Positions 1 to 64,000 of a stretch of DNA of 64,000 nt are shown here, piece by piece. This DNA is from Hyunsoonleella jejuensis (GTDB lineage: Bacteria; Bacteroidota; Bacteroidia; Flavobacteriales; Flavobacteriaceae), in the NCBI RefSeq assembly GCF_900111025.1, contig NZ_FOFN01000003.1, positions 434,001 to 498,000 on the forward strand, given 5' to 3'. A model generated the notes under the pieces. The model was given only the letters and a program-made list of their open reading frames with translations. It was not told where the DNA came from and did no database searches. The position numbers were made by a program, and so were the translations under genes. Within the stretch, counting starts at the first letter, position 1. Every line of letters starts with the position of its first letter.

Positions 1-98
1 TGGCGTAACTCCTCTACATTCGGGTATAACATTTCAGGGATAAACGCACCCCCAAATTCGCCATAGTATCCTTTGTCATCTACGTTGTAATTCTCCAT
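1..98 (-). CDS. trpB: Tryptophan synthase beta chain, N-terminal fragment (runs off the window)
   Basis: The last 32 complete codons before the left edge read as the conserved TrpB N-terminus, with the stretches DDKGYYGEFGGAFIPEML and YPNVEELR. TrpB condenses indole with serine to give tryptophan, using PLP, in the alpha2-beta2 synthase complex. The Met codon at 98-96 is the normal TrpB start. However, the frame is continuous with trpF upstream and has no stop between them (see the trpF entry). Only the first residues lie inside the window, so the catalytic part cannot be checked. The identity is secure because this N-terminus is highly conserved in the family. Confidence 0.85.
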   Translation of the reverse strand, partial: MENYNVDDKGYYGEFGGAFIPEMLYPNVEELR

Positions 99-737
99 GT
101 TCTTATTACTCAGTTTATTTATAAATTCTCTTAGTATACTACTATTTTTAAGCCCTGGTTCTGTTTCAAATTTGCTATTAACATCTAAAGCGTAGCAATA
201 TTCTGAGGCTTTACTTTCTTTAAATTGTTTAAGTTCTTCAACTTGGTCTAAACCTATGCCACCGCTTAAAAAGAAAGGTTTGGTTGATGGGTAATTGTTC
301 AGTAAGCTCCAATCAAATCTATAACCATTCCCTCCTGGGAGTTTGCCTTTCGTGTCAAATAAAAAGAAATCACAAACATTTTCATACGCCTCTAAAACAT
401 CAAAATTAAATCCATCTTTCACAGAGAATACTTTGATGATTTCAATGGGTCTAGATAATAATTTTGTAGAACGTAAAATACTACAAAAATATGGCGACTC
501 CTCCCCATGCAATTGCACAACATCAAGCTTAAATTCATTTACTTTTTTTATGATAGTGCTAACTTCTTCATTAACGAAAACACCTACTTTTTTAATGTCT
601 TCTGAAATTTCAGGAATCTTTGTATCAAAGTGCCTAGGCGTATCTTCGTAAAAAATAAAACCAAGATAATCAGGTTTTAAGCTAGCAACTTGCTTAATAT
701 TATCTTGATATTTCATACCACAAACTTTTAATTTCAT
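99..737 (-). CDS. trpF: Phosphoribosylanthranilate isomerase, reading in frame into trpB
   Basis: Isomerises phosphoribosylanthranilate to CdRP, the third step from anthranilate to tryptophan. I translated the minus strand from the ATG at 737-735. It opens MKLKVCGMKYQDNI, the usual PRAI start with the catalytic Cys in KVCGM, and continues with PDYLGFIFYEDTPR, VVQLHGEESP, FDTKGKLPGGNGYRFDW, FLSGGI and YALDVNSKFETEPGLK, all family motifs. The start overlaps the trpC stop as ATGA. At 213 codons it has the normal length of a single TrpF, but it meets no stop codon: after NKLSNKN it reads straight into the TrpB start. It is therefore either a TrpF-TrpB fusion with a very short linker, or a stop codon lost by mutation or sequencing error. 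Confidence 0.88.
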
Positions 738-1519
738 GCTTCTAAGGTTTTAATGAAATCTGTAGCGCTGGCTCCAGGATTATCTGTTTTCATAAAGTTT
801 TCACCTATTAAAAATCCTTGGTAACCATAAGGTTGTAATTCTTTAATAGCGTTAATATTACTTATGCCACTTTCTGAAACTTTCACAAAATCATCTGGAA
901 TAAGAGTACTTAGTTGTTTACTCGTTTCTAAGCTAACATCAAAGGTCTTTAAATTTCTATTGTTAACCCCAAGCATATCTAAACTGGGCATTACAGATTT
1001 GTGTAGCTCCTCTTCATTGTGAACCTCTAATAACACATCAAGATTTAACTGTTTAGCAAATTGCGAAAATTGTTTAATGTTGTCTCGAGTAAGTATGGCA
1101 GCAATAAGTAAAATAACATCAGCTCCGTAGGCTTTTGCTTCTAGAATTTGGTATTCATCAATGATAAATTCTTTTCTTAGTAGCGGTAAGTTGCAACTAG
1201 CTCTTGCAGTAAGTAAATCGTCTAAGGAACCACCAAAATATTTGCCATCCGTTAATACAGACATACCACAAACTCCTGCATTTTCATACCCTTTAGCAAC
1301 GTCTTGTACATTTAGCCCATTATTAATCACTGATTTTGAAGGCGAACGTCTTTTGTGTTCGGCTATAATACCTGATTTACTATTTTTTAGATTGCTAGTT
1401 AATGAAACCGTAGGTCTTTCGAATAAAACAGATTGTTCTAATTGAGAAATGGGAATTAGCTCTTTTCTAAGTGCTACTTCTTTTCTTTTATCTATGGTAA
1501 TTTTATCTAAGATATTCAT
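734..1519 (-). CDS. trpC: Indole-3-glycerol phosphate synthase
   Basis: Closes the indole ring: CdRP is converted to indole-3-glycerol phosphate with loss of CO2 and water. The 261 residues form one TIM barrel of normal monofunctional length. Visible motifs are AEHKRRSPSK (about 53-62, catalytic Lys), LLRKEFIIDEYQ (113-124), LLEVHNE (163-169), GVNNRNL (184-190), VSESGIS (214-220) and GFLIGE (235-240, phosphate binding). The start overlaps the trpD stop (ATGA, 1516-1519) and its own stop overlaps the trpF start. This indicates translational coupling inside the trp operon. Confidence 0.96.
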   Translation of the reverse strand: MNILDKITIDKRKEVALRKELIPISQLEQSVLFERPTVSLTSNLKNSKSGIIAEHKRRSPSKSVINNGLNVQDVAKGYENAGVCGMSVLTDGKYFGGSLDDLLTARASCNLPLLRKEFIIDEYQILEAKAYGADVILLIAAILTRDNIKQFSQFAKQLNLDVLLEVHNEEELHKSVMPSLDMLGVNNRNLKTFDVSLETSKQLSTLIPDDFVKVSESGISNINAIKELQPYGYQGFLIGENFMKTDNPGASATDFIKTLEA

Positions 1520-2508
1520 TTACTCAATTCAATTAAAGTGTCTAAACTTTGTTTTGCCTTACCTGATAGTAGTGATTCTTTGGCTATTTCAAAACCTTCA
1601 TGATGTGAAATTTGTTTACTTGTTGCAATAGCCAATCCTGCATTAGCGCACACTACGTTATTTTGGGCTTCTGTACCTTTTCCATCTATAATGTCAACAA
1701 ATATTTTTGCGGCGTCATCTACCGTATTTCCCCCAAAAATGGCTTCTTGTGGTATTTTTGATAGACTCAAATCTTCTGGTGAGAACAATTTTTCAGAATG
1801 ATTGGAAACAATTTTAGCTTTTCCCGTTAATGAAATTTCATCGTAACCATCTAATGCATAAACAATACTATAATTTTTGTCTGTATTTTGATAGATGAAA
1901 CTGTACAAGCGCAATAATTCTAAGCTAAAAACACCCAACATTTGATTTTTGGGGAACGAAGGATTTACCATTGGGCCTAACATATTGAAAAAGGTTTTAA
2001 CACCCAATTCTCTTCTTATGGGAGCAACATTCTTCATCGCAGGATGAAATAGTGGTGCATGCAAAATACAAATACCAGCTTTATCCACACAGCGCTTTAA
2101 AAAAGATTCATCATTTGAAAATTTTACACCTAAATGCTCCATAACATTGGAAGACCCAGAGGTGGATGACACACCATAATTACCGTGTTTAGATACGTTT
2201 ACACCAGATCCAGCCGTTATAAAGGATGATAATGTAGAGATATTGAATGTGTTTTTACCGTCACCTCCTGTACCCACAATATCAATCGCATTATAATCTT
2301 TTAAATCAATGGGAACACAAAGTTCTAAAAGCGCATTTCTAAAACCTGTAAGCTCTTCTATAGTGATGCTACGCATCATGTAAACTGATAGAAAACAAGC
2401 GATTTGGCTTGGGTTGTACATATCGTTTGATATGTTTACAAGAACCTGTTTTGCCTCCTCGGTTGAGATGGTTTCGTGATTTGTTAACCTGTTAAGAATT
2501 TCTTTCAT
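1516..2508 (-). CDS. trpD: Anthranilate phosphoribosyltransferase
   Basis: Transfers phosphoribose from PRPP to anthranilate. The glycine-rich PRPP-binding segment VGTGGDGKNTFNIST and the following KHGNYGVSSTSGSSN are typical of TrpD. Near-normal length, about 330 residues. I prefer the ATG at 2508 (MKEILNRL). The in-frame ATG at 2517 lies inside the arm of a small inverted repeat (2516-2535), so the three extra residues MRN are probably not native. It is not fused to trpG, which lies 80-90 bp upstream. The end overlaps the trpC start by 4 bp. Confidence 0.95.
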   Translation of the reverse strand: MKEILNRLTNHETISTEEAKQVLVNISNDMYNPSQIACFLSVYMMRSITIEELTGFRNALLELCVPIDLKDYNAIDIVGTGGDGKNTFNISTLSSFITAGSGVNVSKHGNYGVSSTSGSSNVMEHLGVKFSNDESFLKRCVDKAGICILHAPLFHPAMKNVAPIRRELGVKTFFNMLGPMVNPSFPKNQMLGVFSLELLRLYSFIYQNTDKNYSIVYALDGYDEISLTGKAKIVSNHSEKLFSPEDLSLSKIPQEAIFGGNTVDDAAKIFVDIIDGKGTEAQNNVVCANAGLAIATSKQISHHEGFEIAKESLLSGKAKQSLDTLIELSK

Positions 2509-2515
2509 GTTTCTC

Positions 2516-2535
2516 ATCCCTACAAAGGCAGGGAT
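2516..2535. repeat. Short REP-like inverted repeat between trpG and trpD
   Basis: ATCCCT (2516-2521) and AGGGAT (2530-2535) flank an 8-base loop rich in purines on the plus strand. It sits directly at the start of trpD, in the only real gap of the operon. There is no U-tract in either direction, so it is not an obvious terminator. It resembles the short palindromes common between genes in Bacteroidetes. Confidence 0.55.
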
Positions 2536-2599
2536 CTATATTTTATTTTTACTTTCTATGTTTTGAACAAACATTATCTACTAACACTGGTTACAGTGA

Positions 2600-3166
2600 C
2601 TAGTTATTTACCCAATTCTCTAATATCTTTTTTCCAAATGGTGTTAAAACAGACTCTGGATGATATTGTACACCTCTCACATCATAAGTTTTATGTCTCA
2701 AAGACATGACTTGTCCGTTGGCATCAAAAGACGTAGCTTCTAAACTCTCAGGTAAATTTGGATGTACCACCCAAGAATGATATCGGCCTACTTCTATATT
2801 TTTTTCTAAATCTTTAAAAATATATTCGTCGTTTACGCAAATGGTTACATTAGTTGCAACGCCATGATAAACATCGTCTAGGTTAACCAACGAGCCACCA
2901 AAAACCTCACCTATTGCCTGTTGGCCCAAACAAACACCAAATATACTTTTGGTAGCAGCGTATTTTTTGATAATTGGTTTTAATAACCCAGCTTCATCAG
3001 GAATTCCTGGCCCTGGGGATAATACAATTTTATCAAAAGGTTCCACGTCTTCCAGAGCTAATTTGTCATTTCTCACAACAGTAACATCACAATTTAAATC
3101 TTCCAAGTAATGCACAAGATTGTACGTAAAACTGTCGTAATTGTCTATAACTAATACTTTTTTCAT
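2600..3166 (-). CDS. trpG: Anthranilate synthase component II (glutamine amidotransferase)
   Basis: Hydrolyses glutamine and passes ammonia to TrpE to make anthranilate from chorismate. A class I amidotransferase of 188 residues, the usual length. It shows the oxyanion region SPGPGIPDEAG (50-60), the nucleophile Cys79 in GVCLGQQAIG, and the catalytic His168 and Glu170 in QYHPESVLTPFG. The PabA/TrpG subfamilies are hard to separate by motif, but the position between trpE and trpD supports trpG. It starts one base after the trpE stop, so the two are probably co-translated. Confidence 0.95.
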   Translation of the reverse strand: MKKVLVIDNYDSFTYNLVHYLEDLNCDVTVVRNDKLALEDVEPFDKIVLSPGPGIPDEAGLLKPIIKKYAATKSIFGVCLGQQAIGEVFGGSLVNLDDVYHGVATNVTICVNDEYIFKDLEKNIEVGRYHSWVVHPNLPESLEATSFDANGQVMSLRHKTYDVRGVQYHPESVLTPFGKKILENWVNN

Positions 3167-3167
3167 C

Positions 3168-4574
3168 TTATATGTCTTCTGCTAGTTGAATAGCCTTTTT
3201 TAATGCACCTAATTTATTGTAAACTTCTTGTAGTTCGTCTTCTTTGTTGGATTTTGAAACTAATCCTGCTCCAGCTTGCCAATAGAGTTTGTAGTCTTTA
3301 CTTAAAAAAGTACGAATCATAATAGCATGGTTAAAATTCCCATTAAAATCCATAAAACCTATAGCGCCTCCGTAATAGCCACGGCTCGTTTTTTCATACT
3401 GTTCTATTAACTGCATTGCCCTATGTTTTGGTGCGCCACTTAAAGTTCCAGCAGGAAAGGTATCTGCTACTACTTGCATAGTAGAAGTTGTTTTGTGTTT
3501 GTGTCCAGTAACTTTACTTACTAAATGGATAACGTGTGAAAAGAACTGAACTTCCCGATAGGTTTCTACTTTTACTCGGTTTCCATGGCGGCTCAAATCA
3601 TTTCTAGCTAGGTCAACTAGCATAACATGCTCCGCGTTTTCCTTGTCGTCTTTCTTTAGTTTTTCAGCCAAAATTTCATCTTGCTCTTCATCGCCCGTAC
3701 GTTTAAAAGTGCCTGCGATTGGATGAATTTCTGCTAAACCCTCATCAACAATAAGTTGTGCTTCAGGCGAACTACCAAATATTTTAAAGTCACCATAATC
3801 AAAATAAAATAAATATGGAGATGGGTTAATGCTCCTTAAAGCACGGTAAATATTAAAATCATCTCCGGTATATTCCTGTGAGAAGCGTCTTGATAATACC
3901 AATTGAAACACGTCACCGCGTTGGCAGTGTTTTTTTGCTAACTCTACATGTTCTTTAAATTCTTCATCAGTCAAATTGGACATGATGTCGCCTTTTGAAT
4001 TGAACTTGTAAGACGCAAAATTTTGAACATTAATTAGCTTGTCTATATCATCAATGTTATTTTCAACACCTTCATAGCAATGTGCAAAAATATAAGCCTC
4101 ATTCTTAAAATGATTTATAGCTATGATGTTTTGATAAACTGCATAGTACATATCTGGAATAACAACGGAGTCCTCTTTTTTACCAATTTCAATATCTTCA
4201 AAGTAGCGTACCGCATCATAGGCTGTATATCCAAATATACCGTTGTTTATAAACTTAAAGTTCTCTTCACATTTGGTGTCAAATTTTTGTGTGAAGTTAT
4301 ACACTTCATCAACCACATTAATAGCATCCGTTATTTCTATAGACGTTGAAGTGCCATCAGGAAAGGTTTCAGAGATTACTTCATTATCTACTTTTATGGA
4401 AGCAATAGGATTAAAACAGATGTAAGAGAAATTCTTATGATTCCTATGATAGTCACCACTTTCCAGTAAAATACTATTTGGGTACTTATCGCGAATTTTA
4501 TAATACACGGTTACTGGAGTAATAGTATCAGTTAAGATACGCTTATGATTTGTATAAAGGCTAAATTTTTTCAT
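3168..4574 (-). CDS. trpE: Anthranilate synthase component I
   Basis: Converts chorismate and ammonia to anthranilate, the committed step of tryptophan synthesis. In the 468 residues, the LLESGD motif at 36-41 matches the tryptophan feedback-binding site of TrpE, which argues for trpE over pabB. The chorismate-binding domain shows HPIAGTFKRTG, LVDLARNDLSRHG, DTFPAGTLSGAPKHRAM (about 372-387) and YYGGAIGFMDFNG. First gene of the trp operon. Its leader (4575-4742) carries a Trp-rich peptide and a terminator hairpin, so expression is probably set by attenuation as well as by feedback inhibition. Confidence 0.96.
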   Translation of the reverse strand: MKKFSLYTNHKRILTDTITPVTVYYKIRDKYPNSILLESGDYHRNHKNFSYICFNPIASIKVDNEVISETFPDGTSTSIEITDAINVVDEVYNFTQKFDTKCEENFKFINNGIFGYTAYDAVRYFEDIEIGKKEDSVVIPDMYYAVYQNIIAINHFKNEAYIFAHCYEGVENNIDDIDKLINVQNFASYKFNSKGDIMSNLTDEEFKEHVELAKKHCQRGDVFQLVLSRRFSQEYTGDDFNIYRALRSINPSPYLFYFDYGDFKIFGSSPEAQLIVDEGLAEIHPIAGTFKRTGDEEQDEILAEKLKKDDKENAEHVMLVDLARNDLSRHGNRVKVETYREVQFFSHVIHLVSKVTGHKHKTTSTMQVVADTFPAGTLSGAPKHRAMQLIEQYEKTSRGYYGGAIGFMDFNGNFNHAIMIRTFLSKDYKLYWQAGAGLVSKSNKEDELQEVYNKLGALKKAIQLAEDI

Positions 4575-4616
4575 TTTTTGATGTTTAGACTATCAATAAG
4601 TCAGAATTCAAATAAA

Positions 4617-4642
4617 AAGGCTTGTCGTGAATGACAAGCCTT
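4617..4642 (-). terminator. Attenuator terminator hairpin of the trp operon
   Basis: A perfect 10-bp stem (4617-4626 paired with 4633-4642, AAGGCTTGTC/GACAAGCCTT) with a 6-base loop. On the minus strand it is followed by a U-rich run. It lies between the trp promoter and trpE, not after a gene, so it acts as a conditional terminator. The loop and the first bases of its 3' arm (4625-4631) are complementary to 4673-4679, near the stop codon of the leader peptide, giving a competing antiterminator. Confidence 0.85.
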
Positions 4643-4679
4643 TTTTTATATTTTAAAATACTAAGGTTTTACTTCACGA
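4625..4679 (-). promoter_or_regulatory. Candidate antiterminator pairing in the trp leader
   Basis: On the RNA (minus strand), UCGUGAA (4679-4673, in the last codons of the leader peptide) pairs with UUCACGA (4631-4625, loop and 3' arm of the terminator). An inner CCUU (near 4663) can also pair with AAGG (near 4642), taking the 5' arm. A ribosome stalled at the Trp codons (4699-4707) would leave 4673-4679 free, so the antiterminator forms. A ribosome at the stop codon (4669-4671) would cover it, so the terminator forms. This geometry is inferred and no folding program was run. Confidence 0.6.
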
Positions 4680-4731
4680 ATGTTAGTTTCGAAAAGCACC
4701 ACCACCAAGTATTATTTAATTTTTTATTCAT
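4669..4731 (-). CDS. trpL: trp operon leader peptide with three consecutive Trp codons
   Basis: A 20-codon reading frame from ATG (4731-4729) to TAA (4671-4669). The peptide starts MNKKLNNT, continues WWWC and ends KLTFVK. Three adjacent UGG codons (4699-4707) in 20 codons is far above chance in such AT-rich DNA. It lies about 11-15 nt after the predicted transcription start and directly before the terminator hairpin upstream of trpE. This is the arrangement of TrpL in ribosome-mediated attenuation. The peptide itself should have no function beyond sensing Trp-tRNA. Confidence 0.85.
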   Translation of the reverse strand: MNKKLNNTWWWCFSKLTFVK

Positions 4732-4748
4732 TTAATTCTTTCTGTTGT

Positions 4749-4780
4749 CAAATATAAAAATGAAAATATAATTACACAAT
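4749..4780 (-). promoter_or_regulatory. Promoter of the trp operon (Bacteroidetes type)
   Basis: On the minus strand TATATTTG (4756-4749) matches the Bacteroidetes -7 consensus TAnnTTTG exactly. A TTG (4779-4777) stands 20 bases upstream, the usual -33 distance. Transcription would start near 4742-4744, just before the leader peptide. Position and match are seen in the sequence; activity is inferred. Confidence 0.7.
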
Positions 4781-4803
4781 TGTTTATTAGTTTTTTTAAC
4801 AAA

Positions 4804-4830
4804 AAAACTACCATTAAAAATGGTAGTTTT
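4804..4830 (-). terminator. Terminator of the MarR gene
   Basis: A 12-bp perfect stem (4804-4815 with 4819-4830) with a three-base loop. On the minus strand it is followed by a run of T. It lies just after the stop of the MarR gene and before the trp promoter. It separates the two transcription units. Confidence 0.8.
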
Positions 4831-4856
4831 AAACGTTGTTGAGTTCTAAGAGAGAG

Positions 4857-5318
4857 TTAGTCTGCTATTAATCTAAGTTTGCCCAACAACCTAATCAGTT
4901 CGGTAGTTTCTTCATTGGTTAAAGAATTTACCATATCTACTTCTTTGCTATCAATCAATGTATCAATTTTTTTTAAGAAGCTTAATCCCTCAGCTGTAAT
5001 GCTGATATCAATTTTTCTTTTGTTAGTTGTATTTAATTGTTTTTCAACTAGTCTTTTTTTTATGAGTTTATCAACTAATCTTGTGGTGTTACTCATTTTA
5101 GTAATCATTCTGTCTTGCACCATGCTTAATGAAGCAGGTTTTCCTTTTCTACCTCTTAAAATCCTCAACACATTGAATTGTTGAAGAGAAATATCATAAG
5201 CCTTTAATACTCTGTTTAATTCAGAATGAATCAAACCGCTCGTATACAAAATATTCACCACAACACTTTTTGATAATGGAACGTCAGCATTTAATTTTAA
5301 AATGTCTTCTATTCGCAT
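4857..5318 (-). CDS. MarR-family transcriptional regulator
   Basis: A winged-helix repressor of about 153 residues. The segment NRVLKAYDISLQQFNVLRIL is the usual first helix pair, SLSMVQDRMITKMSNTTRLV with DKLIKKRLVEK is the recognition part, and KRKIDISITAEGL is the wing. I choose ATG at 5318 (MRIEDILKL). An upstream TTG at 5339 would overlap a TACATTTG box (5344-5337) that looks like this gene's own -7 element. It stands divergent to the thioredoxin/rhodanese genes and may control them, perhaps in response to a redox or thiol signal. That is inference; the ligand cannot be read from the sequence. Confidence 0.88.
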   Translation of the reverse strand: MRIEDILKLNADVPLSKSVVVNILYTSGLIHSELNRVLKAYDISLQQFNVLRILRGRKGKPASLSMVQDRMITKMSNTTRLVDKLIKKRLVEKQLNTTNKRKIDISITAEGLSFLKKIDTLIDSKEVDMVNSLTNEETTELIRLLGKLRLIAD

Positions 5319-5442
5319 CTTTAACTGTTGTATATACAAATGTAAGTAAAATTAGCGACTTTTGTCAGTTTTATTTAAATATTTGTTAAACACTATTTTG
5401 CTCTGTTCGTATTGCTTAATTTTATCTTATTAATTAAATAAT

Positions 5443-5979
5443 ATGAGGCGTTTATTAATTATATCATTTATTTTTTTTGCAACAGCTTGTAAAGATTTTA
5501 AAGCACAAAAAGAAGTCGGTACTATCGAGTCGGTTGTGCCAGAGCAGAAATTTAATCAAGATATAGAATTAGAAATATATGATTTTGAAGGATTTAACAA
5601 ATTTCTAAACAGAAAGGACGAGAAGACCTATGTTATTAATTTTTGGGCAACCTGGTGTGGACCTTGTGTAAAAGAGTTGCCTTATTTTGAAAAGCTAAAT
5701 GCAGAATATAAAGGAGAAGGTGTTGAAGTTATTTTAGTGAGCTTAGACTTTCCACACGTTTATGAGTCTAAATTAAAGCCATTTATTTTGAAAAATAAAT
5801 TAAAAAGTAAGGTGGTTGTTTTAAATGATGACAATGAAAACAAATGGATTAATGCCATTGATAAATCTTGGTCGGGCTCAATTCCAGCAACTATTATATA
5901 TACGAAAAACGAACGAAAATTTTTTGAAAGATCTTTTACTTTTGAAGAACTTGAAGAAGAAGTAAAACAATTAAAATAA
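5443..5979 (+). CDS. TlpA-like thioredoxin-fold lipoprotein
   Basis: A lipoprotein signal (MRRLLIISFIFFATAC, lipid Cys16) is followed by a thioredoxin fold with the active site WCGPC at 71-75, in the TlpA/ResA context INFWATWCGPCVKELP, and a cis-Pro segment SGSIPATIIY. 178 residues. It should act as a membrane-anchored thiol-disulfide reductase outside the cytoplasm. The stop is 3 bp from the next thioredoxin-fold gene, so the two are probably one operon. A partner (cytochrome c maturation or another substrate) is not visible nearby. Confidence 0.9.
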   Translation: MRRLLIISFIFFATACKDFKAQKEVGTIESVVPEQKFNQDIELEIYDFEGFNKFLNRKDEKTYVINFWATWCGPCVKELPYFEKLNAEYKGEGVEVILVSLDFPHVYESKLKPFILKNKLKSKVVVLNDDNENKWINAIDKSWSGSIPATIIYTKNERKFFERSFTFEELEEEVKQLK

Positions 5980-5982
5980 GAA

Positions 5983-6606
5983 ATGATGAAAAAAGTATTT
6001 AAATTAATTCCATTAATTGCACTAGTTTTTTTTGTTAGTGCATTTTCAAATGATAATACAACTCATAATCATGGTTATGATGTAGGCGATGTTATTGAAG
6101 ATTTCAACTTAAAAAATATCGATGGTAAGATGGTATCGTTATCAGACTATAAAGACGCGAAGGGATTCATCATTACATTTACATGTAACACTTGTCCGTT
6201 CGCTATAGCTTATGAAGATAGAATAATAGCTTTAGATAAAAAATATGCATCAAAAGGTTATCCGGTAATTGCCATAAACCCAAATAATCCTGAAGCTAAA
6301 CCAGGGGATAGTTTCGAAGCGATGAAAACAAGAGCCAAAGAAAAAGGATTTACATTTCCATATTTAGTAGATGAAGGTCAAAAAATATATCCAAAATTTG
6401 GAGCTACAAAAACACCCCATAATTATGTGGTTCAAAAAACTAAAAAAGGGATGGTAGTGAAGTATATTGGAGCTATAGATGACAGTTCCAGAAATCCAGA
6501 AGCGGTGTCCGAAACATATTTAGAAGATGCAGTAGATGCACTGTTAGCAGGTGAAGAAGTAAAAACAAAAAAGACCAAAGCCATAGGTTGTAGCATTAAG
6601 GTGTAG
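5983..6606 (+). CDS. Thioredoxin/peroxiredoxin-fold (AhpC/TSA-like) exported protein
   Basis: A hydrophobic signal (1-21) leads to a redoxin domain: DVIEDFNLKNIDGKMVSLSD, then FTCNTCPFA with Cys68 and Cys71, then KFGATKTPHNYVV with the cis-Pro. The CNTC-PFA form is typical of the flavobacterial thioredoxin family protein that resembles peroxiredoxins. The C-terminus ends GCSIKV, with an extra Cys. 207 residues. Probably a periplasmic thiol oxidoreductase or peroxidase. Follows the TlpA-like gene by 3 bp and is closed by a strong terminator. Confidence 0.85.
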   Translation: MMKKVFKLIPLIALVFFVSAFSNDNTTHNHGYDVGDVIEDFNLKNIDGKMVSLSDYKDAKGFIITFTCNTCPFAIAYEDRIIALDKKYASKGYPVIAINPNNPEAKPGDSFEAMKTRAKEKGFTFPYLVDEGQKIYPKFGATKTPHNYVVQKTKKGMVVKYIGAIDDSSRNPEAVSETYLEDAVDALLAGEEVKTKKTKAIGCSIKV

Positions 6607-6625
6607 TGTTTTCGAAAAAATTAAA

Positions 6626-6654
6626 AAAATCCGAAGCGTAATACTTCGGATTTT
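6626..6654 (+). terminator. Terminator after the thioredoxin pair
   Basis: Stem AAAATCCGAAG (6626-6636) with CTTCGGATTTT (6644-6654), a 7-base loop and a following T-run. It ends the 5443-6606 unit. Confidence 0.85.
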
Positions 6655-6678
6655 TTTTCGTCTATACTTTAGAAGTAT

Positions 6679-6686
6679 TAATTTTG
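6679..6686 (+). promoter_or_regulatory. Probable -7 box of the rhodanese genes
   Basis: TAATTTTG fits TAnnTTTG and lies 19 bp before the ATG at 6705. It overlaps a TTG (6684) that would otherwise extend the gene, which supports the ATG as the start. No clear -33 TTTG was seen. Confidence 0.5.
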
Positions 6687-6704
6687 CTGAAATTTAAAAT
6701 AAAC

Positions 6705-7022
6705 ATGGAAGATTTAACACAAGAAGAGTGGGTAGAGCAATTAGAAAATGATAGTAATGCAGTTGTACTTGATGTACGAACTGATGCCGAAGTTGCTGAT
6801 GGTATTATCCCAAATGCTATTCACATAGATATTTACAAAGGACAAGAATTTTTAGATGCTATAGAAGTTCTGGATAAAAGCAAAAGTTACTATGTATATT
6901 GTCGCTCAGGAAATAGAAGTGGCAAGGCATGCCAAATTATGGAACAATTGGGTTTTGAAAAGGCATATAACCTTGAGGGAGGTATGCTACAATGGACGGG
7001 TGATGTTGTTGATTTAAAATAA
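6705..7022 (+). CDS. Cytoplasmic single-domain rhodanese
   Basis: A small rhodanese of about 105 residues without a signal peptide. It has the N-terminal VVLDVRTDAEVADGIIPNAI and the active-site loop CRSGNRSG with Cys66, then AYNLEGGMLQW. It transfers sulfane sulfur or binds persulfide. The start is ATG at 6705 (MEDLTQEEW); a longer TTG start would overlap a promoter-like box. The next gene, 6 bp on, is a rhodanese of the same fold with a lipoprotein signal, so one protein works inside and one outside the inner membrane. Confidence 0.9.
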   Translation: MEDLTQEEWVEQLENDSNAVVLDVRTDAEVADGIIPNAIHIDIYKGQEFLDAIEVLDKSKSYYVYCRSGNRSGKACQIMEQLGFEKAYNLEGGMLQWTGDVVDLK

Positions 7023-7028
7023 CAGTTT

Positions 7029-7424
7029 ATGAAAAAAATTGGTTTTTATTTAGTTTTTATTATTACAGTAAGTGGTTGCGGGTGGTACACAAGTTCTGAT
7101 GCCATTAAGCTAGAACCTAAAACCTTCGAATCTAAACTAAATGAAAGTAGGGGAGTGCAACTTGTTGACGTAAGAACGCCAAAAGAGTTCTCCCAAGGCC
7201 ATATTAAAAGCGCCATCAATATCAATTTTTTTTCAGAAAATTTTGACGATAGTCTCAACATACTGAATAAAGATAAACCTGTTTATATCTATTGTCGCTC
7301 TGGTAAGCGCAGTAGTAAAAGTGTTTCTAAATTTAAAGATGCAGGTTTTAAAACGATTTATGAGTTAGATGGAGGAATACTAAATTGGAGAAGTGAAGGT
7401 TTAAAAACAATGAATAAAGATTAA
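7029..7424 (+). CDS. Rhodanese-like lipoprotein
   Basis: A lipoprotein signal (MKKIGFYLVFIITVSGC, Cys17) precedes a rhodanese domain: VQLVDVRTPKEFSQGHI, active loop CRSGKRSS with Cys89, and IYELDGGILNW. 131 residues. Likely anchored to a membrane and facing the periplasm. It resembles its neighbour 6705-7022 closely in layout, so the pair may come from a duplication. Closed by a terminator at 7476-7498. Confidence 0.88.
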   Translation: MKKIGFYLVFIITVSGCGWYTSSDAIKLEPKTFESKLNESRGVQLVDVRTPKEFSQGHIKSAININFFSENFDDSLNILNKDKPVYIYCRSGKRSSKSVSKFKDAGFKTIYELDGGILNWRSEGLKTMNKD

Positions 7425-7475
7425 AAACGCTTATTTTTAGCTGTTGCACATAGCGTTCAACTAACAATGTTATAC

Positions 7476-7498
7476 AAAGCCTTCATTTTGAAGGCTTT
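7476..7498 (+). terminator. Terminator after the rhodanese pair
   Basis: Stem AAAGCCTTCA (7476-7485) and TGAAGGCTTT (7489-7498), three-base loop, then a T-run. Confidence 0.85.
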
Positions 7499-7648
7499 TT
7501 TTATTTGAATTAATTCTCTATATTTGAGAAACTCCAAAAAAGAAAATATAAAATTAATCGCTCTATATTTTCTAATTTTTTCCTACTAATTATTTGATAG
7601 CAAATTTTTGCACAATAGTGTGCGTTTAACTAACCAAAATTTTTTATT

Positions 7649-8422
7649 ATGATTAGAAGTACATTTTCTTTTTTAGTAATGGTATGCCTAGTATTTAGTG
7701 CATCCCTTAGTTTAAGTGCTCAAGACGAATCGAAAGATAACGTTCTAGAGAGTATTATGATGACACCCGATTACAAAGACCTTAAGACTTTAGGTGAAAA
7801 CATGAGGGCTCACAATGCTAAATATCACAAAGATGGTCCGTATAAAGCTAGGGTATATAATATTTCTACAGGACCTAATGCAGGCAGTTTTGTTTGGATG
7901 ATGGGGCCAACAACGTATACGCATTTAGATAAGCGACCGACAAACGATGGGCACGATGAAGATTGGAGAGATAATGTGATGCCGTTTATAAAAAAAATAC
8001 ATACAGTTGAATTTTGGAAGATGGATAATGAACTCTCTAACATGAGTATGATGGACGGTGATGATGCAAAGCATCCAGTAATATTTGTTAGGTACCATGA
8101 AATTAAAGACGGCGAAATTCCCGGAGCTTTTTCATTTTTAGAATACGTAAGTAAAACTTTAAAAGCTATGGAAGGCGGAAAGAACCCATGGGGTGTATAT
8201 GTAAACGAGTTTAGGCAAGGTGATTTGGGAAGGCATATTGCAACAGTAGGATTCTTAAAAAACTGGGCTGAAATGGATGAAGAAGGAGAAAATTTTAAAG
8301 ATGTTTTCGAAAAAACACATGGAGCCAATAAATGGCAGTTTTTTCTAGATTTGGGAGACCGCAGCTTTTCGAATTCCTGGGACGAAATTTGGTCTTACAA
8401 TGCTTATATGAGCGGTAAATAA
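7649..8422 (+). CDS. Exported protein of unknown family
   Basis: I do not recognise this gene. It has a clear Sec signal peptide (about 1-24, ending SLSAQDE) and a mature part of about 230 residues rich in Met, Trp, Asp and Lys (for example FVWMMGPTTYTH, DEDWRDNVMPFIKKI, VEFWKMDNELSNMSMMDGDD). There are no transmembrane helices after the signal and no Cys in the mature protein. The aromatic-rich compact pattern suggests a soluble periplasmic or secreted protein, perhaps a dimeric alpha-beta-barrel-like fold, but this is a guess. It stands alone with its own terminator, so it is a single-gene unit. Confidence 0.75.
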   Translation: MIRSTFSFLVMVCLVFSASLSLSAQDESKDNVLESIMMTPDYKDLKTLGENMRAHNAKYHKDGPYKARVYNISTGPNAGSFVWMMGPTTYTHLDKRPTNDGHDEDWRDNVMPFIKKIHTVEFWKMDNELSNMSMMDGDDAKHPVIFVRYHEIKDGEIPGAFSFLEYVSKTLKAMEGGKNPWGVYVNEFRQGDLGRHIATVGFLKNWAEMDEEGENFKDVFEKTHGANKWQFFLDLGDRSFSNSWDEIWSYNAYMSGK

Positions 8423-8453
8423 ATTTATAATATCTTAATTGAATTTGTCGATA

Positions 8454-8490
8454 AAAAAACCTTTACAGCGCATCGCGGTAAAGGTTTTTT
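8454..8490 (+). terminator. Terminator after the unknown exported protein
   Basis: A 13-bp stem (8454-8466 with 8478-8490, AAAAAACCTTTAC/GTAAAGGTTTTTT), an 11-base loop and a T-rich tail. Confidence 0.85.
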
Positions 8491-8628
8491 TGTTTTTGAC
8501 TTATTTTTAGGTACTTCACCTTTTTTATTTTTTGACATAAGTCAGTTTTTATACTTTTAATAAAAATTTTATGTGCTACTAAGTGGCATTTGCGATTTTA
8601 TCGAAATTTACCCTCAAAATTTACAATT

Positions 8629-8955
8629 ATGGAAAATGGTTTACTCATTTTAGGATTAATAACACTGCTTTTTTTGGCCATGTACGGTTATGCGTACGGC
8701 ACGGTTACTTTAGAAAAAATGAGGATAAAGAAACAGCAACAAGAACTTGAACGTATTGAAGCTGTAAAGAAAGAAGAGCGTTTGCAAAGGCAAAAAGCTA
8801 GAGAAGAAAAATTAGCAAAGCTTAGAAAGCGTAGTGAAGAAATAAGATTAGAACTTAATCGATTAGAGAAAGTTAATTTACAAAGTGCCACGAAAGACCA
8901 AAAAAAGGTTGAAAAAATGAGAGCACGCGTTGAGCAAAAGCAGCAGGCTAGTTAA
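8629..8955 (+). CDS. Small membrane-anchored coiled-coil protein
   Basis: Function unknown. One N-terminal transmembrane helix (MENGLLILGLITLLFLAMYG, residues 1-20) is followed by about 85 highly charged residues rich in Lys, Glu, Arg and Gln (KKQQQELERIEAVKKEERLQ, then KLRKRSEEIRLELNRLE) that should form a coiled coil. I use the ATG at 8629; an in-frame TTG at 8590 would add 13 residues before the hydrophobic segment and is less likely. It may organise other envelope proteins. No partner gene is adjacent. Confidence 0.7.
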   Translation: MENGLLILGLITLLFLAMYGYAYGTVTLEKMRIKKQQQELERIEAVKKEERLQRQKAREEKLAKLRKRSEEIRLELNRLEKVNLQSATKDQKKVEKMRARVEQKQQAS

Positions 8956-9019
8956 AATCTACAAATTCAATCTTTAAAAGATCTTGCGCTAAAGAGTATT
9001 TTCTGTCTGCAGCCTACAA

Positions 9020-10045
9020 TCATTTTCTTCTTGAAGAATCCCTTACTATAAGTTCTGGTTTTAAAATCATTTTATTTAAAGAAACGGGCAGATCTGGATT
9101 TTTAATTCTTTTTAAAAACGTCTCTGCCGCTAATTTTCCAATTTTTTCAGAGTGCTGTTCAATAGAAGTAATACCAGGCGTAACAATTTCTGAAAATGGT
9201 TCGTTGCTAAATCCAACAAGAGCAATATCCTCTGGTACTCTTATGTTATTTTCTTTTAAGATTTCTAAAGCCCCCAAAGCGGCATAATCGGCAGACACAC
9301 AAATGCCATCGGGTTTATGTTCCAATTCAAGAATTTTTTCCATTACTTCTCTGCCGTCTTCTTTTCTTAAATTGCATTCGTAAATTAAATCATCTTCAAA
9401 AGGGAGATTGTGTTTTTTAATTGCATCAATAAACCCTCGAATACGGTTTTTATAAATTCTGGTATGGCTAAAACCACCAATATGGGCAATTCGGTTACAA
9501 CCTTGTTCTACTAAATGATCAACTATCATATGGCTGCTTAAATAATCGTCAATCCCAATATAGTCAACATTTAAATCATTTTCTCCGCGATCAAATAGAA
9601 TTAATGGAATGCCTTTTTGCTTTATTTTATTGTAATAATCCAACTTAATAGTTTCGTTAGCCATTGAGGCGATAATACCATCAACTTGGGTAAAGAGTAA
9701 AGCTTCTATACTGCGACATTCTTTTTTGTAAGATTCGTTAGATTGTGCAATAATTACATTGTATCCTTTTTCGTTAACAGTATCCTCGATTTTTTCAATA
9801 ATAGAAGAAAAAAAGTGACTATTTGCCTTAGGGATAATAACACCAACCAGATTGCTTTTTCCTTTTCTAAGAGCTGAGGCGATATGGTTAGGTTGATAGT
9901 TTAAATTTTCGGCAACCTGTAAAACAGCAGCTTTGGTTTGTTTGCTAATTCTTGGGTGGTTATTCAAAGCTTTTGAGACAGCCGATGGTGTTATGCCCAA
10001 AACATTTGCAATATCTTTTATCGTGGATTTTTTTTTATTAGCCAA
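9020..10045 (-). CDS. LacI/GalR-family transcriptional regulator, probably of the KDG genes
   Basis: The N-terminal helix-turn-helix is KSTIKDIANVLGITPSAVSK followed by ALNNHPRISKQT and LNYQPN, the LacI signature. Residues from about 60 on form the periplasmic-binding-like sensor domain (NLVGVIIPKANSHFFS, DGICVSADYAALG, VALVGFSNEPFSE variant). 341 residues, full length. It faces kdgK and kdgA. A near-perfect 22-bp palindrome lies 13 bp before its start and a second, weaker copy lies before kdgK, so it probably represses both itself and the KDG genes. The inducer may be KDG or a uronate-derived sugar acid; this is inference from context. Confidence 0.92.
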   Translation of the reverse strand: MANKKKSTIKDIANVLGITPSAVSKALNNHPRISKQTKAAVLQVAENLNYQPNHIASALRKGKSNLVGVIIPKANSHFFSSIIEKIEDTVNEKGYNVIIAQSNESYKKECRSIEALLFTQVDGIIASMANETIKLDYYNKIKQKGIPLILFDRGENDLNVDYIGIDDYLSSHMIVDHLVEQGCNRIAHIGGFSHTRIYKNRIRGFIDAIKKHNLPFEDDLIYECNLRKEDGREVMEKILELEHKPDGICVSADYAALGALEILKENNIRVPEDIALVGFSNEPFSEIVTPGITSIEQHSEKIGKLAAETFLKRIKNPDLPVSLNKMILKPELIVRDSSRRK

Positions 10046-10057
10046 TTTTTATATACT

Positions 10058-10079
10058 TTTGTTCCAACGTTTGAACAAA
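10058..10079. promoter_or_regulatory. LacI-type operator 1 (regulator side)
   Basis: Half sites TTTGTTCCAAC (10058-10068) and GTTTGAACAAA (10069-10079) form a 22-bp palindrome with one mismatch around a central CG, the usual shape of LacI-family operators. It lies directly upstream of the regulator start, which suggests autorepression. Confidence 0.7.
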
Positions 10080-10213
10080 GATACTGATTTTTTGTCTAGT
10101 TCTAAATTTAAACCGACTCAATAAAGCTTAAGCAACCATCATTCGCTAAATTTATTGATTAGTTTGTAGTTTTTATTTTATTGTAGGTTTATAACAAAAT
10201 TTTATTGATTTAA

Positions 10214-10235
10214 TTTGTTCAAACGTTGTAACAGA
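10214..10235. promoter_or_regulatory. LacI-type operator 2 (kdgK side)
   Basis: TTTGTTCAAAC (10214-10224) is identical to the consensus half site deduced from operator 1. The right half GTTGTAACAGA has about three mismatches. It is centred about 73 bp before the kdgK ATG. Confidence 0.6.
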
Positions 10236-10297
10236 TTTTAATGTAAATGATATAAACAGTAAATACTAAATAATAAAAATTAATTTTAATTAAGAAA

Positions 10298-11344
10298 ATG
10301 GCACAAGTTGTAACATTTGGAGAAATCATGTTAAGATTAGCTCCACAAGGATTTTTAAGATTTTCACAAGCAAACAATTTTGACGTTGTTTATGGCGGTG
10401 GAGAGTCTAACGTAGCAGTTTCTTTAGCGAACTATGGCGTTGACGTAGATTTTGTAACACGTTTACCAAAAAATGATATCGGTGAATGCGCTATGATGGA
10501 AATGCGTAAAAGAGGTGTAGGCGTAGATAAAATTGTTTACGGCGGAGATCGTTTAGGAATCTATTTTTTAGAAACTGGAGCTGTATCTAGAGGTTCAAAA
10601 GTAGTATATGATCGCGCACATTCTGCTATGTCCGAAATTGAGTCAGGAATGATTGATTGGGATAAAGTATTTGAAGGAGCAGAATGGTTTCATTGGACCG
10701 GTATCACGCCAGCAATCTCACAAGGTTCTGCTGATGTGTGTTTAGAAGCCGTAAAAGCAGCTAGTGCAAAGGGGTTGACTATTTCAACAGATCTAAACTA
10801 CCGTGCGAAACTATGGAAATATTGCGATGATGCGCATAGGGAAGCGGTTATGACAGAGCTTACGTCATACTGTGATGTTGTTTTAGGAAACGAGGAAGAT
10901 GCCGAAATGCATTTTGGTATTAAGCCAGAAGGTATTTCTGTTCAAACGGAAGGACATAATGTAAAAGCAGAAGCGTTCTTGTCAGTATGCGAGCAAATGA
11001 TGAAAAAATTCCCAAGAGCTAAAAAAGTAATTACAACATTAAGAGGCTCAATTTCTGCATCGCATAATACTTGGGCTGGTGTTTTATATGATGGTAAAAC
11101 GTTATTTCAAACACGCCAATACCAAATTACTGATATTGTTGACCGTGTTGGAGGAGGCGATTCCTTTATGGGTGGATTAATTTATGGATTATTAAAATAC
11201 CCAGAAGATGATCAAAATGCTTTAGATTTTGCAGTTGCTGCATCCTGTTTAAAACACACTATTAAAGGTGATGCTAACTTGGTTACAGTTGCTGAAGTTG
11301 AAAAATTAATGGGAGGTGATGCTTCCGGTAGAGTAGCAAGATAA
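10298..11344 (+). CDS. kdgK: 2-keto-3-deoxygluconate kinase (PfkB family)
   Basis: Phosphorylates 2-keto-3-deoxygluconate (KDG) to KDPG with ATP. The PfkB/ribokinase fold is shown by the N-terminal VVTFGEIMLRLAP, the substrate loop VYGGGESNVAVSLANYGVD, and the C-terminal DRVGGGDSFMGGLIYG with the catalytic Asp (about 287). 348 residues. The neighbour is a KDPG aldolase, which takes the product, so KDG is the likely substrate rather than fructose or ribose. Both genes are probably under the divergent LacI-type regulator. KDG arises from alginate or pectin uronates in such bacteria. Confidence 0.92.
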   Translation: MAQVVTFGEIMLRLAPQGFLRFSQANNFDVVYGGGESNVAVSLANYGVDVDFVTRLPKNDIGECAMMEMRKRGVGVDKIVYGGDRLGIYFLETGAVSRGSKVVYDRAHSAMSEIESGMIDWDKVFEGAEWFHWTGITPAISQGSADVCLEAVKAASAKGLTISTDLNYRAKLWKYCDDAHREAVMTELTSYCDVVLGNEEDAEMHFGIKPEGISVQTEGHNVKAEAFLSVCEQMMKKFPRAKKVITTLRGSISASHNTWAGVLYDGKTLFQTRQYQITDIVDRVGGGDSFMGGLIYGLLKYPEDDQNALDFAVAASCLKHTIKGDANLVTVAEVEKLMGGDASGRVAR

Positions 11345-11423
11345 ATTATAGTTTATTGGTTTAACCGTCAAGTTGTTAAAAGATTGGACGTTTAAATCAT
11401 AAAAACATTTAAACATTTATAAA

Positions 11424-12092
11424 ATGGCACAATTTTCAAGATTAGAAGTTGCAGCAGCAATGAAAGAAACAGGGATGATTCCTTTGTTTTTTAGTCAAGA
11501 TATAGAATTAAGTAAAAAAGTATTAAAGGCATGTTATGACGGCGGTGCTCGTTTAATGGAGTTTACGGCTCGTGGTGATTTTGCACACGAAATTTTTGGG
11601 GAATTAACTAAATATGCAGTCGCTGAGTTACCAGGAATGATAATGGGTGTAGGCTCTGTAACTGATGCAGGACAAGCTTCGTTGTTCATGTCTTTAGGAG
11701 CAAATTTTGTTGTTACCCCAGTATTAAGAGAAGATATTGCAATTGCATGCAACCGTAAAAAAGTATTATGGTCTCCAGGTTGTGGGACCTTAACTGAAAT
11801 AACAAGGGCAGAGGAATTGGGTTGTGAAATTGTAAAATTATTCCCTGGGGATATTTACGGGCCTCAGTTCGTTAAAGGGGTTAAAGGCCCTCAACCTTGG
11901 ACGTCTATTATGCCAACGGGTGGTGTTTCACCAACAGAGGAAAACCTTAAAGGATGGTTTGATGCTGGTGTTACCTGTGTTGGTATGGGTTCTAAATTAA
12001 TATCCAAGGAGATTATTGCTAATAAAGACTATGCTAAGTTAGAGCGCGATGTAAAAAATGCGCTTGAAATTATCAAGGCTGTTAGAAAATAA
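11424..12092 (+). CDS. kdgA: KDPG aldolase (2-dehydro-3-deoxyphosphogluconate aldolase)
   Basis: Cleaves KDPG to pyruvate and glyceraldehyde 3-phosphate; some members also act on 4-hydroxy-2-oxoglutarate. Class I aldolase: Glu46 in RLMEFTARG, GVGSVTDAGQA, FVVTPVLRED, SPGCGTLTEI and the Schiff-base Lys138 in EIVKLFPGD. 222 residues, the usual length. It lies 79 bp behind kdgK and ends in a strong terminator. With the kinase it forms the last two steps of uronate breakdown into central metabolism. The symbol eda would be equally acceptable. Confidence 0.94.
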   Translation: MAQFSRLEVAAAMKETGMIPLFFSQDIELSKKVLKACYDGGARLMEFTARGDFAHEIFGELTKYAVAELPGMIMGVGSVTDAGQASLFMSLGANFVVTPVLREDIAIACNRKKVLWSPGCGTLTEITRAEELGCEIVKLFPGDIYGPQFVKGVKGPQPWTSIMPTGGVSPTEENLKGWFDAGVTCVGMGSKLISKEIIANKDYAKLERDVKNALEIIKAVRK

Positions 12093-12135
12093 ACCTCAGG
12101 AAAAGAGACTTAATTAGTATCAGGTTTTTAATTAT

Positions 12136-12174
12136 AAAGCCATTAATCATCAAAAAAAGGTGGTTAATGGTTTT
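12136..12174 (+). terminator. Terminator after kdgA
   Basis: An imperfect stem (AAAGCCATTAATCAT with TGGTTAATGGTTTT, 12136-12150 and 12161-12174), an A-rich loop and a run of T. Ends the kdgK-kdgA unit. Confidence 0.75.
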
Positions 12175-12291
12175 TTTTTGGAAAACATCTCAAAACTTTC
12201 ATATTTTGCAGAAGTAATAAGGCGTTTTATAATGTATATATTTTGAAAATCGCGTTATTGTAAAACGTTAAAGAACCCCAAATTTTTTAAA

Positions 12292-14406
12292 GTGAAACAC
12301 TATCTGCTAATTATCCTTCTTGCCACCGTAAATTTTTCTTTCGCTCAAGACGAAGAAATAGAAACAAAATTTGTTGAAAACGGTAGTATTCATCAGAGCA
12401 TAGATATGAGTTCCCAAGTTGTTGGGCAATTCAAAAGAAATCAAAAATGTATAGTTTTAGAGTATTCAGGTCAAAACACCTATAAGATTAGGTACGATGA
12501 AATTTCAGGTTTTGTCGGCGATGAATTTCTTGAAATCACGGAATCAATGATGGATCTGTTTTATGATTATGAAGAGCGTGAGATGCAAAAACTAATTGCG
12601 GAAGAAGAAAACAGAAAAAAGAAAATACAAGATATCATTGAGGAAAAAGAAAAACGTGTACAAGATTCCATAGCTAAAATTGAAGAAGAAAAACAACAAA
12701 AATCTCTAGCAATACAAAGAGCAAAAGAGCTAAGGGAAAAGCAAATACGAGATTCTATCTCAAAAATAAAAGAAGAAAAAAGACTAAGAGAATTAGAACG
12801 CAAACGTTTAGAAGAATTAGCGGAGAAACGCCGACAAGATTCCATTGCGGCAGTTCAGGTAGCAGAGGCTAAGGAACTAGCTCGTCAGCAGGAGTTGGAG
12901 CGCAAAAGATTAGAAGAATTAGCGGAGAAGCGGCGACAGGATTCCATTGCGGCAGTTCAAGCGGCAGAGGCTAAGGAACTAGCTCGTCAGCAGGAGTTGG
13001 AGCGCAAACGTTTGGAAGAATTGGCGGAGAAACGCCGACAAGATTCCATTGCGACAGTTCGTGCAGCAGAGGCCAAAGAGTTGGCACGCCAGCAAGAACT
13101 AGAGCGCAAACGTTTAGAGGAATTGGCGGAAAAACGCCGACAGGATTCCATTGCGGCAGTTCGCGCAGAAGCGGCTAAGGAACTAGCTCGTCAGCAGGAG
13201 TTAAAGCGCAAAAGATTAGTAGAATTGGCGGAAAAGCGCCGACAAGATTCCATTGCGGCAGTTCGTGCAGCAGAGGCCAAAGAGTTGGCACGCCAGCAAG
13301 AACTAGAGCGCAAACGTTTAGAGGAATTGGCGGAAAAACGCCGACAGGATTCTATTGCGGCAGTTCGTGCAGAAGAGGCTAAGGAACTAGCTCGTCAGCA
13401 GGAGTTGGAGCGCAAACGTTTGGAAGAATTGGCAGAGAAACGAAAGCAGGACTCGATTGCTAAATTAGAGTTACAAAAAAAGAAGATTTTCGAAATTGAA
13501 AAGCAACGGGCCGTTGCGCGTTTAAATGCGGAAAAAGAGAAACGACGACAAGATTCTATTTTCGAAGTTCTGGCAAGTGAGGCAAGGATACTAGCACAGC
13601 GAAAGGAAATAGAACGTAAACGTTTGGAGGAATTAGCTGAAAATCGAAAAAAAGATTCTATAAATAGAGTACAAGCTGATGCCGCTAGGGCATTAGCATT
13701 ACGAAAAGCTTTAGAAAAACAGAAACAAGAAGCAATAGAAGCCAAAAGAAAATTAGATTCTATTGCAAAAGCAAAGGAATTGGAACAACAAAGACTTGCT
13801 CAAGAACTAGAGCTTGCTAGAAAGCAAGTTGAAGCGTTAAAAGCAAAACGAAGACAAGATTCAATTGCCAGAATAGAAGCTGAAAAAGAAAAACTACTGA
13901 ATGCAGAAGCTAAAGCTAATAAAAATGTAATATCTGAAGACAAAGCATCCCAACAAAAAGCAATTAGTTTAAGGGAAAGACTAAAGTTTAGAGATAGCTG
14001 TCATTATCAAATTAATGAATACGATAGATTTTATAATATAACTACCATTAGAACAGACGAGTATGAAATAGCGGATGCGTTAACTGTAGAGCTTTACAGA
14101 CAGGGTATAAAAACAAATGTATTCTTTAATTTATCTAAAGATTTAGGTTGTGCCAGTTATTTGCCTAATCAGCGTTCTAGCGTTAGGGTTACTTTAGATA
14201 ACGGACAAGTAGTAAAGTTCTATCACTCATGGGATATTGAATGTGGAATGTTCCTATTCAAGGCGCATCTCAATGCATCAAAAACATCTAGTTTACAAAG
14301 TGCTCCAATAAAGTCGATTGTGCTTCAGGGTACAGAAGGTACCTGGGAAATTCTAAATATAACCTATAAAGAATTTTTTATAGATAAGTTAAAGTGTATT
14401 GAATAA
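12292..14406 (+). CDS. Exported coiled-coil protein with SH3-like N-terminus and 34-residue tandem repeats
   Basis: A GTG start and Sec signal (MKHYLLIILLATVNFSFAQ) lead to an SH3-like domain (about 30-85: SSQVVGQFKRNQKCIVLEY, YKIRYDEISGFVGDEF). Residues about 95-560 are one long charged coiled coil with a recurring RQDSIA motif. Within it, residues 167-370 are six near-identical 34-residue units (ELERKRLEELAEKRRQDSIA and the rest) and a partial seventh. The C-terminal 140 residues are a globular domain with four Cys (RDSCHYQI, DLGCASYLP, DIECGMF, KLKCIE). Probably a periplasmic or surface structural protein. Function unknown; repeat number is likely to vary between strains. Confidence 0.85.
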   Translation: MKHYLLIILLATVNFSFAQDEEIETKFVENGSIHQSIDMSSQVVGQFKRNQKCIVLEYSGQNTYKIRYDEISGFVGDEFLEITESMMDLFYDYEEREMQKLIAEEENRKKKIQDIIEEKEKRVQDSIAKIEEEKQQKSLAIQRAKELREKQIRDSISKIKEEKRLRELERKRLEELAEKRRQDSIAAVQVAEAKELARQQELERKRLEELAEKRRQDSIAAVQAAEAKELARQQELERKRLEELAEKRRQDSIATVRAAEAKELARQQELERKRLEELAEKRRQDSIAAVRAEAAKELARQQELKRKRLVELAEKRRQDSIAAVRAAEAKELARQQELERKRLEELAEKRRQDSIAAVRAEEAKELARQQELERKRLEELAEKRKQDSIAKLELQKKKIFEIEKQRAVARLNAEKEKRRQDSIFEVLASEARILAQRKEIERKRLEELAENRKKDSINRVQADAARALALRKALEKQKQEAIEAKRKLDSIAKAKELEQQRLAQELELARKQVEALKAKRRQDSIARIEAEKEKLLNAEAKANKNVISEDKASQQKAISLRERLKFRDSCHYQINEYDRFYNITTIRTDEYEIADALTVELYRQGIKTNVFFNLSKDLGCASYLPNQRSSVRVTLDNGQVVKFYHSWDIECGMFLFKAHLNASKTSSLQSAPIKSIVLQGTEGTWEILNITYKEFFIDKLKCIE
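12790..13401 (+). repeat. Six 102-bp in-frame tandem repeats
   Basis: Each 102-bp unit codes for 34 residues starting ELERKRLEELAEK and ending KELARQQ. Units begin at about 12790, 12892, 12994, 13096, 13198 and 13300, and a partial unit starts at 13402. Copies differ by scattered base changes, often in groups shared by two non-adjacent copies (for example the third and fifth share the GCACGCCAGCAAGAACTAGA version), a sign of past unequal recombination or gene conversion. Confidence 0.9.
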
Positions 14407-14426
14407 TTACTTTTAAACACAAATAG

Positions 14427-14458
14427 AAAAACCTCAACTTTATACAGTTGAGGTTTTT
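14427..14458. terminator. Bidirectional terminator between two convergent genes
   Basis: Stem AAAAACCTCAACT (14427-14439) with AGTTGAGGTTTTT (14446-14458), with T-runs on both strands. It serves the coiled-coil gene on the plus strand and the VPS10-like gene on the minus strand. Confidence 0.85.
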
Positions 14459-14479
14459 TTATTAAAATATATATTTAAA

Positions 14480-17400
14480 CTAATCTAAAATTTGAGGTAT
14501 TCCTGCATCTAGGAGTCTTTTTTCAATATCAGGTACATCAACAATTAAGAATTTGTTAAGTCTAGCTTGCAATCTGTTAAAAAGTGTTTTTGCCATTTCT
14601 AAACTCTTCATATGCGTTTTGGTTGGCCCGTACGTAGTACTAAAACCACGTTGGGCTACTGATAACCTTGATGAAATAGATTGAATATCCTTCTCTCCAA
14701 CTTCGGCTTTAGCGGAATTTCCGTTTAAAACTCGTTTTATATCAAGCATTTCTTTTTTCAAAATTATAAGATCTTTTTCAATATCTCCTGGATTACTTTT
14801 TGCATACACCGAGGCTTTATCTAAAGTATTTAGCTTTTCTGACGCATGATTAAAATCGTTTAGCATTGATTCGTAAGTAGCTTTAAAGGATTTTAAATCT
14901 TCAATATATGTATCAACTTTATCGGCAATAGGATTATCTAAAACATTTGTTCTTATTCTTTCAACTTCGAAAGTTTGAGGTTTAGAAAGTAGTTCGATAT
15001 CACCTTTGATGTTAGAAAACATAGATACCTCATATGTGCCTTCATCTGCTAAAGTATTATAGTAGTAATTTGATGGGCTATCATTTACTCTGCCAACTCT
15101 CAGAGAAGTGTTTGTAGGTATTTTTAAATTCCAGGCTACACGGTTGAATCCTTTTTTATATGGTGCGTTGATTCTTGTTATAAAGTTGCCATTACTGTCT
15201 TTAACTACTAGAATTATCGAAGCACCTTCTTCATTCTTCTCTTCTTCTAAAGCATTCCAGCCCGGGAACGGGATATTTTTGTTGTCTTTTTTTAAAGCTT
15301 TTTCAGTTTTTTTGCGACTTGATTTTAAACTTTCAAAATTTTCAGGAAGGTAGTATGTAAATACAGCGCCGTAATCTGGATTTTTTGCTGTAAAAAACGA
15401 GCCGCCTTGGCTAGATGTACCGCCGCTTATGGGCTTGTACTGCAGGGCTTTTCTAGGTTTAAACAATGTAGGGTTCGAAAATGTATTTGCGTTCAAATCT
15501 CTTAAAGGACTATAATCATCTAACACATAAAAACCGCGTCCAAAAGAAGCTGCAACCAAATCATTTTCTCTTTTTTGAATAGCTAAATCCCTAAATGAAA
15601 TGGTTGGTAAACCTTCTGAAAACTTAATCCATTTTTCACCTTGGTTCAAACTCACATAAATGCCGTATTCTGTTGCTAAAAACATCAAGTTAGGATTTAC
15701 GTGGTCTTGAACAATGCGCCAAATTAAGGTGTTATCAGGAATACCATTTGTGATAGATTTCCAAGATTTTCCACCATTTGTGCTTTTAAATAAATAAGGT
15801 TTATAATCTCCAAACTTATGGTTGTCTAAAGCAATATAAGCTGTATTTACGTCATGTAAATCGGCTTTAATATCATTAACAAATGCAGTAGCAGGAACAT
15901 TTGGCAAACTACTTACTAGCATTTTAGTCCATGAGTCCCCACCATTTTTAGTGTATTGAATAATACCATCATCAGTTCCTGCATATAGCACGTTTTCATC
16001 TAAGGGCGATTCTGCAAGTGAGGTAATGGTATTGTAGGTAGACATGGCATACACGTCCCAAGCAGCGTCCCAACTTTGTTGTTTACCCATTATGGGGAGT
16101 GTTAAGCGTTCTTCATTTTTGGTTAAATCTTTAGAGATAGGCGTCCAACTATCACCTCTATCATCTGATCTCCAAACGCGTTGCGTTCCAAAATACAACC
16201 GTTTTGGATCGTGATTGCTCACTAAAATAGGAGAGTCCCAATTGTTACGTTCGTAAGGTTCATCTATACCTTCTTGAGGTTTAATGAACACTGCTTCGCC
16301 GGTGGTTCTATCTACCCTATTTAAATAGCCTTGTTGTGATTGTGCGTAAACTATATTTGGATTCCCAGGTTCGGTAGCGGGTTGATGGCCATCCCCACCT
16401 AAAAGTACAAACCAGTCTGAATTTGCAATACCATTAGTTCTAAACGTCCTAGAAGGTCCCCCTTGTGAATTATTGTCTTGAGTGCCGCCGTAAATATTAT
16501 AAAACGGTTCAGCATCATCAACCGCTAATTTATAAAATTGTGTGATGGGGAGATTGCTTACGAATTTCCATGTTTCAGCACCATCAAAAGATTCATATAT
16601 ACCACCATCAGTTCCAATTAGCATATAATTTGGGTCATCTGGTCTAAAGGTTAAACTATGGTCGTCTCCATGTTTATTGTCTTTTTTCATCACCTCAAAT
16701 GTTTTGCCACCATCTAAGGAAAACAGGGTGCTATTGTTCATTAAATATAACTTATCAAAAACATGTGGAGAGGCTATTAATTCTTGGTAATAATGTGGGC
16801 CAGTTCCACCAGAAACAGTGTTGGACATTTTAGTCCAGCTTGAGCCTTGGTTTCCTGACCTATAAATACCACCAGTACGTCGTTCTAACTCTATAGCCGC
16901 ATAAATAACATCCGGATTTATTGGCGAAATCGCTAAACCAATTTTACCCATATCACTTTTAGGTAAGCCTGTGTTCAATTTAACCCATGTTTCTCCACCA
17001 TCAGTACTTTTATAAATGGCAGTTCCTGGACCTCCTCCCATGTAAGCAGCTACATTTCTATGGCGTTGCCATGTTGCGGCATACAGTATATTTTCGTTTC
17101 TAGGATCCATCACAATATCCGTAACACCTGTCCATTCGTTATCACTTAAAACAAGTTTCCAGGTATCACCGCCATCAGTGCTTTTGTATAAACCACGTTC
17201 GCCACCAGAACTCCATAAGGGTCCTTGTGCAGCTACCCAAATTGTATTAGAGTCGTTGGGATTAACAATAATTTTTGAGATATGTTCAGATTTTTTTAAA
17301 CCCTTATTCTTCCATGTGTTTCCACCATCATAACTCACGTAAATACCGTGGCCTATGCCAATATGTCTTCCGCCAACGTTTTCTCCAGTGCCAAGCCAAA

Positions 17401-17722
17401 TTACATTCGAGTTATTGGGGTCAATAGTTACACATCCAGTGGAGTAAAAAGATTCATTATCGGTAATTGGTGTCCAAGTAGTTCCAGAGTTCACGGTTTT
17501 CCATACACCTCCAGAAGCAACTGCAGCATACCAAGTGTTTTGGTTATTGGGGTCTATTGCAATATCAGAAATACGCCCAGACATAAACGCAGGACCAATA
17601 CTTCTAAATTTTAAACCTGTTAATGTAGAATCTTTCTTGGTTTCTGAAACTTTTTGAGCGCTTACATTAAAGGTAAGACAAAGCAGCAGTAAAAAAATGA
17701 TAAATGATTTTGAATTAGTCAT
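14480..17722 (-). CDS. VPS10/sortilin-type BNR-repeat exported protein
   Basis: A Sec signal (about 1-22) is followed by a large beta-propeller region with many BNR/Asp-box motifs of the form S-x-DGG-x-TW: SYDGGNTWKNKG, STDGGDTWKLVL, STDGGETWVKLN, SLDGGKTFEV, SFDGAETWKFV, KNGGDSWTKM and STNGGKSWKSI. Residues about 770-1080 are a mixed C-terminal part with a beta-sandwich-like segment and a helical end. 1080 residues. Flavobacteria have many such proteins, annotated as glycosyl-hydrolase-like or sortilin-like; most have no proven activity. I see no sialidase RIP motif, so sialidase action is unlikely. No type IX secretion C-terminal domain was recognised. Monocistronic. Confidence 0.85.
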   Translation of the reverse strand: MTNSKSFIIFLLLLCLTFNVSAQKVSETKKDSTLTGLKFRSIGPAFMSGRISDIAIDPNNQNTWYAAVASGGVWKTVNSGTTWTPITDNESFYSTGCVTIDPNNSNVIWLGTGENVGGRHIGIGHGIYVSYDGGNTWKNKGLKKSEHISKIIVNPNDSNTIWVAAQGPLWSSGGERGLYKSTDGGDTWKLVLSDNEWTGVTDIVMDPRNENILYAATWQRHRNVAAYMGGGPGTAIYKSTDGGETWVKLNTGLPKSDMGKIGLAISPINPDVIYAAIELERRTGGIYRSGNQGSSWTKMSNTVSGGTGPHYYQELIASPHVFDKLYLMNNSTLFSLDGGKTFEVMKKDNKHGDDHSLTFRPDDPNYMLIGTDGGIYESFDGAETWKFVSNLPITQFYKLAVDDAEPFYNIYGGTQDNNSQGGPSRTFRTNGIANSDWFVLLGGDGHQPATEPGNPNIVYAQSQQGYLNRVDRTTGEAVFIKPQEGIDEPYERNNWDSPILVSNHDPKRLYFGTQRVWRSDDRGDSWTPISKDLTKNEERLTLPIMGKQQSWDAAWDVYAMSTYNTITSLAESPLDENVLYAGTDDGIIQYTKNGGDSWTKMLVSSLPNVPATAFVNDIKADLHDVNTAYIALDNHKFGDYKPYLFKSTNGGKSWKSITNGIPDNTLIWRIVQDHVNPNLMFLATEYGIYVSLNQGEKWIKFSEGLPTISFRDLAIQKRENDLVAASFGRGFYVLDDYSPLRDLNANTFSNPTLFKPRKALQYKPISGGTSSQGGSFFTAKNPDYGAVFTYYLPENFESLKSSRKKTEKALKKDNKNIPFPGWNALEEEKNEEGASIILVVKDSNGNFITRINAPYKKGFNRVAWNLKIPTNTSLRVGRVNDSPSNYYYNTLADEGTYEVSMFSNIKGDIELLSKPQTFEVERIRTNVLDNPIADKVDTYIEDLKSFKATYESMLNDFNHASEKLNTLDKASVYAKSNPGDIEKDLIILKKEMLDIKRVLNGNSAKAEVGEKDIQSISSRLSVAQRGFSTTYGPTKTHMKSLEMAKTLFNRLQARLNKFLIVDVPDIEKRLLDAGIPQILD

Positions 17723-17801
17723 GATAGTTTTTTATCAAAATTAACAATTGCATTACCAGATATGTTAATTTTTAATAAAAAAATAACATTTTGAAAGTAA
17801 A

Positions 17802-17836
17802 AAACCCATTAACAAAACAAATCTGTTAATGGGTTT
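17802..17836 (-). terminator. Terminator of tmRNA
   Basis: Stem AAACCCATTAACA (17802-17814) with TGTTAATGGGTTT (17824-17836). On the minus strand it follows the tmRNA 3' end by about 5 bases and ends in a T-run. Confidence 0.85.
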
Positions 17837-17840
17837 CTTG

Positions 17841-18233
17841 TGGAGTCGGAGAGAATCGAACTCTCGTCCAAACAAGTAACCAAAGGGCTTTCTACACGTT
17901 TAGTCTTTTCTTGTTTTTTCGATTATAAGCTGGCTAAAGACAACCTACTTATAACTTAGCTTCTTAATCTCGAAAGGGCATCAAAGCACTACCCAATCTT
18001 AGTTAATATTTACGATGCCTCTAAAAAGAACGCCACTAACCAAGGCTTTCTGGAGACATTTAGCCTTTCTACCTAGTAGAAATAAGCATGAATCTTACTA
18101 TAATTCAGATTATGCAGCTAAAGCGTAGTTATTCTCGCCGTTTAAAATTTGGTCTAGCCTTTTACGTGTTTCAAAACCATTACACGACGTGCTTACCGTT
18201 CAATTAATCTCGCTGTCAAAACCAGTCGACCCC
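17841..18233 (-). ncRNA. ssrA: Transfer-messenger RNA (tmRNA)
   Basis: Rescues stalled ribosomes. The 5' end GGGGTCGACTGGTTTTGACA (18233 downward) and the 3' end, with GTTCGATTC of the T arm and CGACTCC of the acceptor stem, pair as 7 bp including one G-U. The discriminator A is at 17841 and CCA is not encoded. The tag frame (18139 down to the TAA at 18112-18110) reads GENNYALAA, a normal Bacteroidetes tag ending in the ALAA degradation signal. About 393 nt, one piece, not permuted. A weak TACTATTG box about 10 bases upstream may be the promoter. Confidence 0.96.
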
Positions 18234-18261
18234 GTTATCAATACAATAGTAATCTGCATTA

Positions 18262-18339
18262 GGGCGTTACCCAAAAGGGTCGGGCTTTCACTACTCGCTC
18301 TCTGCGAGGAGCTCAAACATGCCGTTCAATCCCTAACGC
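18262..18339 (+). repeat. Dispersed GGGCGTT...CCCTAACGC repeat, copy 1
   Basis: One of four related elements in the window. It begins GGGCGTTACCC, has the core GGGTCGGGCTTTC and a GCTC...GAGGAGC hairpin, and ends CAATCCCTAACGC. It lies between tmRNA and the next gene, just upstream of the tmRNA promoter region. Confidence 0.8.
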
Positions 18340-18461
18340 GGATGGCAAATTTACCAAAATCTTTTGCAAATCATGCCAAATCCAAGTAATTTAGAACAAA
18401 AATTATTCCAAAAATATAAATGTCACATATTGGCATAACCATTATAAAATAAAGCCTAAAC

Positions 18462-19670
18462 ATGAAATTCGCAATAATAAAAGAACGCAAAAATCCACCA
18501 GACCGCCGTGTGGTATTTTCTCCAACAAAACTAGCTGAAGCCAGAGCACAATTTTCACAAGCCGGTTTTAAGGTAGAATCATCAGATATTCGCGTATTTC
18601 CAGATGCAGCATATACCGCTTTAGGGTTCGAAGTCTCAACCGATGTTTCAGATTGCGATGTGCTTATTGGCGTAAAGGAAGTACCAATTAACGCTCTTAT
18701 ACCAAATAAAACATATTTTTTCTTTTCGCATACTATAAAAAAGCAACCTTATAATCGTAAGTTGTTACAAGCCATTTTAGAAAAAAATATAGAGTTGTAC
18801 GACCATGAAACCATAGTTAACGAAAAAGGATTTCGTTTAATAGGGTTTGGGCGTTACGCAGGTATCGTTGGCGCCTATAACGGTTTTAGAGCTTGGGGCT
18901 TAAAATACAACTCCTGGCAACTACCAAAGGCAGGCCCTTTACCCAACCAAGCTGCTTTAATTAATGAGTTGAATAACATCGATGTACCAAATATTAAAAT
19001 ATTACTTACAGGAAGTGGTAAAGTTGCCAATGGTGCTCAGGAAATGCTAGATGCAATGCAAATTAAATCTGTTTCGGTTCAGGATTATTTAAATAAGAGT
19101 TTTGATACACCCGTTTATTGTAAAATAGATGTGCTAGATTATAATAAACGATTAGACGGGATAGAAGTAACCGATGTATTCGATTTTTTCAATCACCCTG
19201 AAAAGTACGAGTCCAACTTTATGCGTTTTGCCAAAGTAACCGATTTTTACATAGCAGGGCATTTTTACGGAGATGGTGCGCCTTATTTATACACAAGAGA
19301 AGACGTAAAATCGCCAGACTTTAATATAAAAGTAGTTGCAGATATCAGCTGTGATGTAGACGGACCAGTGGCAACAACATTAAGAGCATCAACAATTGCA
19401 GATCCTATTTATGGTTACCATCCAGAAACAGAGCAAGAAATAGACTATAAAGACGATAGTGCTATAGCTGTAATGGCAGTAGATAATCTCCCATGCGAGC
19501 TTCCACAAGATGCCAGTGAAGGTTTTGGGGAGATGTTTTTAGAACATGTTATACCCGCATTTTTTAACAATGATAAAGAGGGTGTTTTACAGCGTGCAAA
19601 AATTACCGAAAAAGGAAAATTAACTGAACGGTTTAGTTATTTGCAGGATTATGTCGATGAACTGGAATAA
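18462..19670 (+). CDS. Saccharopine/lysine-type dehydrogenase (AlaDH/PNT superfamily)
   Basis: An NAD(P)-dependent dehydrogenase of 402 residues. The N-terminal AlaDH/PNT domain shows FAIIKERKNPPDRRVVFSP, DCDVLIGVKEVP and YFFFSHTIKKQPYN. A Rossmann part contains KILLTGSGKVANGAQEML. The C-terminal ADISCDVDGPVATTLRAS and VDNLPCELPQDASEGFGEM closely resemble the lysine-forming saccharopine dehydrogenases (LYS1 and the LKR domain) rather than alanine dehydrogenase. The exact substrate is not certain; lysine metabolism is inferred. DUF1801 follows 40 bp on, with no obvious functional link. Confidence 0.82.
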   Translation: MKFAIIKERKNPPDRRVVFSPTKLAEARAQFSQAGFKVESSDIRVFPDAAYTALGFEVSTDVSDCDVLIGVKEVPINALIPNKTYFFFSHTIKKQPYNRKLLQAILEKNIELYDHETIVNEKGFRLIGFGRYAGIVGAYNGFRAWGLKYNSWQLPKAGPLPNQAALINELNNIDVPNIKILLTGSGKVANGAQEMLDAMQIKSVSVQDYLNKSFDTPVYCKIDVLDYNKRLDGIEVTDVFDFFNHPEKYESNFMRFAKVTDFYIAGHFYGDGAPYLYTREDVKSPDFNIKVVADISCDVDGPVATTLRASTIADPIYGYHPETEQEIDYKDDSAIAVMAVDNLPCELPQDASEGFGEMFLEHVIPAFFNNDKEGVLQRAKITEKGKLTERFSYLQDYVDELE

Positions 19671-19710
19671 GAAATTATATTACTGTTTAAAATTTTAGGT
19701 AGTTTACAAT

Positions 19711-20091
19711 ATGAATCCAGCAGAAGAATATATCCTTAAACAAGCAGAACCTTATAAATCTATATTGTTGCAACTACAAGCCATTGTTGAAGCTGTTGTT
19801 CCAGATTGTGAAATGCTATATAAATGGCGCATTCCATTTTTTTACAACAATGGTATTCCTATTTGCTTCCTTAATCAATCCAAAGATTATGTGGATTTAG
19901 CGTTTTGGCATTTTGAACATATGGAACACTATACCGAGTATTTTGTGGACGCTAATAGAAAGTCTATACGCTCTCTGCGCTACAAGTGTGTTGAAGATAT
20001 TAATGATGAGGTTATTGTATATGTACTTAACAAACAGTTAGAAATCAATACCAATCCGTTTAAGTTAATTTTAAAGCCAAAACGAAAGTAG
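19711..20091 (+). CDS. DUF1801 (YdhG-like) protein
   Basis: 126 residues, cytoplasmic and without a signal peptide. MNPAEEYILKQAEPYK, LYKWRIPFFYNNGIPICFLN and YVDLAFWHFEH fit DUF1801, a small alpha-beta family related to frataxin-like folds. No catalytic residues are known. It may be co-transcribed with the dehydrogenase upstream. The function is unknown. Confidence 0.8.
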   Translation: MNPAEEYILKQAEPYKSILLQLQAIVEAVVPDCEMLYKWRIPFFYNNGIPICFLNQSKDYVDLAFWHFEHMEHYTEYFVDANRKSIRSLRYKCVEDINDEVIVYVLNKQLEINTNPFKLILKPKRK

Positions 20092-20120
20092 AAAAAGTTT
20101 GTAATAGATACTTGTTTTTC

Positions 20121-21023
20121 TCAATTAAAAACAGACTGAAAGGTGTGTAGCATATCTTTTAAAATAGCTTTGGTGTCGCCTTCAGCAAGACTTTCAAAAG
20201 AGACATAGCCTCTGTAGTTTTGATTTTTAATAATGGTTGCAATTTTTTTGATGTCGGCAGGTACTTTTGTGCTGTTTTTTGTTTTTACATGCTCTTTTAC
20301 AAAATAATAGTTTGCGTACGGTGCAAGTTGTTCAATTTCAGCATAAGGGTCATCAGATGGCAAACTGCCACAGTCTAGTATCAACCCGAACCAATCAGAA
20401 TTTACGCGTTTAAGAATATCAATAACTTCACTGCTGGTAAATAAAAATTCATCATGGTTTTGTAGCCCTACAATAACACCGTTCTCCGCACCATATTGCG
20501 CACATATTTTGTATTCCTCAACTAGCCATTCCTTTATGTCTTCTTTGGTAAACTCTTCACTTTTATTTTTACCCGTAAACACTCTCATGATGGGAGCACC
20601 AAGTTTAGAGGATACTTCTAGCCAATCTTTAATAAGTACTTTATCAGCATTTCGGCTGGCTATATTGGGTGTCACAAAATCATTTCGAACACCAGTCCAT
20701 GCGATATCTAGTCCTAATTCCAGTGCTTTTCGTTTTAGGGTGAAAAGCGTATTGTTATCTGGTTTTTTAGGGTATGATGAAAAATAATAACCAGTTAAAT
20801 CTACAGCATCTAAACCAATATCGGCAGCGAAATCCATCATATCAAAAAAGGTCATCTCACCACTTCTAAGCATAGTATTAAAAGAGTAGGCATTAACACT
20901 ATACTGTACCCTGTTCTTTTTGGGAGACGATTGCTTATTGGGAAATGCCATAAGTTTGCCAGTACCTAAAATAAGGGGTGCTAACGCCATATTTTGTAAA
21001 AAGGCTCTTCTTGATTTTTTCAT
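20121..21023 (-). CDS. Sugar phosphate isomerase/epimerase-like TIM-barrel protein with Tat signal
   Basis: The N-terminus KKSRRAFLQNMALAPLILG has the twin-arginine SRRxFLQ pattern, so the folded protein is probably exported by Tat. The rest is an AP-endonuclease-family-2 TIM barrel (PF01261 type): VNAYSFNTMLRSG, GLDAVDLTGYYFS, VGLQNHDEF, GLILDCGSLPSDD and VSFESLAEGD, with the His, Glu and Asp metal ligands expected. 300 residues. Substrate unknown; in this phylum such exported enzymes often act on sugars from polysaccharides. It lies 28 bp behind kdsA and may be co-transcribed with it. Confidence 0.86.
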   Translation of the reverse strand: MKKSRRAFLQNMALAPLILGTGKLMAFPNKQSSPKKNRVQYSVNAYSFNTMLRSGEMTFFDMMDFAADIGLDAVDLTGYYFSSYPKKPDNNTLFTLKRKALELGLDIAWTGVRNDFVTPNIASRNADKVLIKDWLEVSSKLGAPIMRVFTGKNKSEEFTKEDIKEWLVEEYKICAQYGAENGVIVGLQNHDEFLFTSSEVIDILKRVNSDWFGLILDCGSLPSDDPYAEIEQLAPYANYYFVKEHVKTKNSTKVPADIKKIATIIKNQNYRGYVSFESLAEGDTKAILKDMLHTFQSVFN

Positions 21024-21051
21024 AATTGGAACAATTTGAAGATGAAGCTAA

Positions 21052-21870
21052 CTATAAACTATTAATTATTTTTCTTATAGCAACCAATCTTGTTAGCAAA
21101 CCTTCCAAATTATCTAAATGCAACATATTGGCGCCATCACTTTTCGCATTTGCAGGATCGAAATGTGTTTCAATAAATAAACCATCAACATTATTTACTA
21201 TTCCGGCACGCGCTATGGTTTCAATCATATCCGGACGTCCGCCAGTAACACCTGCCGATTGGTTAGGCTGTTGCAAGGAGTGTGTAACATCTAATACTAC
21301 AGGCGCAAATTTTCGCATTGTTGGGATACCTCGAAAATCTACAATCATATCTTGGTAACCAAACATCGTGCCTCTGTCGGTTATCCACGCTTTTTCACTA
21401 CCGGCATCTTTAACTTTTTGAACGGCGTGTTTCATGGCTTCAGGACTCATAAATTGTCCTTTTTTTAGGTTTACCACTTTACCAGTTTTGGCTGCGGCAA
21501 CTACCAAATCAGTTTGTCGTACCAAAAATGCCGGAATTTGCAGTACATCAACATATTCGGCAGCTTTTTTAGCATCAGAAACTTCATGTATATCCGTTAC
21601 CGTTGGTACATCAAAGGTTTCCGATACTTTTCTTAGAATTTTTAAAGCTTTATCGTCTCCAATGCCAGTAAAACTGTCTATTCTACTGCGGTTTGCCTTT
21701 TTAAAACTGCCTTTAAAGATATATGGAATTTCTAATTTATTAGTAATCGAAACAACTTTTTCCGCAATACGAAGTGCCATATCTTCACCTTCAATAGCAC
21801 AAGGGCCACATAGCAAAAAGAAATTGTTTGAATTTGCATGCCTTATTTTAGGAATTTCGGTAAGATTCAT
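21052..21870 (-). CDS. kdsA: KDO-8-phosphate synthase (2-dehydro-3-deoxyphosphooctonate aldolase)
   Basis: Condenses arabinose 5-phosphate and PEP to KDO 8-phosphate for the LPS inner core. 272 residues. Motifs: FLLCGPCAIEGED, FKGSFKKANRSRIDSFTG, VTDIHEVSDAKKAAEYVD, LQIPAFLVRQTDLV, LKKGQFMSPEAM, TDRGTMFGYQDMIVDFR and VLDVTHSLQQP. All are KdsA hallmarks. The CGPC segment carries the Cys that in class II enzymes binds metal. Complete, no anomaly. Confidence 0.96.
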   Translation of the reverse strand: MNLTEIPKIRHANSNNFFLLCGPCAIEGEDMALRIAEKVVSITNKLEIPYIFKGSFKKANRSRIDSFTGIGDDKALKILRKVSETFDVPTVTDIHEVSDAKKAAEYVDVLQIPAFLVRQTDLVVAAAKTGKVVNLKKGQFMSPEAMKHAVQKVKDAGSEKAWITDRGTMFGYQDMIVDFRGIPTMRKFAPVVLDVTHSLQQPNQSAGVTGGRPDMIETIARAGIVNNVDGLFIETHFDPANAKSDGANMLHLDNLEGLLTRLVAIRKIINSL

Positions 21871-21905
21871 CTGCTTAATAATTTAAGCTACAAAGGTAAC
21901 TAAAA

Positions 21906-22265
21906 TTAGAAGCTTTTATTGATACTGTTCCTAATGATCCAAAGAGCCATAAAAAAATTGAGGATAAAAAATATGCCACTATACATCATGATTTGTTTCG
22001 TGTCGTTAGAAATGGATATTAAGTTTAATAATTCAGACAAATAAGCCAGAATCATATACGATGATAAACAAACAAAGGTAATGCCCAAGGTAAAGTTCAA
22101 TTTTCTATTTGGTTTAACAAGTTGCCATAAAAAGGGGATGCCAAATAGCAAAATAGGGTAGGCGGTTAAGCCTTCTATTCTGTTTATATTGGTAAATAAA
22201 TAGCCTGTAACTGCAATAAAGTACAAGTAAGGGGTGTATTTTGCGTAGGTGTTTATCGTTTTCAT
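21906..22265 (-). CDS. Small four-helix membrane protein of unknown function
   Basis: 119 residues with four hydrophobic segments (about 12-28, 36-50, 57-78, 92-112). No signal peptide and no conserved charged or Cys motif that I recognise. It precedes kdsA on the same strand with a 35-bp gap and may be in the same unit. Confidence 0.7.
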   Translation of the reverse strand: MKTINTYAKYTPYLYFIAVTGYLFTNINRIEGLTAYPILLFGIPFLWQLVKPNRKLNFTLGITFVCLSSYMILAYLSELLNLISISNDTKQIMMYSGIFFILNFFMALWIIRNSINKSF

Positions 22266-22359
22266 GTTTTATAAATCTTAGATTTGCCTTACTTAAGTAA
22301 CGATTAAAACACCAAAAAAGTTTTTTCTAAGGGGCATTATAACATTTAATTAACTAAAT

Positions 22360-22393
22360 TTTGGTTTAGGTGTTAAAATAAGCAGTACATTTG
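22360..22393 (+). promoter_or_regulatory. Promoter of typA
   Basis: TACATTTG (22386-22393) matches TAnnTTTG exactly. TTTG at 22360-22363 is 22 bases upstream, slightly longer than the usual 19-21. The ATG follows 23 bp later. Confidence 0.6.
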
Positions 22394-22416
22394 CACGCTT
22401 AAAATAAGGCACTATT

Positions 22417-24216
22417 ATGGCTAATATTAAAAACATCGCAATCATTGCTCACGTTGACCACGGAAAAACCACGCTGGTAGATAAAATTATGTACCACTGC
22501 CAATTGTTTCGTGAAAACGAAAATACAGGTGATTTAATTTTGGATAACAACGATTTGGAGCGTGAAAGAGGTATAACTATTACGTCTAAAAATGTTTCTG
22601 TAGTTTATAAGGACACTAAAATTAACATTATTGATACACCAGGTCACGCCGATTTTGGAGGTGAGGTAGAGCGTGTTTTAAATATGGCAGATGGTGTATT
22701 GTTATTGGTAGATGCTTTTGAGGGACCAATGCCGCAAACGCGTTTTGTATTGCAAAAAGCCGTTGATTTAGGTCTAAAACCTTGTGTAGTTATCAACAAG
22801 GTAGACAAGGAAAACTGTACCCCAGACGAAGTACATGAAAAGGTATTCGATTTAATGTTTGAATTGGGGGCAGAAGAGTGGCAATTGGATTTTCCAACGG
22901 TTTACGGTTCTGCAAAGAATAATTGGATGAGTGATGATTGGCAAAATGAAACGGATAATATTGAGCCACTTTTAGATATGGTAATTGAGCATATACCATC
23001 TCCAAAAATTGAAGAAGGTACAACTCAAATGCTAATTACATCCTTAGATTTTTCATCTTTTACAGGGAGAATTGCCATTGGGAGATTGACTAGAGGTGAG
23101 TTGAAGGTAAATCAAAATATCTCTTTGGTTAAACGAGACGGTTCTATTGTAAAATCTAGAATTAAGGAATTACATACGTTTGAAGGACTTGGACGAAAAA
23201 AGGTTGAAGAAGTAAAAACAGGGGATATTTGTGCTATAGTTGGTTTAGAGGGATTTGAAATTGGTGATACAGTTGCGGATTGGGAAAATCCTGAAGGTTT
23301 GAAAACTATTGCTATTGATGAGCCTACAATGAGTATGTTGTTTACCATTAACGATTCTCCGTTTTTTGGTAAAGATGGAAAGTATGTAACATCAAGACAT
23401 ATTAAAGACAGGTTAACCAAAGAACTTGAGAAAAACTTAGCCTTGAGAGTTGAAGAAACTGATAGTGCCGATAAGTTTATGGTATTTGGGCGAGGCGTAC
23501 TGCATTTATCAGTTTTGATTGAAACAATGCGTCGTGAAGGTTATGAGTTGCAAATTGGTCAGCCCCAGGTTATTATCAAGGAAATAGATGGTGTAAAGTG
23601 TGAACCAGTGGAAGAAATGACCATTGACCTGCCAGAGCATGTGTCTGGTAAAGCCATTGAAATGGTTACTATGCGAAAAGGTGAAATGCTAAGTATGGAG
23701 GCTAAAGGCGAACGTATGGTTTGTGAATTTATCATTCCATCAAGAGGGATTATTGGTCTAAGAAATCAACTGTTAACCGCTACTGCTGGTGAAGCTATTA
23801 TGGCACATCGCTTTAAAGAATACCAACCCGTAAAAGGAGGTATTCCAGAGCGCCAAAACGGAAGTTTGGTATCTATGGAAAATGGTCAAGCTATTCCATA
23901 CTCTATTGATAAATTGCAGGAACGAGGAAAGTTTTTTATAGATCCAGGAGAGGATATTTATGAAGGACAAGTAATTGGCGAAAATTCTCGTGGTGATGAT
24001 ATGACGGTAAATGTTACTAAAACCAAAAAGTTGAGCAACGTACGTTCTGCAGGAGCCGATGATAAGGCTAAAATTGTACCAGCCATTAAATTCTCTTTAG
24101 AGGAAGCTTTGGAATATATTCAAAAAGACGAATATGTGGAGGTTACACCAAATCATTTACGATTAAGAAAAATTTTCTTGACAGAAGTAGAGCGCAAGCG
24201 CAATAAATCCATCTAA
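22417..24216 (+). CDS. typA: Translational GTPase TypA/BipA
   Basis: A ribosome-associated GTPase of the EF-G class that helps ribosome assembly and stress or cold adaptation. 599 residues. G1 is AHVDHGKTTL (about 11-20), G2 RERGITI, G3 DTPGHADFGG, G4 NKVDKE. The C-terminal TypA-specific part has SRGIIGLRNQLLTATAGEA and PNHLRLRK. Complete and ordinary. The stop overlaps the next start by one base. Confidence 0.97.
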   Translation: MANIKNIAIIAHVDHGKTTLVDKIMYHCQLFRENENTGDLILDNNDLERERGITITSKNVSVVYKDTKINIIDTPGHADFGGEVERVLNMADGVLLLVDAFEGPMPQTRFVLQKAVDLGLKPCVVINKVDKENCTPDEVHEKVFDLMFELGAEEWQLDFPTVYGSAKNNWMSDDWQNETDNIEPLLDMVIEHIPSPKIEEGTTQMLITSLDFSSFTGRIAIGRLTRGELKVNQNISLVKRDGSIVKSRIKELHTFEGLGRKKVEEVKTGDICAIVGLEGFEIGDTVADWENPEGLKTIAIDEPTMSMLFTINDSPFFGKDGKYVTSRHIKDRLTKELEKNLALRVEETDSADKFMVFGRGVLHLSVLIETMRREGYELQIGQPQVIIKEIDGVKCEPVEEMTIDLPEHVSGKAIEMVTMRKGEMLSMEAKGERMVCEFIIPSRGIIGLRNQLLTATAGEAIMAHRFKEYQPVKGGIPERQNGSLVSMENGQAIPYSIDKLQERGKFFIDPGEDIYEGQVIGENSRGDDMTVNVTKTKKLSNVRSAGADDKAKIVPAIKFSLEEALEYIQKDEYVEVTPNHLRLRKIFLTEVERKRNKSI

Positions 24217-24452
24217 TGACTTTTTGGGGGATTGCAATAGTAGAATGGTTGGGTTATGCTGCAATGGCTACTGTTTTAATTTCATTTTTAATGAAGTCTA
24301 TCGTAAAGTTAAGACTTGTAAATTCACTTGGTTGTTTGTTATTCATAGCTTATGGGTTTTGCTTACAGCCCATTTCAAAACCAATAATCATAACAAATAT
24401 TGCCATTTTGTTGATTAATCTCTACAACGTTTTAAAAAATAGCCAGATTTAA
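24216..24452 (+). CDS. Small YgjV-like inner-membrane protein
   Basis: 78 residues with three hydrophobic helices (about 4-24, 30-49, 55-72). The pattern VEWLGYAAMATVLISFLMK, then LRLVNSLGCLLFIAYGF, then IIITNIAILLINLY matches the short YgjV-type membrane proteins. The start overlaps the typA stop by one base (TAATG), so it is translationally coupled to typA. Function not known. Confidence 0.75.
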   Translation: MTFWGIAIVEWLGYAAMATVLISFLMKSIVKLRLVNSLGCLLFIAYGFCLQPISKPIIITNIAILLINLYNVLKNSQI

Positions 24453-24488
24453 GTATGGTGAACAATAATTCTCTAAGGATTCGTTTTG

Positions 24489-24496
24489 TATATTTG
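24489..24496 (+). promoter_or_regulatory. Probable -7 box of the polysaccharide operon
   Basis: TATATTTG fits TAnnTTTG exactly, 62 bp before the first flippase gene. The -33 element is unclear, so this is a moderate call. Confidence 0.45.
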
Positions 24497-24558
24497 GGGC
24501 TTAAGAAGCTACGGTAGTTAGGTAGTTATTTAGTACTAAGTGCAACAAATCTAATCTT

Positions 24559-25863
24559 TTGAAAAACTTAATAAGCTATATTAGCAGTAAGGTACTAGTA
24601 AGAGCCACTTCATTAAAAACAGCTGCTGTATTTACACGAATAATTGCAGGGTTGCTCACTTCAAAGGCTATAGCTGTGGTTATTGGAGCTGAAGGCTTAG
24701 CGTTAGTTGGAAACCTAAGGAACTTTGTTGCCTCTGCCCAAACCTTAGCAACACTAGGTTTTTATAAAGGTGTTGTTAAATATGTAAATGATTTTAAAGA
24801 TGATTTAGTACAACTAAGTAAAACACTTTCCACGGTTTACTACATTGGTTTTATAACAACTATCTTGGTGTCTTTTTTCTGTTATTTTAAAGCAGAAACC
24901 ATTAACGAAATCATATTCCCCACTTACAACGACTACGTTTACGTTATAAAGATTTTTGCAATTGTATTGCCTTTTTACGCTTTAAACATGTTTGTCTTTT
25001 CAATAATGAATGGATTTTCAAAGTATAAAATCCTTATTATCATTAACATCATAGGTCAAATTTTAAGCTTATGCGTAGCCCTTCTCTTAATATATCAGAA
25101 AAACTTAGATGGTGCATTAATCTCGGTTGCCATTTCAGAGTCATTAATTTTTTTAATCACCCTAGTAGGTATTATCAACAGAAAAAGTTTGGTGCCTCTA
25201 ATTAGTGCTGATAACGTAAGCTTTGAGCATCTAAAAAAGTTAGGCTCTTATACGGGTATGGCTTTGTTTTCAGCAGTTATATTGCCTTTGGTTATTTTGT
25301 CAATACGTTCCCATATTATCGATACTATAGGCTATAAAGATGCTGGCTTTTGGGAAGCGATGTTGCGTATTTCCAAATATTATTTAATGCTGGTAAGTTC
25401 ACTATTGGGGCTATATATTATTCCTAGATTTTCAGAAATAAATGATATAAAAGAATTTAAAAGAGAGGTGTTTTCCATATACAAAACTGTAATTCCATAT
25501 TTTGCAGTAGGATTATTGTTAATTTATTTACTAAGATCCGTTATCGTATGGGTGGTATTCACTGAAGAATTCCAATCTGTTGAAGACTTGTTTTTATGGC
25601 AAATTCTAGGAGATTTTGTTAAAGTACTCTCGATGATTATCGCATATCAATTTTTAGCAAAAAAGATGTTTTGGCACTACGTGATAACCGAAGCTTTTTT
25701 GGTTATCATTCTATACACTACAAGTATTTATTTTATTAAAATTTATGGTGTACAAGGAGCAGTAATTGGCCATTTTGTTAGTTATTTAATGTATTATGGG
25801 GTAATCTTACTTATTTTTGGAAGCTCACTCTTTGGGGTAGAATCTGATAAAACTGTTACATAA
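24559..25863 (+). CDS. Polysaccharide flippase (Wzx/O-antigen translocase type), first of a pair
   Basis: Moves lipid-linked glycan across the inner membrane. 434 residues with about 12 transmembrane segments. Start is TTG (MKNLISYISSK); no ATG occurs until far into the gene. Motifs shared with the next gene: VFTRIIAGLLTSKAIAVVIG, ALVGNLRNF, YKGVVKYV and IAYQFLAKKMFWHY. First gene of a tightly packed unit (24559-29753). The substrate is unknown but is probably an LPS or surface oligosaccharide made by the glycosyltransferases nearby. Confidence 0.88.
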   Translation: MKNLISYISSKVLVRATSLKTAAVFTRIIAGLLTSKAIAVVIGAEGLALVGNLRNFVASAQTLATLGFYKGVVKYVNDFKDDLVQLSKTLSTVYYIGFITTILVSFFCYFKAETINEIIFPTYNDYVYVIKIFAIVLPFYALNMFVFSIMNGFSKYKILIIINIIGQILSLCVALLLIYQKNLDGALISVAISESLIFLITLVGIINRKSLVPLISADNVSFEHLKKLGSYTGMALFSAVILPLVILSIRSHIIDTIGYKDAGFWEAMLRISKYYLMLVSSLLGLYIIPRFSEINDIKEFKREVFSIYKTVIPYFAVGLLLIYLLRSVIVWVVFTEEFQSVEDLFLWQILGDFVKVLSMIIAYQFLAKKMFWHYVITEAFLVIILYTTSIYFIKIYGVQGAVIGHFVSYLMYYGVILLIFGSSLFGVESDKTVT

Positions 25864-27153
25864 GTGCTAAAAAGGTTTTTTGAAAACTCATTTATAAAAG
25901 TTGTTTCTCACAACAGCGTTATAGTTTTTGGTAGAATTATAACATCTTTCGTTGTTTCTAAAGTTAGTGCTATTTATTTAGGCCCAAGTGGATATGCGAT
26001 TGTTGGAAACTTGAGGAATTTACTGCAGGGTTTGTTTGGAGTAACTGCTACTGGTTTTGGTAGTGGTGTGGTTAAATATGTAGCAGAGAGCAAAACGGAC
26101 AAGAATCAATTTCGAGTAGTCGTGGCTTCTGCTATTACTTTAAGTTTTTCGCTTTCACTTATTCTAGGTGTATTATTATTCACTTTCTCCGGTTATGTTG
26201 GAGAAAAAGTGTTATTAGATAGAGATTGGGCTTTTATTATCAAGTATTTAGCTTTTTTACTTCCATTAGTTTCTCTAAGTTTTCTTGTAACCTACATTGT
26301 TAATGGCTTGCAAAACTTTAAACTTTATACTAAACTTATTACAATTGCTAATATCTTAAATGCTCTAGTAACCTTTTTATTTATTTATTTGTTTAATTTG
26401 AAAGGAGCGTTATTGGCTACCTTTGTTGTACCTGCTTTAAGTTTTTTCTCAAGTTTAATTTTTAAAGATGTAAGGGACTTTTTAGGTAATATTTTTGATT
26501 ACCTAAAAAATGTATCATCTCATTTTATAAAATCAATTGGAACTTATGTAGCTATGGCAACATATTCTGCTATTTTAATAAGTTTAACTTATCTTTTTAT
26601 TAGAAATAAAATTGTTGTCCATTCAGATATTAAAACTGCCGGTTTATGGGAGGCAATGAATAAGATATCATCGTTTTACATGTTGTTTTTCTCGTCATTG
26701 TTTACACTTTATTTATTGCCTAGGTTAGCAGAGAATAAAACTATTGCAGGTTACTATACAATTATGAAATCTTATTTTAAATACATAATTCCATTAACAG
26801 TAATTATGTTTTCGACATTGTTTTTCTTAAAAGAGTTTATTATAAGACTATTTTTAACATCAGATTTCGCGAGTATAGAACAGTTTTTCTATTTGCAGTT
26901 AATAGGCGATTTTTTAAAAATCATCGCATTTTCTATAGCCTATCAATTCCATGCAAAAAAAATGGTGATGCTTTACATTGTTTCAGATACAGTTTTATAC
27001 ATCACGTTCTATTTGGCTAGTGTATTTTTAATAAATATCTATGCCATACAGGGTGTATTTTATGCTTATATTATAAGTGTGTTTCTATATTTAACAGTAG
27101 TTCTAATTTCAATTTACTCTAGTAACCATAAATACTTAAAGGTTAATGTTTAA
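25864..27153 (+). CDS. Polysaccharide flippase (Wzx/O-antigen translocase type), second of a pair
   Basis: 429 residues, multi-spanning. It begins with GTG immediately after the stop of the previous gene (0 bp) and is clearly its paralogue: VFGRIITSFVVSKVSAIYLG, AIVGNLRNLL, GSGVVKYV and IAYQFHAKKMVMLY align at the same places. Two different flippases in tandem suggest either two glycan substrates or a duplication that has diverged. Overlaps the next gene by 8 bp. Confidence 0.88.
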   Translation: MLKRFFENSFIKVVSHNSVIVFGRIITSFVVSKVSAIYLGPSGYAIVGNLRNLLQGLFGVTATGFGSGVVKYVAESKTDKNQFRVVVASAITLSFSLSLILGVLLFTFSGYVGEKVLLDRDWAFIIKYLAFLLPLVSLSFLVTYIVNGLQNFKLYTKLITIANILNALVTFLFIYLFNLKGALLATFVVPALSFFSSLIFKDVRDFLGNIFDYLKNVSSHFIKSIGTYVAMATYSAILISLTYLFIRNKIVVHSDIKTAGLWEAMNKISSFYMLFFSSLFTLYLLPRLAENKTIAGYYTIMKSYFKYIIPLTVIMFSTLFFLKEFIIRLFLTSDFASIEQFFYLQLIGDFLKIIAFSIAYQFHAKKMVMLYIVSDTVLYITFYLASVFLINIYAIQGVFYAYIISVFLYLTVVLISIYSSNHKYLKVNV

Positions 27154-28693
27154 AGGAATCAATAACATATTATTTTTGGTTGTTCCGCTTTTACTCAAAT
27201 ATGTTTTTCTCCTTTGTTTTATAGATTGGGTTTTATTCGATATTCAAGATATTATTGAAGATGCTTTTTTCTTAATAGTCATTATAGTAATAGTAAACAG
27301 TGATATTGTAAGAAAACAACTTTTTGGAGATATTCTATTTTTGATTTATCTGTTTTATTTGATATTAGAAACCACATCTTATATGGCGGTATCATCAAAT
27401 TTTTCATCGTCATTTATGTATTTATTGTTAGAATCAAATCGTGATGAATTCAGGGAGTTTTCTTCATCTTACATAAACTTTCCTATTGTTCTATTTGTAA
27501 TGGTAATGATAATTATGTTTTTTAAGATTAGAAAACTAAGCTTCAAAAGCTATTTTAAATATCGCAATATAATTGCGGTTTTAGGAGTTGTATTTATTGT
27601 TTTTACCTTAAAGGTTACTGGTCTTATCGAAAGTAATGCATACCATAATATTGTTAGAGGAACGTATGGCTATATAGATTTACAAAGCAGTATGAAATTT
27701 AGCAATGTTATTAAAAAGGAAGATATTCTAATAACATCCAATAACGAGATTCTTGTTGTTGTTTTAGGAGAATCTACTGCGAGAGGACATATGCAGATTT
27801 ATGGATATCATAGAGAGACTACACCGAAGCTAAATACTATAAAAAACAATTTATACGCCTATAACAACGTCATTTCAACTGATGTTTTTACTTTAAAAGC
27901 AGTTCCAAAAATTATCACATCAATTGATATTGAATCAAATAACGAATCTGATATTCATTTAGTAGAATTATTTAATACAGCAGGCTATGACACCTATTGG
28001 TTATCTAATCAGAGACCAATAAGTTATCATGATAACGCTATTAGCAAAATAGCATCAGCTTCAAAATGGTTTAAGTTTTATAATCATCTAATAGACAAAC
28101 ATTCATCAGTACTAGATGAGACTTTACTGCCTGATTATAAAAATATTTTAGAAAAACCAGGTAATAAGGTAATCTTCGTTAGGCTAATGGGGACACATTT
28201 TGATTACAATAAACGCTATCCAGAGGCATACAATAAATTTGCATTGGATGATAAGGAAACTTCTAAAAAAGAAACTCTAAATAATCAATATGATAATGCA
28301 GTTCTATACAACGATTATATAATTTATAGATTAATAGAGTTACTAAATGAACAGCAACAAAAAAGTGCATTATTATATCTTTCTGATCATGGTGAAAATA
28401 TTTATGATGGTACTGATTTTTTTGGACGTTCAGAAGAAGTACTCACTAAAAGCATGTTTGAAATCCCGTTTTTATTATGGACGTCAAAAGATTTTAATTA
28501 CCCTGAGGATTTTGTTTATGAACCAAACCGTAAATTTATGGCAGACCATACTTTTGAAAGCATAGGTCATGTATTCGGTATTCAACATAAGGATATGGAT
28601 TTAGGAAGAAGTATTTTTAGTAAAACCTTTGCGCCTCGCAAAAGAAAGGTTTTGGGGACTATTGATTTTGATACTTACTTTATCGATGAATAA
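27146..28693 (+). CDS. Phosphoethanolamine-transferase-like membrane protein (sulfatase fold)
   Basis: Several N-terminal membrane helices (up to about residue 165) are followed by a sulfatase-type catalytic domain: VVLGESTARGHMQIYGYHRE with the first metal ligand Glu, STDVFTLKAVPKI around the nucleophile Thr, RLMGTHFDYNKRYP, and LSDHGENIYDG. This is the EptA/CptA pattern for adding phosphoethanolamine (or a similar group) to lipid A, LPS core or another glycan. 515 residues. It sits between flippases and a glycosyltransferase, with an 8-bp overlap on both sides. The acceptor is unknown. Confidence 0.86.
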   Translation: MFKGINNILFLVVPLLLKYVFLLCFIDWVLFDIQDIIEDAFFLIVIIVIVNSDIVRKQLFGDILFLIYLFYLILETTSYMAVSSNFSSSFMYLLLESNRDEFREFSSSYINFPIVLFVMVMIIMFFKIRKLSFKSYFKYRNIIAVLGVVFIVFTLKVTGLIESNAYHNIVRGTYGYIDLQSSMKFSNVIKKEDILITSNNEILVVVLGESTARGHMQIYGYHRETTPKLNTIKNNLYAYNNVISTDVFTLKAVPKIITSIDIESNNESDIHLVELFNTAGYDTYWLSNQRPISYHDNAISKIASASKWFKFYNHLIDKHSSVLDETLLPDYKNILEKPGNKVIFVRLMGTHFDYNKRYPEAYNKFALDDKETSKKETLNNQYDNAVLYNDYIIYRLIELLNEQQQKSALLYLSDHGENIYDGTDFFGRSEEVLTKSMFEIPFLLWTSKDFNYPEDFVYEPNRKFMADHTFESIGHVFGIQHKDMDLGRSIFSKTFAPRKRKVLGTIDFDTYFIDE

Positions 28694-29753
28694 TAAAAAA
28701 ATCTGCGTGCTGACCACCAGTTTAAGTTCTGGCGGTGCTGAAAAAATGGCGGCAAATATGTCTATATCTTTATGCAATAGGGGATATGATGTTGTTGTAG
28801 TGTCTATGAAAGATGAGATAGATTATGACTTTTCAGGGAAACTCTACAATTTTGGAAAAGTAAAAGCACAATACAGTAGATTGCAGGCTTTTTTTAAATT
28901 CCAGAGATTTTTTAAGAAGCACCAGTTTGATGTGATTATTGATCATAGGGTACGAGATAAATTTGTTAAGGAGTTTCTGTTCTCAAAGTTAGTTTTTGGT
29001 GGCTCCAAAGTAGTTTATTGTGTGCATCATTATATGTTGGGATTATATTTTTCTATGCAAAATATTCCCATGTTGTCAAGGTTAACACTGGTAAAGAATA
29101 GAAAGATCGTTGTTGTTAGTAAAGTTGCTAAACAGAAGATTAAGCAACAACTCCAGCTTGAAAGTAAGGTAATCTATAATTATACTTTAGAAAATAAAGA
29201 GGTAAAGGGCTTTAATTCAGTTAATACATATATTCTTGCAGTAGGTCGTCTAGAGAAAATTAAGCAATTTGACGTATTGATAAAAGCGTTTAGTAAATCC
29301 CAACTGCCCAAAAACAATATTAAACTCCTAATTTTAGGTAAAGGTATTGAACAGGCAAGTTTATCTCAACTTATTTTGAAATTAAACTTGAAGAACCATG
29401 TTGAGATCGTTGAATTTAAAAAAAATGTAGATGCCTATATAAAACAGTCTAAAGCATTGGTCATGTCGAGTGCATCAGAGGGGTTTCCCATGGTATTGAT
29501 TGAAGCCTTGGCCTTAAAAACCCCAGTGATTTCTTTTGATTGTAAAAGTGGTCCCAATGAAATTATCCAGAGTGAGGTTAATGGACTTTTGGTGGAAGAC
29601 CAAAATAGTGTAAAATTAACTGAAGCTTTAGACAGGTTGATTTTAAATGATGTATTTTATAACAAAATTAAAGGCAACCTAGAAAGGATGACTAATCCCT
29701 TTTCGGAAAAGCGTATTATTGAGCACTGGGTAAATCTCTTGGAAAATTTTTAA
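28686..29753 (+). CDS. Glycosyltransferase family 4 type
   Basis: About 355 residues with a GT-B fold. The N-terminus is KICVLTTSLSSGGAEKMAAN, the nucleotide-sugar half contains YILAVGRLEKIKQFDVLIKA, and the E-x7-E motif is EGFPMVLIE, followed by SGPNEII and NGLLVED. I take the ATG at 28686 (MNNKKICVL), which overlaps the previous stop by 8 bp. An earlier in-frame ATG (28629) would add 19 unrelated residues inside the preceding gene. It adds a sugar to the surface glycan; donor unknown. Its end overlaps the convergent gene by 4 bp. Confidence 0.9.
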   Translation: MNNKKICVLTTSLSSGGAEKMAANMSISLCNRGYDVVVVSMKDEIDYDFSGKLYNFGKVKAQYSRLQAFFKFQRFFKKHQFDVIIDHRVRDKFVKEFLFSKLVFGGSKVVYCVHHYMLGLYFSMQNIPMLSRLTLVKNRKIVVVSKVAKQKIKQQLQLESKVIYNYTLENKEVKGFNSVNTYILAVGRLEKIKQFDVLIKAFSKSQLPKNNIKLLILGKGIEQASLSQLILKLNLKNHVEIVEFKKNVDAYIKQSKALVMSSASEGFPMVLIEALALKTPVISFDCKSGPNEIIQSEVNGLLVEDQNSVKLTEALDRLILNDVFYNKIKGNLERMTNPFSEKRIIEHWVNLLENF

Positions 29754-30697
29754 TGTTCTTTTTTTGGTCTAAAAACCCTCAATGCATTCAATTTCAATTT
29801 AGTCTTCACGAAAAATAAAAATTTAACAATACTATTAGGTAATCTAATTAATAAACGTTGAAGATTATTTAGATTTTTAAAGTCCACATCCGCAATAAGC
29901 TGTTTAGCAAGGGTGTCATTTGAAGAGAGCTTAAAATAGATGATGGTCGAAAAACGGTTGTAATCTAAATAAGTTTTTAAGTGAGAGTTCTTAGCTTCCA
30001 AATGTTTATAAGTATATAATAGCTTTGGGATAGCTCTTTTTTGCGAAAAGTTAGACATGTTGTCGTCCATGGTTCTATTGTATATGGAACTTATAGAGGT
30101 GTTGTCTAGTGCCACATCATATTTAAGGGCAACTTTTATATACATGTCAGTATCTTGTTCAGAAAAGATGTCAAGATCAAAATACCCTACGTCATCCAAA
30201 ACGTTCTTAGGGAAACAAACCGAGCCAACCCAAGCGATACAATTTTGTAAAGAATGCTTAAAAAAGTTGGGTACGATACCTCTAAAGTTATCAGGAAGAC
30301 CATTGAATTTTGCTCTGTGGTAAATATGTTCAGATTTTTTTAAGGTATAACCAGTGGAATACAGGCCCGCATTTGGAAAGTCGATTATTAAATTATGGAG
30401 TTGTTTCAAGTGGTGGGGTAACCAAAAATCATCAGCGTCAATCAAAGCAATATAGTTTCCTGAAGCATTTTTTATGCCAGCATTTCTTGCTCTTGACAAA
30501 CCTTGATTTTCTTGATCGATTAACTTAATTCTGCTATCAGAAAAATGGGTAACTACCTCACGGCTATTATCGGTACTACCATCATTAATAATTATTATTT
30601 CAAAATCATTAAAAGTTTGATTAACGATAGTTTGCAAAGTGGCTTTGATATAGTTCCCCTTGTTGTACAAGGGAATAACAACTGAAAAAAAAGGCAT
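29750..30697 (-). CDS. Glycosyltransferase family 2 type
   Basis: 315 residues, GT-A fold. It starts PFFSVVIPLYNKGNYIKATL, with the nucleotide-binding INDGSTDNS, RARNAGIKNASG, and the metal-binding DxD in ALIDADDFWLPHH. An inverting sugar transferase working on the cytoplasmic side, with a C-terminal helical extension. Transcribed toward the flippase operon and overlapping its last gene by 4 bp, with no room for a terminator. Upstream lies the scar region 30698-31498. Confidence 0.9.
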   Translation of the reverse strand: MPFFSVVIPLYNKGNYIKATLQTIVNQTFNDFEIIIINDGSTDNSREVVTHFSDSRIKLIDQENQGLSRARNAGIKNASGNYIALIDADDFWLPHHLKQLHNLIIDFPNAGLYSTGYTLKKSEHIYHRAKFNGLPDNFRGIVPNFFKHSLQNCIAWVGSVCFPKNVLDDVGYFDLDIFSEQDTDMYIKVALKYDVALDNTSISSIYNRTMDDNMSNFSQKRAIPKLLYTYKHLEAKNSHLKTYLDYNRFSTIIYFKLSSNDTLAKQLIADVDFKNLNNLQRLLIRLPNSIVKFLFFVKTKLKLNALRVFRPKKEH

Positions 30698-30730
30698 TAT
30701 TTTTAGTTTAGAGTGATTGAGATGTTCTGT

Positions 30731-30835
30731 TTTAAACAGTGTTTAATATGGTTTTCATGAGTTTTTTTAGTGCTTCTTCTAAAGTCGTGTTATGTTTCCA
30801 TCCTGATTTTTTGAGTTTATTAGGTCTCAAAAATA
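30731..30835 (-). pseudogene. C-terminal remnant of a sugar-nucleotide SDR (epimerase/dehydratase type)
   Basis: On the minus strand one frame reads RPNKLKKSGWKHNTTLEEAL, then KKLMKTILNTV and a stop at 30733-30731. This matches the end of extended short-chain dehydrogenases acting on sugar nucleotides (the usual form is K-x-LGWKPKTSLEEGL). An in-frame stop lies just upstream (30838-30836) and nothing further resembles the family, so only about 34 residues survive. Possibly GDP-fucose synthase or a related epimerase; the exact family cannot be fixed from so little. Confidence 0.6.
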
Positions 30836-30916
30836 GTTAAAACTATACACTTTAGTGCATCTCTCTTTAGCTCCTCAAATTTTTATCCTTAGTTTGTGTG
30901 GAATCAAGGATTAGTC

Positions 30917-31285
30917 GGTTACAAAGTTTCAAGGTTTATTGTTCATGCAGTTTGAAGTACAAAATATAGGTATTCACTTTTAGAAGTTGATGTTCAGTGC
31001 AAATACATAAAAATTCTAATACAAGTTTGTGATGCATAAGGTATTAATATTTTGAAAGGCGTAGTAAGAAAGATCCATGTTTATATATATAGAATATCAC
31101 CCATCACTTGGTATAAGTAGTATAGTTAAGAAATTGAAAGGGAGAAGATCAACATGATTACAATAGGGTATGACTAAATTGCACAAGAGATACTGGAGGC
31201 GTCATTTTTGGATGTTGGGGTGCTGGTAATATTACAGATGGTAAATGATGTTTAGAGCATCATCGCAAATGAAATATAAAACGCT
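30917..31285 (+). pseudogene. Decayed IS200/IS605-type transposase gene (tnpA, Y1)
   Basis: Reading across two frameshifts and several stops gives ordered fragments of a Y1 transposase. 30917-31078 reads VSRFIVHAV, then STKYRYSLLEVDVQ, KILIQVCDA and GINILKGVV. From 31077, in another frame, it reads IEYHPSLGISSIVKKLKG and LHKRYWRRHFWM. A third frame gives GAGNITDGK and CLEHHRK. These follow the order of IS200 TnpA in Bacteroidetes: WxTKYRY, ICDAE, ILKGVV, DHVH-IEY, KRYWGRHFW, GNITD, EYLEHHR. At least five in-frame stops are present, so the gene is dead. The HVH metal motif has become HVY. Confidence 0.7.
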
Positions 31286-31498
31286 AAAAAAAATCTACTT
31301 TTACTGGGAATTATGGTTGAGGCCTAAGATCTTCAATATTTTTCATAATATCTTTATATATTGCTCAACATAATTTCTTAAAATATTAATAGCACCGTAT
31401 GTGATTTTAGACTGATTGTAATTCAGGCTAATATATGTTTTTTAATACATTGAAGGACCCTTTTTTAAACAAAACCAATTAACTTAAATCGAACATTT
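31286..31498. other. Non-coding remainder of the scar region
   Basis: AT-rich DNA between the transposase remnant and the next glycosyltransferase. No open frame of note, no hairpin with a U-tract and no convincing promoter. It may hold the eroded right end of the insertion element; I could not define end hairpins. Confidence 0.4.
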
Positions 31499-32242
31499 TT
31501 GAAGATATCCATAATTATACCCTCCTTTAATCAACTACAACTACTTGATGAATGTTTATCGGCACTTTCTATGCAGACCTTTACTTCTTTTGAAATTATT
31601 GTTGTGGATGGAGGGTCAAAGAACCTTGACCATTTTAGTTTAAGACAAAATTTCAAAACTGTTAAAATTATTTCTGAGCCTGATAAAAATGTTTACGATG
31701 CAATGAATAAAGGGATTGCTTTGTCCGAAGGTGATTGGCTCTATTTTATGGGGGTGGACGATAATTTTTGTGACTTTAATATTTTAAAATCTGTGGCGCC
31801 CTTTCTTGACGAAAAAAAAATCAAGATATTATCAGGACAAATAGTTTATAAGTTTAATGATGAAGATTCGTTCCTTATTAGAAGGGACAATGGTTTGGTT
31901 AAGCCAGTTTGGTCTTCTAAAATTTGGTTTAAAAATACGTTGCCTCACCAGGGTATGTTTTACCATAAGACTATTTTTTTAAAGCACCGATATGATATTA
32001 AATATGACGTTTTAGCAGATTACGCCTTGAACCTAAAACTATGGAAAAGCCGAACTCCCATATTAATTTTGGACAAAAAAATTGCTTTTTGTGGCACAAA
32101 AGGTTTATCAAAAAATTTCAATCTAAAATTGTATAAGGAAGAAATAGCCTTAAAAACTGAGGTGACTTCAATGTTATTAAAGCCATTTTTCACCATACTT
32201 GCCATGTTCAAATTTTGTTTGAAAAACTTTAGGATAGGCTAA
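31499..32242 (+). CDS. Glycosyltransferase family 2 type (WcaA-like)
   Basis: 247 residues. Starts with TTG (MKISIIIPSFNQLQLLDECL), followed by EIIVVDGGSKN, DKNVYDAMNKGIALSEGDW and the DxD-like GVDDNF. This is the form of GT2 enzymes that act early in surface-glycan synthesis. A signal or membrane anchor is absent; a hydrophobic patch near the end (LLKPFFTILAMFKFCL) may touch the membrane. It stands alone after the scar, which suggests it was once part of a longer cluster. Confidence 0.87.
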   Translation: MKISIIIPSFNQLQLLDECLSALSMQTFTSFEIIVVDGGSKNLDHFSLRQNFKTVKIISEPDKNVYDAMNKGIALSEGDWLYFMGVDDNFCDFNILKSVAPFLDEKKIKILSGQIVYKFNDEDSFLIRRDNGLVKPVWSSKIWFKNTLPHQGMFYHKTIFLKHRYDIKYDVLADYALNLKLWKSRTPILILDKKIAFCGTKGLSKNFNLKLYKEEIALKTEVTSMLLKPFFTILAMFKFCLKNFRIG

Positions 32243-32410
32243 TACTCCGTACATTTGAGTGTGCAGAAATATGATTCAAAAGGAAATGCTATACTGTTTT
32301 TTAAGTTGTGAAAAGCCATATGAAGCAGAACTAGGATTTCATCTATTTATAAATTTGGTACAAGTTTTAGAAAAATTGCCAGACCTTTTATTACAACTGC
32401 ACTATTATAT

Positions 32411-33094
32411 CTAACCCTTACGTTGCACCACCTCATAAACCTGATTCTCATCGCACTTTAAAGTCTTACTTGGATACTTTAAAAGCAAAGCGTAATCATG
32501 TGTAGCCATTAGTATAGTGTTGCCATTTTTATTAATATCCTGCAATACTTCCATAACCTCTACACTTGTTTGAGGGTCTAAATTTCCAGTGGGTTCGTCA
32601 GCTAAAATTAATTCAGGATTATTTAATAAGGCTCTTGCAATCGCCACACGTTGCTGTTCTCCACCAGACAACTCATGTGGAAATTTAAAACCTTTGGTTT
32701 TCATACCTACTTTCGTGAGCACTTCTTCCACACGGGCATTCATTTTATCTTTGTCTTTCCAACCTGTAGCTTTTAAAACAAACAATAAATTATCATTTAC
32801 GGTTCTGTCGATTAGCAACTTGAAATCTTGAAATACTACACCTAGTTTTCGCCTTAAAAAAGGAATATCCTTTTCCTTTAGTGTTTTTAAGTTGTAATCA
32901 ACAATTGCTCCTTCGCCTTCTTTTAAGGGTAAATCCCCATAAAGCGTTTTCATAAAACTGCTTTTTCCGGTACCGGTTTTACCAATTAAATACACAAACT
33001 CTCCTTTGCTTATTTCAACATTAACATTGGAAAGCACCAAGCTTTCACCTTGATAAATAGAAGCATCTTTAAGTTGTAAAATGGTTTCAGGCAT
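32411..33094 (-). CDS. ftsE: Cell-division ABC ATPase FtsE
   Basis: 227 residues, one ABC ATPase domain: Walker [10 protein letters not shown] (about 37-45), [17 protein letters not shown] with the Q-loop, signature [15 protein letters not shown], Walker [13 protein letters not shown]. The length and the [13 protein letters not shown] segment match FtsE rather than LolD. FtsE with the membrane protein FtsX activates cell-wall hydrolases at division. FtsX is not adjacent here, so it should be encoded elsewhere. Monocistronic. Confidence 0.85.
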
Positions 33095-33281
33095 ATAAAA
33101 CGTATTTTAGTTTACAAGTTTAAAGTTTAAAGTTCAACGGCGCAAACCAATAACAAAATTTCTTTGGCTTTATTACTTTTCTTTGATCATTTTTAGCTCG
33201 TCTGTCATCGTTTTTTTTAACATTTAATAACTCCGTTTATAATTCTAGCACGATTGTTGCGTTATGGATATGATATTAAAT

Positions 33282-33289
33282 TATCTTTG
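33282..33289 (+). promoter_or_regulatory. Probable -7 box of the TPR protein gene
   Basis: TATCTTTG fits TAnnTTTG. TTG at about 33257-33259 is 22 bases upstream. The ATG follows 29 bp later. Confidence 0.5.
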
Positions 33290-33318
33290 AATTTCATCAA
33301 ACAAAAACTAAATACTAA

Positions 33319-36300
33319 ATGAATCTCAAGCATAGTATTTCAATCCTTGTGTTTTGCTTCACGATGCACCTTTTTTCACAACAATCGGCTATTTATACCT
33401 ATAGTTTGGCGGATTATCAAAAGGCATTGAGTCTTTACAATAATCAGCAATACCAAGCGGCTAAATCCCTGTTTTCTCAAATTAAAAAGTCTACAGAAAA
33501 AGAGAGTTTAAAAGGGGAGTGCGCATATTATATCGCTAATTGTGCGGTACGCTTAAATCAGCAAAATGCAGACCAATTAATTACAGATTTTGTGGAGGAA
33601 TATCCAACAAGCACAAAACGGAATACAGCTTTTGTTGATGTGGCAGATTATTACTTCATAAATGGAAAATATGCCCATGCCCGCAAATGGTATAGTAAAG
33701 TGGACGAAAGTGCGTTATCACGAAAAGAGCGACAAAAATTTTACTTTAATAATGGTTACACAGCTTTTGTAACCAAACAATATAAAGATGCCAAAAAGTA
33801 TCTGGGTAGGGTAGAAAGCTCACCAGAATACGGTTCTCAAGCCAAGTATTACATTGGTTTTATGGCATATGAAGGAGATGATTACGATAGGGCAAACGAA
33901 TATTTCGAGCAGGTAGAAGACCAAGAACGTTACAAGGAAAAATTGTCCTATTATCAAGCGGATTTAAACTTTAAACTGGGAAAATTCGAAAAAGCCATAG
34001 AATTAGCAAAAGCGAGACTAGCTTCTAGTGATGACGATGAGGTTTCAGAATTATCAAAAATTATAGGGGAGAGTTATTTCAATTTAGAGCAGTATGCCGA
34101 GGCTATTCCATTTTTACAAGCTTATAAAGGAAAAAAGGGAAAACGCGATAATACTGGTAGATGGAATAATACCGATTTTTATCAGTTGGGGTATGCACAT
34201 TACAAACAAGGCGATTACCAGAGTGCCATTTCAGAGTTTAATAAAATTATAGATGGCCGTAATAGCATTGCCCAAAATGCCTATTATCATTTGGGTGAAA
34301 GTTATATTAGTTTAGATAAAAAACAAGAAGCATTAAATGCCTTTAGAAATGCATCTCAAATGGATTTCGATTTAAAAATTCAAGAAGATGCGTGGTTAAA
34401 TTATGCTAAAATTAGTTACGAGATAGGAAACCCTTATCAATCAGTACCACAAGTATTGGCAAGTTATTTAGATAAATATCCTAAAACGCAATATAAGGAA
34501 GAGGTTGAAACGCTTTTAATCGATTCCTATATCACTTCAAAAAATTATGAAGAGGCACTTCTTCTTTTAGAAAAGAAAAAAAGTTTTGAAAACAAGGCAG
34601 CATATCAAAAAGTGGCGTTTTATAGAGGCTTAGAGTTGTATAATGAAAACCAGTATTTAGAAGCTGAAAATTTGTTCGACAAATCTTTAAGTGAATCTAT
34701 AGACGACAATTTTACGGCAAGAGCCACATTTTGGAAGGCTGAAGCTGATTATAATTTAACCAATTACGAAGATGCCTTGGTGGGCTTTAAGCAGTTCATC
34801 CAACAATCAACCGGGATGGATTTGCCAGAGCAAAATAATATTGATTACAATTTGGCTTATACCTATTTTAAGTTGAAGAATTACAATCAGGCGTCAAACT
34901 ACTTCAATCAATTCATTTCAAAACGGAGCAGTGATAACCTACGTTTGAATGATGCGTATTTGCGTTTGGGTGATGGTTATTTTGTTACTAGTAATTACAC
35001 ACAAGCCATTAAGGCGTATGATAATGCGATTAGGCTGAATGAAGTAGAATCTGATTATGCGTTTTTTCAAAAAGCAATAAGTACTGGTTATGCTGGAAAT
35101 GCCTCAAAAAAAATAACGGAACTGGAAACTTTTATTGATGAATATCCAAAATCAAAACTACGTGATGATGCATTGTACGAATTAGGAAATTCATATGTAA
35201 AAGCAAACCAAACTAATAAGGCAATGTCAAAATACGACCAATTGAACTCAGAATATAGGATGAGTTCTTTCGTGCCTAAATCGTTGTTGCGTCAAGGGTT
35301 AATTCATTATAACGCCAGTGAAAATGAAGCGGCATTAAGCAAATTTAAGAATGTTGCTAGTAATTATCCTGGTACGCCCGAAGCCGTACAAGCGGTTTCC
35401 ACTGCACGATTGATTTATATTGATTTGGGTCGTGTTAATGAATACGCCGCTTGGGTAAAACAATTAGACTATGTTGAGGTTACCGATGCCGATTTAGATA
35501 ATACATCTTACGAAGCCGCCGAAAAACAATATTTAGAAGGCAATACAGATGCAGCCATAAAGCAATTTAATAGCTATTTAAATAGTTTTCCTAATGGCAT
35601 ACATAGCTTGTCATCACATTTTTATTTGGCACAATTATATTACAAAAAGGATTTAATTGCGAATGCGGCGCCACATTATAAATTTGTAGTAGAAGCATCG
35701 CAAAGTGAGTTTACAGAGGAAGCACTATCAAGGTTAGCGCAATACCATTTAGAAAACAAAAGTTGGAATCAAGCCATTCCACTCTTAAAGCGCTTAGAGG
35801 TAGAGGCCAATTATCCTCAGAATATAGTTTTTGCGCAGTCTAATCTTATGAAGGCGAATTATCAACTAGAGAATTATGATGATGCCGTTACCTATGCTGA
35901 AAAAGTATTAGAGAGCTCTAAAATTGATAATAAAATTAAAAGTGATGCGCATATTATTATAGCACGATCTGCTATTAATACTGGCGATGAAGCCAAAGCA
36001 AAATCAGCATATAAACAAGTACAAAAAGTAGCCACAGGAGAAATGGCTGCAGAGGCACTGTATTACGATGCCTACTTTAAAAACAAAGAAGGTAATTACG
36101 AGGCATCCAATACATCAGCGCAGAAATTAGCTAAAGATTATTCGGGTTACAAATACTATGGTGCCAAAGGATTGGTAGTTATGGCAAAAAACTTTTATGC
36201 TTTAAAAGATGCATATCAAGCCACTTATATTTTAGAAAGTGTTATTGAAAATTTTGGTCAGTTTGATGATGTTATAGACGAAGCGCAAACCGAATTAAAT

Positions 36301-36354
36301 CGTATAAAACAGGAAGAGTCTAAAACCAATGCCTCAATAATACCACAGGATTAA
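33319..36354 (+). CDS. Large exported tetratricopeptide-repeat protein
   Basis: 1011 residues. A Sec signal (about 1-21, ending HLFSQQ) is followed by about 25 TPR-like helical repeats covering almost the whole length. Examples are YQKALSLYNNQQYQAAKSLF, GYAHYKQGDYQSAISEFN, AYYHLGESYISLDKKQEAL and ALYELGNSYVKANQTNKAM. Such periplasmic solenoids hold together envelope complexes. A barrel protein follows 127 bp on, and this pairing is common in Flavobacteriaceae, so the two probably work together. No enzymatic domain. Exact role unknown. Confidence 0.87.
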   Translation: MNLKHSISILVFCFTMHLFSQQSAIYTYSLADYQKALSLYNNQQYQAAKSLFSQIKKSTEKESLKGECAYYIANCAVRLNQQNADQLITDFVEEYPTSTKRNTAFVDVADYYFINGKYAHARKWYSKVDESALSRKERQKFYFNNGYTAFVTKQYKDAKKYLGRVESSPEYGSQAKYYIGFMAYEGDDYDRANEYFEQVEDQERYKEKLSYYQADLNFKLGKFEKAIELAKARLASSDDDEVSELSKIIGESYFNLEQYAEAIPFLQAYKGKKGKRDNTGRWNNTDFYQLGYAHYKQGDYQSAISEFNKIIDGRNSIAQNAYYHLGESYISLDKKQEALNAFRNASQMDFDLKIQEDAWLNYAKISYEIGNPYQSVPQVLASYLDKYPKTQYKEEVETLLIDSYITSKNYEEALLLLEKKKSFENKAAYQKVAFYRGLELYNENQYLEAENLFDKSLSESIDDNFTARATFWKAEADYNLTNYEDALVGFKQFIQQSTGMDLPEQNNIDYNLAYTYFKLKNYNQASNYFNQFISKRSSDNLRLNDAYLRLGDGYFVTSNYTQAIKAYDNAIRLNEVESDYAFFQKAISTGYAGNASKKITELETFIDEYPKSKLRDDALYELGNSYVKANQTNKAMSKYDQLNSEYRMSSFVPKSLLRQGLIHYNASENEAALSKFKNVASNYPGTPEAVQAVSTARLIYIDLGRVNEYAAWVKQLDYVEVTDADLDNTSYEAAEKQYLEGNTDAAIKQFNSYLNSFPNGIHSLSSHFYLAQLYYKKDLIANAAPHYKFVVEASQSEFTEEALSRLAQYHLENKSWNQAIPLLKRLEVEANYPQNIVFAQSNLMKANYQLENYDDAVTYAEKVLESSKIDNKIKSDAHIIIARSAINTGDEAKAKSAYKQVQKVATGEMAAEALYYDAYFKNKEGNYEASNTSAQKLAKDYSGYKYYGAKGLVVMAKNFYALKDAYQATYILESVIENFGQFDDVIDEAQTELNRIKQEESKTNASIIPQD

Positions 36355-36402
36355 AGATAAGTATGGGATCTCAGTTAAAGTTTTCAGCAGTAAATTATTG
36401 TT

Positions 36403-36424
36403 ATGCTGAGCGCAGTCGAAGCAT
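36403..36424. repeat. Short REP-like palindrome
   Basis: ATGCT (36403-36407) and AGCAT (36420-36424) enclose GAGCGCAGTCGA. This GCTGAGCGCAGTCGAAGC element is a frequent intergenic repeat in Bacteroidetes genomes. It lies between the TPR gene and the barrel gene. Confidence 0.6.
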
Positions 36425-36481
36425 ATTATTTATAAAATTGGAAATCATCAATCATCAATAAAACATTTAAAATTTAAGTCC

Positions 36482-38212
36482 ATGCGAAAGCACATTAAAC
36501 ATATTTTCTTAGTAATTGTTACACTAAATATCACACTATCATTTGCTCAAAAGAAAAAGAATGATACCATTAATACGGGCGTGATAGACGTTGTAAAGCC
36601 TTATACGCCATCTATATCTGATGCATTTAAAGTAAAAGAAACACCTTCAACAGATAATGACGAAGCCATTAAGAAAAAAGACATTAAATACAATATTTTT
36701 TCGTTTCCAGTAGCATCTACATTCACGCCAGCTAAGGGAAAAGCAGCCACGGTAGAAAAAGCAAAACCTGTAAAATTATTTGATAATTATGCTACCGTTG
36801 GCGTGGGAACTTACACTACATTTTTAGGTGAAGTATATTTAAATCACGCCATTAGTAGAACAGAAAGCGTCGGAGGATATTTTAGTCATAACTCCTCTGG
36901 AGGCGGTATTGAAGGTGTACAGTTCGACGATAATTTCTCTACCACAAAATTAAATGCCAATTATTCATCACAATTGCGTGATTTGGCGTGGACTGTAGAG
37001 GCAGGTTTTCAGCACCAGCGTTTCAATTGGTATGGCGTACCACAGTCTCAAATTACCGCTGCCCAAATTGATGGGATGAATCCAGAGCATACGTTTTCAA
37101 ACGCACACTTTGGTGGCGATTTATCGTTTGAGAATACCTACATTAATTCTGGGAGTTTCTTTTTCAGACGATTTTTTGATGACCAAGGTTCTGGAGAAAA
37201 CCGTTTTGTGGCAAAAGCTACCATTGATATCCCCGTGGATAGGGAAGAGATTTCAACAGATATTACACTTGATTATTTAGGTGGTACTTTTGATAGAAGC
37301 TATACGGCTACTAGCGAAGTTGAATATGGTAATTTTGTTGTTGGTTTATCGCCATCGTACCAATTAAGGCAGGATGATTTAACCGTAAATCTCGGGGTAT
37401 CTCTTAATTATTTAAACGATAGGGCATCGGGTGATAACAAAATATACATCTACCCAAACGTAACGGCAACATACAGATTGGTAAGCGATATACTTATTGC
37501 TTTTGGGGGTATTAAAGGTGGATTGACTCAGAATTCTTATTACGATTTTGCTTCCGAAAATCCATTCGTGTCTCCAACACTTTTTATCATCCCCACCGAT
37601 CAGCAATATAACGCATATGTGGGACTAAAAGGAAAGTTGTCCAGCAATATGAGCTATAGCGTTAACGGTTTGTATAAGGCAGATAGAAACCGAGCATTGT
37701 TTAGAAATAATGATATTACGCTAATGGCAGACCAACCATACTCTTATGGTAACTCTTACGGTATTGTGTACGATGATGTAAATACCTTTGGTGTTGCAGG
37801 AGAATTAAATGTTGATGTAAACAGAAACTTTACTTTAGGCATTAAAGCAGAATATTTTACGTATAACACCGATGATGAAGCCGAAGCATGGAATTTACCA
37901 GACATTTTAGGCTCGTTATTCTTAGATTATCAAATAAGCGAACACTGGTTTGCTGGTGCCAACTTAATTTACACAGGAGAGCGTAAAGACCGTTTCTTTT
38001 TAAACGATGGTATAACGGCAACCACGCCATTTACTGTAACCTTAGATAGCTTTTTTGATGCCAATGCACATGTGGGCTACCACATTAACGACCAAATTTC
38101 GGTATTTGCCAAAGCAAATAATATTGCCAATAATGCATACCAACGCTGGCAAAATTTCCCTGTACAAGGCATTCAATTTTTAGCAGGTGCTACGTTTAAG
38201 TTTGATTTTTAA
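36482..38212 (+). CDS. Outer-membrane beta-barrel protein (TonB-receptor-like, no plug)
   Basis: 576 residues. A Sec signal (1-22, SFAQ) is followed by a low-complexity linker (about 25-95: TGVIDVVKPYTPSISDAF, a TonB-box-like region) and then alternating beta-strand segments to the C-terminus, which ends FLAGATFKFDF with a terminal Phe, as outer-membrane barrels do. No recognisable plug or carboxypeptidase-like N-domain, so it is not a full TonB receptor. It follows the TPR gene and may form an envelope complex with it. Substrate unknown. Confidence 0.8.
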   Translation: MRKHIKHIFLVIVTLNITLSFAQKKKNDTINTGVIDVVKPYTPSISDAFKVKETPSTDNDEAIKKKDIKYNIFSFPVASTFTPAKGKAATVEKAKPVKLFDNYATVGVGTYTTFLGEVYLNHAISRTESVGGYFSHNSSGGGIEGVQFDDNFSTTKLNANYSSQLRDLAWTVEAGFQHQRFNWYGVPQSQITAAQIDGMNPEHTFSNAHFGGDLSFENTYINSGSFFFRRFFDDQGSGENRFVAKATIDIPVDREEISTDITLDYLGGTFDRSYTATSEVEYGNFVVGLSPSYQLRQDDLTVNLGVSLNYLNDRASGDNKIYIYPNVTATYRLVSDILIAFGGIKGGLTQNSYYDFASENPFVSPTLFIIPTDQQYNAYVGLKGKLSSNMSYSVNGLYKADRNRALFRNNDITLMADQPYSYGNSYGIVYDDVNTFGVAGELNVDVNRNFTLGIKAEYFTYNTDDEAEAWNLPDILGSLFLDYQISEHWFAGANLIYTGERKDRFFLNDGITATTPFTVTLDSFFDANAHVGYHINDQISVFAKANNIANNAYQRWQNFPVQGIQFLAGATFKFDF

Positions 38213-38284
38213 ATAAGGTTTTGGCATCCCTGTGAGGGTGGTAATCTTGTTGTGTTTTAATGTGTTTTATGATTTTATGAATTT

Positions 38285-38373
38285 GGGCGTTCCCCTATCG
38301 GGTCAGGCTTTCCGTTTCAAGTCCTCGCACCTCCTCTGTCGGGCTGTGGGCTTTCCACTACAATCCTTAACGC
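38285..38373 (+). repeat. Dispersed GGGCGTT...CCTTAACGC repeat, copy 2
   Basis: Begins GGGCGTTCCCC, has the core CGGGTCAGGCTTTCC and ends CAATCCTTAACGC. The middle differs from copy 1 and holds a second GGGCT...GGGCTTTCC segment. Longest of the four copies (89 bp). Confidence 0.75.
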
Positions 38374-38665
38374 ACATCCTTGCTAGTAAAATTTGTATTA
38401 AAAGTGAATTTATTTTCTGGAGGTTCGTTTACCTTTTCTTGTATAACCGTCAGTTACGGGTTCGTATGCGTTAGTTTTAGGTTCAGCACCTACTTTAGTA
38501 ATTCCGAGCGGATTCGGACGTAGTCGAATCCACCATAATTGTTGCTATATTGTTAGCAGCTTTTTTTATTTTGTCGAAATAAATCCCATTACTTATACAT
38601 CCTCAATGATATCAATATTTTCAGAAATAGGGTGGGCTAAAAGCACGACGAGCCATTCGCATTCC
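38374..38665. other. Non-coding stretch with a small inverted repeat
   Basis: No credible gene. GGATTCG and CGAATCC (about 38511-38532) form a 7-bp inverted repeat around GACGTAGT. The region is the left boundary of the GC-richer two-gene segment; composition changes near 38.67 kb. No transposase or integrase remnant was seen here. Confidence 0.5.
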
Positions 38666-39958
38666 TCAAAATGAGCGTTTCGGATGCTTTAGCTGAAAGA
38701 CTGATTCTCTGAAAACAGAGAAATGCGAAACAATCGCTTCGTATGCCTCATCTTGATATCCTATGCTCGCCATACGAAATGCGGGAGCGAGAATCTCTGG
38801 CAAAAAGGGAACAATTTGCTTGTAGTGCCAGAAACGAGGAGGCCAGCCTTCGGGCACTTTTTCAACATAAGGAACAAGAAACTCCAACGCTTGCCGGATG
38901 CTGCGCCCATCTACTGTCTCGTAGGTCCATAAATCCACCCCAACCCACTCGCCAAGAGTCGCTAGCTCCGTGAGCCCTGTCAAATTCATTACAGAGTAGT
39001 TGAACGACTTGGTACGGCGCAGCTCCATTGGCTGTGCGCCGTCCGGTTCTATTTGACGAGCGATACGGTTTTCTTTCACCGACTCTAACTTTTCACGAGC
39101 TAGATCTTGCTTGCCCAATGCGAGCGCTAAGCGCACAACTCTTGCGTCGAACATAGTGCCATGATTTTGTCGCATCTGTACCTCTTCGAGACCATATTCG
39201 CTATTCATAAACCAATCCAAGAAGTCTACTATCCAGATTTCTAAGGCTGCTCGATCATCTTCGTTCCAATACTTCGATCCATCTAATAAACCTGCCGCGT
39301 CCACCGCTTGAACCACGCCACCTGCCTCAATCATTCCAATATATCGCCCTTGGTTTTTACCAGGTACAGCCTGGGCATATTGTAGGTGCGGGTTCATTCG
39401 TGTCGCTGGGTCAGTAAACCAAACCCGGAGGCAACGAGCTGCATGGGCAGCGTAAGATTCCTCACCCGAAAGGTAATAAGCGAGAGCGAGTGTTTCCACC
39501 AAGTAGCCAATTTCTTTACCGCGCGAATAGTCCACAAAATCGGGGTTTCTAGATTCAGGATTGATAACGCCGTCCTTTGGCAGGTAGGGTAGACCGTCTG
39601 ACTTCGAAGGATTAGGCCAAAGGTAGGGAGCTTGTGTGTAGTAGTCATTCAGATTGCCGGTGACGGGATGCCTTTTTTTGTCGGTTACTGTTGGGGGTTT
39701 TGTCGCTAAGGCTTTCTCCGCCGCCTTCAAGAGTGCATTGTAGGCTGGCATAAGCGAGGGCTCACCTAAGGCAATGCCTTGCTTCACCATTGGCAAGGCT
39801 CCGCGTCTAGCACCAAAGAAATTAGGACTCACTTTTCCAGCCCAATCATCAGCGGACTCGTTTTGTGCAAAACCCGCTTGCGGTAGAACAAATAGACTCA
39901 CCACTAAAAACTGGATTCCCAGCAGATAAAAACGAGATGGTATTATTATATTCATCAT
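38666..39958 (-). CDS. Alginate-lyase-family protein (PF05426 type), exported, GC-rich
   Basis: 430 residues. A Sec signal (to about 32, GFAQNE) is followed by an all-helical (alpha/alpha toroid) domain: DYYTQAPYLWPNPSKSDGLP, ESRNPDFVDYSRG, LALAYYLSGEESYAAHAARC and RQNHGTMFDARVVRLALALG. These are the conserved pieces of PF05426, which includes PL5 mannuronate lyases and relatives. Catalysis is not proven; many members have other uronate substrates. Codons are GC-rich (GCC, CGC, CTC-type) compared with all neighbours, suggesting recent transfer. It overlaps the VOC gene by 4 bp (ATGA). Confidence 0.82.
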   Translation of the reverse strand: MMNIIIPSRFYLLGIQFLVVSLFVLPQAGFAQNESADDWAGKVSPNFFGARRGALPMVKQGIALGEPSLMPAYNALLKAAEKALATKPPTVTDKKRHPVTGNLNDYYTQAPYLWPNPSKSDGLPYLPKDGVINPESRNPDFVDYSRGKEIGYLVETLALAYYLSGEESYAAHAARCLRVWFTDPATRMNPHLQYAQAVPGKNQGRYIGMIEAGGVVQAVDAAGLLDGSKYWNEDDRAALEIWIVDFLDWFMNSEYGLEEVQMRQNHGTMFDARVVRLALALGKQDLAREKLESVKENRIARQIEPDGAQPMELRRTKSFNYSVMNLTGLTELATLGEWVGVDLWTYETVDGRSIRQALEFLVPYVEKVPEGWPPRFWHYKQIVPFLPEILAPAFRMASIGYQDEAYEAIVSHFSVFRESVFQLKHPKRSF

Positions 39959-40842
39959 TTAGTCACTGCTTCTTTTGATTCCATTAATTCACAACGTGTA
40001 CCATCGAGATCGTGCACATTACACACCCAGCGATTGTTGCGGGCAATCAAGGGCTCGTAACGTTCAAGATCAGGCAAGGCATTAAATAACATATCGCGAT
40101 GCGCTTTTCGAATATCATCAGTCAAAAGGCACATATGATGCATTGTTCCCATTTGTTTTCTATTCAGTTTCATATCGTTTATGAGAATATATTCTATATA
40201 GTCGCCCCTATCTCCTGGCGTCTGCATATTCACCCAAGCATCTATACCACCATCCTCACGCGATCCGCGCCAGATCTCCCGAAATCCTAAAGCGTCTCGA
40301 TACAGTGCGTTGGCCACTTCTTCGTCTGCAATTGTGATGCCCACATGTAGCAAACGATCGGAAACCCGTCTAGACCCTAGATGCTTACCTCGCGCCAACG
40401 CCTGCTTGGAACCAGAAGTATATTCAACAAAAATCAAGTTATGTCCGTTCGGATCTACAAGAATACTAGCCATTGTGCCATCCGACCTTTTTTCCATAGG
40501 TGTCGGATCTAGCCCTCTTTCTCGGAGCATCTCAATAGTAGTTTCGATGTCCGAAACCTGAAATGCGACTTCCTCTAACCGATTGTCATCCGTCCCCTCC
40601 GGCTTTGAGATTAACTTCAAGAATTGGTCGTCGTTGATTTTCAAATACCAGGACTCTCGATTTTCATATGCCGCAAAGGCGAATTCGAATCCATAGAAAG
40701 CCGTATAGAAAGCACGTGATTGCTCTAAACTTGAGACTTGAAATGCTACATGGGCTATTCCTAGGATGGGAAGTGCTTTTTCAGCTTTCTTTCCCATTGA
40801 TAAACAAGATAGTATTAGAATTAAAACGACTACTTTCTTCAT
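39955..40842 (-). CDS. Two-domain VOC (glyoxalase/dioxygenase superfamily) protein, exported, GC-rich
   Basis: 295 residues. A short signal (MKKVVVLILILSCLSMGKK) precedes two VOC modules. The first (about 25-145) has ILGIAHVAFQVSSLEQSRAF and IFVEYTSG; the second (about 160-285) has LLHVGITIADEEVANALYRD, YIEYILIN, MHHMCLLTDDI and GTRCELME. Both show the His and Glu spacing of a metal site. Reaction unknown: glyoxalase, dioxygenase and isomerase activities all occur in the family. It forms a two-gene operon with the alginate-lyase-family gene, which suggests work on a sugar product or an aromatic side group. GC content is clearly above that of its neighbours. Confidence 0.82.
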   Translation of the reverse strand: MKKVVVLILILSCLSMGKKAEKALPILGIAHVAFQVSSLEQSRAFYTAFYGFEFAFAAYENRESWYLKINDDQFLKLISKPEGTDDNRLEEVAFQVSDIETTIEMLRERGLDPTPMEKRSDGTMASILVDPNGHNLIFVEYTSGSKQALARGKHLGSRRVSDRLLHVGITIADEEVANALYRDALGFREIWRGSREDGGIDAWVNMQTPGDRGDYIEYILINDMKLNRKQMGTMHHMCLLTDDIRKAHRDMLFNALPDLERYEPLIARNNRWVCNVHDLDGTRCELMESKEAVTK

Positions 40843-41238
40843 GTTTTTTTGTTTACATTGCGATTAAAAATTTACAATAATTAAGTTAATTTACTAAATA
40901 ATATTTAGATCTGTAGTAATGATTTAATTATTTCCATTCGCTTCTCCCTTTTTTTATAAAAATTGATTATTGCAAATTCGTTTGCAGTTCTTTCATCTTT
41001 AGAATATAATTACTCTAAAAGCAGTTAAATTTCATGTCTTGAAGGTAAAAGAACTAAAGAAGAGAAAATTAAAGTGTGTATAGTAGATCGTGTTATTTGA
41101 AGTGGTAATTGCTACTAACTGAGTCGGCGGATATACGTCGTTTTTAAATAAGATATATCCGATGGTAAACGAAGGTAGCGGAAAATTACTATAAAATCAA
41201 GTTTAGATATTTGGTAGTAATTTAAAAATATGTTCGAA
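40843..41238. other. Gene-free upstream region of the GC-rich operon, with two inverted repeats
   Basis: No gene. TGCAAA-TTCG-TTTGCA (40971-40986) is a perfect 6-bp arm palindrome and could be an operator about 130 bp before the VOC gene. CGGATATA (41128-41135) and TATATCCG (41154-41161) form an 8-bp inverted repeat with an 18-bp spacer. No clear TAnnTTTG box faces the operon. The DNA is AT-rich again, so the composition boundary lies near 40.85 kb. Confidence 0.5.
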
Positions 41239-41940
41239 TTATTTGGATGTCAACCGCGCCAAATAATCAAAATGTTCGCCTTCCATAACCAATTCACAAT
41301 CTAAACCAACAGTTTCGCAAGCGAAATGTAAAGTGTTAAAATCTAAATACAACCATTTCATAGGGAGTTCTTTTTCACCTTTATAACTTATGAAATAATC
41401 GAGTTCCCCGTAATAATTGGCATTGGTATCTATCCAATACCCGCCATCCTCATCTTCGTACATATATTTAATATCAGAGGAATCAATGAGAATTTGTCCA
41501 TTAGGACGTAACAAGCGTTTTAAATGTCTTAAATATTTCACAACCTGCGATAGTTCCTGAAAAATGCCTGTACCATTCATCAACAACAAAATGGTATCAA
41601 ACCTTTCGGTTTCATCTAGAATATTTAAAACTTCGGTATTCAAAACACCGCGTTTTTGCGCAACTTCAATAGCACCATTAGAAATATCAATTGCTTTAAC
41701 ATTAAAGTTCTTCTGCTGTAAATACAAGCTGTGGCTTCCTGTACCACAACCCACATCTAAAACCTTTCCTTTAGCCAATTGCAATGCCTTTTGTTCTAGT
41801 CTAGGCATCTCTTTAAAATCTCGAAATAAATAGGGAAGTGGCAGTACGTCTTCATCTGATATATTTGTAGAGGATATAATGTCTTCAATGTAATTACCGC
41901 TGTGATAATCTATTACTGCTTTTCCAATAATGTCCTTCAT
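41239..41940 (-). CDS. Class I SAM-dependent methyltransferase
   Basis: 233 residues. SAM-binding motif I is KVLDVGCGTGSHSLYLQ (about 74-90), with FNVKAIDISNGAIEVAQKRG as motif II and FDTILLLMNGTGIFQ later. Substrate unknown. The N-terminal HSGNYIEDIISSTNISDEDV is not a known recognition domain. It lies 72 bp before oxyR on the same strand and may be co-transcribed. Confidence 0.9.
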   Translation of the reverse strand: MKDIIGKAVIDYHSGNYIEDIISSTNISDEDVLPLPYLFRDFKEMPRLEQKALQLAKGKVLDVGCGTGSHSLYLQQKNFNVKAIDISNGAIEVAQKRGVLNTEVLNILDETERFDTILLLMNGTGIFQELSQVVKYLRHLKRLLRPNGQILIDSSDIKYMYEDEDGGYWIDTNANYYGELDYFISYKGEKELPMKWLYLDFNTLHFACETVGLDCELVMEGEHFDYLARLTSK

Positions 41941-42012
41941 TACATATCATGTTTCATTGACTCTAAATCATGCGTTGTTTTGGGGTATGCGCATATGATA
42001 GGGTAGTTGCCT

Positions 42013-42954
42013 TTACTTTTTGGGTAACGGACTAATAATCTTTACATCTTGAAATTTAATGGCACCGCGTATAATTCCAGAAATAACCGTTTGCATCGCC
42101 TCAATAATTTGCATTTTCAATTCACTTTTATGATAGATAATACTTACTTCTCTTGCAGGTGATGGTTCCTCAAAATAATGTAGGTTTTCTTTAGCAGTAT
42201 TATTCAAATCTAAAGTATGCAGATAGGGTAGAAGCGTCATGCCTAAACCTTCGTTAGACAACTTAATTAAAGTTTCTATACTACCGCTTTCCAGTTGAAA
42301 TTTGTCGTCCTCATGATTTTTAAAGGCTTTGCACAAGTTAATCACACCATCCCTAAAGCAATGCCCATCCTCTAGAAGCAACATATCCTCTATAACCAAA
42401 TCGTCAACTTTAATTTTACCCATTGTATGCATTTTATGTCCTTTTGGAATATAGGCAACAAAGGGTTCAAAATATAAAACGCGTTCTTTAATATTTTCGT
42501 TTTCCAACGGAGTTGCAGCTATAGCAGCATCTAAATGGCCTTCGTTAATACGGTTGATGATTTCTTCGGTATTAAGCTCTTCTATCTTTAATTTTATTTT
42601 TGGGTATTTTTTTATAAACGTTTTTAAGAACATTGGTAGAAGCGTAGGCATAATGGTTGGTATAATACCCAATTTAAACTCCCCGCCAATAAAACCTTTT
42701 TGCTGATCTACAATATCCTGTATGCGATAGGATTCGTTAACTATATTTTTTGCTTGGGTTACAATTTTTCTTCCAACGTCGGTAAGTTCGATAGGTTTTT
42801 TACTGCGGTCAAAAATTAAAATATCGAGCTCGTCTTCTAATTTTTGAATCTGCATACTCAAAGTAGGCTGCGTTACAAAACATTTTTCTGCTGCTTTTGT
42901 AAAATTTTGGTGCTCTGCAACCGCAAGAACATAGTATAACTGGGTGATTGTCAT
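42013..42954 (-). CDS. oxyR: OxyR-type hydrogen-peroxide-sensing LysR regulator
   Basis: 313 residues. The N-terminal helix-turn-helix is FTKAAEKCFVTQPTLSMQIQ, followed by the LysR substrate domain. The peroxide-sensing loop LEDGHCFRDGVINLCKAF holds Cys199 and Cys208 at the same numbers as E. coli OxyR, with eight residues between them; the disulfide switch should work. In this phylum OxyR activates catalase, Dps and AhpCF genes; none is adjacent here. The C-terminal extension (VKIISPLPKK) is slightly longer than in enterobacteria. Confidence 0.92.
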   Translation of the reverse strand: MTITQLYYVLAVAEHQNFTKAAEKCFVTQPTLSMQIQKLEDELDILIFDRSKKPIELTDVGRKIVTQAKNIVNESYRIQDIVDQQKGFIGGEFKLGIIPTIMPTLLPMFLKTFIKKYPKIKLKIEELNTEEIINRINEGHLDAAIAATPLENENIKERVLYFEPFVAYIPKGHKMHTMGKIKVDDLVIEDMLLLEDGHCFRDGVINLCKAFKNHEDDKFQLESGSIETLIKLSNEGLGMTLLPYLHTLDLNNTAKENLHYFEEPSPAREVSIIYHKSELKMQIIEAMQTVISGIIRGAIKFQDVKIISPLPKK

Positions 42955-43118
42955 TTATATAGGTTTAGACTATAAAAATATAAAAACTATCAATTATATT
43001 TATTGAAATTTAGGAATATTATAAAGTAATTTTAAAAAGCAGAAACTTCAGAAAAGTAAGTTTGTTCACCTTTTTGAAGGAAATGTAGTTTGTTTAAGTT
43101 TAGTTTAGTTAAAAGAAA

Positions 43119-43146
43119 AAAAAGACGATCGCTCGGTCGTCTTTTT
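43119..43146 (-). terminator. Terminator of the DUF2141 gene
   Basis: Stem AAAAAGACGA (43119-43128) with TCGTCTTTTT (43137-43146), an 8-base loop and a T-run on the minus strand. Confidence 0.75.
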
Positions 43147-43165
43147 TGTTTCTAATTAATTAGGT

Positions 43166-43597
43166 TTAAAACCTGATGTCCATGGCTAAGTCTTCATAAG
43201 CAACATTAAACTTGGCTGTTGCAAATTGTGGAGGACCATAGCTCATTGGGTTGTTTGATATTCCGTAAGACTCTGTAGGCATGCCACTGTCGTCAAAATC
43301 CATAGCATTGTTATTATTTTCGTCATGTAAAGCCATAATAGCGTAAGTACCTGGAGTTACATTTTCAAACGTTACTTTAATTTTTCCGTCTACTATTTCG
43401 CTTTTAGCATTTTTTATTCCAGGTCCTCTCATAAAGGTTTCTTCGGTATGAAGCGCCAGTACAACACTTCCGCTGTTGTTTGTAATGTTTTCTATACTTA
43501 CAGTTATTAAGTTTCCAGCGACTTCTGTTTCTGCTTGTGCATTAGTGGTGTTAACTGATAAAACTAACGCGATGAATAAAGTTGATAAAGTTCTCAT
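43166..43597 (-). CDS. DUF2141 exported protein
   Basis: 143 residues with a Sec signal (1-20, ending NAQAE). The mature part is a beta-sandwich of the DUF2141 type: LITVSIENITNNSGSVVLAL, GTYAIMALHDENNNNAMDFD, GMPTESYGISNNP. Conserved Asp/Asn-rich turns (HDENNNNAMDFDD) look like a metal-binding loop. Function unknown. Single gene with its own terminator. Confidence 0.88.
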   Translation of the reverse strand: MRTLSTLFIALVLSVNTTNAQAETEVAGNLITVSIENITNNSGSVVLALHTEETFMRGPGIKNAKSEIVDGKIKVTFENVTPGTYAIMALHDENNNNAMDFDDSGMPTESYGISNNPMSYGPPQFATAKFNVAYEDLAMDIRF

Positions 43598-43746
43598 GAT
43601 TTATGGTTTTTAAGTGTTATTTGTTATTGAACACTCCAAAGATGCATCACGGGCAAAGGATTTTATAATGTAACCGACCGAATTGTAAAATTTTTATGAT
43701 GAATTGTAGTTTTTCGTAAAAATTCGAGTTTTACTAATAATTTTTT

Positions 43747-43815
43747 GGGCGTTACCCACAATACTTCGACAAGCTCAGTGCAGGTGGGTCGGCTTTCCTC
43801 TGCAATCCCTAACGC
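43747..43815 (+). repeat. Dispersed GGGCGTT...CCCTAACGC repeat, copy 3
   Basis: Begins GGGCGTTACCC, contains a short CTTCGACAAGCTCAGTG insert (a separate common Bacteroidetes repeat), then GTGGGTCGGCTTTCC, and ends CAATCCCTAACGC. Shortest copy (69 bp). Confidence 0.75.
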
Positions 43816-43849
43816 GGGCAAGTTTGCTAACAAAGTGCTTGCCCAATTA

Positions 43850-45181
43850 TTATAACAATCCTCTAGCTTTAATCTCTAAATACTTGTTAATAGTATCCAC
43901 CGTTAAATTTTCAGGAGTCGTCAAAATAGAATAGATACCAAACTTTTTAAGTTCATTTACAATAAGGCGTTTTTCAAAATCAAACTTTTCAGCAATAACT
44001 TTATCGTACACCTGCTGAACAGTTTCCGCTTTGTTATTAATTAGTTTGTCAATTTCTGTATTCTTGAAGAAAATAACCACTAGTAAATGACTTTTAGCAA
44101 TCGCTTTTAAATAGGGGAGTTGCCTGTTTAAACCATCTAAAGTTTCAAAATTAGTATACATTAAAAGTAAACTCCTGTGGGTTACATGTCGTTTTATATT
44201 GGCATACAGTCTCCCAAAATCGCTTTCAAAAAAATCGGTATTCACATTGTAAAGTGCTTCAAGAATCAATTGCATTTGTCCGCTTCTTCGTTCTGCAACA
44301 ACTACATTATCAATCTTTTTTGAAAAGGATAACATGCCTGCCTTATCATGCTTTTTTAATACAATGTTGCTAATAACCAAAGTGGCATTGATAGCATAGT
44401 CTAGCAAGCTTAAACCATCAAAAGGCATTTTCATGATACGCCCTTTATCAATAATAGCATATACAGGTTGTGACTTTTCGTCTTGAAACTGATTTACCAT
44501 TAACTGGTTTTTCTTGGCAGTAGCTTTCCAGTTTATGGTACGCAAATCATCACCTAAAACATAATCCTTTATTTGCTCAAATTCCATGGTGTGACCCAGT
44601 CGGCGGACTTTTTTAAGTCCATAATCCATTGCACTTTTATTGATATTTAAGAGTTCAAATTTCTTTAATTGTTTAAAACTAGGATAGGTAGGCACCATAA
44701 CTTCGTTTTCAAACATAAAGCGTTTTGCCACGAGTTTTAAAGCAGAAGAGGCATAAATATTTAAACAACCAAAATGGTATTCGCCGCGTTCTTTCGGGGT
44801 TAAATTGTAGGTAATGGTTTTTTCTTTTCGTGGCTTTATGGCATCTTTTATCTTAAAATCTCTAATTTGAAATTGCTCTGGGATTTCATCAATAATTTCT
44901 AAATATGAGATAAAAGGATAATTGTTTCTAATTTGTATCTCAATTTGATTCTTATCACCATTTGAAAACTTGTCAGGAACAATGCGTTTGGCTTTAATTT
45001 TTTGAGTGCCGACAAAAATAATTATAACATCTAATAGAAAAAAGGCAACTAAAACCAAAATACATAGCTGTGCGATGTTGAATAGCAGGGGCACGAAGTA
45101 ACTTAACGCAAAAAGCACTACTATACCAATGCCAGCATAAAAAAATCGAGGTTGTATGTAAAAGGGTTTAAGGAGTTTCAA
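43850..45181 (-). CDS. DUF58 protein of the MoxR cluster
   Basis: 443 residues. Two N-terminal membrane helices (about 14-58) and a DUF58 core with the signature DYVLGDDLRTINWKATAKKN (about 203-222). A VWA-like segment follows (QPVYAIIDKGRIM, LLLMYTNFETLDG). DUF58 proteins work with MoxR AAA+ ATPases, probably in assembling or maturing envelope proteins. It is the last gene of the operon 48266-43850 on the minus strand. Confidence 0.9.
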   Translation of the reverse strand: MKLLKPFYIQPRFFYAGIGIVVLFALSYFVPLLFNIAQLCILVLVAFFLLDVIIIFVGTQKIKAKRIVPDKFSNGDKNQIEIQIRNNYPFISYLEIIDEIPEQFQIRDFKIKDAIKPRKEKTITYNLTPKERGEYHFGCLNIYASSALKLVAKRFMFENEVMVPTYPSFKQLKKFELLNINKSAMDYGLKKVRRLGHTMEFEQIKDYVLGDDLRTINWKATAKKNQLMVNQFQDEKSQPVYAIIDKGRIMKMPFDGLSLLDYAINATLVISNIVLKKHDKAGMLSFSKKIDNVVVAERRSGQMQLILEALYNVNTDFFESDFGRLYANIKRHVTHRSLLLMYTNFETLDGLNRQLPYLKAIAKSHLLVVIFFKNTEIDKLINNKAETVQQVYDKVIAEKFDFEKRLIVNELKKFGIYSILTTPENLTVDTINKYLEIKARGLL

Positions 45182-45187
45182 TAATTT

Positions 45188-45215
45188 CGTTATTCGTTAT
45201 TCGTTATTCGTTATG
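45188..45215. repeat. Four tandem 7-bp repeats (CGTTATT)
   Basis: CGTTATT repeats three times (45188-45208) and a fourth unit ends in G (45209-45215). It lies in the 72-bp gap between the DUF58 and MoxR genes. Such short tandem repeats may change in number by slippage and alter spacing between the two genes. Confidence 0.8.
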
Positions 45216-45253
45216 CGTGAGCACTGCTTACTGCCACTGAAAACTGCGATTTA

Positions 45254-46333
45254 TTATCGTGGAATCTCCACTGTTTCAATAATCTGATTAATAATTTGTT
45301 TACTCGTCACACCTTCCATTTCACGTTCTGGTGTTACAATTACCCTGTGGTGAAGCACAGGAACCACGGCGCGCTTAATATCTTCAGGTGTTACAAAATC
45401 ACGTCCAGCCATGGCAGCAAAGGCTTTACTGGCTTTTAACACTGAAATTGAGGCTCTTGGTGAGGCGCCTAAATACAAAAAGCGGTTGCTCCTGGTAGCA
45501 ACAATTAATTCTGCAATGTACTTTAGTAAATGTTGTTCAACAATCACTTTGCTTACCAAGCTTTGATAGTTTGCAATTTGTTTTGCCGTTAAAAAAGAGG
45601 TGATTTGTGCTGTTTTTGTGTTCTCCTTTAGCTCATGCTCTCTGGATAAAATTTCAATTTCTTCATCTAAATTTGGGTAATCCACGTCAATCTTAAACAA
45701 GAATCTATCCAACTGTGCTTCGGGCAAACGGTAGGTGCCTTCTTGTTCTACAGGGTTTTGTGTGGCCAACACCATAAACGGCGCATCTAGAATATACTTA
45801 TGGCCATCTATAGTAATTTGCTGCTCTTCCATAACTTCAAACAATGCTGCTTGGGTTTTGGCTGGTGCGCGGTTTATTTCATCTATTAAGACCATATTCG
45901 AAAAAATAGGCCCTTTTTTAAAATCAAACTCCGTACTTTTTAAATTAAAAACCGATGTTCCCAAAATATCACTAGGCATTAAATCTGGCGTAAACTGAAT
46001 TCTGCTAAAGTCCACACTTAAAGATTTTGCTAATAGTTTAGCGGTTACTGTTTTTGCAACCCCAGGCACACCTTCAATTAATGAATGTCCTTTTGCCAAA
46101 AGCGACGCAATGAGCATCTCTACCATATCTTTTTGGCCCACAATAACTTTACCTACTTCAGCTTTAATCTGCGCAACACTTTGTTGTAATTCCGATAAAT
46201 CCAAGCGATTTTTAAATTCCAAATTCTTGGTATCATCACTCAAAGTGCCATCATCAATGGATGATACAACATCTTGTTTTGGCTTAGGTAAAAATTCCTC
46301 GTGGTTGGTAGTATGTTCTTTATTTTCGTCCAT
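45254..46333 (-). CDS. MoxR-family AAA+ ATPase
   Basis: 359 residues. About 55 residues of charged N-terminal leader precede the ATPase. Walker A is GVPGVAKT (88-95); Walker B with second motif is MVLIDEINRAPAKTQAALFE; sensor 1 is VLATQNPVEQEGTYRLPEAQ; the C-terminal lid has GASPRASISVLKASKAFAAM. A chaperone-like ATPase that acts with DUF58/VWA proteins. Spaced 2 bp from the DUF4350 gene upstream. The 40-residue acidic N-terminal leader is longer than in many MoxR proteins. Confidence 0.92.
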   Translation of the reverse strand: MDENKEHTTNHEEFLPKPKQDVVSSIDDGTLSDDTKNLEFKNRLDLSELQQSVAQIKAEVGKVIVGQKDMVEMLIASLLAKGHSLIEGVPGVAKTVTAKLLAKSLSVDFSRIQFTPDLMPSDILGTSVFNLKSTEFDFKKGPIFSNMVLIDEINRAPAKTQAALFEVMEEQQITIDGHKYILDAPFMVLATQNPVEQEGTYRLPEAQLDRFLFKIDVDYPNLDEEIEILSREHELKENTKTAQITSFLTAKQIANYQSLVSKVIVEQHLLKYIAELIVATRSNRFLYLGASPRASISVLKASKAFAAMAGRDFVTPEDIKRAVVPVLHHRVIVTPEREMEGVTSKQIINQIIETVEIPR

Positions 46334-46335
46334 AA

Positions 46336-47541
46336 TTATTGTGAATAAAACGCTTCTATAAATGTATTTAATTTTAAGAGACTTTCTTCGGAAAGTTCAT
46401 CTTTGGTGCGTAACCATTTTATATAAGTAATTAATTGGGTAACGTCCTTATTTTTTTTACCAGCTTTTCTTGCTAATTTTTTTATGAAGGCATCATCAAG
46501 TGTAGATGTATCCATATTAAAATCGGTTCTCACTTTTTCTAAAAAATAGGTTATTTTCTTGTCTATCAGGTTTTTATAATCGTTTGTTTCAATGTATAAA
46601 TTAGATATGGTTTTAACGAAAGCTAAGGTAGTGTTCTGCAAAGGTTTTATAATACGAATAATGCGTTGCCTGCGTTTCGCATTAAAAATCATAAACAATA
46701 ACAAGAAAATTAAAGCGGTATACCACGCCCATCGAAATGATAATTGTTCTAAAAACCAACTTAAGTTAGATTCTTCTTCGGCATCGCCATATGCGGTTTG
46801 CCGTTTTGCATAAGAATCAAAGTATACATCATCGTCTGGTATGTACGAGAGCACATCTTCAACATAGCGATATCTGTTTCCTTTTAAAATATGATAATTT
46901 GTAAACGCTTTTGGTTCGGTATGCAGCAAAATTTGCCCATTTCCGAAGGGAATTTTTATAAAGTTAACCCGTTTTTTATCAGTTTCTGCATAGCCTAAAA
47001 TAGTATGGTTGATACTATCAAAACGGGAAAAATAGTAATCGCCTTCATTTTTGTCAATGTTTACGGTGTTCAAATTTTTATTTTGAAAAGACAATGAGGT
47101 AATGCTGTCGTTTTTCAGATTGTATTCAAAATCTACATCAACACCTAGCGTATCATGAAGCCTTTGTGCATAGTAATAATCTGAGATAAATAAAGTGTTT
47201 CCAGCATCTACAAACCCTAAAAGTTTATCAACAGAAAACTCGGAGAGATAATCGGAATTTCCAATGATAATATAGTTGCCTTTCGCTTCATGATCGCCAT
47301 ATCCATACTCTGAATTTGCAGTGAGATAACTTGAAGGTTGGTGGTAAACCGTACGTACTTTATAGTTTTTGAAAAGATTAGGGAGTTCTTTGTAAAAAAC
47401 GCTAGTGCCGTAAGGTTTGTTGCTTTTTTCGTTGAAGGACTCTTCCCAATCTACGGTTTTGGTACGTTTTATGCCAAACGTTAGTGCCGCTACTACAATG
47501 AGTGCAACTATAACTACTATTACAGGTAAAAGTTTCTTCAT
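46336..47541 (-). CDS. DUF4350-domain membrane protein
   Basis: 401 residues. An N-terminal membrane helix (about 4-22) is followed by a periplasmic DUF4350 domain (SFNEKSNKPYGTSVFYKELP, GNTLFISDYY, IPFGNGQILLHTEPKAFTN), then a second membrane helix (about 263-283) and a C-terminal cytoplasmic helical part. Part of the MoxR-linked operon, overlapping the DUF4129 gene by one base. Function unknown. Confidence 0.85.
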   Translation of the reverse strand: MKKLLPVIVVIVALIVVAALTFGIKRTKTVDWEESFNEKSNKPYGTSVFYKELPNLFKNYKVRTVYHQPSSYLTANSEYGYGDHEAKGNYIIIGNSDYLSEFSVDKLLGFVDAGNTLFISDYYYAQRLHDTLGVDVDFEYNLKNDSITSLSFQNKNLNTVNIDKNEGDYYFSRFDSINHTILGYAETDKKRVNFIKIPFGNGQILLHTEPKAFTNYHILKGNRYRYVEDVLSYIPDDDVYFDSYAKRQTAYGDAEEESNLSWFLEQLSFRWAWYTALIFLLLFMIFNAKRRQRIIRIIKPLQNTTLAFVKTISNLYIETNDYKNLIDKKITYFLEKVRTDFNMDTSTLDDAFIKKLARKAGKKNKDVTQLITYIKWLRTKDELSEESLLKLNTFIEAFYSQ

Positions 47542-48266
47542 TAATTTACCTGTTTTAGAAGTGTGATGAAATTATTTTTGGCTTTCGCATATTGAGAAGC
47601 TTCTAACTCAAACCTGCCGTACCATATATAATTATACAAATACGAAACATATGAAAATGCACCGTTGAATGGTGTTTCACGGAGTTCATTTAAGTATTCT
47701 GTATTGGTTTTATCGTCTTCAAATTTTATGTAATTTTTTAAACTTAAAGTCTTTAAAACGAGTAGGTAATAATAGCGAATGGCGAGCCTGTAATCGTTAT
47801 CATTTTCCGCTTGATTAATTAAGGTATGGATATCTGTGTTTTCAATATTTTCGGCTGTAATAGCGTCGTGTCTCTCAATGTTTTTGTTTTTGCTAGATGT
47901 AAATAGGCCTGTACCGCCTTCATTAAGTAAAGCGTATGCCAAATACACTACTGCCATGGCTAAAATGATATAAAACACAAATCTAAATGGCCCAAGATTT
48001 ATAATAACTTCATCACCGTTGTTTTGTTCCTTTGTTCGGGCCTCCTTACTGTTATAGTCTTCATATTCACCAGAACCGCTTTTACTTCTATTAACCACTT
48101 TTTTTCCTTCATAATCAAATATGTCGCTTGAATAACGTTCCTTAAAACTACTATCAAAAACACGATTTACCTCTGGTTCTTGAACAGGTTCAGTTGCATC
48201 ACACAAATGAGGATTCAATAACAAAAGCATAAAAACTAAAAGTATATGTTGTGGCTTTTTTATCAT
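47541..48266 (-). CDS. DUF4129-type membrane protein
   Basis: 241 residues. A signal-like N-terminus (about 1-25), a periplasmic linker rich in charged residues, one membrane helix (about 90-110, FRFVFYIILAMAVVYLAYAL) and a C-terminal cytoplasmic DUF4129-like helical domain (NDNDYRLAIRYYYLLVLKTL, TNTEYLNELRETPFNGAFSY). Overlaps its neighbours by one base on each side. In this operon type it is the third membrane partner of the MoxR ATPase. Confidence 0.82.
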   Translation of the reverse strand: MIKKPQHILLVFMLLLLNPHLCDATEPVQEPEVNRVFDSSFKERYSSDIFDYEGKKVVNRSKSGSGEYEDYNSKEARTKEQNNGDEVIINLGPFRFVFYIILAMAVVYLAYALLNEGGTGLFTSSKNKNIERHDAITAENIENTDIHTLINQAENDNDYRLAIRYYYLLVLKTLSLKNYIKFEDDKTNTEYLNELRETPFNGAFSYVSYLYNYIWYGRFELEASQYAKAKNNFITLLKQVN

Positions 48267-49249
48267 TAAGCAGCGATAGCTAGTGGGGTTTGGGTAATTT
48301 GTTTATGAACTTTATACGGATAGACTAAATAGTAGTAACTTATAATGGCCAAAGTGATTAATATGATACCAACTGATAACCAATTGGGCATGATGTTAGA
48401 ATACCTTGTGATAAAGCCTTCTAAAAATCCTGCCGAAAACGTAAATGGGAAGGTGCTAATCAAAATTTTAATCCCCGTTTTTGCACCTTGCTTAAATGAA
48501 GTATACCTAGAATGTGTTGCTGGAAATAAGATGCTGGCGCCTAAAATTAAACCTGCTGCACATTCTATAACAATTGCAAAAATTTCCATAGCGCCGTGAA
48601 TCCAAATACCACGAACGCTTTCCCAAAATACATCTTTCTCGTAAAAAAAATATTGGAAGGAACCTAACATGATACAGTTTTTAAACATCACATATAGCGT
48701 ACCGATGCCTAAAAAAACACCTAATACAAAAGCTATAATCCCAACACGTAAATTATTAATGGTTATACCAATAAAACTCCCCCAATTGCTACCGCTTTTA
48801 TATACTGCAACAGGGTCGCCCACTTCAATATTCGCAATAGTTTGGTCTACATAGCTATCACCTACAACCGACCGTAAAAATTCTGCATTATTAGCTGCTG
48901 AAACAACGCCAATTAACGTGAATACTGTAAAGATCACAAATGCCACATAAATAAATTTTCGATACTGATAACAAATTAGAGGGACCTCGGTCTTCCAAAA
49001 ACTTATAATTCTGTTGGTGTCCTGTCGTTTGGTTTTATAAATCTTTTGAAATGCCTTGGCTGCAAGCTGATTAAGGTAGGCAATTACCTTACTTTTAGGG
49101 TAATAGGTTTGTGCGTAAGCCAGATCGTTTATAAGCTGAATATAATTTGAAGCCAGTTCATCAGGATCCTTAAAATCATTATTAAAAATAGCATTCTCAA
49201 AACTCAGCCATTTTTCTTTATTTTGCTTAATAAATGCAACTTCTCTCAT
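48266..49249 (-). CDS. SpoIIM-family (stage II sporulation protein M-like) membrane protein
   Basis: 327 residues with several transmembrane helices. The N-terminal cytoplasmic part (EVAFIKQNKEKWLSFENAIF) and helices including NNLRVGIIAFVLGVFLGIGT, WIHGAMEIFAIVIECAAGLI and GLFPATHSR-like ILFPATHSRYTSF are SpoIIM family features. The name does not mean sporulation here. First gene of the minus-strand operon; only 24 bp separate its start from the divergent RDD gene, which often accompanies it. Confidence 0.88.
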   Translation of the reverse strand: MREVAFIKQNKEKWLSFENAIFNNDFKDPDELASNYIQLINDLAYAQTYYPKSKVIAYLNQLAAKAFQKIYKTKRQDTNRIISFWKTEVPLICYQYRKFIYVAFVIFTVFTLIGVVSAANNAEFLRSVVGDSYVDQTIANIEVGDPVAVYKSGSNWGSFIGITINNLRVGIIAFVLGVFLGIGTLYVMFKNCIMLGSFQYFFYEKDVFWESVRGIWIHGAMEIFAIVIECAAGLILGASILFPATHSRYTSFKQGAKTGIKILISTFPFTFSAGFLEGFITRYSNIMPNWLSVGIILITLAIISYYYLVYPYKVHKQITQTPLAIAA

Positions 49250-49273
49250 ACACGAGATAAATTAAAATATAAA

Positions 49274-49993
49274 ATGTCAGAGTTACAAATTAACACGACG
49301 CAAAATGTAAAAATAAAGTTCACCGCTGCTGGCGTTGGGGAACGTTTAGTTGCATTTGTTATAGATACAGCTATTAAAATAGGTTATTTATTGATTTTAA
49401 ATAAGGTATTTGGTGTATTTGAAGGTATGGACGAATGGTCTCAAATTGGCATAAATACCGTATTGAGCTTTCCTGTAATGTTCTATACATTAGCTTTAGA
49501 AACGTTTTTAGACGGACAAACTTTGGGTAAAAAGGCATTAAAGATTCGGGTTGTAAAAATTGATGGGTTTCAGGCAACGTTTTCAGATTATGTGGTACGT
49601 TGGTTTTTTAGAATTGTGGATGTTTGGATATTCGGTATTGGTTTTTTTGTGATTATTTTCAGCAAAAAACTACAGCGATTGGGCGATATGGCTGCCGGTA
49701 CGGGTGTGATAAGCTTAAAGGATAAGGTGAGTATCAATCATACTATTTTGGAGCAACTAAAAACCGATTATAAACCTACCTATCCTAATGTGATAAAACT
49801 ATCGGATAATGATGCGCGTATTATAAAAGAAACGTATACTAGAGCTAGGGCTTCAAAAGATTATGCAACATTAATAAAGTTAAGAAATAAACTAATTGAA
49901 GTAGTAGGAATTAAGGAAGTGAAACAAAGCAGCGATATAGAATTTATTGATGTTATTTTAAAAGATTATAATTTTTACACACAAGATATGTAA
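49274..49993 (+). CDS. RDD-family membrane protein
   Basis: About 239 residues. The RDD signature is VGERLVAFVIDTAIKIGYLL (Arg, Asp), and FLDGQTLGKKALKIRVVK and LQRLGDMAAGTGVISL follow, with about four membrane helices. A C-terminal cytoplasmic tail (about 165-239) is specific to this subgroup. ATG at 49274 (MSELQINTTQ) is preferred; an earlier ATG (49223) would start inside the divergent SpoIIM gene. RDD genes next to SpoIIM and MoxR genes are a known cluster in Bacteroidetes and other phyla, so they probably share one envelope function. Confidence 0.9.
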   Translation: MSELQINTTQNVKIKFTAAGVGERLVAFVIDTAIKIGYLLILNKVFGVFEGMDEWSQIGINTVLSFPVMFYTLALETFLDGQTLGKKALKIRVVKIDGFQATFSDYVVRWFFRIVDVWIFGIGFFVIIFSKKLQRLGDMAAGTGVISLKDKVSINHTILEQLKTDYKPTYPNVIKLSDNDARIIKETYTRARASKDYATLIKLRNKLIEVVGIKEVKQSSDIEFIDVILKDYNFYTQDM

Positions 49994-50003
49994 ACAGAGA
50001 GCC

Positions 50004-50036
50004 GTATTTCAAGCCAACAAAGTTGGCTTGAAATAC
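50004..50036. repeat. Perfect 15-bp inverted repeat with a 3-base loop
   Basis: GTATTTCAAGCCAAC (50004-50018) and GTTGGCTTGAAATAC (50022-50036) pair completely around AAA. No U-tract follows, so it is not a standard intrinsic terminator. It follows the RDD gene by 11 bp. A second weaker palindrome, ATCCCG/CGGGAT, follows near 50050-50068. Confidence 0.75.
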
Positions 50037-50133
50037 GTGCGAATTGCTTATCCCGTCGCAGGCGGGATCTCTAAGAAAAAAATTAACAAAAATTGAAGTT
50101 AGTTTAGTAAAATACTGATGCTAACAAACACAT

Positions 50134-50209
50134 GCGTTAGGGATTGAGGCATTTGTTGAAGCTCCTCGCAGAGAGCGACTGCCGAAAGCCCGACCCAAAG
50201 GGGAACGCC
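50134..50209 (-). repeat. Dispersed GGGCGTT...CCCTAACGC repeat, copy 4 (reversed)
   Basis: On the minus strand it begins GGCGTTCCCC, has GGGTCGGGCTTTC and the GCTCTCTGCGAGGAGC hairpin shared with copy 1, and ends CAATCCCTAACGC. It ends 16 bp before the TRIC start, so a longer reading of that gene would be translated repeat. Confidence 0.8.
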
Positions 50210-50224
50210 ATAAAAAAGATAAAA

Positions 50225-50827
50225 ATGTTTTACACAATAGATATTTTAGGAACGATAGCCTTTGCCATTTCTGGTGTACTAGTTGCTTTTAATAAGAAAA
50301 TGGATTTATTTGGTATTCTTATCATTGCCTTTGTAACAGCAGTTGGAGGCGGTACACTTCGCGATTTGCTTATTGGAAACACACCTGTGAGTTGGATGAC
50401 CGATATGACTTATTCGTATGTTATTCTTGGGTCGGCTATTTTTGCAATTATTTTTAGGAGCAAAATAAATTATTTGCGTACCTCACTGTTTTTGTTCGAT
50501 ACTATTGGTATTGGCTTATATACTGTTGTAGGCATAGAAAAAGGCTTACAGGAAGAATTGCACCCTATAATTTGTATTGCTCTTGGTACTATGACTGCAA
50601 GTTTTGGAGGTGTAATTCGAGATATTTTGTGTAACGAAATTCCTGTGATTTTTAGAAAGGAAATATACGCTACAGCCTGCATTTTGGGTGGTGTGACTTA
50701 TTTTGTTTTAAATGAATTCCCAATTAAGACCGATTATGTTTTTGTAATTTCGGGCGCTGTGGTAATTACGGTACGTTTACTCGCAGTAAAGTTTAAAATA
50801 GCGTTGCCAAATATTTACTCAGATTAA
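50225..50827 (+). CDS. TRIC-type cation channel (YicG/UPF0126 family)
   Basis: About 200 residues and seven membrane helices in two repeats of the same motif: FAISGVLVAFNKKMDLFG with GGGTLRDLLIGNTPVSWM, and YTVVGIEKG with FGGVIRDILCNEIPVIFRK. These are the signatures of prokaryotic TRIC monovalent-cation channels. I use ATG 50225 (MFYTIDILG). An earlier frame from 50144 only translates the intergenic repeat. Alone in its unit. Confidence 0.9.
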   Translation: MFYTIDILGTIAFAISGVLVAFNKKMDLFGILIIAFVTAVGGGTLRDLLIGNTPVSWMTDMTYSYVILGSAIFAIIFRSKINYLRTSLFLFDTIGIGLYTVVGIEKGLQEELHPIICIALGTMTASFGGVIRDILCNEIPVIFRKEIYATACILGGVTYFVLNEFPIKTDYVFVISGAVVITVRLLAVKFKIALPNIYSD

Positions 50828-50836
50828 GTGTATGGT

Positions 50837-51547
50837 CTAATTTAAGATTTCAACCTTTCTTATATAAATATTTTTAAGAGGCCAGTCGGCTTCATCTGTT
50901 TTAACCGCAGCAATTTTGTCTACAACGTCCATACCTTTTATTACTTTACCAAAAACAGTGTAATCTCCATTTAAATGATGGGCGCCTCCTTTTTGTTGTA
51001 CTATAAAAAATTGATAGGGAGATGCTAATTTATGCGGGTTTTCTATATCGCTACTGGGCATAGAAACAGTACCACGATCATGTTTAAAACCACGGTTAGT
51101 ATCTCTAGGCAGCAAGTATTTACCAATTTTTCTGCGTTTAATGGCAGTAGCCATATCATCACCATTACCGCCTTGTATCATAAAATTATTGATAACTCTA
51201 AAGAATTGTGTACCGTTAAAATACTTACGTTTAGTTAAATAAATAAAGTTACAACGATGAAATTTGGTTTCATCGAATAGTAAGATGTCAATGTCTCCAA
51301 AATCAGTGGTGATTCTAACTTTATTTTCTTTGTGATGCTTATCATATTCTAAGTAGAATTCCATGGCGGTTGGACTATCCAAAATAGGAAATTCAGATGT
51401 AATATCCTTAATGGTGTCCTCTGGCTTTTCAACCTTTTTTACGACAGTAATAGTGTCTTTAGTTTTTAAGCTGTTCTTTTTATTAGAATGTTTATCTTCA
51501 CAACTAAGAAACAGAAAAAAAATACTTAAAAACAATACAACACGCAT
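50837..51547 (-). CDS. Cyclophilin-type peptidyl-prolyl isomerase, lipoprotein
   Basis: 236 residues from ATG 51547. Lipoprotein signal MRVVLFLSIFFLFLSC (Cys16). A cyclophilin domain follows: KVRITTDFGDIDILLFDE, QFFRVINNFMIQGGNGDDM, FKHDRGTVSMPSSDIENPH, QFFIVQQKGGAHHLNGDYTV and FGKVIKGMDVVDKIAAV. It catalyses proline isomerisation in envelope-protein folding. A longer reading (start 51619) adds 24 residues before the signal and would overlap the divergent Nudix gene; rejected. Only 5 bp separate its start from the Nudix start. Confidence 0.92.
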   Translation of the reverse strand: MRVVLFLSIFFLFLSCEDKHSNKKNSLKTKDTITVVKKVEKPEDTIKDITSEFPILDSPTAMEFYLEYDKHHKENKVRITTDFGDIDILLFDETKFHRCNFIYLTKRKYFNGTQFFRVINNFMIQGGNGDDMATAIKRRKIGKYLLPRDTNRGFKHDRGTVSMPSSDIENPHKLASPYQFFIVQQKGGAHHLNGDYTVFGKVIKGMDVVDKIAAVKTDEADWPLKNIYIRKVEILN

Positions 51548-51552
51548 AGATA

Positions 51553-52194
51553 ATGGGTTTTGATGAATTTGTAAACTTGGTTTCAAAAATAAAAAATATA
51601 GAGTTACCTGCCGAATCATCTCATTTTAAAATGGTGCCCCCAACGCGAAAAGCTTTCGCTCAATATTCTGAAGCGCAATTGAAGCGTGCCAAACGTGCAG
51701 GTGTTTTGGCATTATTCTATCCAAATCAACACAAGCAAACACAATTGGTGCTCATATTGAGAAAAACTTATAAAGGGGTACATTCTGCACAAATATCTTT
51801 TCCTGGTGGAAAGATTGAACCAAATGACAAAAACTTAGAGGAAACTGCTGTAAGGGAAACTTTTGAGGAAATAGGGGTGCCAATTAATACTATAAGCGTA
51901 GAAAAAAAACTATCTCAAGTGTATATTCCTCCGAGTAATTTTTGTGTGCAGCCCTATTTAGGTATTTTAAGAGCGCCACCTAAATTTAACAAACAAGACA
52001 GCGAAGTAGAGCAAATTATAGAGGTAAAGTTAACCGATTTGATAGATGATGATAATCTTGTGAATAAAGAAGTTAAAACATCCTACAGTGTTGGTATAGA
52101 GGTGCCTGCATTTAAACTTAATGGATTTGCAGTATGGGGAGCAACTGCAATGATATTGAGTGAGGTGAAAGATATTATAAAGCAATTGGCATAG
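51553..52194 (+). CDS. Nudix hydrolase, CoA pyrophosphatase type
   Basis: 213 residues. VLILRKTYKGVHSAQISFPG with GGKIEP is the CoA-type (NudL, UPF0035) motif, and LEETAVRETFEEIGV is the Nudix box end with the REx2EE metal residues. It should cleave CoA or acyl-CoA to phosphopantetheine and 3',5'-ADP. Convergent with nothing; the acyltransferase gene follows 49 bp on and may share its transcript. Confidence 0.9.
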   Translation: MGFDEFVNLVSKIKNIELPAESSHFKMVPPTRKAFAQYSEAQLKRAKRAGVLALFYPNQHKQTQLVLILRKTYKGVHSAQISFPGGKIEPNDKNLEETAVRETFEEIGVPINTISVEKKLSQVYIPPSNFCVQPYLGILRAPPKFNKQDSEVEQIIEVKLTDLIDDDNLVNKEVKTSYSVGIEVPAFKLNGFAVWGATAMILSEVKDIIKQLA

Positions 52195-52243
52195 ATAATA
52201 GATTTATTACCTTTGTGACCCAACCAAAACAAATTATAAAAAT

Positions 52244-53053
52244 ATGGGATTGTTTAAAACAAATCCATTCGGACATATACTTTTTATAAAAAAATGGCTC
52301 ATTCGTATTTTAGGAGCGATGACGCACAGGCGTTTTCGTGGGTTTAATGAATTGCAGATAGACGGTTCAGAAATTATCAAGGATCTTCCTGATAAAAACG
52401 TGCTGTTTATTTCAAACCACCAAACTTATTTTGCAGATGTTGTTGCCATGTTTCATGTATTTAATGCTAGCCTAAGCGGGCGTACAGATTCTATAAAAAA
52501 CATTGGGTATTTATGGAATCCGAAGCTAAATATATACTATGTGGCTGCCAAGGAAACCATGAAGGCAGGCTTGCTTCCAAAAATTCTTGCATACGTGGGT
52601 TCGGTAAGTATAGAGCGTACATGGAGGGCAGAAGGTAAAGATGTAAAAAGGCAAGTGCGTATGAGCGATATTTCCAATATAGGCACAGCGTTAAATGATG
52701 GTTGGGTGATTACTTTTCCACAGGGAACTACAACGCCATTTAAGCCTATACGAAAAGGTACCGCACACATTATAAAACGTTACAAGCCCGTTGTTGTTCC
52801 TATCGTTATCGATGGTTTTAGACGCTCTTTTGATAAAAAAGGACTGCGTGTTAAAAAGAAAAATATTCTTCAATCTATGGAGATAAAAAAACCTCTAGAC
52901 ATTGATTACGAGAATGAAACTACTGACGAAATTGTAAAAAAGATAGAATACGCGATAGAACAGCATCCTTCATTCTTAAAAGTTATTCCAGAAGCCGAAC
53001 TTAAAGCGCAAGCAGAGCTTGATAAGTTGCGTCAATGGAAAATCAATGATTAA
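52244..53053 (+). CDS. Lysophospholipid acyltransferase (PlsC-like)
   Basis: 269 residues. Acyltransferase motif I reads FISNHQTYFADVVAMF with His59 and Asp65, five residues apart instead of the usual four (HX4D). Motif II/III parts are SIERTWRAEG and WVITFPQGTTTPFKPIRKGT, IV is VVVPIVIDGFRRSF. The family makes phosphatidic acid from lysophosphatidate; some members act on other acceptors such as ornithine lipids. An N-terminal hydrophobic patch probably binds the inner membrane. The HX5D spacing deserves comparison with homologues. Confidence 0.87.
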   Translation: MGLFKTNPFGHILFIKKWLIRILGAMTHRRFRGFNELQIDGSEIIKDLPDKNVLFISNHQTYFADVVAMFHVFNASLSGRTDSIKNIGYLWNPKLNIYYVAAKETMKAGLLPKILAYVGSVSIERTWRAEGKDVKRQVRMSDISNIGTALNDGWVITFPQGTTTPFKPIRKGTAHIIKRYKPVVVPIVIDGFRRSFDKKGLRVKKKNILQSMEIKKPLDIDYENETTDEIVKKIEYAIEQHPSFLKVIPEAELKAQAELDKLRQWKIND

Positions 53054-53247
53054 TGCATTTTATTTTTTTTAATCTACATTTTTTTTGAGGTGCTTTTATG
53101 TTCCTCAGTTACTTGCTGTTCTTTCATGGCTTATATATGGTAGTCTACCTTAGAAAAAAACATACATTACCATTTAAAAGCGTTCTAGAAACAGTGATTA
53201 CTAATTATTTTCTAGATTTTCAAAAAGAAAGCTAAAACTATTACATC

Positions 53248-54738
53248 TTAGTATTTAGCCGACTTACCATTGGATAAAGACGTTTTTATAAACGCTCGCA
53301 GATCATCATTGGCCTTAATTAAATCTTCGTTACGCAGATACATCATATGCCCGCTACGATACCCCTTAAATGTAAACCTATCTTTTAGTTTTCCGCTAGG
53401 ATCTACCTGCCACATGGTATATTTAGCACCAAAATATGTGGTAGCACCATCGTAGTAACCAGATTGTATCAACACTTTTAGATACGGGTTTTGTGCCATA
53501 GCCTGTCGTAACCCTTCTCGAACATTATCATTGCGCCTGTCCCAAGGGTGTACGTCACCAAACATGCTATATTTTACATCTGTTTTAAAGTTAAGATGTT
53601 CTCTCAAGTAATAATTAATAGCAGGTGTAAATGAGTGCATCCATGAGGTTAATTCTGGATTGTAGTCTGGTCTCTCGCCACTTTCTTTTTTGTCAATCCC
53701 CAAATATCTAGAATCTAGACGACCAATAATTTGTCCAGTCTTATCCCGTAATAAATCCTTCCAGAAAAAACTTGTCGGTACATCAAGATTATTTTGTAAA
53801 ATGGACTTTTTGCTCAACCCTGAATAGTATGCCATTTTTTCGGCAACGGCTTGCTTTTCATTATCTGAAACAAAACCGCCCTTAGCTAGAGTTGGCATTA
53901 AGGTATTTATGGCAAAATCTTCTGCTTCTGGTAAAATATCGAGTAAATCTTTTTGCTGTAAAGCGTTTGGAAGTGCTTTTTGGTACCAAGCAGCTGCCGT
54001 AAAATAAGGTAAATTTAGCGCGGAATATACAGGCTGATTCGTATTGTATAATTTGTAATCCGCAGGACTAACTAAAATCACACCATTTAAGTACATCCAT
54101 TGATTATCTTGTAATTCTTTCGCGAGCCCCATCACACGAGTACCACCATAGCTTTCACCGATGATGTATTTAGGGGATTCCCAACGGTTTTTCCGGGTTA
54201 CAAACGTATTTATCCATTCAGCCAAATATTTTATATCAGCATTAATACCAAAAAATGTTTTTCGCTCTGGCAATTTACCTTCTTTATCTTCAATCATTCT
54301 AGAGTAACCCGTATTCACAGGGTTTACGTACACAATATCTGCTACATCTAAAATAGAGTTTGGGTTATCTTTTATACCATATGGTTGAACTGGGTAACCT
54401 TCATCATCAATGTTTAAAACCTTAGGTCCTGTATAGGCTATATGCATCCACACAGAAGCCGAACCTGGGCCGCCATTAAAGGAAATCACTAAAGGTCTTT
54501 CAGCTTTATTTTTAATATTGTTACGTTCATAATATGTATAAAACAAGGTTGCAATGGGATCTCCTTTTGTGTTCCAAACGGGTTGTGTTCCTGTTGTGGC
54601 TTTATAAGAAATTTGCTCTCCTTTTATAGATACAGTATGAGTTGTAATTACGGTAGTATCAACCGGTATTTTTCTTGTTTGTGCAATTACGGTTATTGTC
54701 GCTAGTGAAAATAAAAGTAGAACTGTTAGTCTTTTCAT
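53248..54738 (-). CDS. S10-type serine carboxypeptidase, exported
   Basis: About 496 residues from ATG 54738. Sec signal MKRLTVLLLFSLATITVIAQ. The catalytic Ser sits in GESYGGTRVMG, the oxyanion part in SFNGGPGSASVWMH, the Asp in QSGYYDGATTYFG, the His in RSGHMMYLR. This matches S10 carboxypeptidases, which remove C-terminal residues, with the longer form frequent in Bacteroidetes. A longer reading (start 54801) adds 21 residues before the signal and runs into the next gene; rejected. Periplasmic or secreted. Confidence 0.9.
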   Translation of the reverse strand: MKRLTVLLLFSLATITVIAQTRKIPVDTTVITTHTVSIKGEQISYKATTGTQPVWNTKGDPIATLFYTYYERNNIKNKAERPLVISFNGGPGSASVWMHIAYTGPKVLNIDDEGYPVQPYGIKDNPNSILDVADIVYVNPVNTGYSRMIEDKEGKLPERKTFFGINADIKYLAEWINTFVTRKNRWESPKYIIGESYGGTRVMGLAKELQDNQWMYLNGVILVSPADYKLYNTNQPVYSALNLPYFTAAAWYQKALPNALQQKDLLDILPEAEDFAINTLMPTLAKGGFVSDNEKQAVAEKMAYYSGLSKKSILQNNLDVPTSFFWKDLLRDKTGQIIGRLDSRYLGIDKKESGERPDYNPELTSWMHSFTPAINYYLREHLNFKTDVKYSMFGDVHPWDRRNDNVREGLRQAMAQNPYLKVLIQSGYYDGATTYFGAKYTMWQVDPSGKLKDRFTFKGYRSGHMMYLRNEDLIKANDDLRAFIKTSLSNGKSAKY

Positions 54739-54778
54739 GAGGTATTTTATTTTTGCATAAAGATAAAGAAAACAAAGA

Positions 54779-55543
54779 TTAAAATCCTTCAAAAACGCCA
54801 AGACCGAAAAGTGCGAAATCGTACTTCACTGGATCGGTAGCATCTAGTTTTCTTAGGTTTTTATCTAATTGAGTTAAAGCTTTACCGTCGTTTTGATTTC
54901 GCTTGAGCAAGCCTAGTTTTCTAGCAACATTTCCAGAATGTACGTCAAGCGGACAGGATAATTGGCTAGGGGAGAGTTGCTTCCAAATTCCAAAATCTAC
55001 GCCAGAGTTATCGTTACGTACCATCCAACGTAAATACATGTTTATACGTTTTGCTGCTGAATTTTTTAAAGGATCGCTAACATGTTTTTCGGTTCTTTTG
55101 AGATGTTCGATTTCGAAAAAAGTAGATTTAAATTTTGAAATAGAAGTTTGAAGCGAGTTTTTATCTGCATGTTTAGTAAATAAATCTTCTAAACCACCAT
55201 AATTCGTATATATATGTTGTAGCGATTTTATAAACTGAATACAATCGTCTCCATTAAATGTTCGATGCACGAACGGCTGTAATTTTTCTAAATCTATATC
55301 TTGATGATTCGTAACAAAATCGAAAGGTGCATTATCTAGTAATTGCATTAAGCGGTTGGCATTGTTAATGATGCTTTTACGATTGCCCCAAGCAATTGTT
55401 GCCGTTAAAAATCCAGAAATTTCAATATCTTCTTTTTTTGAAAATTGGTGAGGTATTTGGATAGGATCGCTTTCAATAAATTTCGGGTTATTGTATTCAT
55501 GGACTTTAGTATCCAAAAAGTCTTTTAATTCGGATTGTTTCAA
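54779..55543 (-). CDS. TIGR02757 family protein
   Basis: 254 residues, no signal peptide. EDIEISGFLTATIAWGNRKS, INMYLRWMVRNDNSGVDFGI and PLDVHSGNVARKLGLLKR are the conserved blocks of TIGR02757, a family found almost only in Bacteroidetes. The VDFGIWK and DVHSGN regions look like an active site related to HhH-GPD DNA glycosylases, but no activity is established. Cytoplasmic; upstream of the S10 peptidase gene with a 40-bp gap. Confidence 0.87.
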   Translation of the reverse strand: MKQSELKDFLDTKVHEYNNPKFIESDPIQIPHQFSKKEDIEISGFLTATIAWGNRKSIINNANRLMQLLDNAPFDFVTNHQDIDLEKLQPFVHRTFNGDDCIQFIKSLQHIYTNYGGLEDLFTKHADKNSLQTSISKFKSTFFEIEHLKRTEKHVSDPLKNSAAKRINMYLRWMVRNDNSGVDFGIWKQLSPSQLSCPLDVHSGNVARKLGLLKRNQNDGKALTQLDKNLRKLDATDPVKYDFALFGLGVFEGF

Positions 55544-55725
55544 ATTAGAAAAAGTGTAAAAGTTTACGCTTAAATATCAGCAAAAATAATGTTTTATAAC
55601 TTCGTATTTGAATTTTATATTGGTTAAAAAATCGACGAAACGCTTAAAAAAACTTTAAAATGTAATATTTTGTTCGTTTAGATAATAATAATCGGGCAAA
55701 AACCGTTATTTCGTGTATATTAAAT

Positions 55726-56544
55726 ATGATTATAATGAAAAAAATTTTAGTCCCAATCCTCTTTATTTTGTTAATGGGCTGTCAAGGAGACCAAACTAGC
55801 CAAGATACAAATCCCGTAACTGCTTTGGAAGCTATGACTGAGTATGTAACTATTAATAAGATATTTCAGGATGTTGGTAATAATAGTGGAGATGCTATTT
55901 TGGAATCAGAAAATTCAGCGTCAACTTCAAAATCAAATGCTATTAAAGGAGATTCCCCATTGATTACTGTAGATCCGTTAGACTTTACCACATTCCCTAA
56001 AACAATAACAATTGATTATCAATCTGGTGTGCTTTGTAAAGATGGTATTACTAGAAAGGGTATCGTAACAGTTGTTTCAACAGATTGGTATGGACAATCT
56101 GGTAGCGAACATACTACTACTTTTAATAACTATTATCATGAAGGTTATAAAGTGGAAGGAACCCACTATGTGAAAAATTTAGGCAAGAATGAGAATGAAA
56201 ATTTAGAGTATAGTGTAACTATAGAAAATGGGAAAATTACTGCTAGTAATGGTAATAGTATTTTTTATTCAGAAAATTCGACTAGAACTTGGATCGCAGG
56301 TTCTAGCACACCTCTTAATATTTGGGATGATGAATATCTTTTGGATGGTACCCAAACTGGCGTTAGTTCAAAAGGTGTAACTTATAGTTTAAATGTTTTG
56401 GACCCATTACATTTTGTACTGCTTCCAAGAAATATAAAATCTGGAATTTTAGATGTTGAGATCGCTTCTTTTAGAGATATAGAATTGAATTATGCTAATA
56501 GGACCATTACGGTTTTTGGTAAATCTTATCCTTTTCGTAATTAG
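55726..56544 (+). CDS. Lipoprotein of unknown function
   Basis: I do not recognise this family. 272 residues with a lipoprotein signal (MKKILVPILFILLMGC, lipid Cys about 19). The mature part has a Ser/Thr- and Asn-rich linker followed by beta-rich sequence (TITIDYQSGVLCKDGITRKG, SEHTTTFNNYYHEGYKVEGT, ITASNGNSIFYSENSTRTW). An internal Cys occurs once (about 104). Two starts, ATG 55726 and 55735, are both possible. Stands alone. Confidence 0.7.
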   Translation: MIIMKKILVPILFILLMGCQGDQTSQDTNPVTALEAMTEYVTINKIFQDVGNNSGDAILESENSASTSKSNAIKGDSPLITVDPLDFTTFPKTITIDYQSGVLCKDGITRKGIVTVVSTDWYGQSGSEHTTTFNNYYHEGYKVEGTHYVKNLGKNENENLEYSVTIENGKITASNGNSIFYSENSTRTWIAGSSTPLNIWDDEYLLDGTQTGVSSKGVTYSLNVLDPLHFVLLPRNIKSGILDVEIASFRDIELNYANRTITVFGKSYPFRN

Positions 56545-56585
56545 AATTTAAACGGAAAACACTTGCTGTTAACCACTAAGTTCGT

Positions 56586-57251
56586 TTAATTATTGGTGAT
56601 ATTCCCATCAACCATTACTAGTTTTCGGTCTGCCATATTCGCTAGTTCCTCGTTGTGCGTAACAATTACGAAGGTTTGTCCAAATTCATCTCTTAGTTGA
56701 AAAAATAGATTATGGAGGTTTTCGGCAGATTCGCTATCTAAATTACCAGAAGGTTCATCAGCAAAAATTAGGTCAGGTTTGTTTACCAAAGCTCTGGCTA
56801 CAGCTACACGCTGTTGTTCGCCTCCTGAAAGTTCATTTGGTTTATGGTTATAGCGATGGGATAGCCCTAAAAAATCAAGCAAATCTTTAGCCCGTTTTTC
56901 CGCATCTGCTTTTTTAGTACCTTTTATAAACGCAGGTAAGCATACATTTTCTATTGCGGTAAATTCAGGTAACAATTGATGAAATTGAAAAATAAATCCA
57001 ATATGCTCATTTCTAAATTTGGCCAAAGCTTTATCGTTTAAGCTTTTAATTTCAGCATCGTTTATTAAAAGGCTGTAGTCTTCTGTTTTAGAGGCTTTGT
57101 CTAGAGTGCCTAATATTTGTAATAGCGTTGTTTTTCCTGCACCTGAAGCTCCAACAATAGAAACCACTTCGCCTTTTTTTACCTCGATATTTACACCTTT
57201 TAATACATGTAAATCATCGTAATATTTATGTATGTTTTTTGCTTTTATCAT
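56586..57251 (-). CDS. lolD: ABC transporter ATPase, LolD type
   Basis: 221 residues. Walker [10 protein letters not shown] (about 34-42), Q-loop [20 protein letters not shown], signature [15 protein letters not shown], Walker [14 protein letters not shown]-loop VIVTHNEEL. The [15 protein letters not shown] pattern is typical of LolD, which powers lipoprotein release from the inner membrane. The permease (LolC/E) is not adjacent. Monocistronic, downstream of nothing on the same strand. Confidence 0.85.
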
Positions 57252-57323
57252 AGGAAGCCGGTAAGAAACCGGAAATTTACTGTTTTAAGAACTATTGCGC
57301 AATTAATAATAGCTTAGTTGGAC

Positions 57324-59822
57324 TTAAATGACTTGTTTTACAGTTTTCTTTAGATTGTTGTAATCTATAAAGTATTGAATTCTTAAAGAAAACGTATGTT
57401 GTATAGGTTGAGCAAATAAATTGTTTAAAGTATCAGAGAAACCTAATTCTGATGCATCATCTACATTAAACAATTGATTTCTATAAAGAGCCGTTAAAAA
57501 ACTACCCGGTGCAAATTGCAATGAGTAGTTTAAATCTAAATTCCAAGTGCTAAAATTAATGTTGGGGTCGGTATCTAGATTTGAAATTAGAATACCACGT
57601 TCTTGAGTTAATCTGCCATTTTCTTGGAGGGTAAACATGGGGTCATCGTACTCTACATTAGACCAATAATGCCTAAACGTAAGCGTTAGTGCATTGAATG
57701 GGTTAAAATTGTAGCGGCCCGTTATTCTATTAATAACGGTAACCCTATCACGCTCACCAAAGATGCTTTCATCATTTAGTTTTGTAGCATATCCTCTGTC
57801 GTTTTTTCGTTTTTCTCTTTCAAAAGTATATCTAATTAGAAACTTGTCAGTAACTCTTACTCTAGGCGCTAGTTTAAAACCAAAATCTTTAGAATCCCTA
57901 CCATCTTCAAAAAAAGTTCTGCCTTGTATCTCAGCATCAAAAGCAAATACGTTATTGTAATTTGTAGATAAAGATATCTCACCACGCAATCTATTTTCAT
58001 AAATAAAAAACCTATTTTCTTGCCTTGGTTCAAAATAATCATATTGCTTACCGAAGTTAAAGTTTACAGAGCCTCCAAAATTGTGAAGTTTTTTAGTTGT
58101 AGCTCTATAGCTTATACCAGTATTGCCTCCTGTATATACATTTGGACTTGCCAATTTTCTAATGTTAAACCAAGAATTTATACGATAATTATTTAGTTTT
58201 TTTGTTGGTTCGAATATTCTGTAGGATACATCGATGTCAAAATTGTTAAAATTATTCCGGAGCAATAGCCCCATATCGTTTATATCATATTTTGTATCAG
58301 TATAACGGTGTTGCGCTCCATACCTAAAATTCCCATGTGTTTTTTCTATACTAGCCTCTGTACTATATCCTGTGGTTGCAGTACCATCTGTATTCGAAAT
58401 ATGGCTCATTTTTATCTGGCCTTCAATATTGTAGGTGTTTCTTTTGTTGGTAATATCAGCTAGCAAACCGGTAACGTTGGCATCCCTAAAAATGCCAGAT
58501 CTACTCACATTGGTATTGACTAAGCTTACTGATGAGTTTTGGTTGAATTGTTTATCAATTACAACGATATTATAATTAGAAAATGGTTCAACAACTTCTT
58601 CTCTTAGTTTACCAGTTATAGTGTCTCTTAAACTGGCTGTTGTACGTTCAGTAAAAGCATTAAACACCCCTACGCCTAAACCTTTTTTTGTTCTGCCTGA
58701 AACTTTTACAGCATTTAATACTTTTACTACGTTCGGATCGTTTGTAATTATTTCATTTTCATTTGTATTCGCAGTTTCAGCAGGAGCATTTCCTATACGG
58801 CGAGAGAAAAATAGGTTTCCTTTATTAAAAAGATCTACACCTTCAGTGAAAAATTGACGTTGTTCAGAGAAAGTAAGTTCAAACGGTCCTAAATTAAGTT
58901 CTAAGTTATCAAAACCTGCTTGACTAAAATCAGGAATCAACGTAGCATCTAAAGTGAAATTTTCAGTAATTCCGTATTTTACATCTAATCCCAAAGTTAA
59001 GTTAGTATCGGTTTCACCATCAAAGCTATTTAATAGGCCAGTCGTAAATGGGTAAAAAATTAGTCGAGTAGGAGGGTTAATACCTTTTAAACCTTTAAGT
59101 TCTCCATGATACAAGCTAGAGTTTCCAACGGTAACGTCAATAGGGTTCCAAGAGTACTGAGAGCGGTATCTTCTATACTGCCTTTGAAATTGTAGCCCCC
59201 AAGTTTGTACTTTTCTATTTGAAAAGCGCAGTGTTCTATAAGGTATTCGCATTTCTACAACCCAACCATCGTCTTTAATTTTTACGGCGCTATCCCAAAC
59301 AGCATTCCAACTAAAGTCGTTGTTTCCAGAACTAGCTAAAGCATCGGCTTGATTTCCAGAGCTAAAAACAATGAATTTCGTATCGTTAATGCCATCGTTA
59401 TTAGGATTTAAAACAACTTCAAAAAAATCAGCTTGTCCAAAATTATCCCGTGTATTGAATTGACGCATGATAAGTTTTGGGTCGTCATAAAGGTAGGCAG
59501 CCACGTAGATGGCTTTGTTGTCGTAACTCATTTTAACTTCAGTACGCTCATTGTAAGGTACAGTATTGCCAATATCTGGTCTATACTGAATAAATCCAGT
59601 AGCTATTTGTGTATTTTTCCAGACTTCATCGTTTAAAACCCCATCAATAATAGGCGGTTTTGCTGTTCTGACTATTTCGTATGATTTTTTATTTTGTGCT
59701 GCAATAGTGGATAAAAAACATAAAAGTAACCCTAAAGTAATAGTATGTTTTATACTATTAGTATAGTTATCAGCCTTGTTTTTTAATAACGAAATTATAC
59801 TTTGATACATAACGTTTTGCAA
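57324..59822 (-). CDS. DUF5916 outer-membrane-associated protein with CBM9-like domain
   Basis: 832 residues. A Sec signal (to about 43, STIAAQNKK) is followed by a CBM9-like beta domain (about 50-230: AKPPIIDGVLNDEVWKNTQI, VKMSYDNKAIYVAAYLYDDP, WVVEMRIPYRTLRFS) and a large DUF5916 region of beta strands with many aromatic residues, ending LKKTVKQVI. DUF5916 proteins are probably outer-membrane barrels with a sugar-binding-like periplasmic or surface domain. Substrate unknown. No SusCD partner nearby. Confidence 0.85.
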   Translation of the reverse strand: MQNVMYQSIISLLKNKADNYTNSIKHTITLGLLLCFLSTIAAQNKKSYEIVRTAKPPIIDGVLNDEVWKNTQIATGFIQYRPDIGNTVPYNERTEVKMSYDNKAIYVAAYLYDDPKLIMRQFNTRDNFGQADFFEVVLNPNNDGINDTKFIVFSSGNQADALASSGNNDFSWNAVWDSAVKIKDDGWVVEMRIPYRTLRFSNRKVQTWGLQFQRQYRRYRSQYSWNPIDVTVGNSSLYHGELKGLKGINPPTRLIFYPFTTGLLNSFDGETDTNLTLGLDVKYGITENFTLDATLIPDFSQAGFDNLELNLGPFELTFSEQRQFFTEGVDLFNKGNLFFSRRIGNAPAETANTNENEIITNDPNVVKVLNAVKVSGRTKKGLGVGVFNAFTERTTASLRDTITGKLREEVVEPFSNYNIVVIDKQFNQNSSVSLVNTNVSRSGIFRDANVTGLLADITNKRNTYNIEGQIKMSHISNTDGTATTGYSTEASIEKTHGNFRYGAQHRYTDTKYDINDMGLLLRNNFNNFDIDVSYRIFEPTKKLNNYRINSWFNIRKLASPNVYTGGNTGISYRATTKKLHNFGGSVNFNFGKQYDYFEPRQENRFFIYENRLRGEISLSTNYNNVFAFDAEIQGRTFFEDGRDSKDFGFKLAPRVRVTDKFLIRYTFEREKRKNDRGYATKLNDESIFGERDRVTVINRITGRYNFNPFNALTLTFRHYWSNVEYDDPMFTLQENGRLTQERGILISNLDTDPNINFSTWNLDLNYSLQFAPGSFLTALYRNQLFNVDDASELGFSDTLNNLFAQPIQHTFSLRIQYFIDYNNLKKTVKQVI

Positions 59823-59944
59823 AAATAAATGCGTATTCGGGTTTTAAGTGCCAATAAAAAGTTAAAAATGCTTACATCTTTGTTTGTTATAAAGGGAATA
59901 CATTAAAAATTAGTTAACTTTAAAACTTTAGAGGATAATACATT

Positions 59945-60532
59945 ATGCCATATAAAAATTTAGAAGAATATAGTACAGAAGTAACTAAAGACATACAGGA
60001 ACGCTATAAAGATATTATAGAAGACCTGGGCGAGGATACGAACCGCGATGGTTTATTAAAAACACCTGAACGTGCAGCTAAAGCAATGCAATTTTTAACA
60101 CAGGGCTATGAACAAGACCCCGTTGAAATATTAACTGGAGCTATGTTTAAAGAGTCTTACGATGAAATGGTAATTGTTAAGGATATAGAGCTGTATTCTC
60201 TATGCGAGCATCATATATTACCTTTCTTTGGAAAGGTGCATATAGCCTATATACCTAATGGCTATATTGTCGGCTTAAGCAAGTTACCGCGTATCGTTGA
60301 TGTTTTTGCAAGGCGCCTACAAGTGCAAGAGCGGTTAACAGAACAGATTTTAGATTGTATAAATAATACGTTAAAACCCCAAGGTGTTGCCGTTGTTATT
60401 GAAGCGTCTCATATGTGCATGATGATGCGTGGTGTACAAAAACAAAATTCAGTTACAACAACTTCTGGGTTTAGAGGTCAGTTTGAAAAAATTGAAACAC
60501 GAAACGAGTTTTTAAAGCTAATTGGGAAATAA
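59945..60532 (+). CDS. folE: GTP cyclohydrolase I
   Basis: 195 residues. Converts GTP to dihydroneopterin triphosphate, first step of folate (and tetrahydrobiopterin) synthesis. Zinc ligands Cys87 in [12 protein letters not shown], with His90, and Cys158 in [31 protein letters not shown] and NSVTTTSGF are family hallmarks. Complete, of normal bacterial length. The small membrane gene follows 43 bp on and may be co-transcribed. Confidence 0.95.
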
Positions 60533-60575
60533 AATTTGGTATGTTTTTTGCAACTATACTGGTAAACGAATAACT

Positions 60576-60857
60576 ATGACATTAGAAAATTTAAGTAAGA
60601 ATAAAAAGTTGGCATTAAGTATTTTATTTGATGCTATAGGTATGATAACCTTTGTAGATATTATTTGGGCGCCGGCATCTGCATATTTAATGAGTAAGAT
60701 GTACAAGGGTAATAAAGGAAAAATTGCTGGATTTGTTTCTTTTATAGAAGAAATTATTCCAGGATTTGACATTATACCAACATTTACAATTATGTGGTTT
60801 TTAACTTATGTGTTTCAAAAAGAAGAAAAACCAATTACAGTAGAAGTAGAGTCTTAA
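60576..60857 (+). CDS. Small membrane protein of unknown function
   Basis: 93 residues with ATG at 60576 (MTLENLSKNKKLALSIL). One or two hydrophobic stretches (about 10-35 and 60-80: SILFDAIGMITFVDIIWA, TIMWFLTYVF), the EEIIPGFDIIPTFTI segment being conserved-looking. No known family. An upstream start (60522) would overlap folE by 11 bp and is not supported. Confidence 0.7.
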   Translation: MTLENLSKNKKLALSILFDAIGMITFVDIIWAPASAYLMSKMYKGNKGKIAGFVSFIEEIIPGFDIIPTFTIMWFLTYVFQKEEKPITVEVES

Positions 60858-60869
60858 AATCTATAATTA

Positions 60870-60900
60870 AAAATCCCTTTCAAAACCTGAAAGGGATTTT
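60870..60900 (+). terminator. Terminator after folE and the small gene
   Basis: Stem AAAATCCCTTTCA (60870-60882) with TGAAAGGGATTTT (60888-60900), a 5-base loop and a T-run. It could also act for the minus-strand gene that ends at 60923. Confidence 0.85.
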
Positions 60901-60922
60901 TTATAGTGTATTACAGCAATGG

Positions 60923-61486
60923 TTATTGCACCACCACATTAAATGTTTGTGCTATATCTTCTTCACCACCAGCATTAGTAATATCGCCAGAACTAACGCC
61001 GTTTGCGTCTTTCATTGGTTCATGAATTAAAGTTACAGTAACGGTTCCAGTTCCTGCAGCTCCTGTTGTAAGTGTAAAGCTTAACCCAACAGGGTTGCCA
61101 TTACCATCTTCATCATTATAAGCAAATGTTGCTATAGAATTTGTAGCAGAGAAAAAGAATTGATGTTCATCATCCTTTTCTTCAACCTCTTCAGTAATAT
61201 CTTCAGCAGGAGATTCTAGCTCGTTTAATAACTCAATGCTTGCATTGTATGTAGTATTCGCTGCTAAGTTTACTGGGTTTGTAACAACAGGTGGATTAGG
61301 GCCATCACCATCAGTATCTCTAGTCTGCATAATTATTGGGGTACCACCGCCATTAGGAATTAAGGTGATTGTCATGGTTGTTACTACTTCTTCCTCAACG
61401 ATTACTACTGGGTTGTCATCATCTGAACAAGAGGTAATTAAAACTAACGACATTACTAAAATTGATAATTCTTTTAAATATTTCAT
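60923..61486 (-). CDS. Surface lipoprotein associated with the TonB receptor
   Basis: 187 residues. Lipoprotein signal (to Cys20, LVLITSCSDDDN, with the acidic residues after Cys that in Bacteroidetes can mark surface export). The rest is beta-rich, low in Cys and rich in acidic residues (TRDTDGDGPNPPVV, SPAEDITEEVEEKDDEHQFF, YNDEDGNGNPVGL). The DxDGDG and EDGNGN loops may bind divalent metal. It lies 12 bp behind the TonB receptor gene, so it is probably the receptor's partner. Substrate unknown. Confidence 0.78.
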   Translation of the reverse strand: MKYLKELSILVMSLVLITSCSDDDNPVVIVEEEVVTTMTITLIPNGGGTPIIMQTRDTDGDGPNPPVVTNPVNLAANTTYNASIELLNELESPAEDITEEVEEKDDEHQFFFSATNSIATFAYNDEDGNGNPVGLSFTLTTGAAGTGTVTVTLIHEPMKDANGVSSGDITNAGGEEDIAQTFNVVVQ

Positions 61487-61498
61487 TTTTATAAATTT

Positions 61499-63934
61499 TT
61501 AATAGTTTAACTTTATTTGTAACATAACATTCCTTCCCAAATCATCGGCAAAATATCTTAATCGGTTTAAGTATTCTCTGTAGGAAGTGTTGAGTATGTT
61601 TGAGACATTAAGTCCAATATTCATATTTGTTTTATCTGATAACGACACCGTAATATCGCTCCTAAAATGTAATAAATGATATGCCTGCGGCGGGGTGCTT
61701 ATATCTACTACAACCATTTGCTGTGTTGTAGGGTTTAAGGTTTCAAAATTAAAATCTGGAAAATCATTTTGCCTAAAAACCCATTCACTCTCTAAATTGG
61801 CATTAAAATTCAACCAGCTTTTATTAGTATAACCTATAACATTTGTGGTTCTAAACGAAGGTATGTCTATTAATGCTGTTTTAGCTTTTAAATCTCTACC
61901 TTTAATAAATGCAGACGTATTATTGATGTTCCAGTGTTTATTAATTTCATAACCAACATTAAGATCAACTCCAAATAGCAGTGCATTAGTTTGTGCATAA
62001 TTCCAAACCGGGAAGGCCCCTCTAATGGTTTGCTCTGTTCCAAAAGGTGTTATTTGAATAAAATCCTTGATGTGGTTTAAAAAACCCTCTGCATTTAGCT
62101 TTAGCTTATTTGAATTTAATTGATATGTAACTCCAAATCTATTAGATGTTTCCTGATTCATCCTTAAATCACCCAATTCTATTCTGGCGGCAGAATGATG
62201 TAAACCATCACTAAACAATTCGGACGGATTTGGAGACCGTTGCGACAATGCATAATTGGCAAGAATGGACTGTGCTTTACTTATTTTATGAGATATCCCT
62301 GCAGAAATTGAAATGTTATGAAAATTATACACAGGATTTGTTAATAATTGAGATGCATTAAAATCTACAACACCATATTGAATGTCCTTGCCAAAAACAG
62401 AAGCTATAATGAGATTATTAAACCCGTCATCATAATTTCGCTCTAACCACCTAGAAGTGAGATAAAATTTCTGTGCATCAACTCTGTTATAATCATAACG
62501 CAAACCAAAATCAATATTGGTTTTATCCCCCCATTTGAAATTCGAAATGGCAAAAACACCAATATCATATCGGTCATAATCTGGAATTAATCGTCTCACA
62601 CCAGTTTCAGGATTGGAACGATTATTCTGATACCTTGTATGAATGCCGAACGTATAAATACTGTTTGTATTCGCATCTAATTTCAATTCTGTTCTAAGAG
62701 CATGTGTATTTAAACTTAAATCTATGGCAGGTTTGCTATTATCAGTTCTTCTAACATCATATTCAAAACGTTGATTATTTTGAAAGTCGTACTGAATAAG
62801 AAACCTACCAAAGCGTTTAAAGCGTTTGTAAAATTCAGCTTTAAAGATTTGATGCGTTACTTCTTGACGTGGTGCATTGATGTCATAACTAAAATCTTCA
62901 ATCACAACAGGATTGCCATTATTAATTGCATTAACTAAATCGTTAATACTACCAATATGCGCTGCTCTTAAAATACCAATGTCATTGCTTAAGTAACTGT
63001 AGTTAATGTTGAAACCTTTTTCGAAAGTCTTAAAACCAAGATTTAAATTCAACCCTTTAGAGTCCAAGCCAGTATTGGTTAAAGTGTAATCTGGTGCTTC
63101 AAAATCACCAAAACGTTTCATGGAGGCTTGCCCATTTACAAACCAGCCTTCTTTCCAAGTTTTTGTAAGCGAAGAAGCCATGTTATAACCTCTTCCGTTA
63201 GTTTGACCACCAAGAATGGTTTTTCCATAAAGTGAATCATTCAAACTAATTCTTTCTGGTTTTAAAACAACTACACCGCCAATAGCATCTCCACTGTAAG
63301 CTAAAGCGTTAGCCCCTTTAATAACATTTACAGTCCCTGCGGCATTCAAGTCGATATTAGGCGCATGTTCTATACCCCATTCTTGGTCTTGCAACAAAAC
63401 ACCATTTGTAATCACTGATATTCTACTACTATGCAACCCGTTTATCACAGGTTTTACAATAGAATTTCCTGTATTTATGGATGAAACACCACTTACTTCC
63501 TTAAGTGCATCACCAAGATTTAAGGCGCTAAATCGCTCAAGTGTTTCAGTATTTAATTGTGTTTCTTGGGCAGTTTTGGTAAGGCTTTTAGGCGCACTTC
63601 CTGATACTTTAACTTCATGAAGTTCTTCAATATGGTGCTCCATATCAATTTCCTTGAATGTGTCTCCGTTAATATCTACCTCAATGCGCTGAGTTTCACA
63701 ACCAATGTGAGATATGACTAATACAAGCTTACCGTCACAAATATCTTTAATGGTGAATTTACCATTAATATCTGCCGTCGTATAAGTATTTAGCGTTTCA
63801 ATATAAACGGTAGCTCCAGACATTGGGGTGCCGTCATGAAAATCCTTTATTTCTCCAATAAGAGTATGTGAACAGTTTTGAGTATGAACACTGTTTAATA
63901 AACAAATGGCCACAATCAACATATAATATTTCAT
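61499..63934 (-). CDS. TonB-dependent receptor with carboxypeptidase-like N-domain
   Basis: 811 residues. Sec signal (1-18), then a CarboxypepD-reg-like domain (about 22-100: LIGEIKDFHDGTPMSGATVY, GKFTIKDICDGKLVL), a TonB box and plug (about 105-230: VVNPVINGLHSSRISVITNG-like VKPVINGLHSSRISVITNG, GGVVVLKPERI) and a 22-strand barrel ending LQIKLNY. Imports a siderophore, metal or other small ligand with TonB energy. No SusD-like partner, so a polysaccharide is less likely. Two Cys in CDGK and HIGCETQ lie in the N-domain. Forms a unit with the lipoprotein and, upstream, a small gene whose end is at 63965. Confidence 0.92.
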   Translation of the reverse strand: MKYYMLIVAICLLNSVHTQNCSHTLIGEIKDFHDGTPMSGATVYIETLNTYTTADINGKFTIKDICDGKLVLVISHIGCETQRIEVDINGDTFKEIDMEHHIEELHEVKVSGSAPKSLTKTAQETQLNTETLERFSALNLGDALKEVSGVSSINTGNSIVKPVINGLHSSRISVITNGVLLQDQEWGIEHAPNIDLNAAGTVNVIKGANALAYSGDAIGGVVVLKPERISLNDSLYGKTILGGQTNGRGYNMASSLTKTWKEGWFVNGQASMKRFGDFEAPDYTLTNTGLDSKGLNLNLGFKTFEKGFNINYSYLSNDIGILRAAHIGSINDLVNAINNGNPVVIEDFSYDINAPRQEVTHQIFKAEFYKRFKRFGRFLIQYDFQNNQRFEYDVRRTDNSKPAIDLSLNTHALRTELKLDANTNSIYTFGIHTRYQNNRSNPETGVRRLIPDYDRYDIGVFAISNFKWGDKTNIDFGLRYDYNRVDAQKFYLTSRWLERNYDDGFNNLIIASVFGKDIQYGVVDFNASQLLTNPVYNFHNISISAGISHKISKAQSILANYALSQRSPNPSELFSDGLHHSAARIELGDLRMNQETSNRFGVTYQLNSNKLKLNAEGFLNHIKDFIQITPFGTEQTIRGAFPVWNYAQTNALLFGVDLNVGYEINKHWNINNTSAFIKGRDLKAKTALIDIPSFRTTNVIGYTNKSWLNFNANLESEWVFRQNDFPDFNFETLNPTTQQMVVVDISTPPQAYHLLHFRSDITVSLSDKTNMNIGLNVSNILNTSYREYLNRLRYFADDLGRNVMLQIKLNY

Positions 63935-63964
63935 TACATTGTATTTTAGTTTAAAAATGAGATT

Positions 63965-64000
63965 TTAAACTAAAACAGGTGGCCCTCTTAAAGAAAAAGA
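63965..64000 (-). CDS. C-terminal end of a small upstream gene (partial, HYC_CC_PP type?)
   Basis: The last eleven codons read SFSLRGPPVLV and a stop. The RGPP ending is frequent in small Bacteroidetes proteins with conserved His, Cys and Pro pairs that sit upstream of TonB receptor genes. That family match is inference from a few residues only. The gene would be the first of the unit with the receptor. Confidence 0.35.
   Translation of the reverse strand, partial: SFSLRGPPVLV

Follow-up and report, generated by a model that had tools for sequence, protein, structure and literature searches.

In the trpL attenuator of Escherichia coli, region 2 of the leader RNA pairs with the 5′ arm of the terminator. 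Closer to the locus described here is the Bacteroid-trp RNA family (RF01692), which has an entry in a table of the survey by Weinberg et al. (2010; PMC2864571) and is discussed, as Bacteroid-Trp, in passages of PMC6414381 on the trp operon of Flavobacterium psychrophilum that it precedes. Passages of a transcriptome study of the same species give clues for leader-peptide attenuation at amino-acid biosynthesis operons (PMC9723704), and leader-like short ORFs in Bacteroides thetaiotaomicron are mentioned in part of PMC7366714. In the open-licence literature we found no paper that treats an antiterminator together with a leader peptide in Flavobacterium.

The leader analysed here, located in a 64,000 nt stretch of Hyunsoonleella jejuensis DNA (hereafter the window), is a member of the already catalogued Bacteroid-trp family; this control has been described for the group and does not constitute a new class of regulation. 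As in RF01692, a Trp-rich leader lies 5′ of trp genes with a hairpin predicted over the Trp codons, all 131 model positions are matched at a score above gathering, and the leader ORF holds at least two Trp codons. The model stops at the 5′ arm of the terminator (GGCUUGUC) and includes neither the terminator nor the antiterminator pair, whereas here both are placed and compared against shuffles. The same type of control is proposed for flavobacterial amino-acid biosynthesis operons in the passages on F. psychrophilum (PMC9723704; PMC6414381), but those passages describe no antiterminator, in contrast to the one placed here. An antiterminator supported by comparison, together with its placement, is a useful addition to the known family.

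Organization of the trp Leader

A preliminary description of this DNA had placed a trp attenuator at 4569–4780, a span that contains the entire leader unit and the first bases of trpE. The observation is real and all of the named parts were found on the minus strand, where a TATATTTG box, a leader ORF and an intrinsic terminator follow one another from 4756 to 4614, 5′ of trpE (Table 1). The proposed promoter is present as a TAnnTTTG element, which we take to be the Bacteroidota −7 box; of 119 relatives tested, 116 had a TAnnTTTG no more than 110 nt 5′ of the Trp codons. The 20-codon peptide with three adjacent Trp codons was found as described, and so was the terminator hairpin, although its length had been given as 10 bp and is 13 pairs. 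The terminator stretch (4603–4646) folded at −18.7 kcal/mol (z −6.5), matched by 0 of 200 shuffles. Three terminator-like sites were detected on the two strands of 4500–4900 against a mean of 0.1 in 50 shuffles, two of them being the same trp hairpin, one per strand. The complementarity that had been noted near the leader stop codon was located between UCGUGAA and UUCACGA, and window RNA ending at UUCACGA was predicted to form this antiterminator at −10.3 kcal/mol. In the predicted fold the helix is lengthened by CCUU:AAGG, which also touches the 5′ arm of the terminator.

Table 1. Positions of the leader elements and trp genes within the window.
Feature	Position	Strand	Basis
TATATTTG, −7-type promoter box (TAnnTTTG)	4749–4756	−	Sequence
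RF01692 Bacteroid-trp match	4633–4751	−	Rfam, 54.5 bits, gathering score 49, model positions 1–131 of 131
Leader peptide ORF MNKKLNNTWWWCFSKLTFVK*, 20 aa, WWW	4669–4731	−	Translation
Predicted hairpin 1:2, Trp-codon region with downstream leader, enclosing region 2	4657–4713	−	MFE fold, Rfam structure
Region 2 (UCGUGAA), putative antiterminator 5′ side, adjoining leader stop codon	4673–4679	−	Alignment columns 53–59
UUCACGA, putative antiterminator 3′ side, terminator loop and first 3′-arm bases	4625–4631	−	Alignment, fold
Intrinsic terminator AAAAAGGCUUGUC-auucac-GACAAGCCUUUUU	4614–4645	−	13 pairs (5 GC), 6-nt loop
trpE, anthranilate synthase component I	3168–4574	−	TIGR00564, E 1.3e-128, 429.9 bits, under curated cut-off 517.7
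trpG, anthranilate synthase component II	2600–3166	−	TIGR00566, 179.4 bits, cut-off 121 exceeded
trpD	1516–2517	−	TIGR01245, 305 bits, cut-off 199 exceeded
trpC	734–1519	−	NF001377, 287.6 bits, cut-off 260 exceeded
trpF, continuing in frame into trpB, off window edge	3–737	−	Pfam PRAI

RF01692 was found once in the window's own genome, and the exact hairpin pattern GGCYTGTC-N3-9-GACARGCC at one place. The R1 search of this genome returned 17 matches at E ≤ 10, eight of which were inspected as sequence; none of these eight held adjacent Trp codons inside the match except the leader and its opposite strand (L175). The sequence of one match (L174; E 0.0015) was inspected separately. With a single pattern site, and no adjacent Trp codons in the rest of the eight R1 matches inspected, a second copy of the leader in the genome was rejected. 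Across the whole window, Bacteroid-trp and tmRNA were the only Rfam families to reach their gathering scores, the tmRNA gene lying at 17838–18233 (−).

Conservation at trpE Within the Family

In the window's family, 181 of the 199 genomes searched yielded trpE, and 130 of the 181 upstream regions, mostly the best-scoring, were examined. In 128 of these, Trp codons followed by a terminator lay no more than 400 nt from trpE, and in the remaining two (L019, L023) about 500 nt upstream of it; a Trp-codon leader was present at each trpE upstream examined (130/130). A 98-codon GIY-YIG gene lies between the attenuator and trpE in these two relatives (L019, 1161–1457 (+); L023, 2952–3248 (−)), one of which belongs to the same genus as the window. 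The preliminary description had suggested a comparison among related genomes, and Trp codons, terminator and region 2 all turned out to be kept in the 130 upstreams. Where the leader start was visible (127 leaders), the Trp run was three codons long in 122 and two in 5, and the start codon was ATG in 122.

The alignment comprised 127 rows, without L041 (contig ends within the leader) and L019 and L023 (leader outside the 400 nt). The 9-bp core of the terminator was fully paired in 127 of 127 rows, the rows having been chosen by a pattern that limits the letters of the terminator arms and leaves their pairing unforced. Double changes occurred at four of the nine core pairs (15 cells), which 0 of 500 shuffles reached; for the count of further pair types, 90 of 500 shuffles did so. 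The RNAalifold consensus fold of the alignment recovered the terminator.

Region 2 was conserved in position as well as in sequence: 115 of 119 rows carried UCGUGA 27–28 nt past the first Trp codon. It fell in reading frames 0, 1 and 2 in 85, 31 and 3 of the 119 rows, and the leader stop codon preceded it in 25 rows, overlapped it in 65 and followed it in 29. Because UCGUGA falls in any reading frame, coding for the peptide hardly accounts for its conservation. Its complement, UCACGA, spans the terminator loop and the first bases of the 3′ arm, and antiterminator columns 53–58 were paired in 125–127 of 127 rows. Shifting the partner by 1–3 columns lowered the paired cells from 86% to 20–50%. 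Matches of 7 or more bases to the UUCACGA tail were found in 81 of 128 rows compared to 1.0% of shuffles, and of 6 or more in 124 of 128 compared to 3.4%. Against 500 shuffles the antiterminator stood out in paired cells (0/500) and double-change cells (5/500) but not in covariation score (372/500), double-change pairs (185/500) or further types (43/500). The covariation is thin because both sides hardly vary, and on this alignment the antiterminator within the window's family appears as a conserved pairing with little covariation. In one relative (L122) both sides have changed, UCGUAAAC with GUUUACGA, and three others (L032, L036, L116) keep the pairing through G-U. For a stretch cut after UUCACG, RNAalifold gave the antiterminator with a value of just −1.7 to −2.7. 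A concrete antiterminator is now named and is open to test by paired compensatory mutations.

For the hairpin over the Trp codons (1:2), the window fold of 4633–4751 was weak (z −1.11, with 28 of 200 shuffles as good), and over 128 relatives the leader fold had a mean z of −1.87, with 104 of 128 below −1. All four pairs of its outer helix (columns 20–23 with 75–78) were present in 59 of 127 rows, and hairpin 1:2 was absent from the RNAalifold consensus folds. From the MFE fold and the Rfam structure, hairpin 1:2 may form in the cell.

Stall Geometry and Proposed Mechanism

The preliminary description had expected the leader to follow a stall logic, and the geometry works with assumed ribosome footprints. 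Stall and fold tests covered 119 rows, eight of the 127 being omitted with a segment longer than the available stretch, and the ribosome was assumed to cover 12 nt beyond the first A-site base. With this footprint, a ribosome stalled at the last Trp codon left 6–12 nt between its edge and region 2 in all 119 rows, and a ribosome at the stop codon covered all six region 2 bases in 117 of 119. With the ribosome stalled and the RNA ending at UUCACGA, the antiterminator was predicted in 118 of 119 rows, counting folds with 4 or more of its 7 motif bases. In full-length RNA after the stall the terminator was the MFE structure, likewise in 118 of 119, and an enforced antiterminator was a median of 5.8 kcal/mol worse than the MFE. 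Since the terminator is more stable in the full-length RNA, the antiterminator could act only kinetically, by being first.

The leader ORF, the terminator and the conserved complementarity and spacing can be read directly from the sequence. Taken together with the stall geometry, the conserved Trp codons, terminator and region 2 support the initial reading of ribosome-mediated trp attenuation, and we regard the leader as, in all probability, a member of the Bacteroid-trp family that controls the trpEGDCF(B) operon by ribosome-mediated transcription attenuation. It very likely senses the tryptophan supply via its three Trp codons. With ample charged tRNA-Trp, the ribosome would pass WWW to the stop codon and cover region 2 (UCGUGAA), and with region 2 covered the terminator (4645–4614) would form and transcription would stop before trpE. 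With scarce charged tRNA-Trp, the ribosome would stall on the Trp codons and mask the 5′ side of hairpin 1:2; region 2, thus freed, would capture UUCACGA as it emerges from RNA polymerase, delaying terminator folding so that transcription would run on into trpE. If the leader were not translated, hairpin 1:2 would hide region 2 and the terminator would form. What we infer is the response to tryptophan, the kinetic competition and the formation of hairpin 1:2 in the cell.

The greater stability of the terminator over the antiterminator in full-length RNA would also suit a terminator that is constitutive or merely ends upstream transcription, with the leader ORF working otherwise, by reinitiation or by coupling to trpE translation, and passages of PMC4833913 propose reinitiation at leader genes for Bacteroidetes. 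We consider this very unlikely, however, given that the 94 nt between the leader stop and the trpE ATG are far from the 11–14 bp peak quoted in those passages, and that the MarR-like gene upstream has a terminator-like site of its own. Neither a constitutive terminator nor reinitiation explains why region 2 is kept at a fixed spacing in all frames.

Ribosome-mediated attenuation, the reading we prefer, brings the leader close to E. coli trpL, with which it shares a leader ORF with tandem Trp codons, a predicted mutually exclusive antiterminator and terminator, and the predicted masking of region 2 at the stop codon; a protecting hairpin may be common to both. As in trpL-type attenuators, the terminator lies between the leader ORF and the first gene, and the exclusive antiterminator would be freed by stalling. 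The two differ in that the leader has three Trp codons instead of two and that its main helix lies on the loop and 3′ arm, region 2 not pairing mainly with the 5′ arm of the terminator. We do not regard pairing with the 5′ arm as a trait that defines the wider class of ribosome-mediated attenuators, and see the leader as departing from the E. coli layout only.

Leaders and Helix Placement Across the Class

In a class sample of 247 genomes, trpE was found in 74, at 75 places. A short ORF with adjacent Trp codons followed by a terminator was detected on the sense strand of 49 of these 75 upstreams, compared to 1 of 75 on the reverse strand, used as a chance control. The scripted search found no leader in the other 26, some of which were short (L198, 61 nt; L202, 158 nt; L209, 19 nt), and one of which (L242) had been shortened by the start estimate, the RF01692 and R1 searches placing a match in that genome. 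For L185, the R1 match immediately 5′ of trpE (L158) lacked TGGTGG. RF01692 itself was found in 12 of 247 genomes at E ≤ 0.001, 10 of them above the cut-off, under stricter filters by which weak matches are lost. The direct search, from which one doubtful leader (L234) of the 49 was dropped for the pairing test, gave 48 leaders in 22 families compared to these 12 genomes under the stricter filters, and leaders in this sample (49/75 upstreams) outnumbered those reported by the Rfam model. The R1 search across the class matched 89 of 247 genomes at E ≤ 0.01, a count we set aside because matches beyond the best 30, which were inspected, may be A+T-rich terminators.

The pairing test used one representative of each of the 22 families, including one (L218) whose chosen hairpin is probably not the true terminator. 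Pairing with the own partner summed to −358.7 compared to −298.2 ± 13.7 when partners were permuted, a value reached in 0 of 10,000 permutations, and the own partner was strictly the best in only 2 of 22 families. Of the 22 representatives, 13 had their longest helix on the 5′ arm, alone or together with the loop, e.g., L226 (GAUGAACA with UGUUCAUC), and nine had it on the 3′ arm, alone or together with the loop, including the window and L232, some of these nine being short or doubtful (L214, 4 bp; L239, with an adjacent 5′-arm helix). Tentatively, and with slightly more doubt than confidence, we suggest a loop-capture antiterminator in the window's family, in which region 2 seizes the loop and the first bases of the 3′ arm and not mainly the 5′ arm, which would make the switch purely kinetic and effective over only a few nt of transcription. 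Other families of the class, pairing with the 5′ arm and loop, would then indicate an evolutionary change of layout under an unchanged Trp-codon sensor.

The terminator sequence is conserved beyond the needs of a terminator, which would fit a terminated leader RNA acting in trans as a small RNA, with the loop UUCACGA as the target-binding seed and attenuation as a secondary effect; according to PMC7298713, a trp leader peptide has a trans role in Sinorhizobium meliloti. The exact hairpin pattern occurs only once in the genome, however, and across families the terminator matches region 2 better in cis than when permuted, so that we give the trans-acting role little credence. A protein- or metabolite-binding leader of the TRAP, T-box or riboswitch type, for which nothing was found beyond a conserved structured leader, is the least credible alternative and almost certainly does not apply, as the conserved core consists of Trp codons within a short ORF and, of 16 Rfam matches at E up to 1 in 4500–4900, Bacteroid-trp alone reached its gathering score.

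Operon and Neighboring Genes

The leader is followed by trpE, which starts with ATG, then by trpG, trpD, trpC and trpF(+trpB). Upstream, on the same strand, a MarR-family gene (4857–5339 (−)) lies just before the leader and is separated from it by the terminator-like site at 4830–4804 (−).

trpF and trpB are joined in a single open frame, which in the window's genome (L255, 915–2738 (−)) is a 607-aa ORF holding both a PRAI and a PALP domain; its PALP match has an E of 6.2e-44, and the PALP part is presumably trpB. Single frames of 609–621 aa bridge the trpF–trpB junction in three of four relatives inspected (L256–L259), and in the fourth (L259) the frame begins just 5′ of trpB without bridging. 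The linker between trpF and trpB in L256 has the sequence IPAFAGMT, which resembles a translated interspersed repeat.
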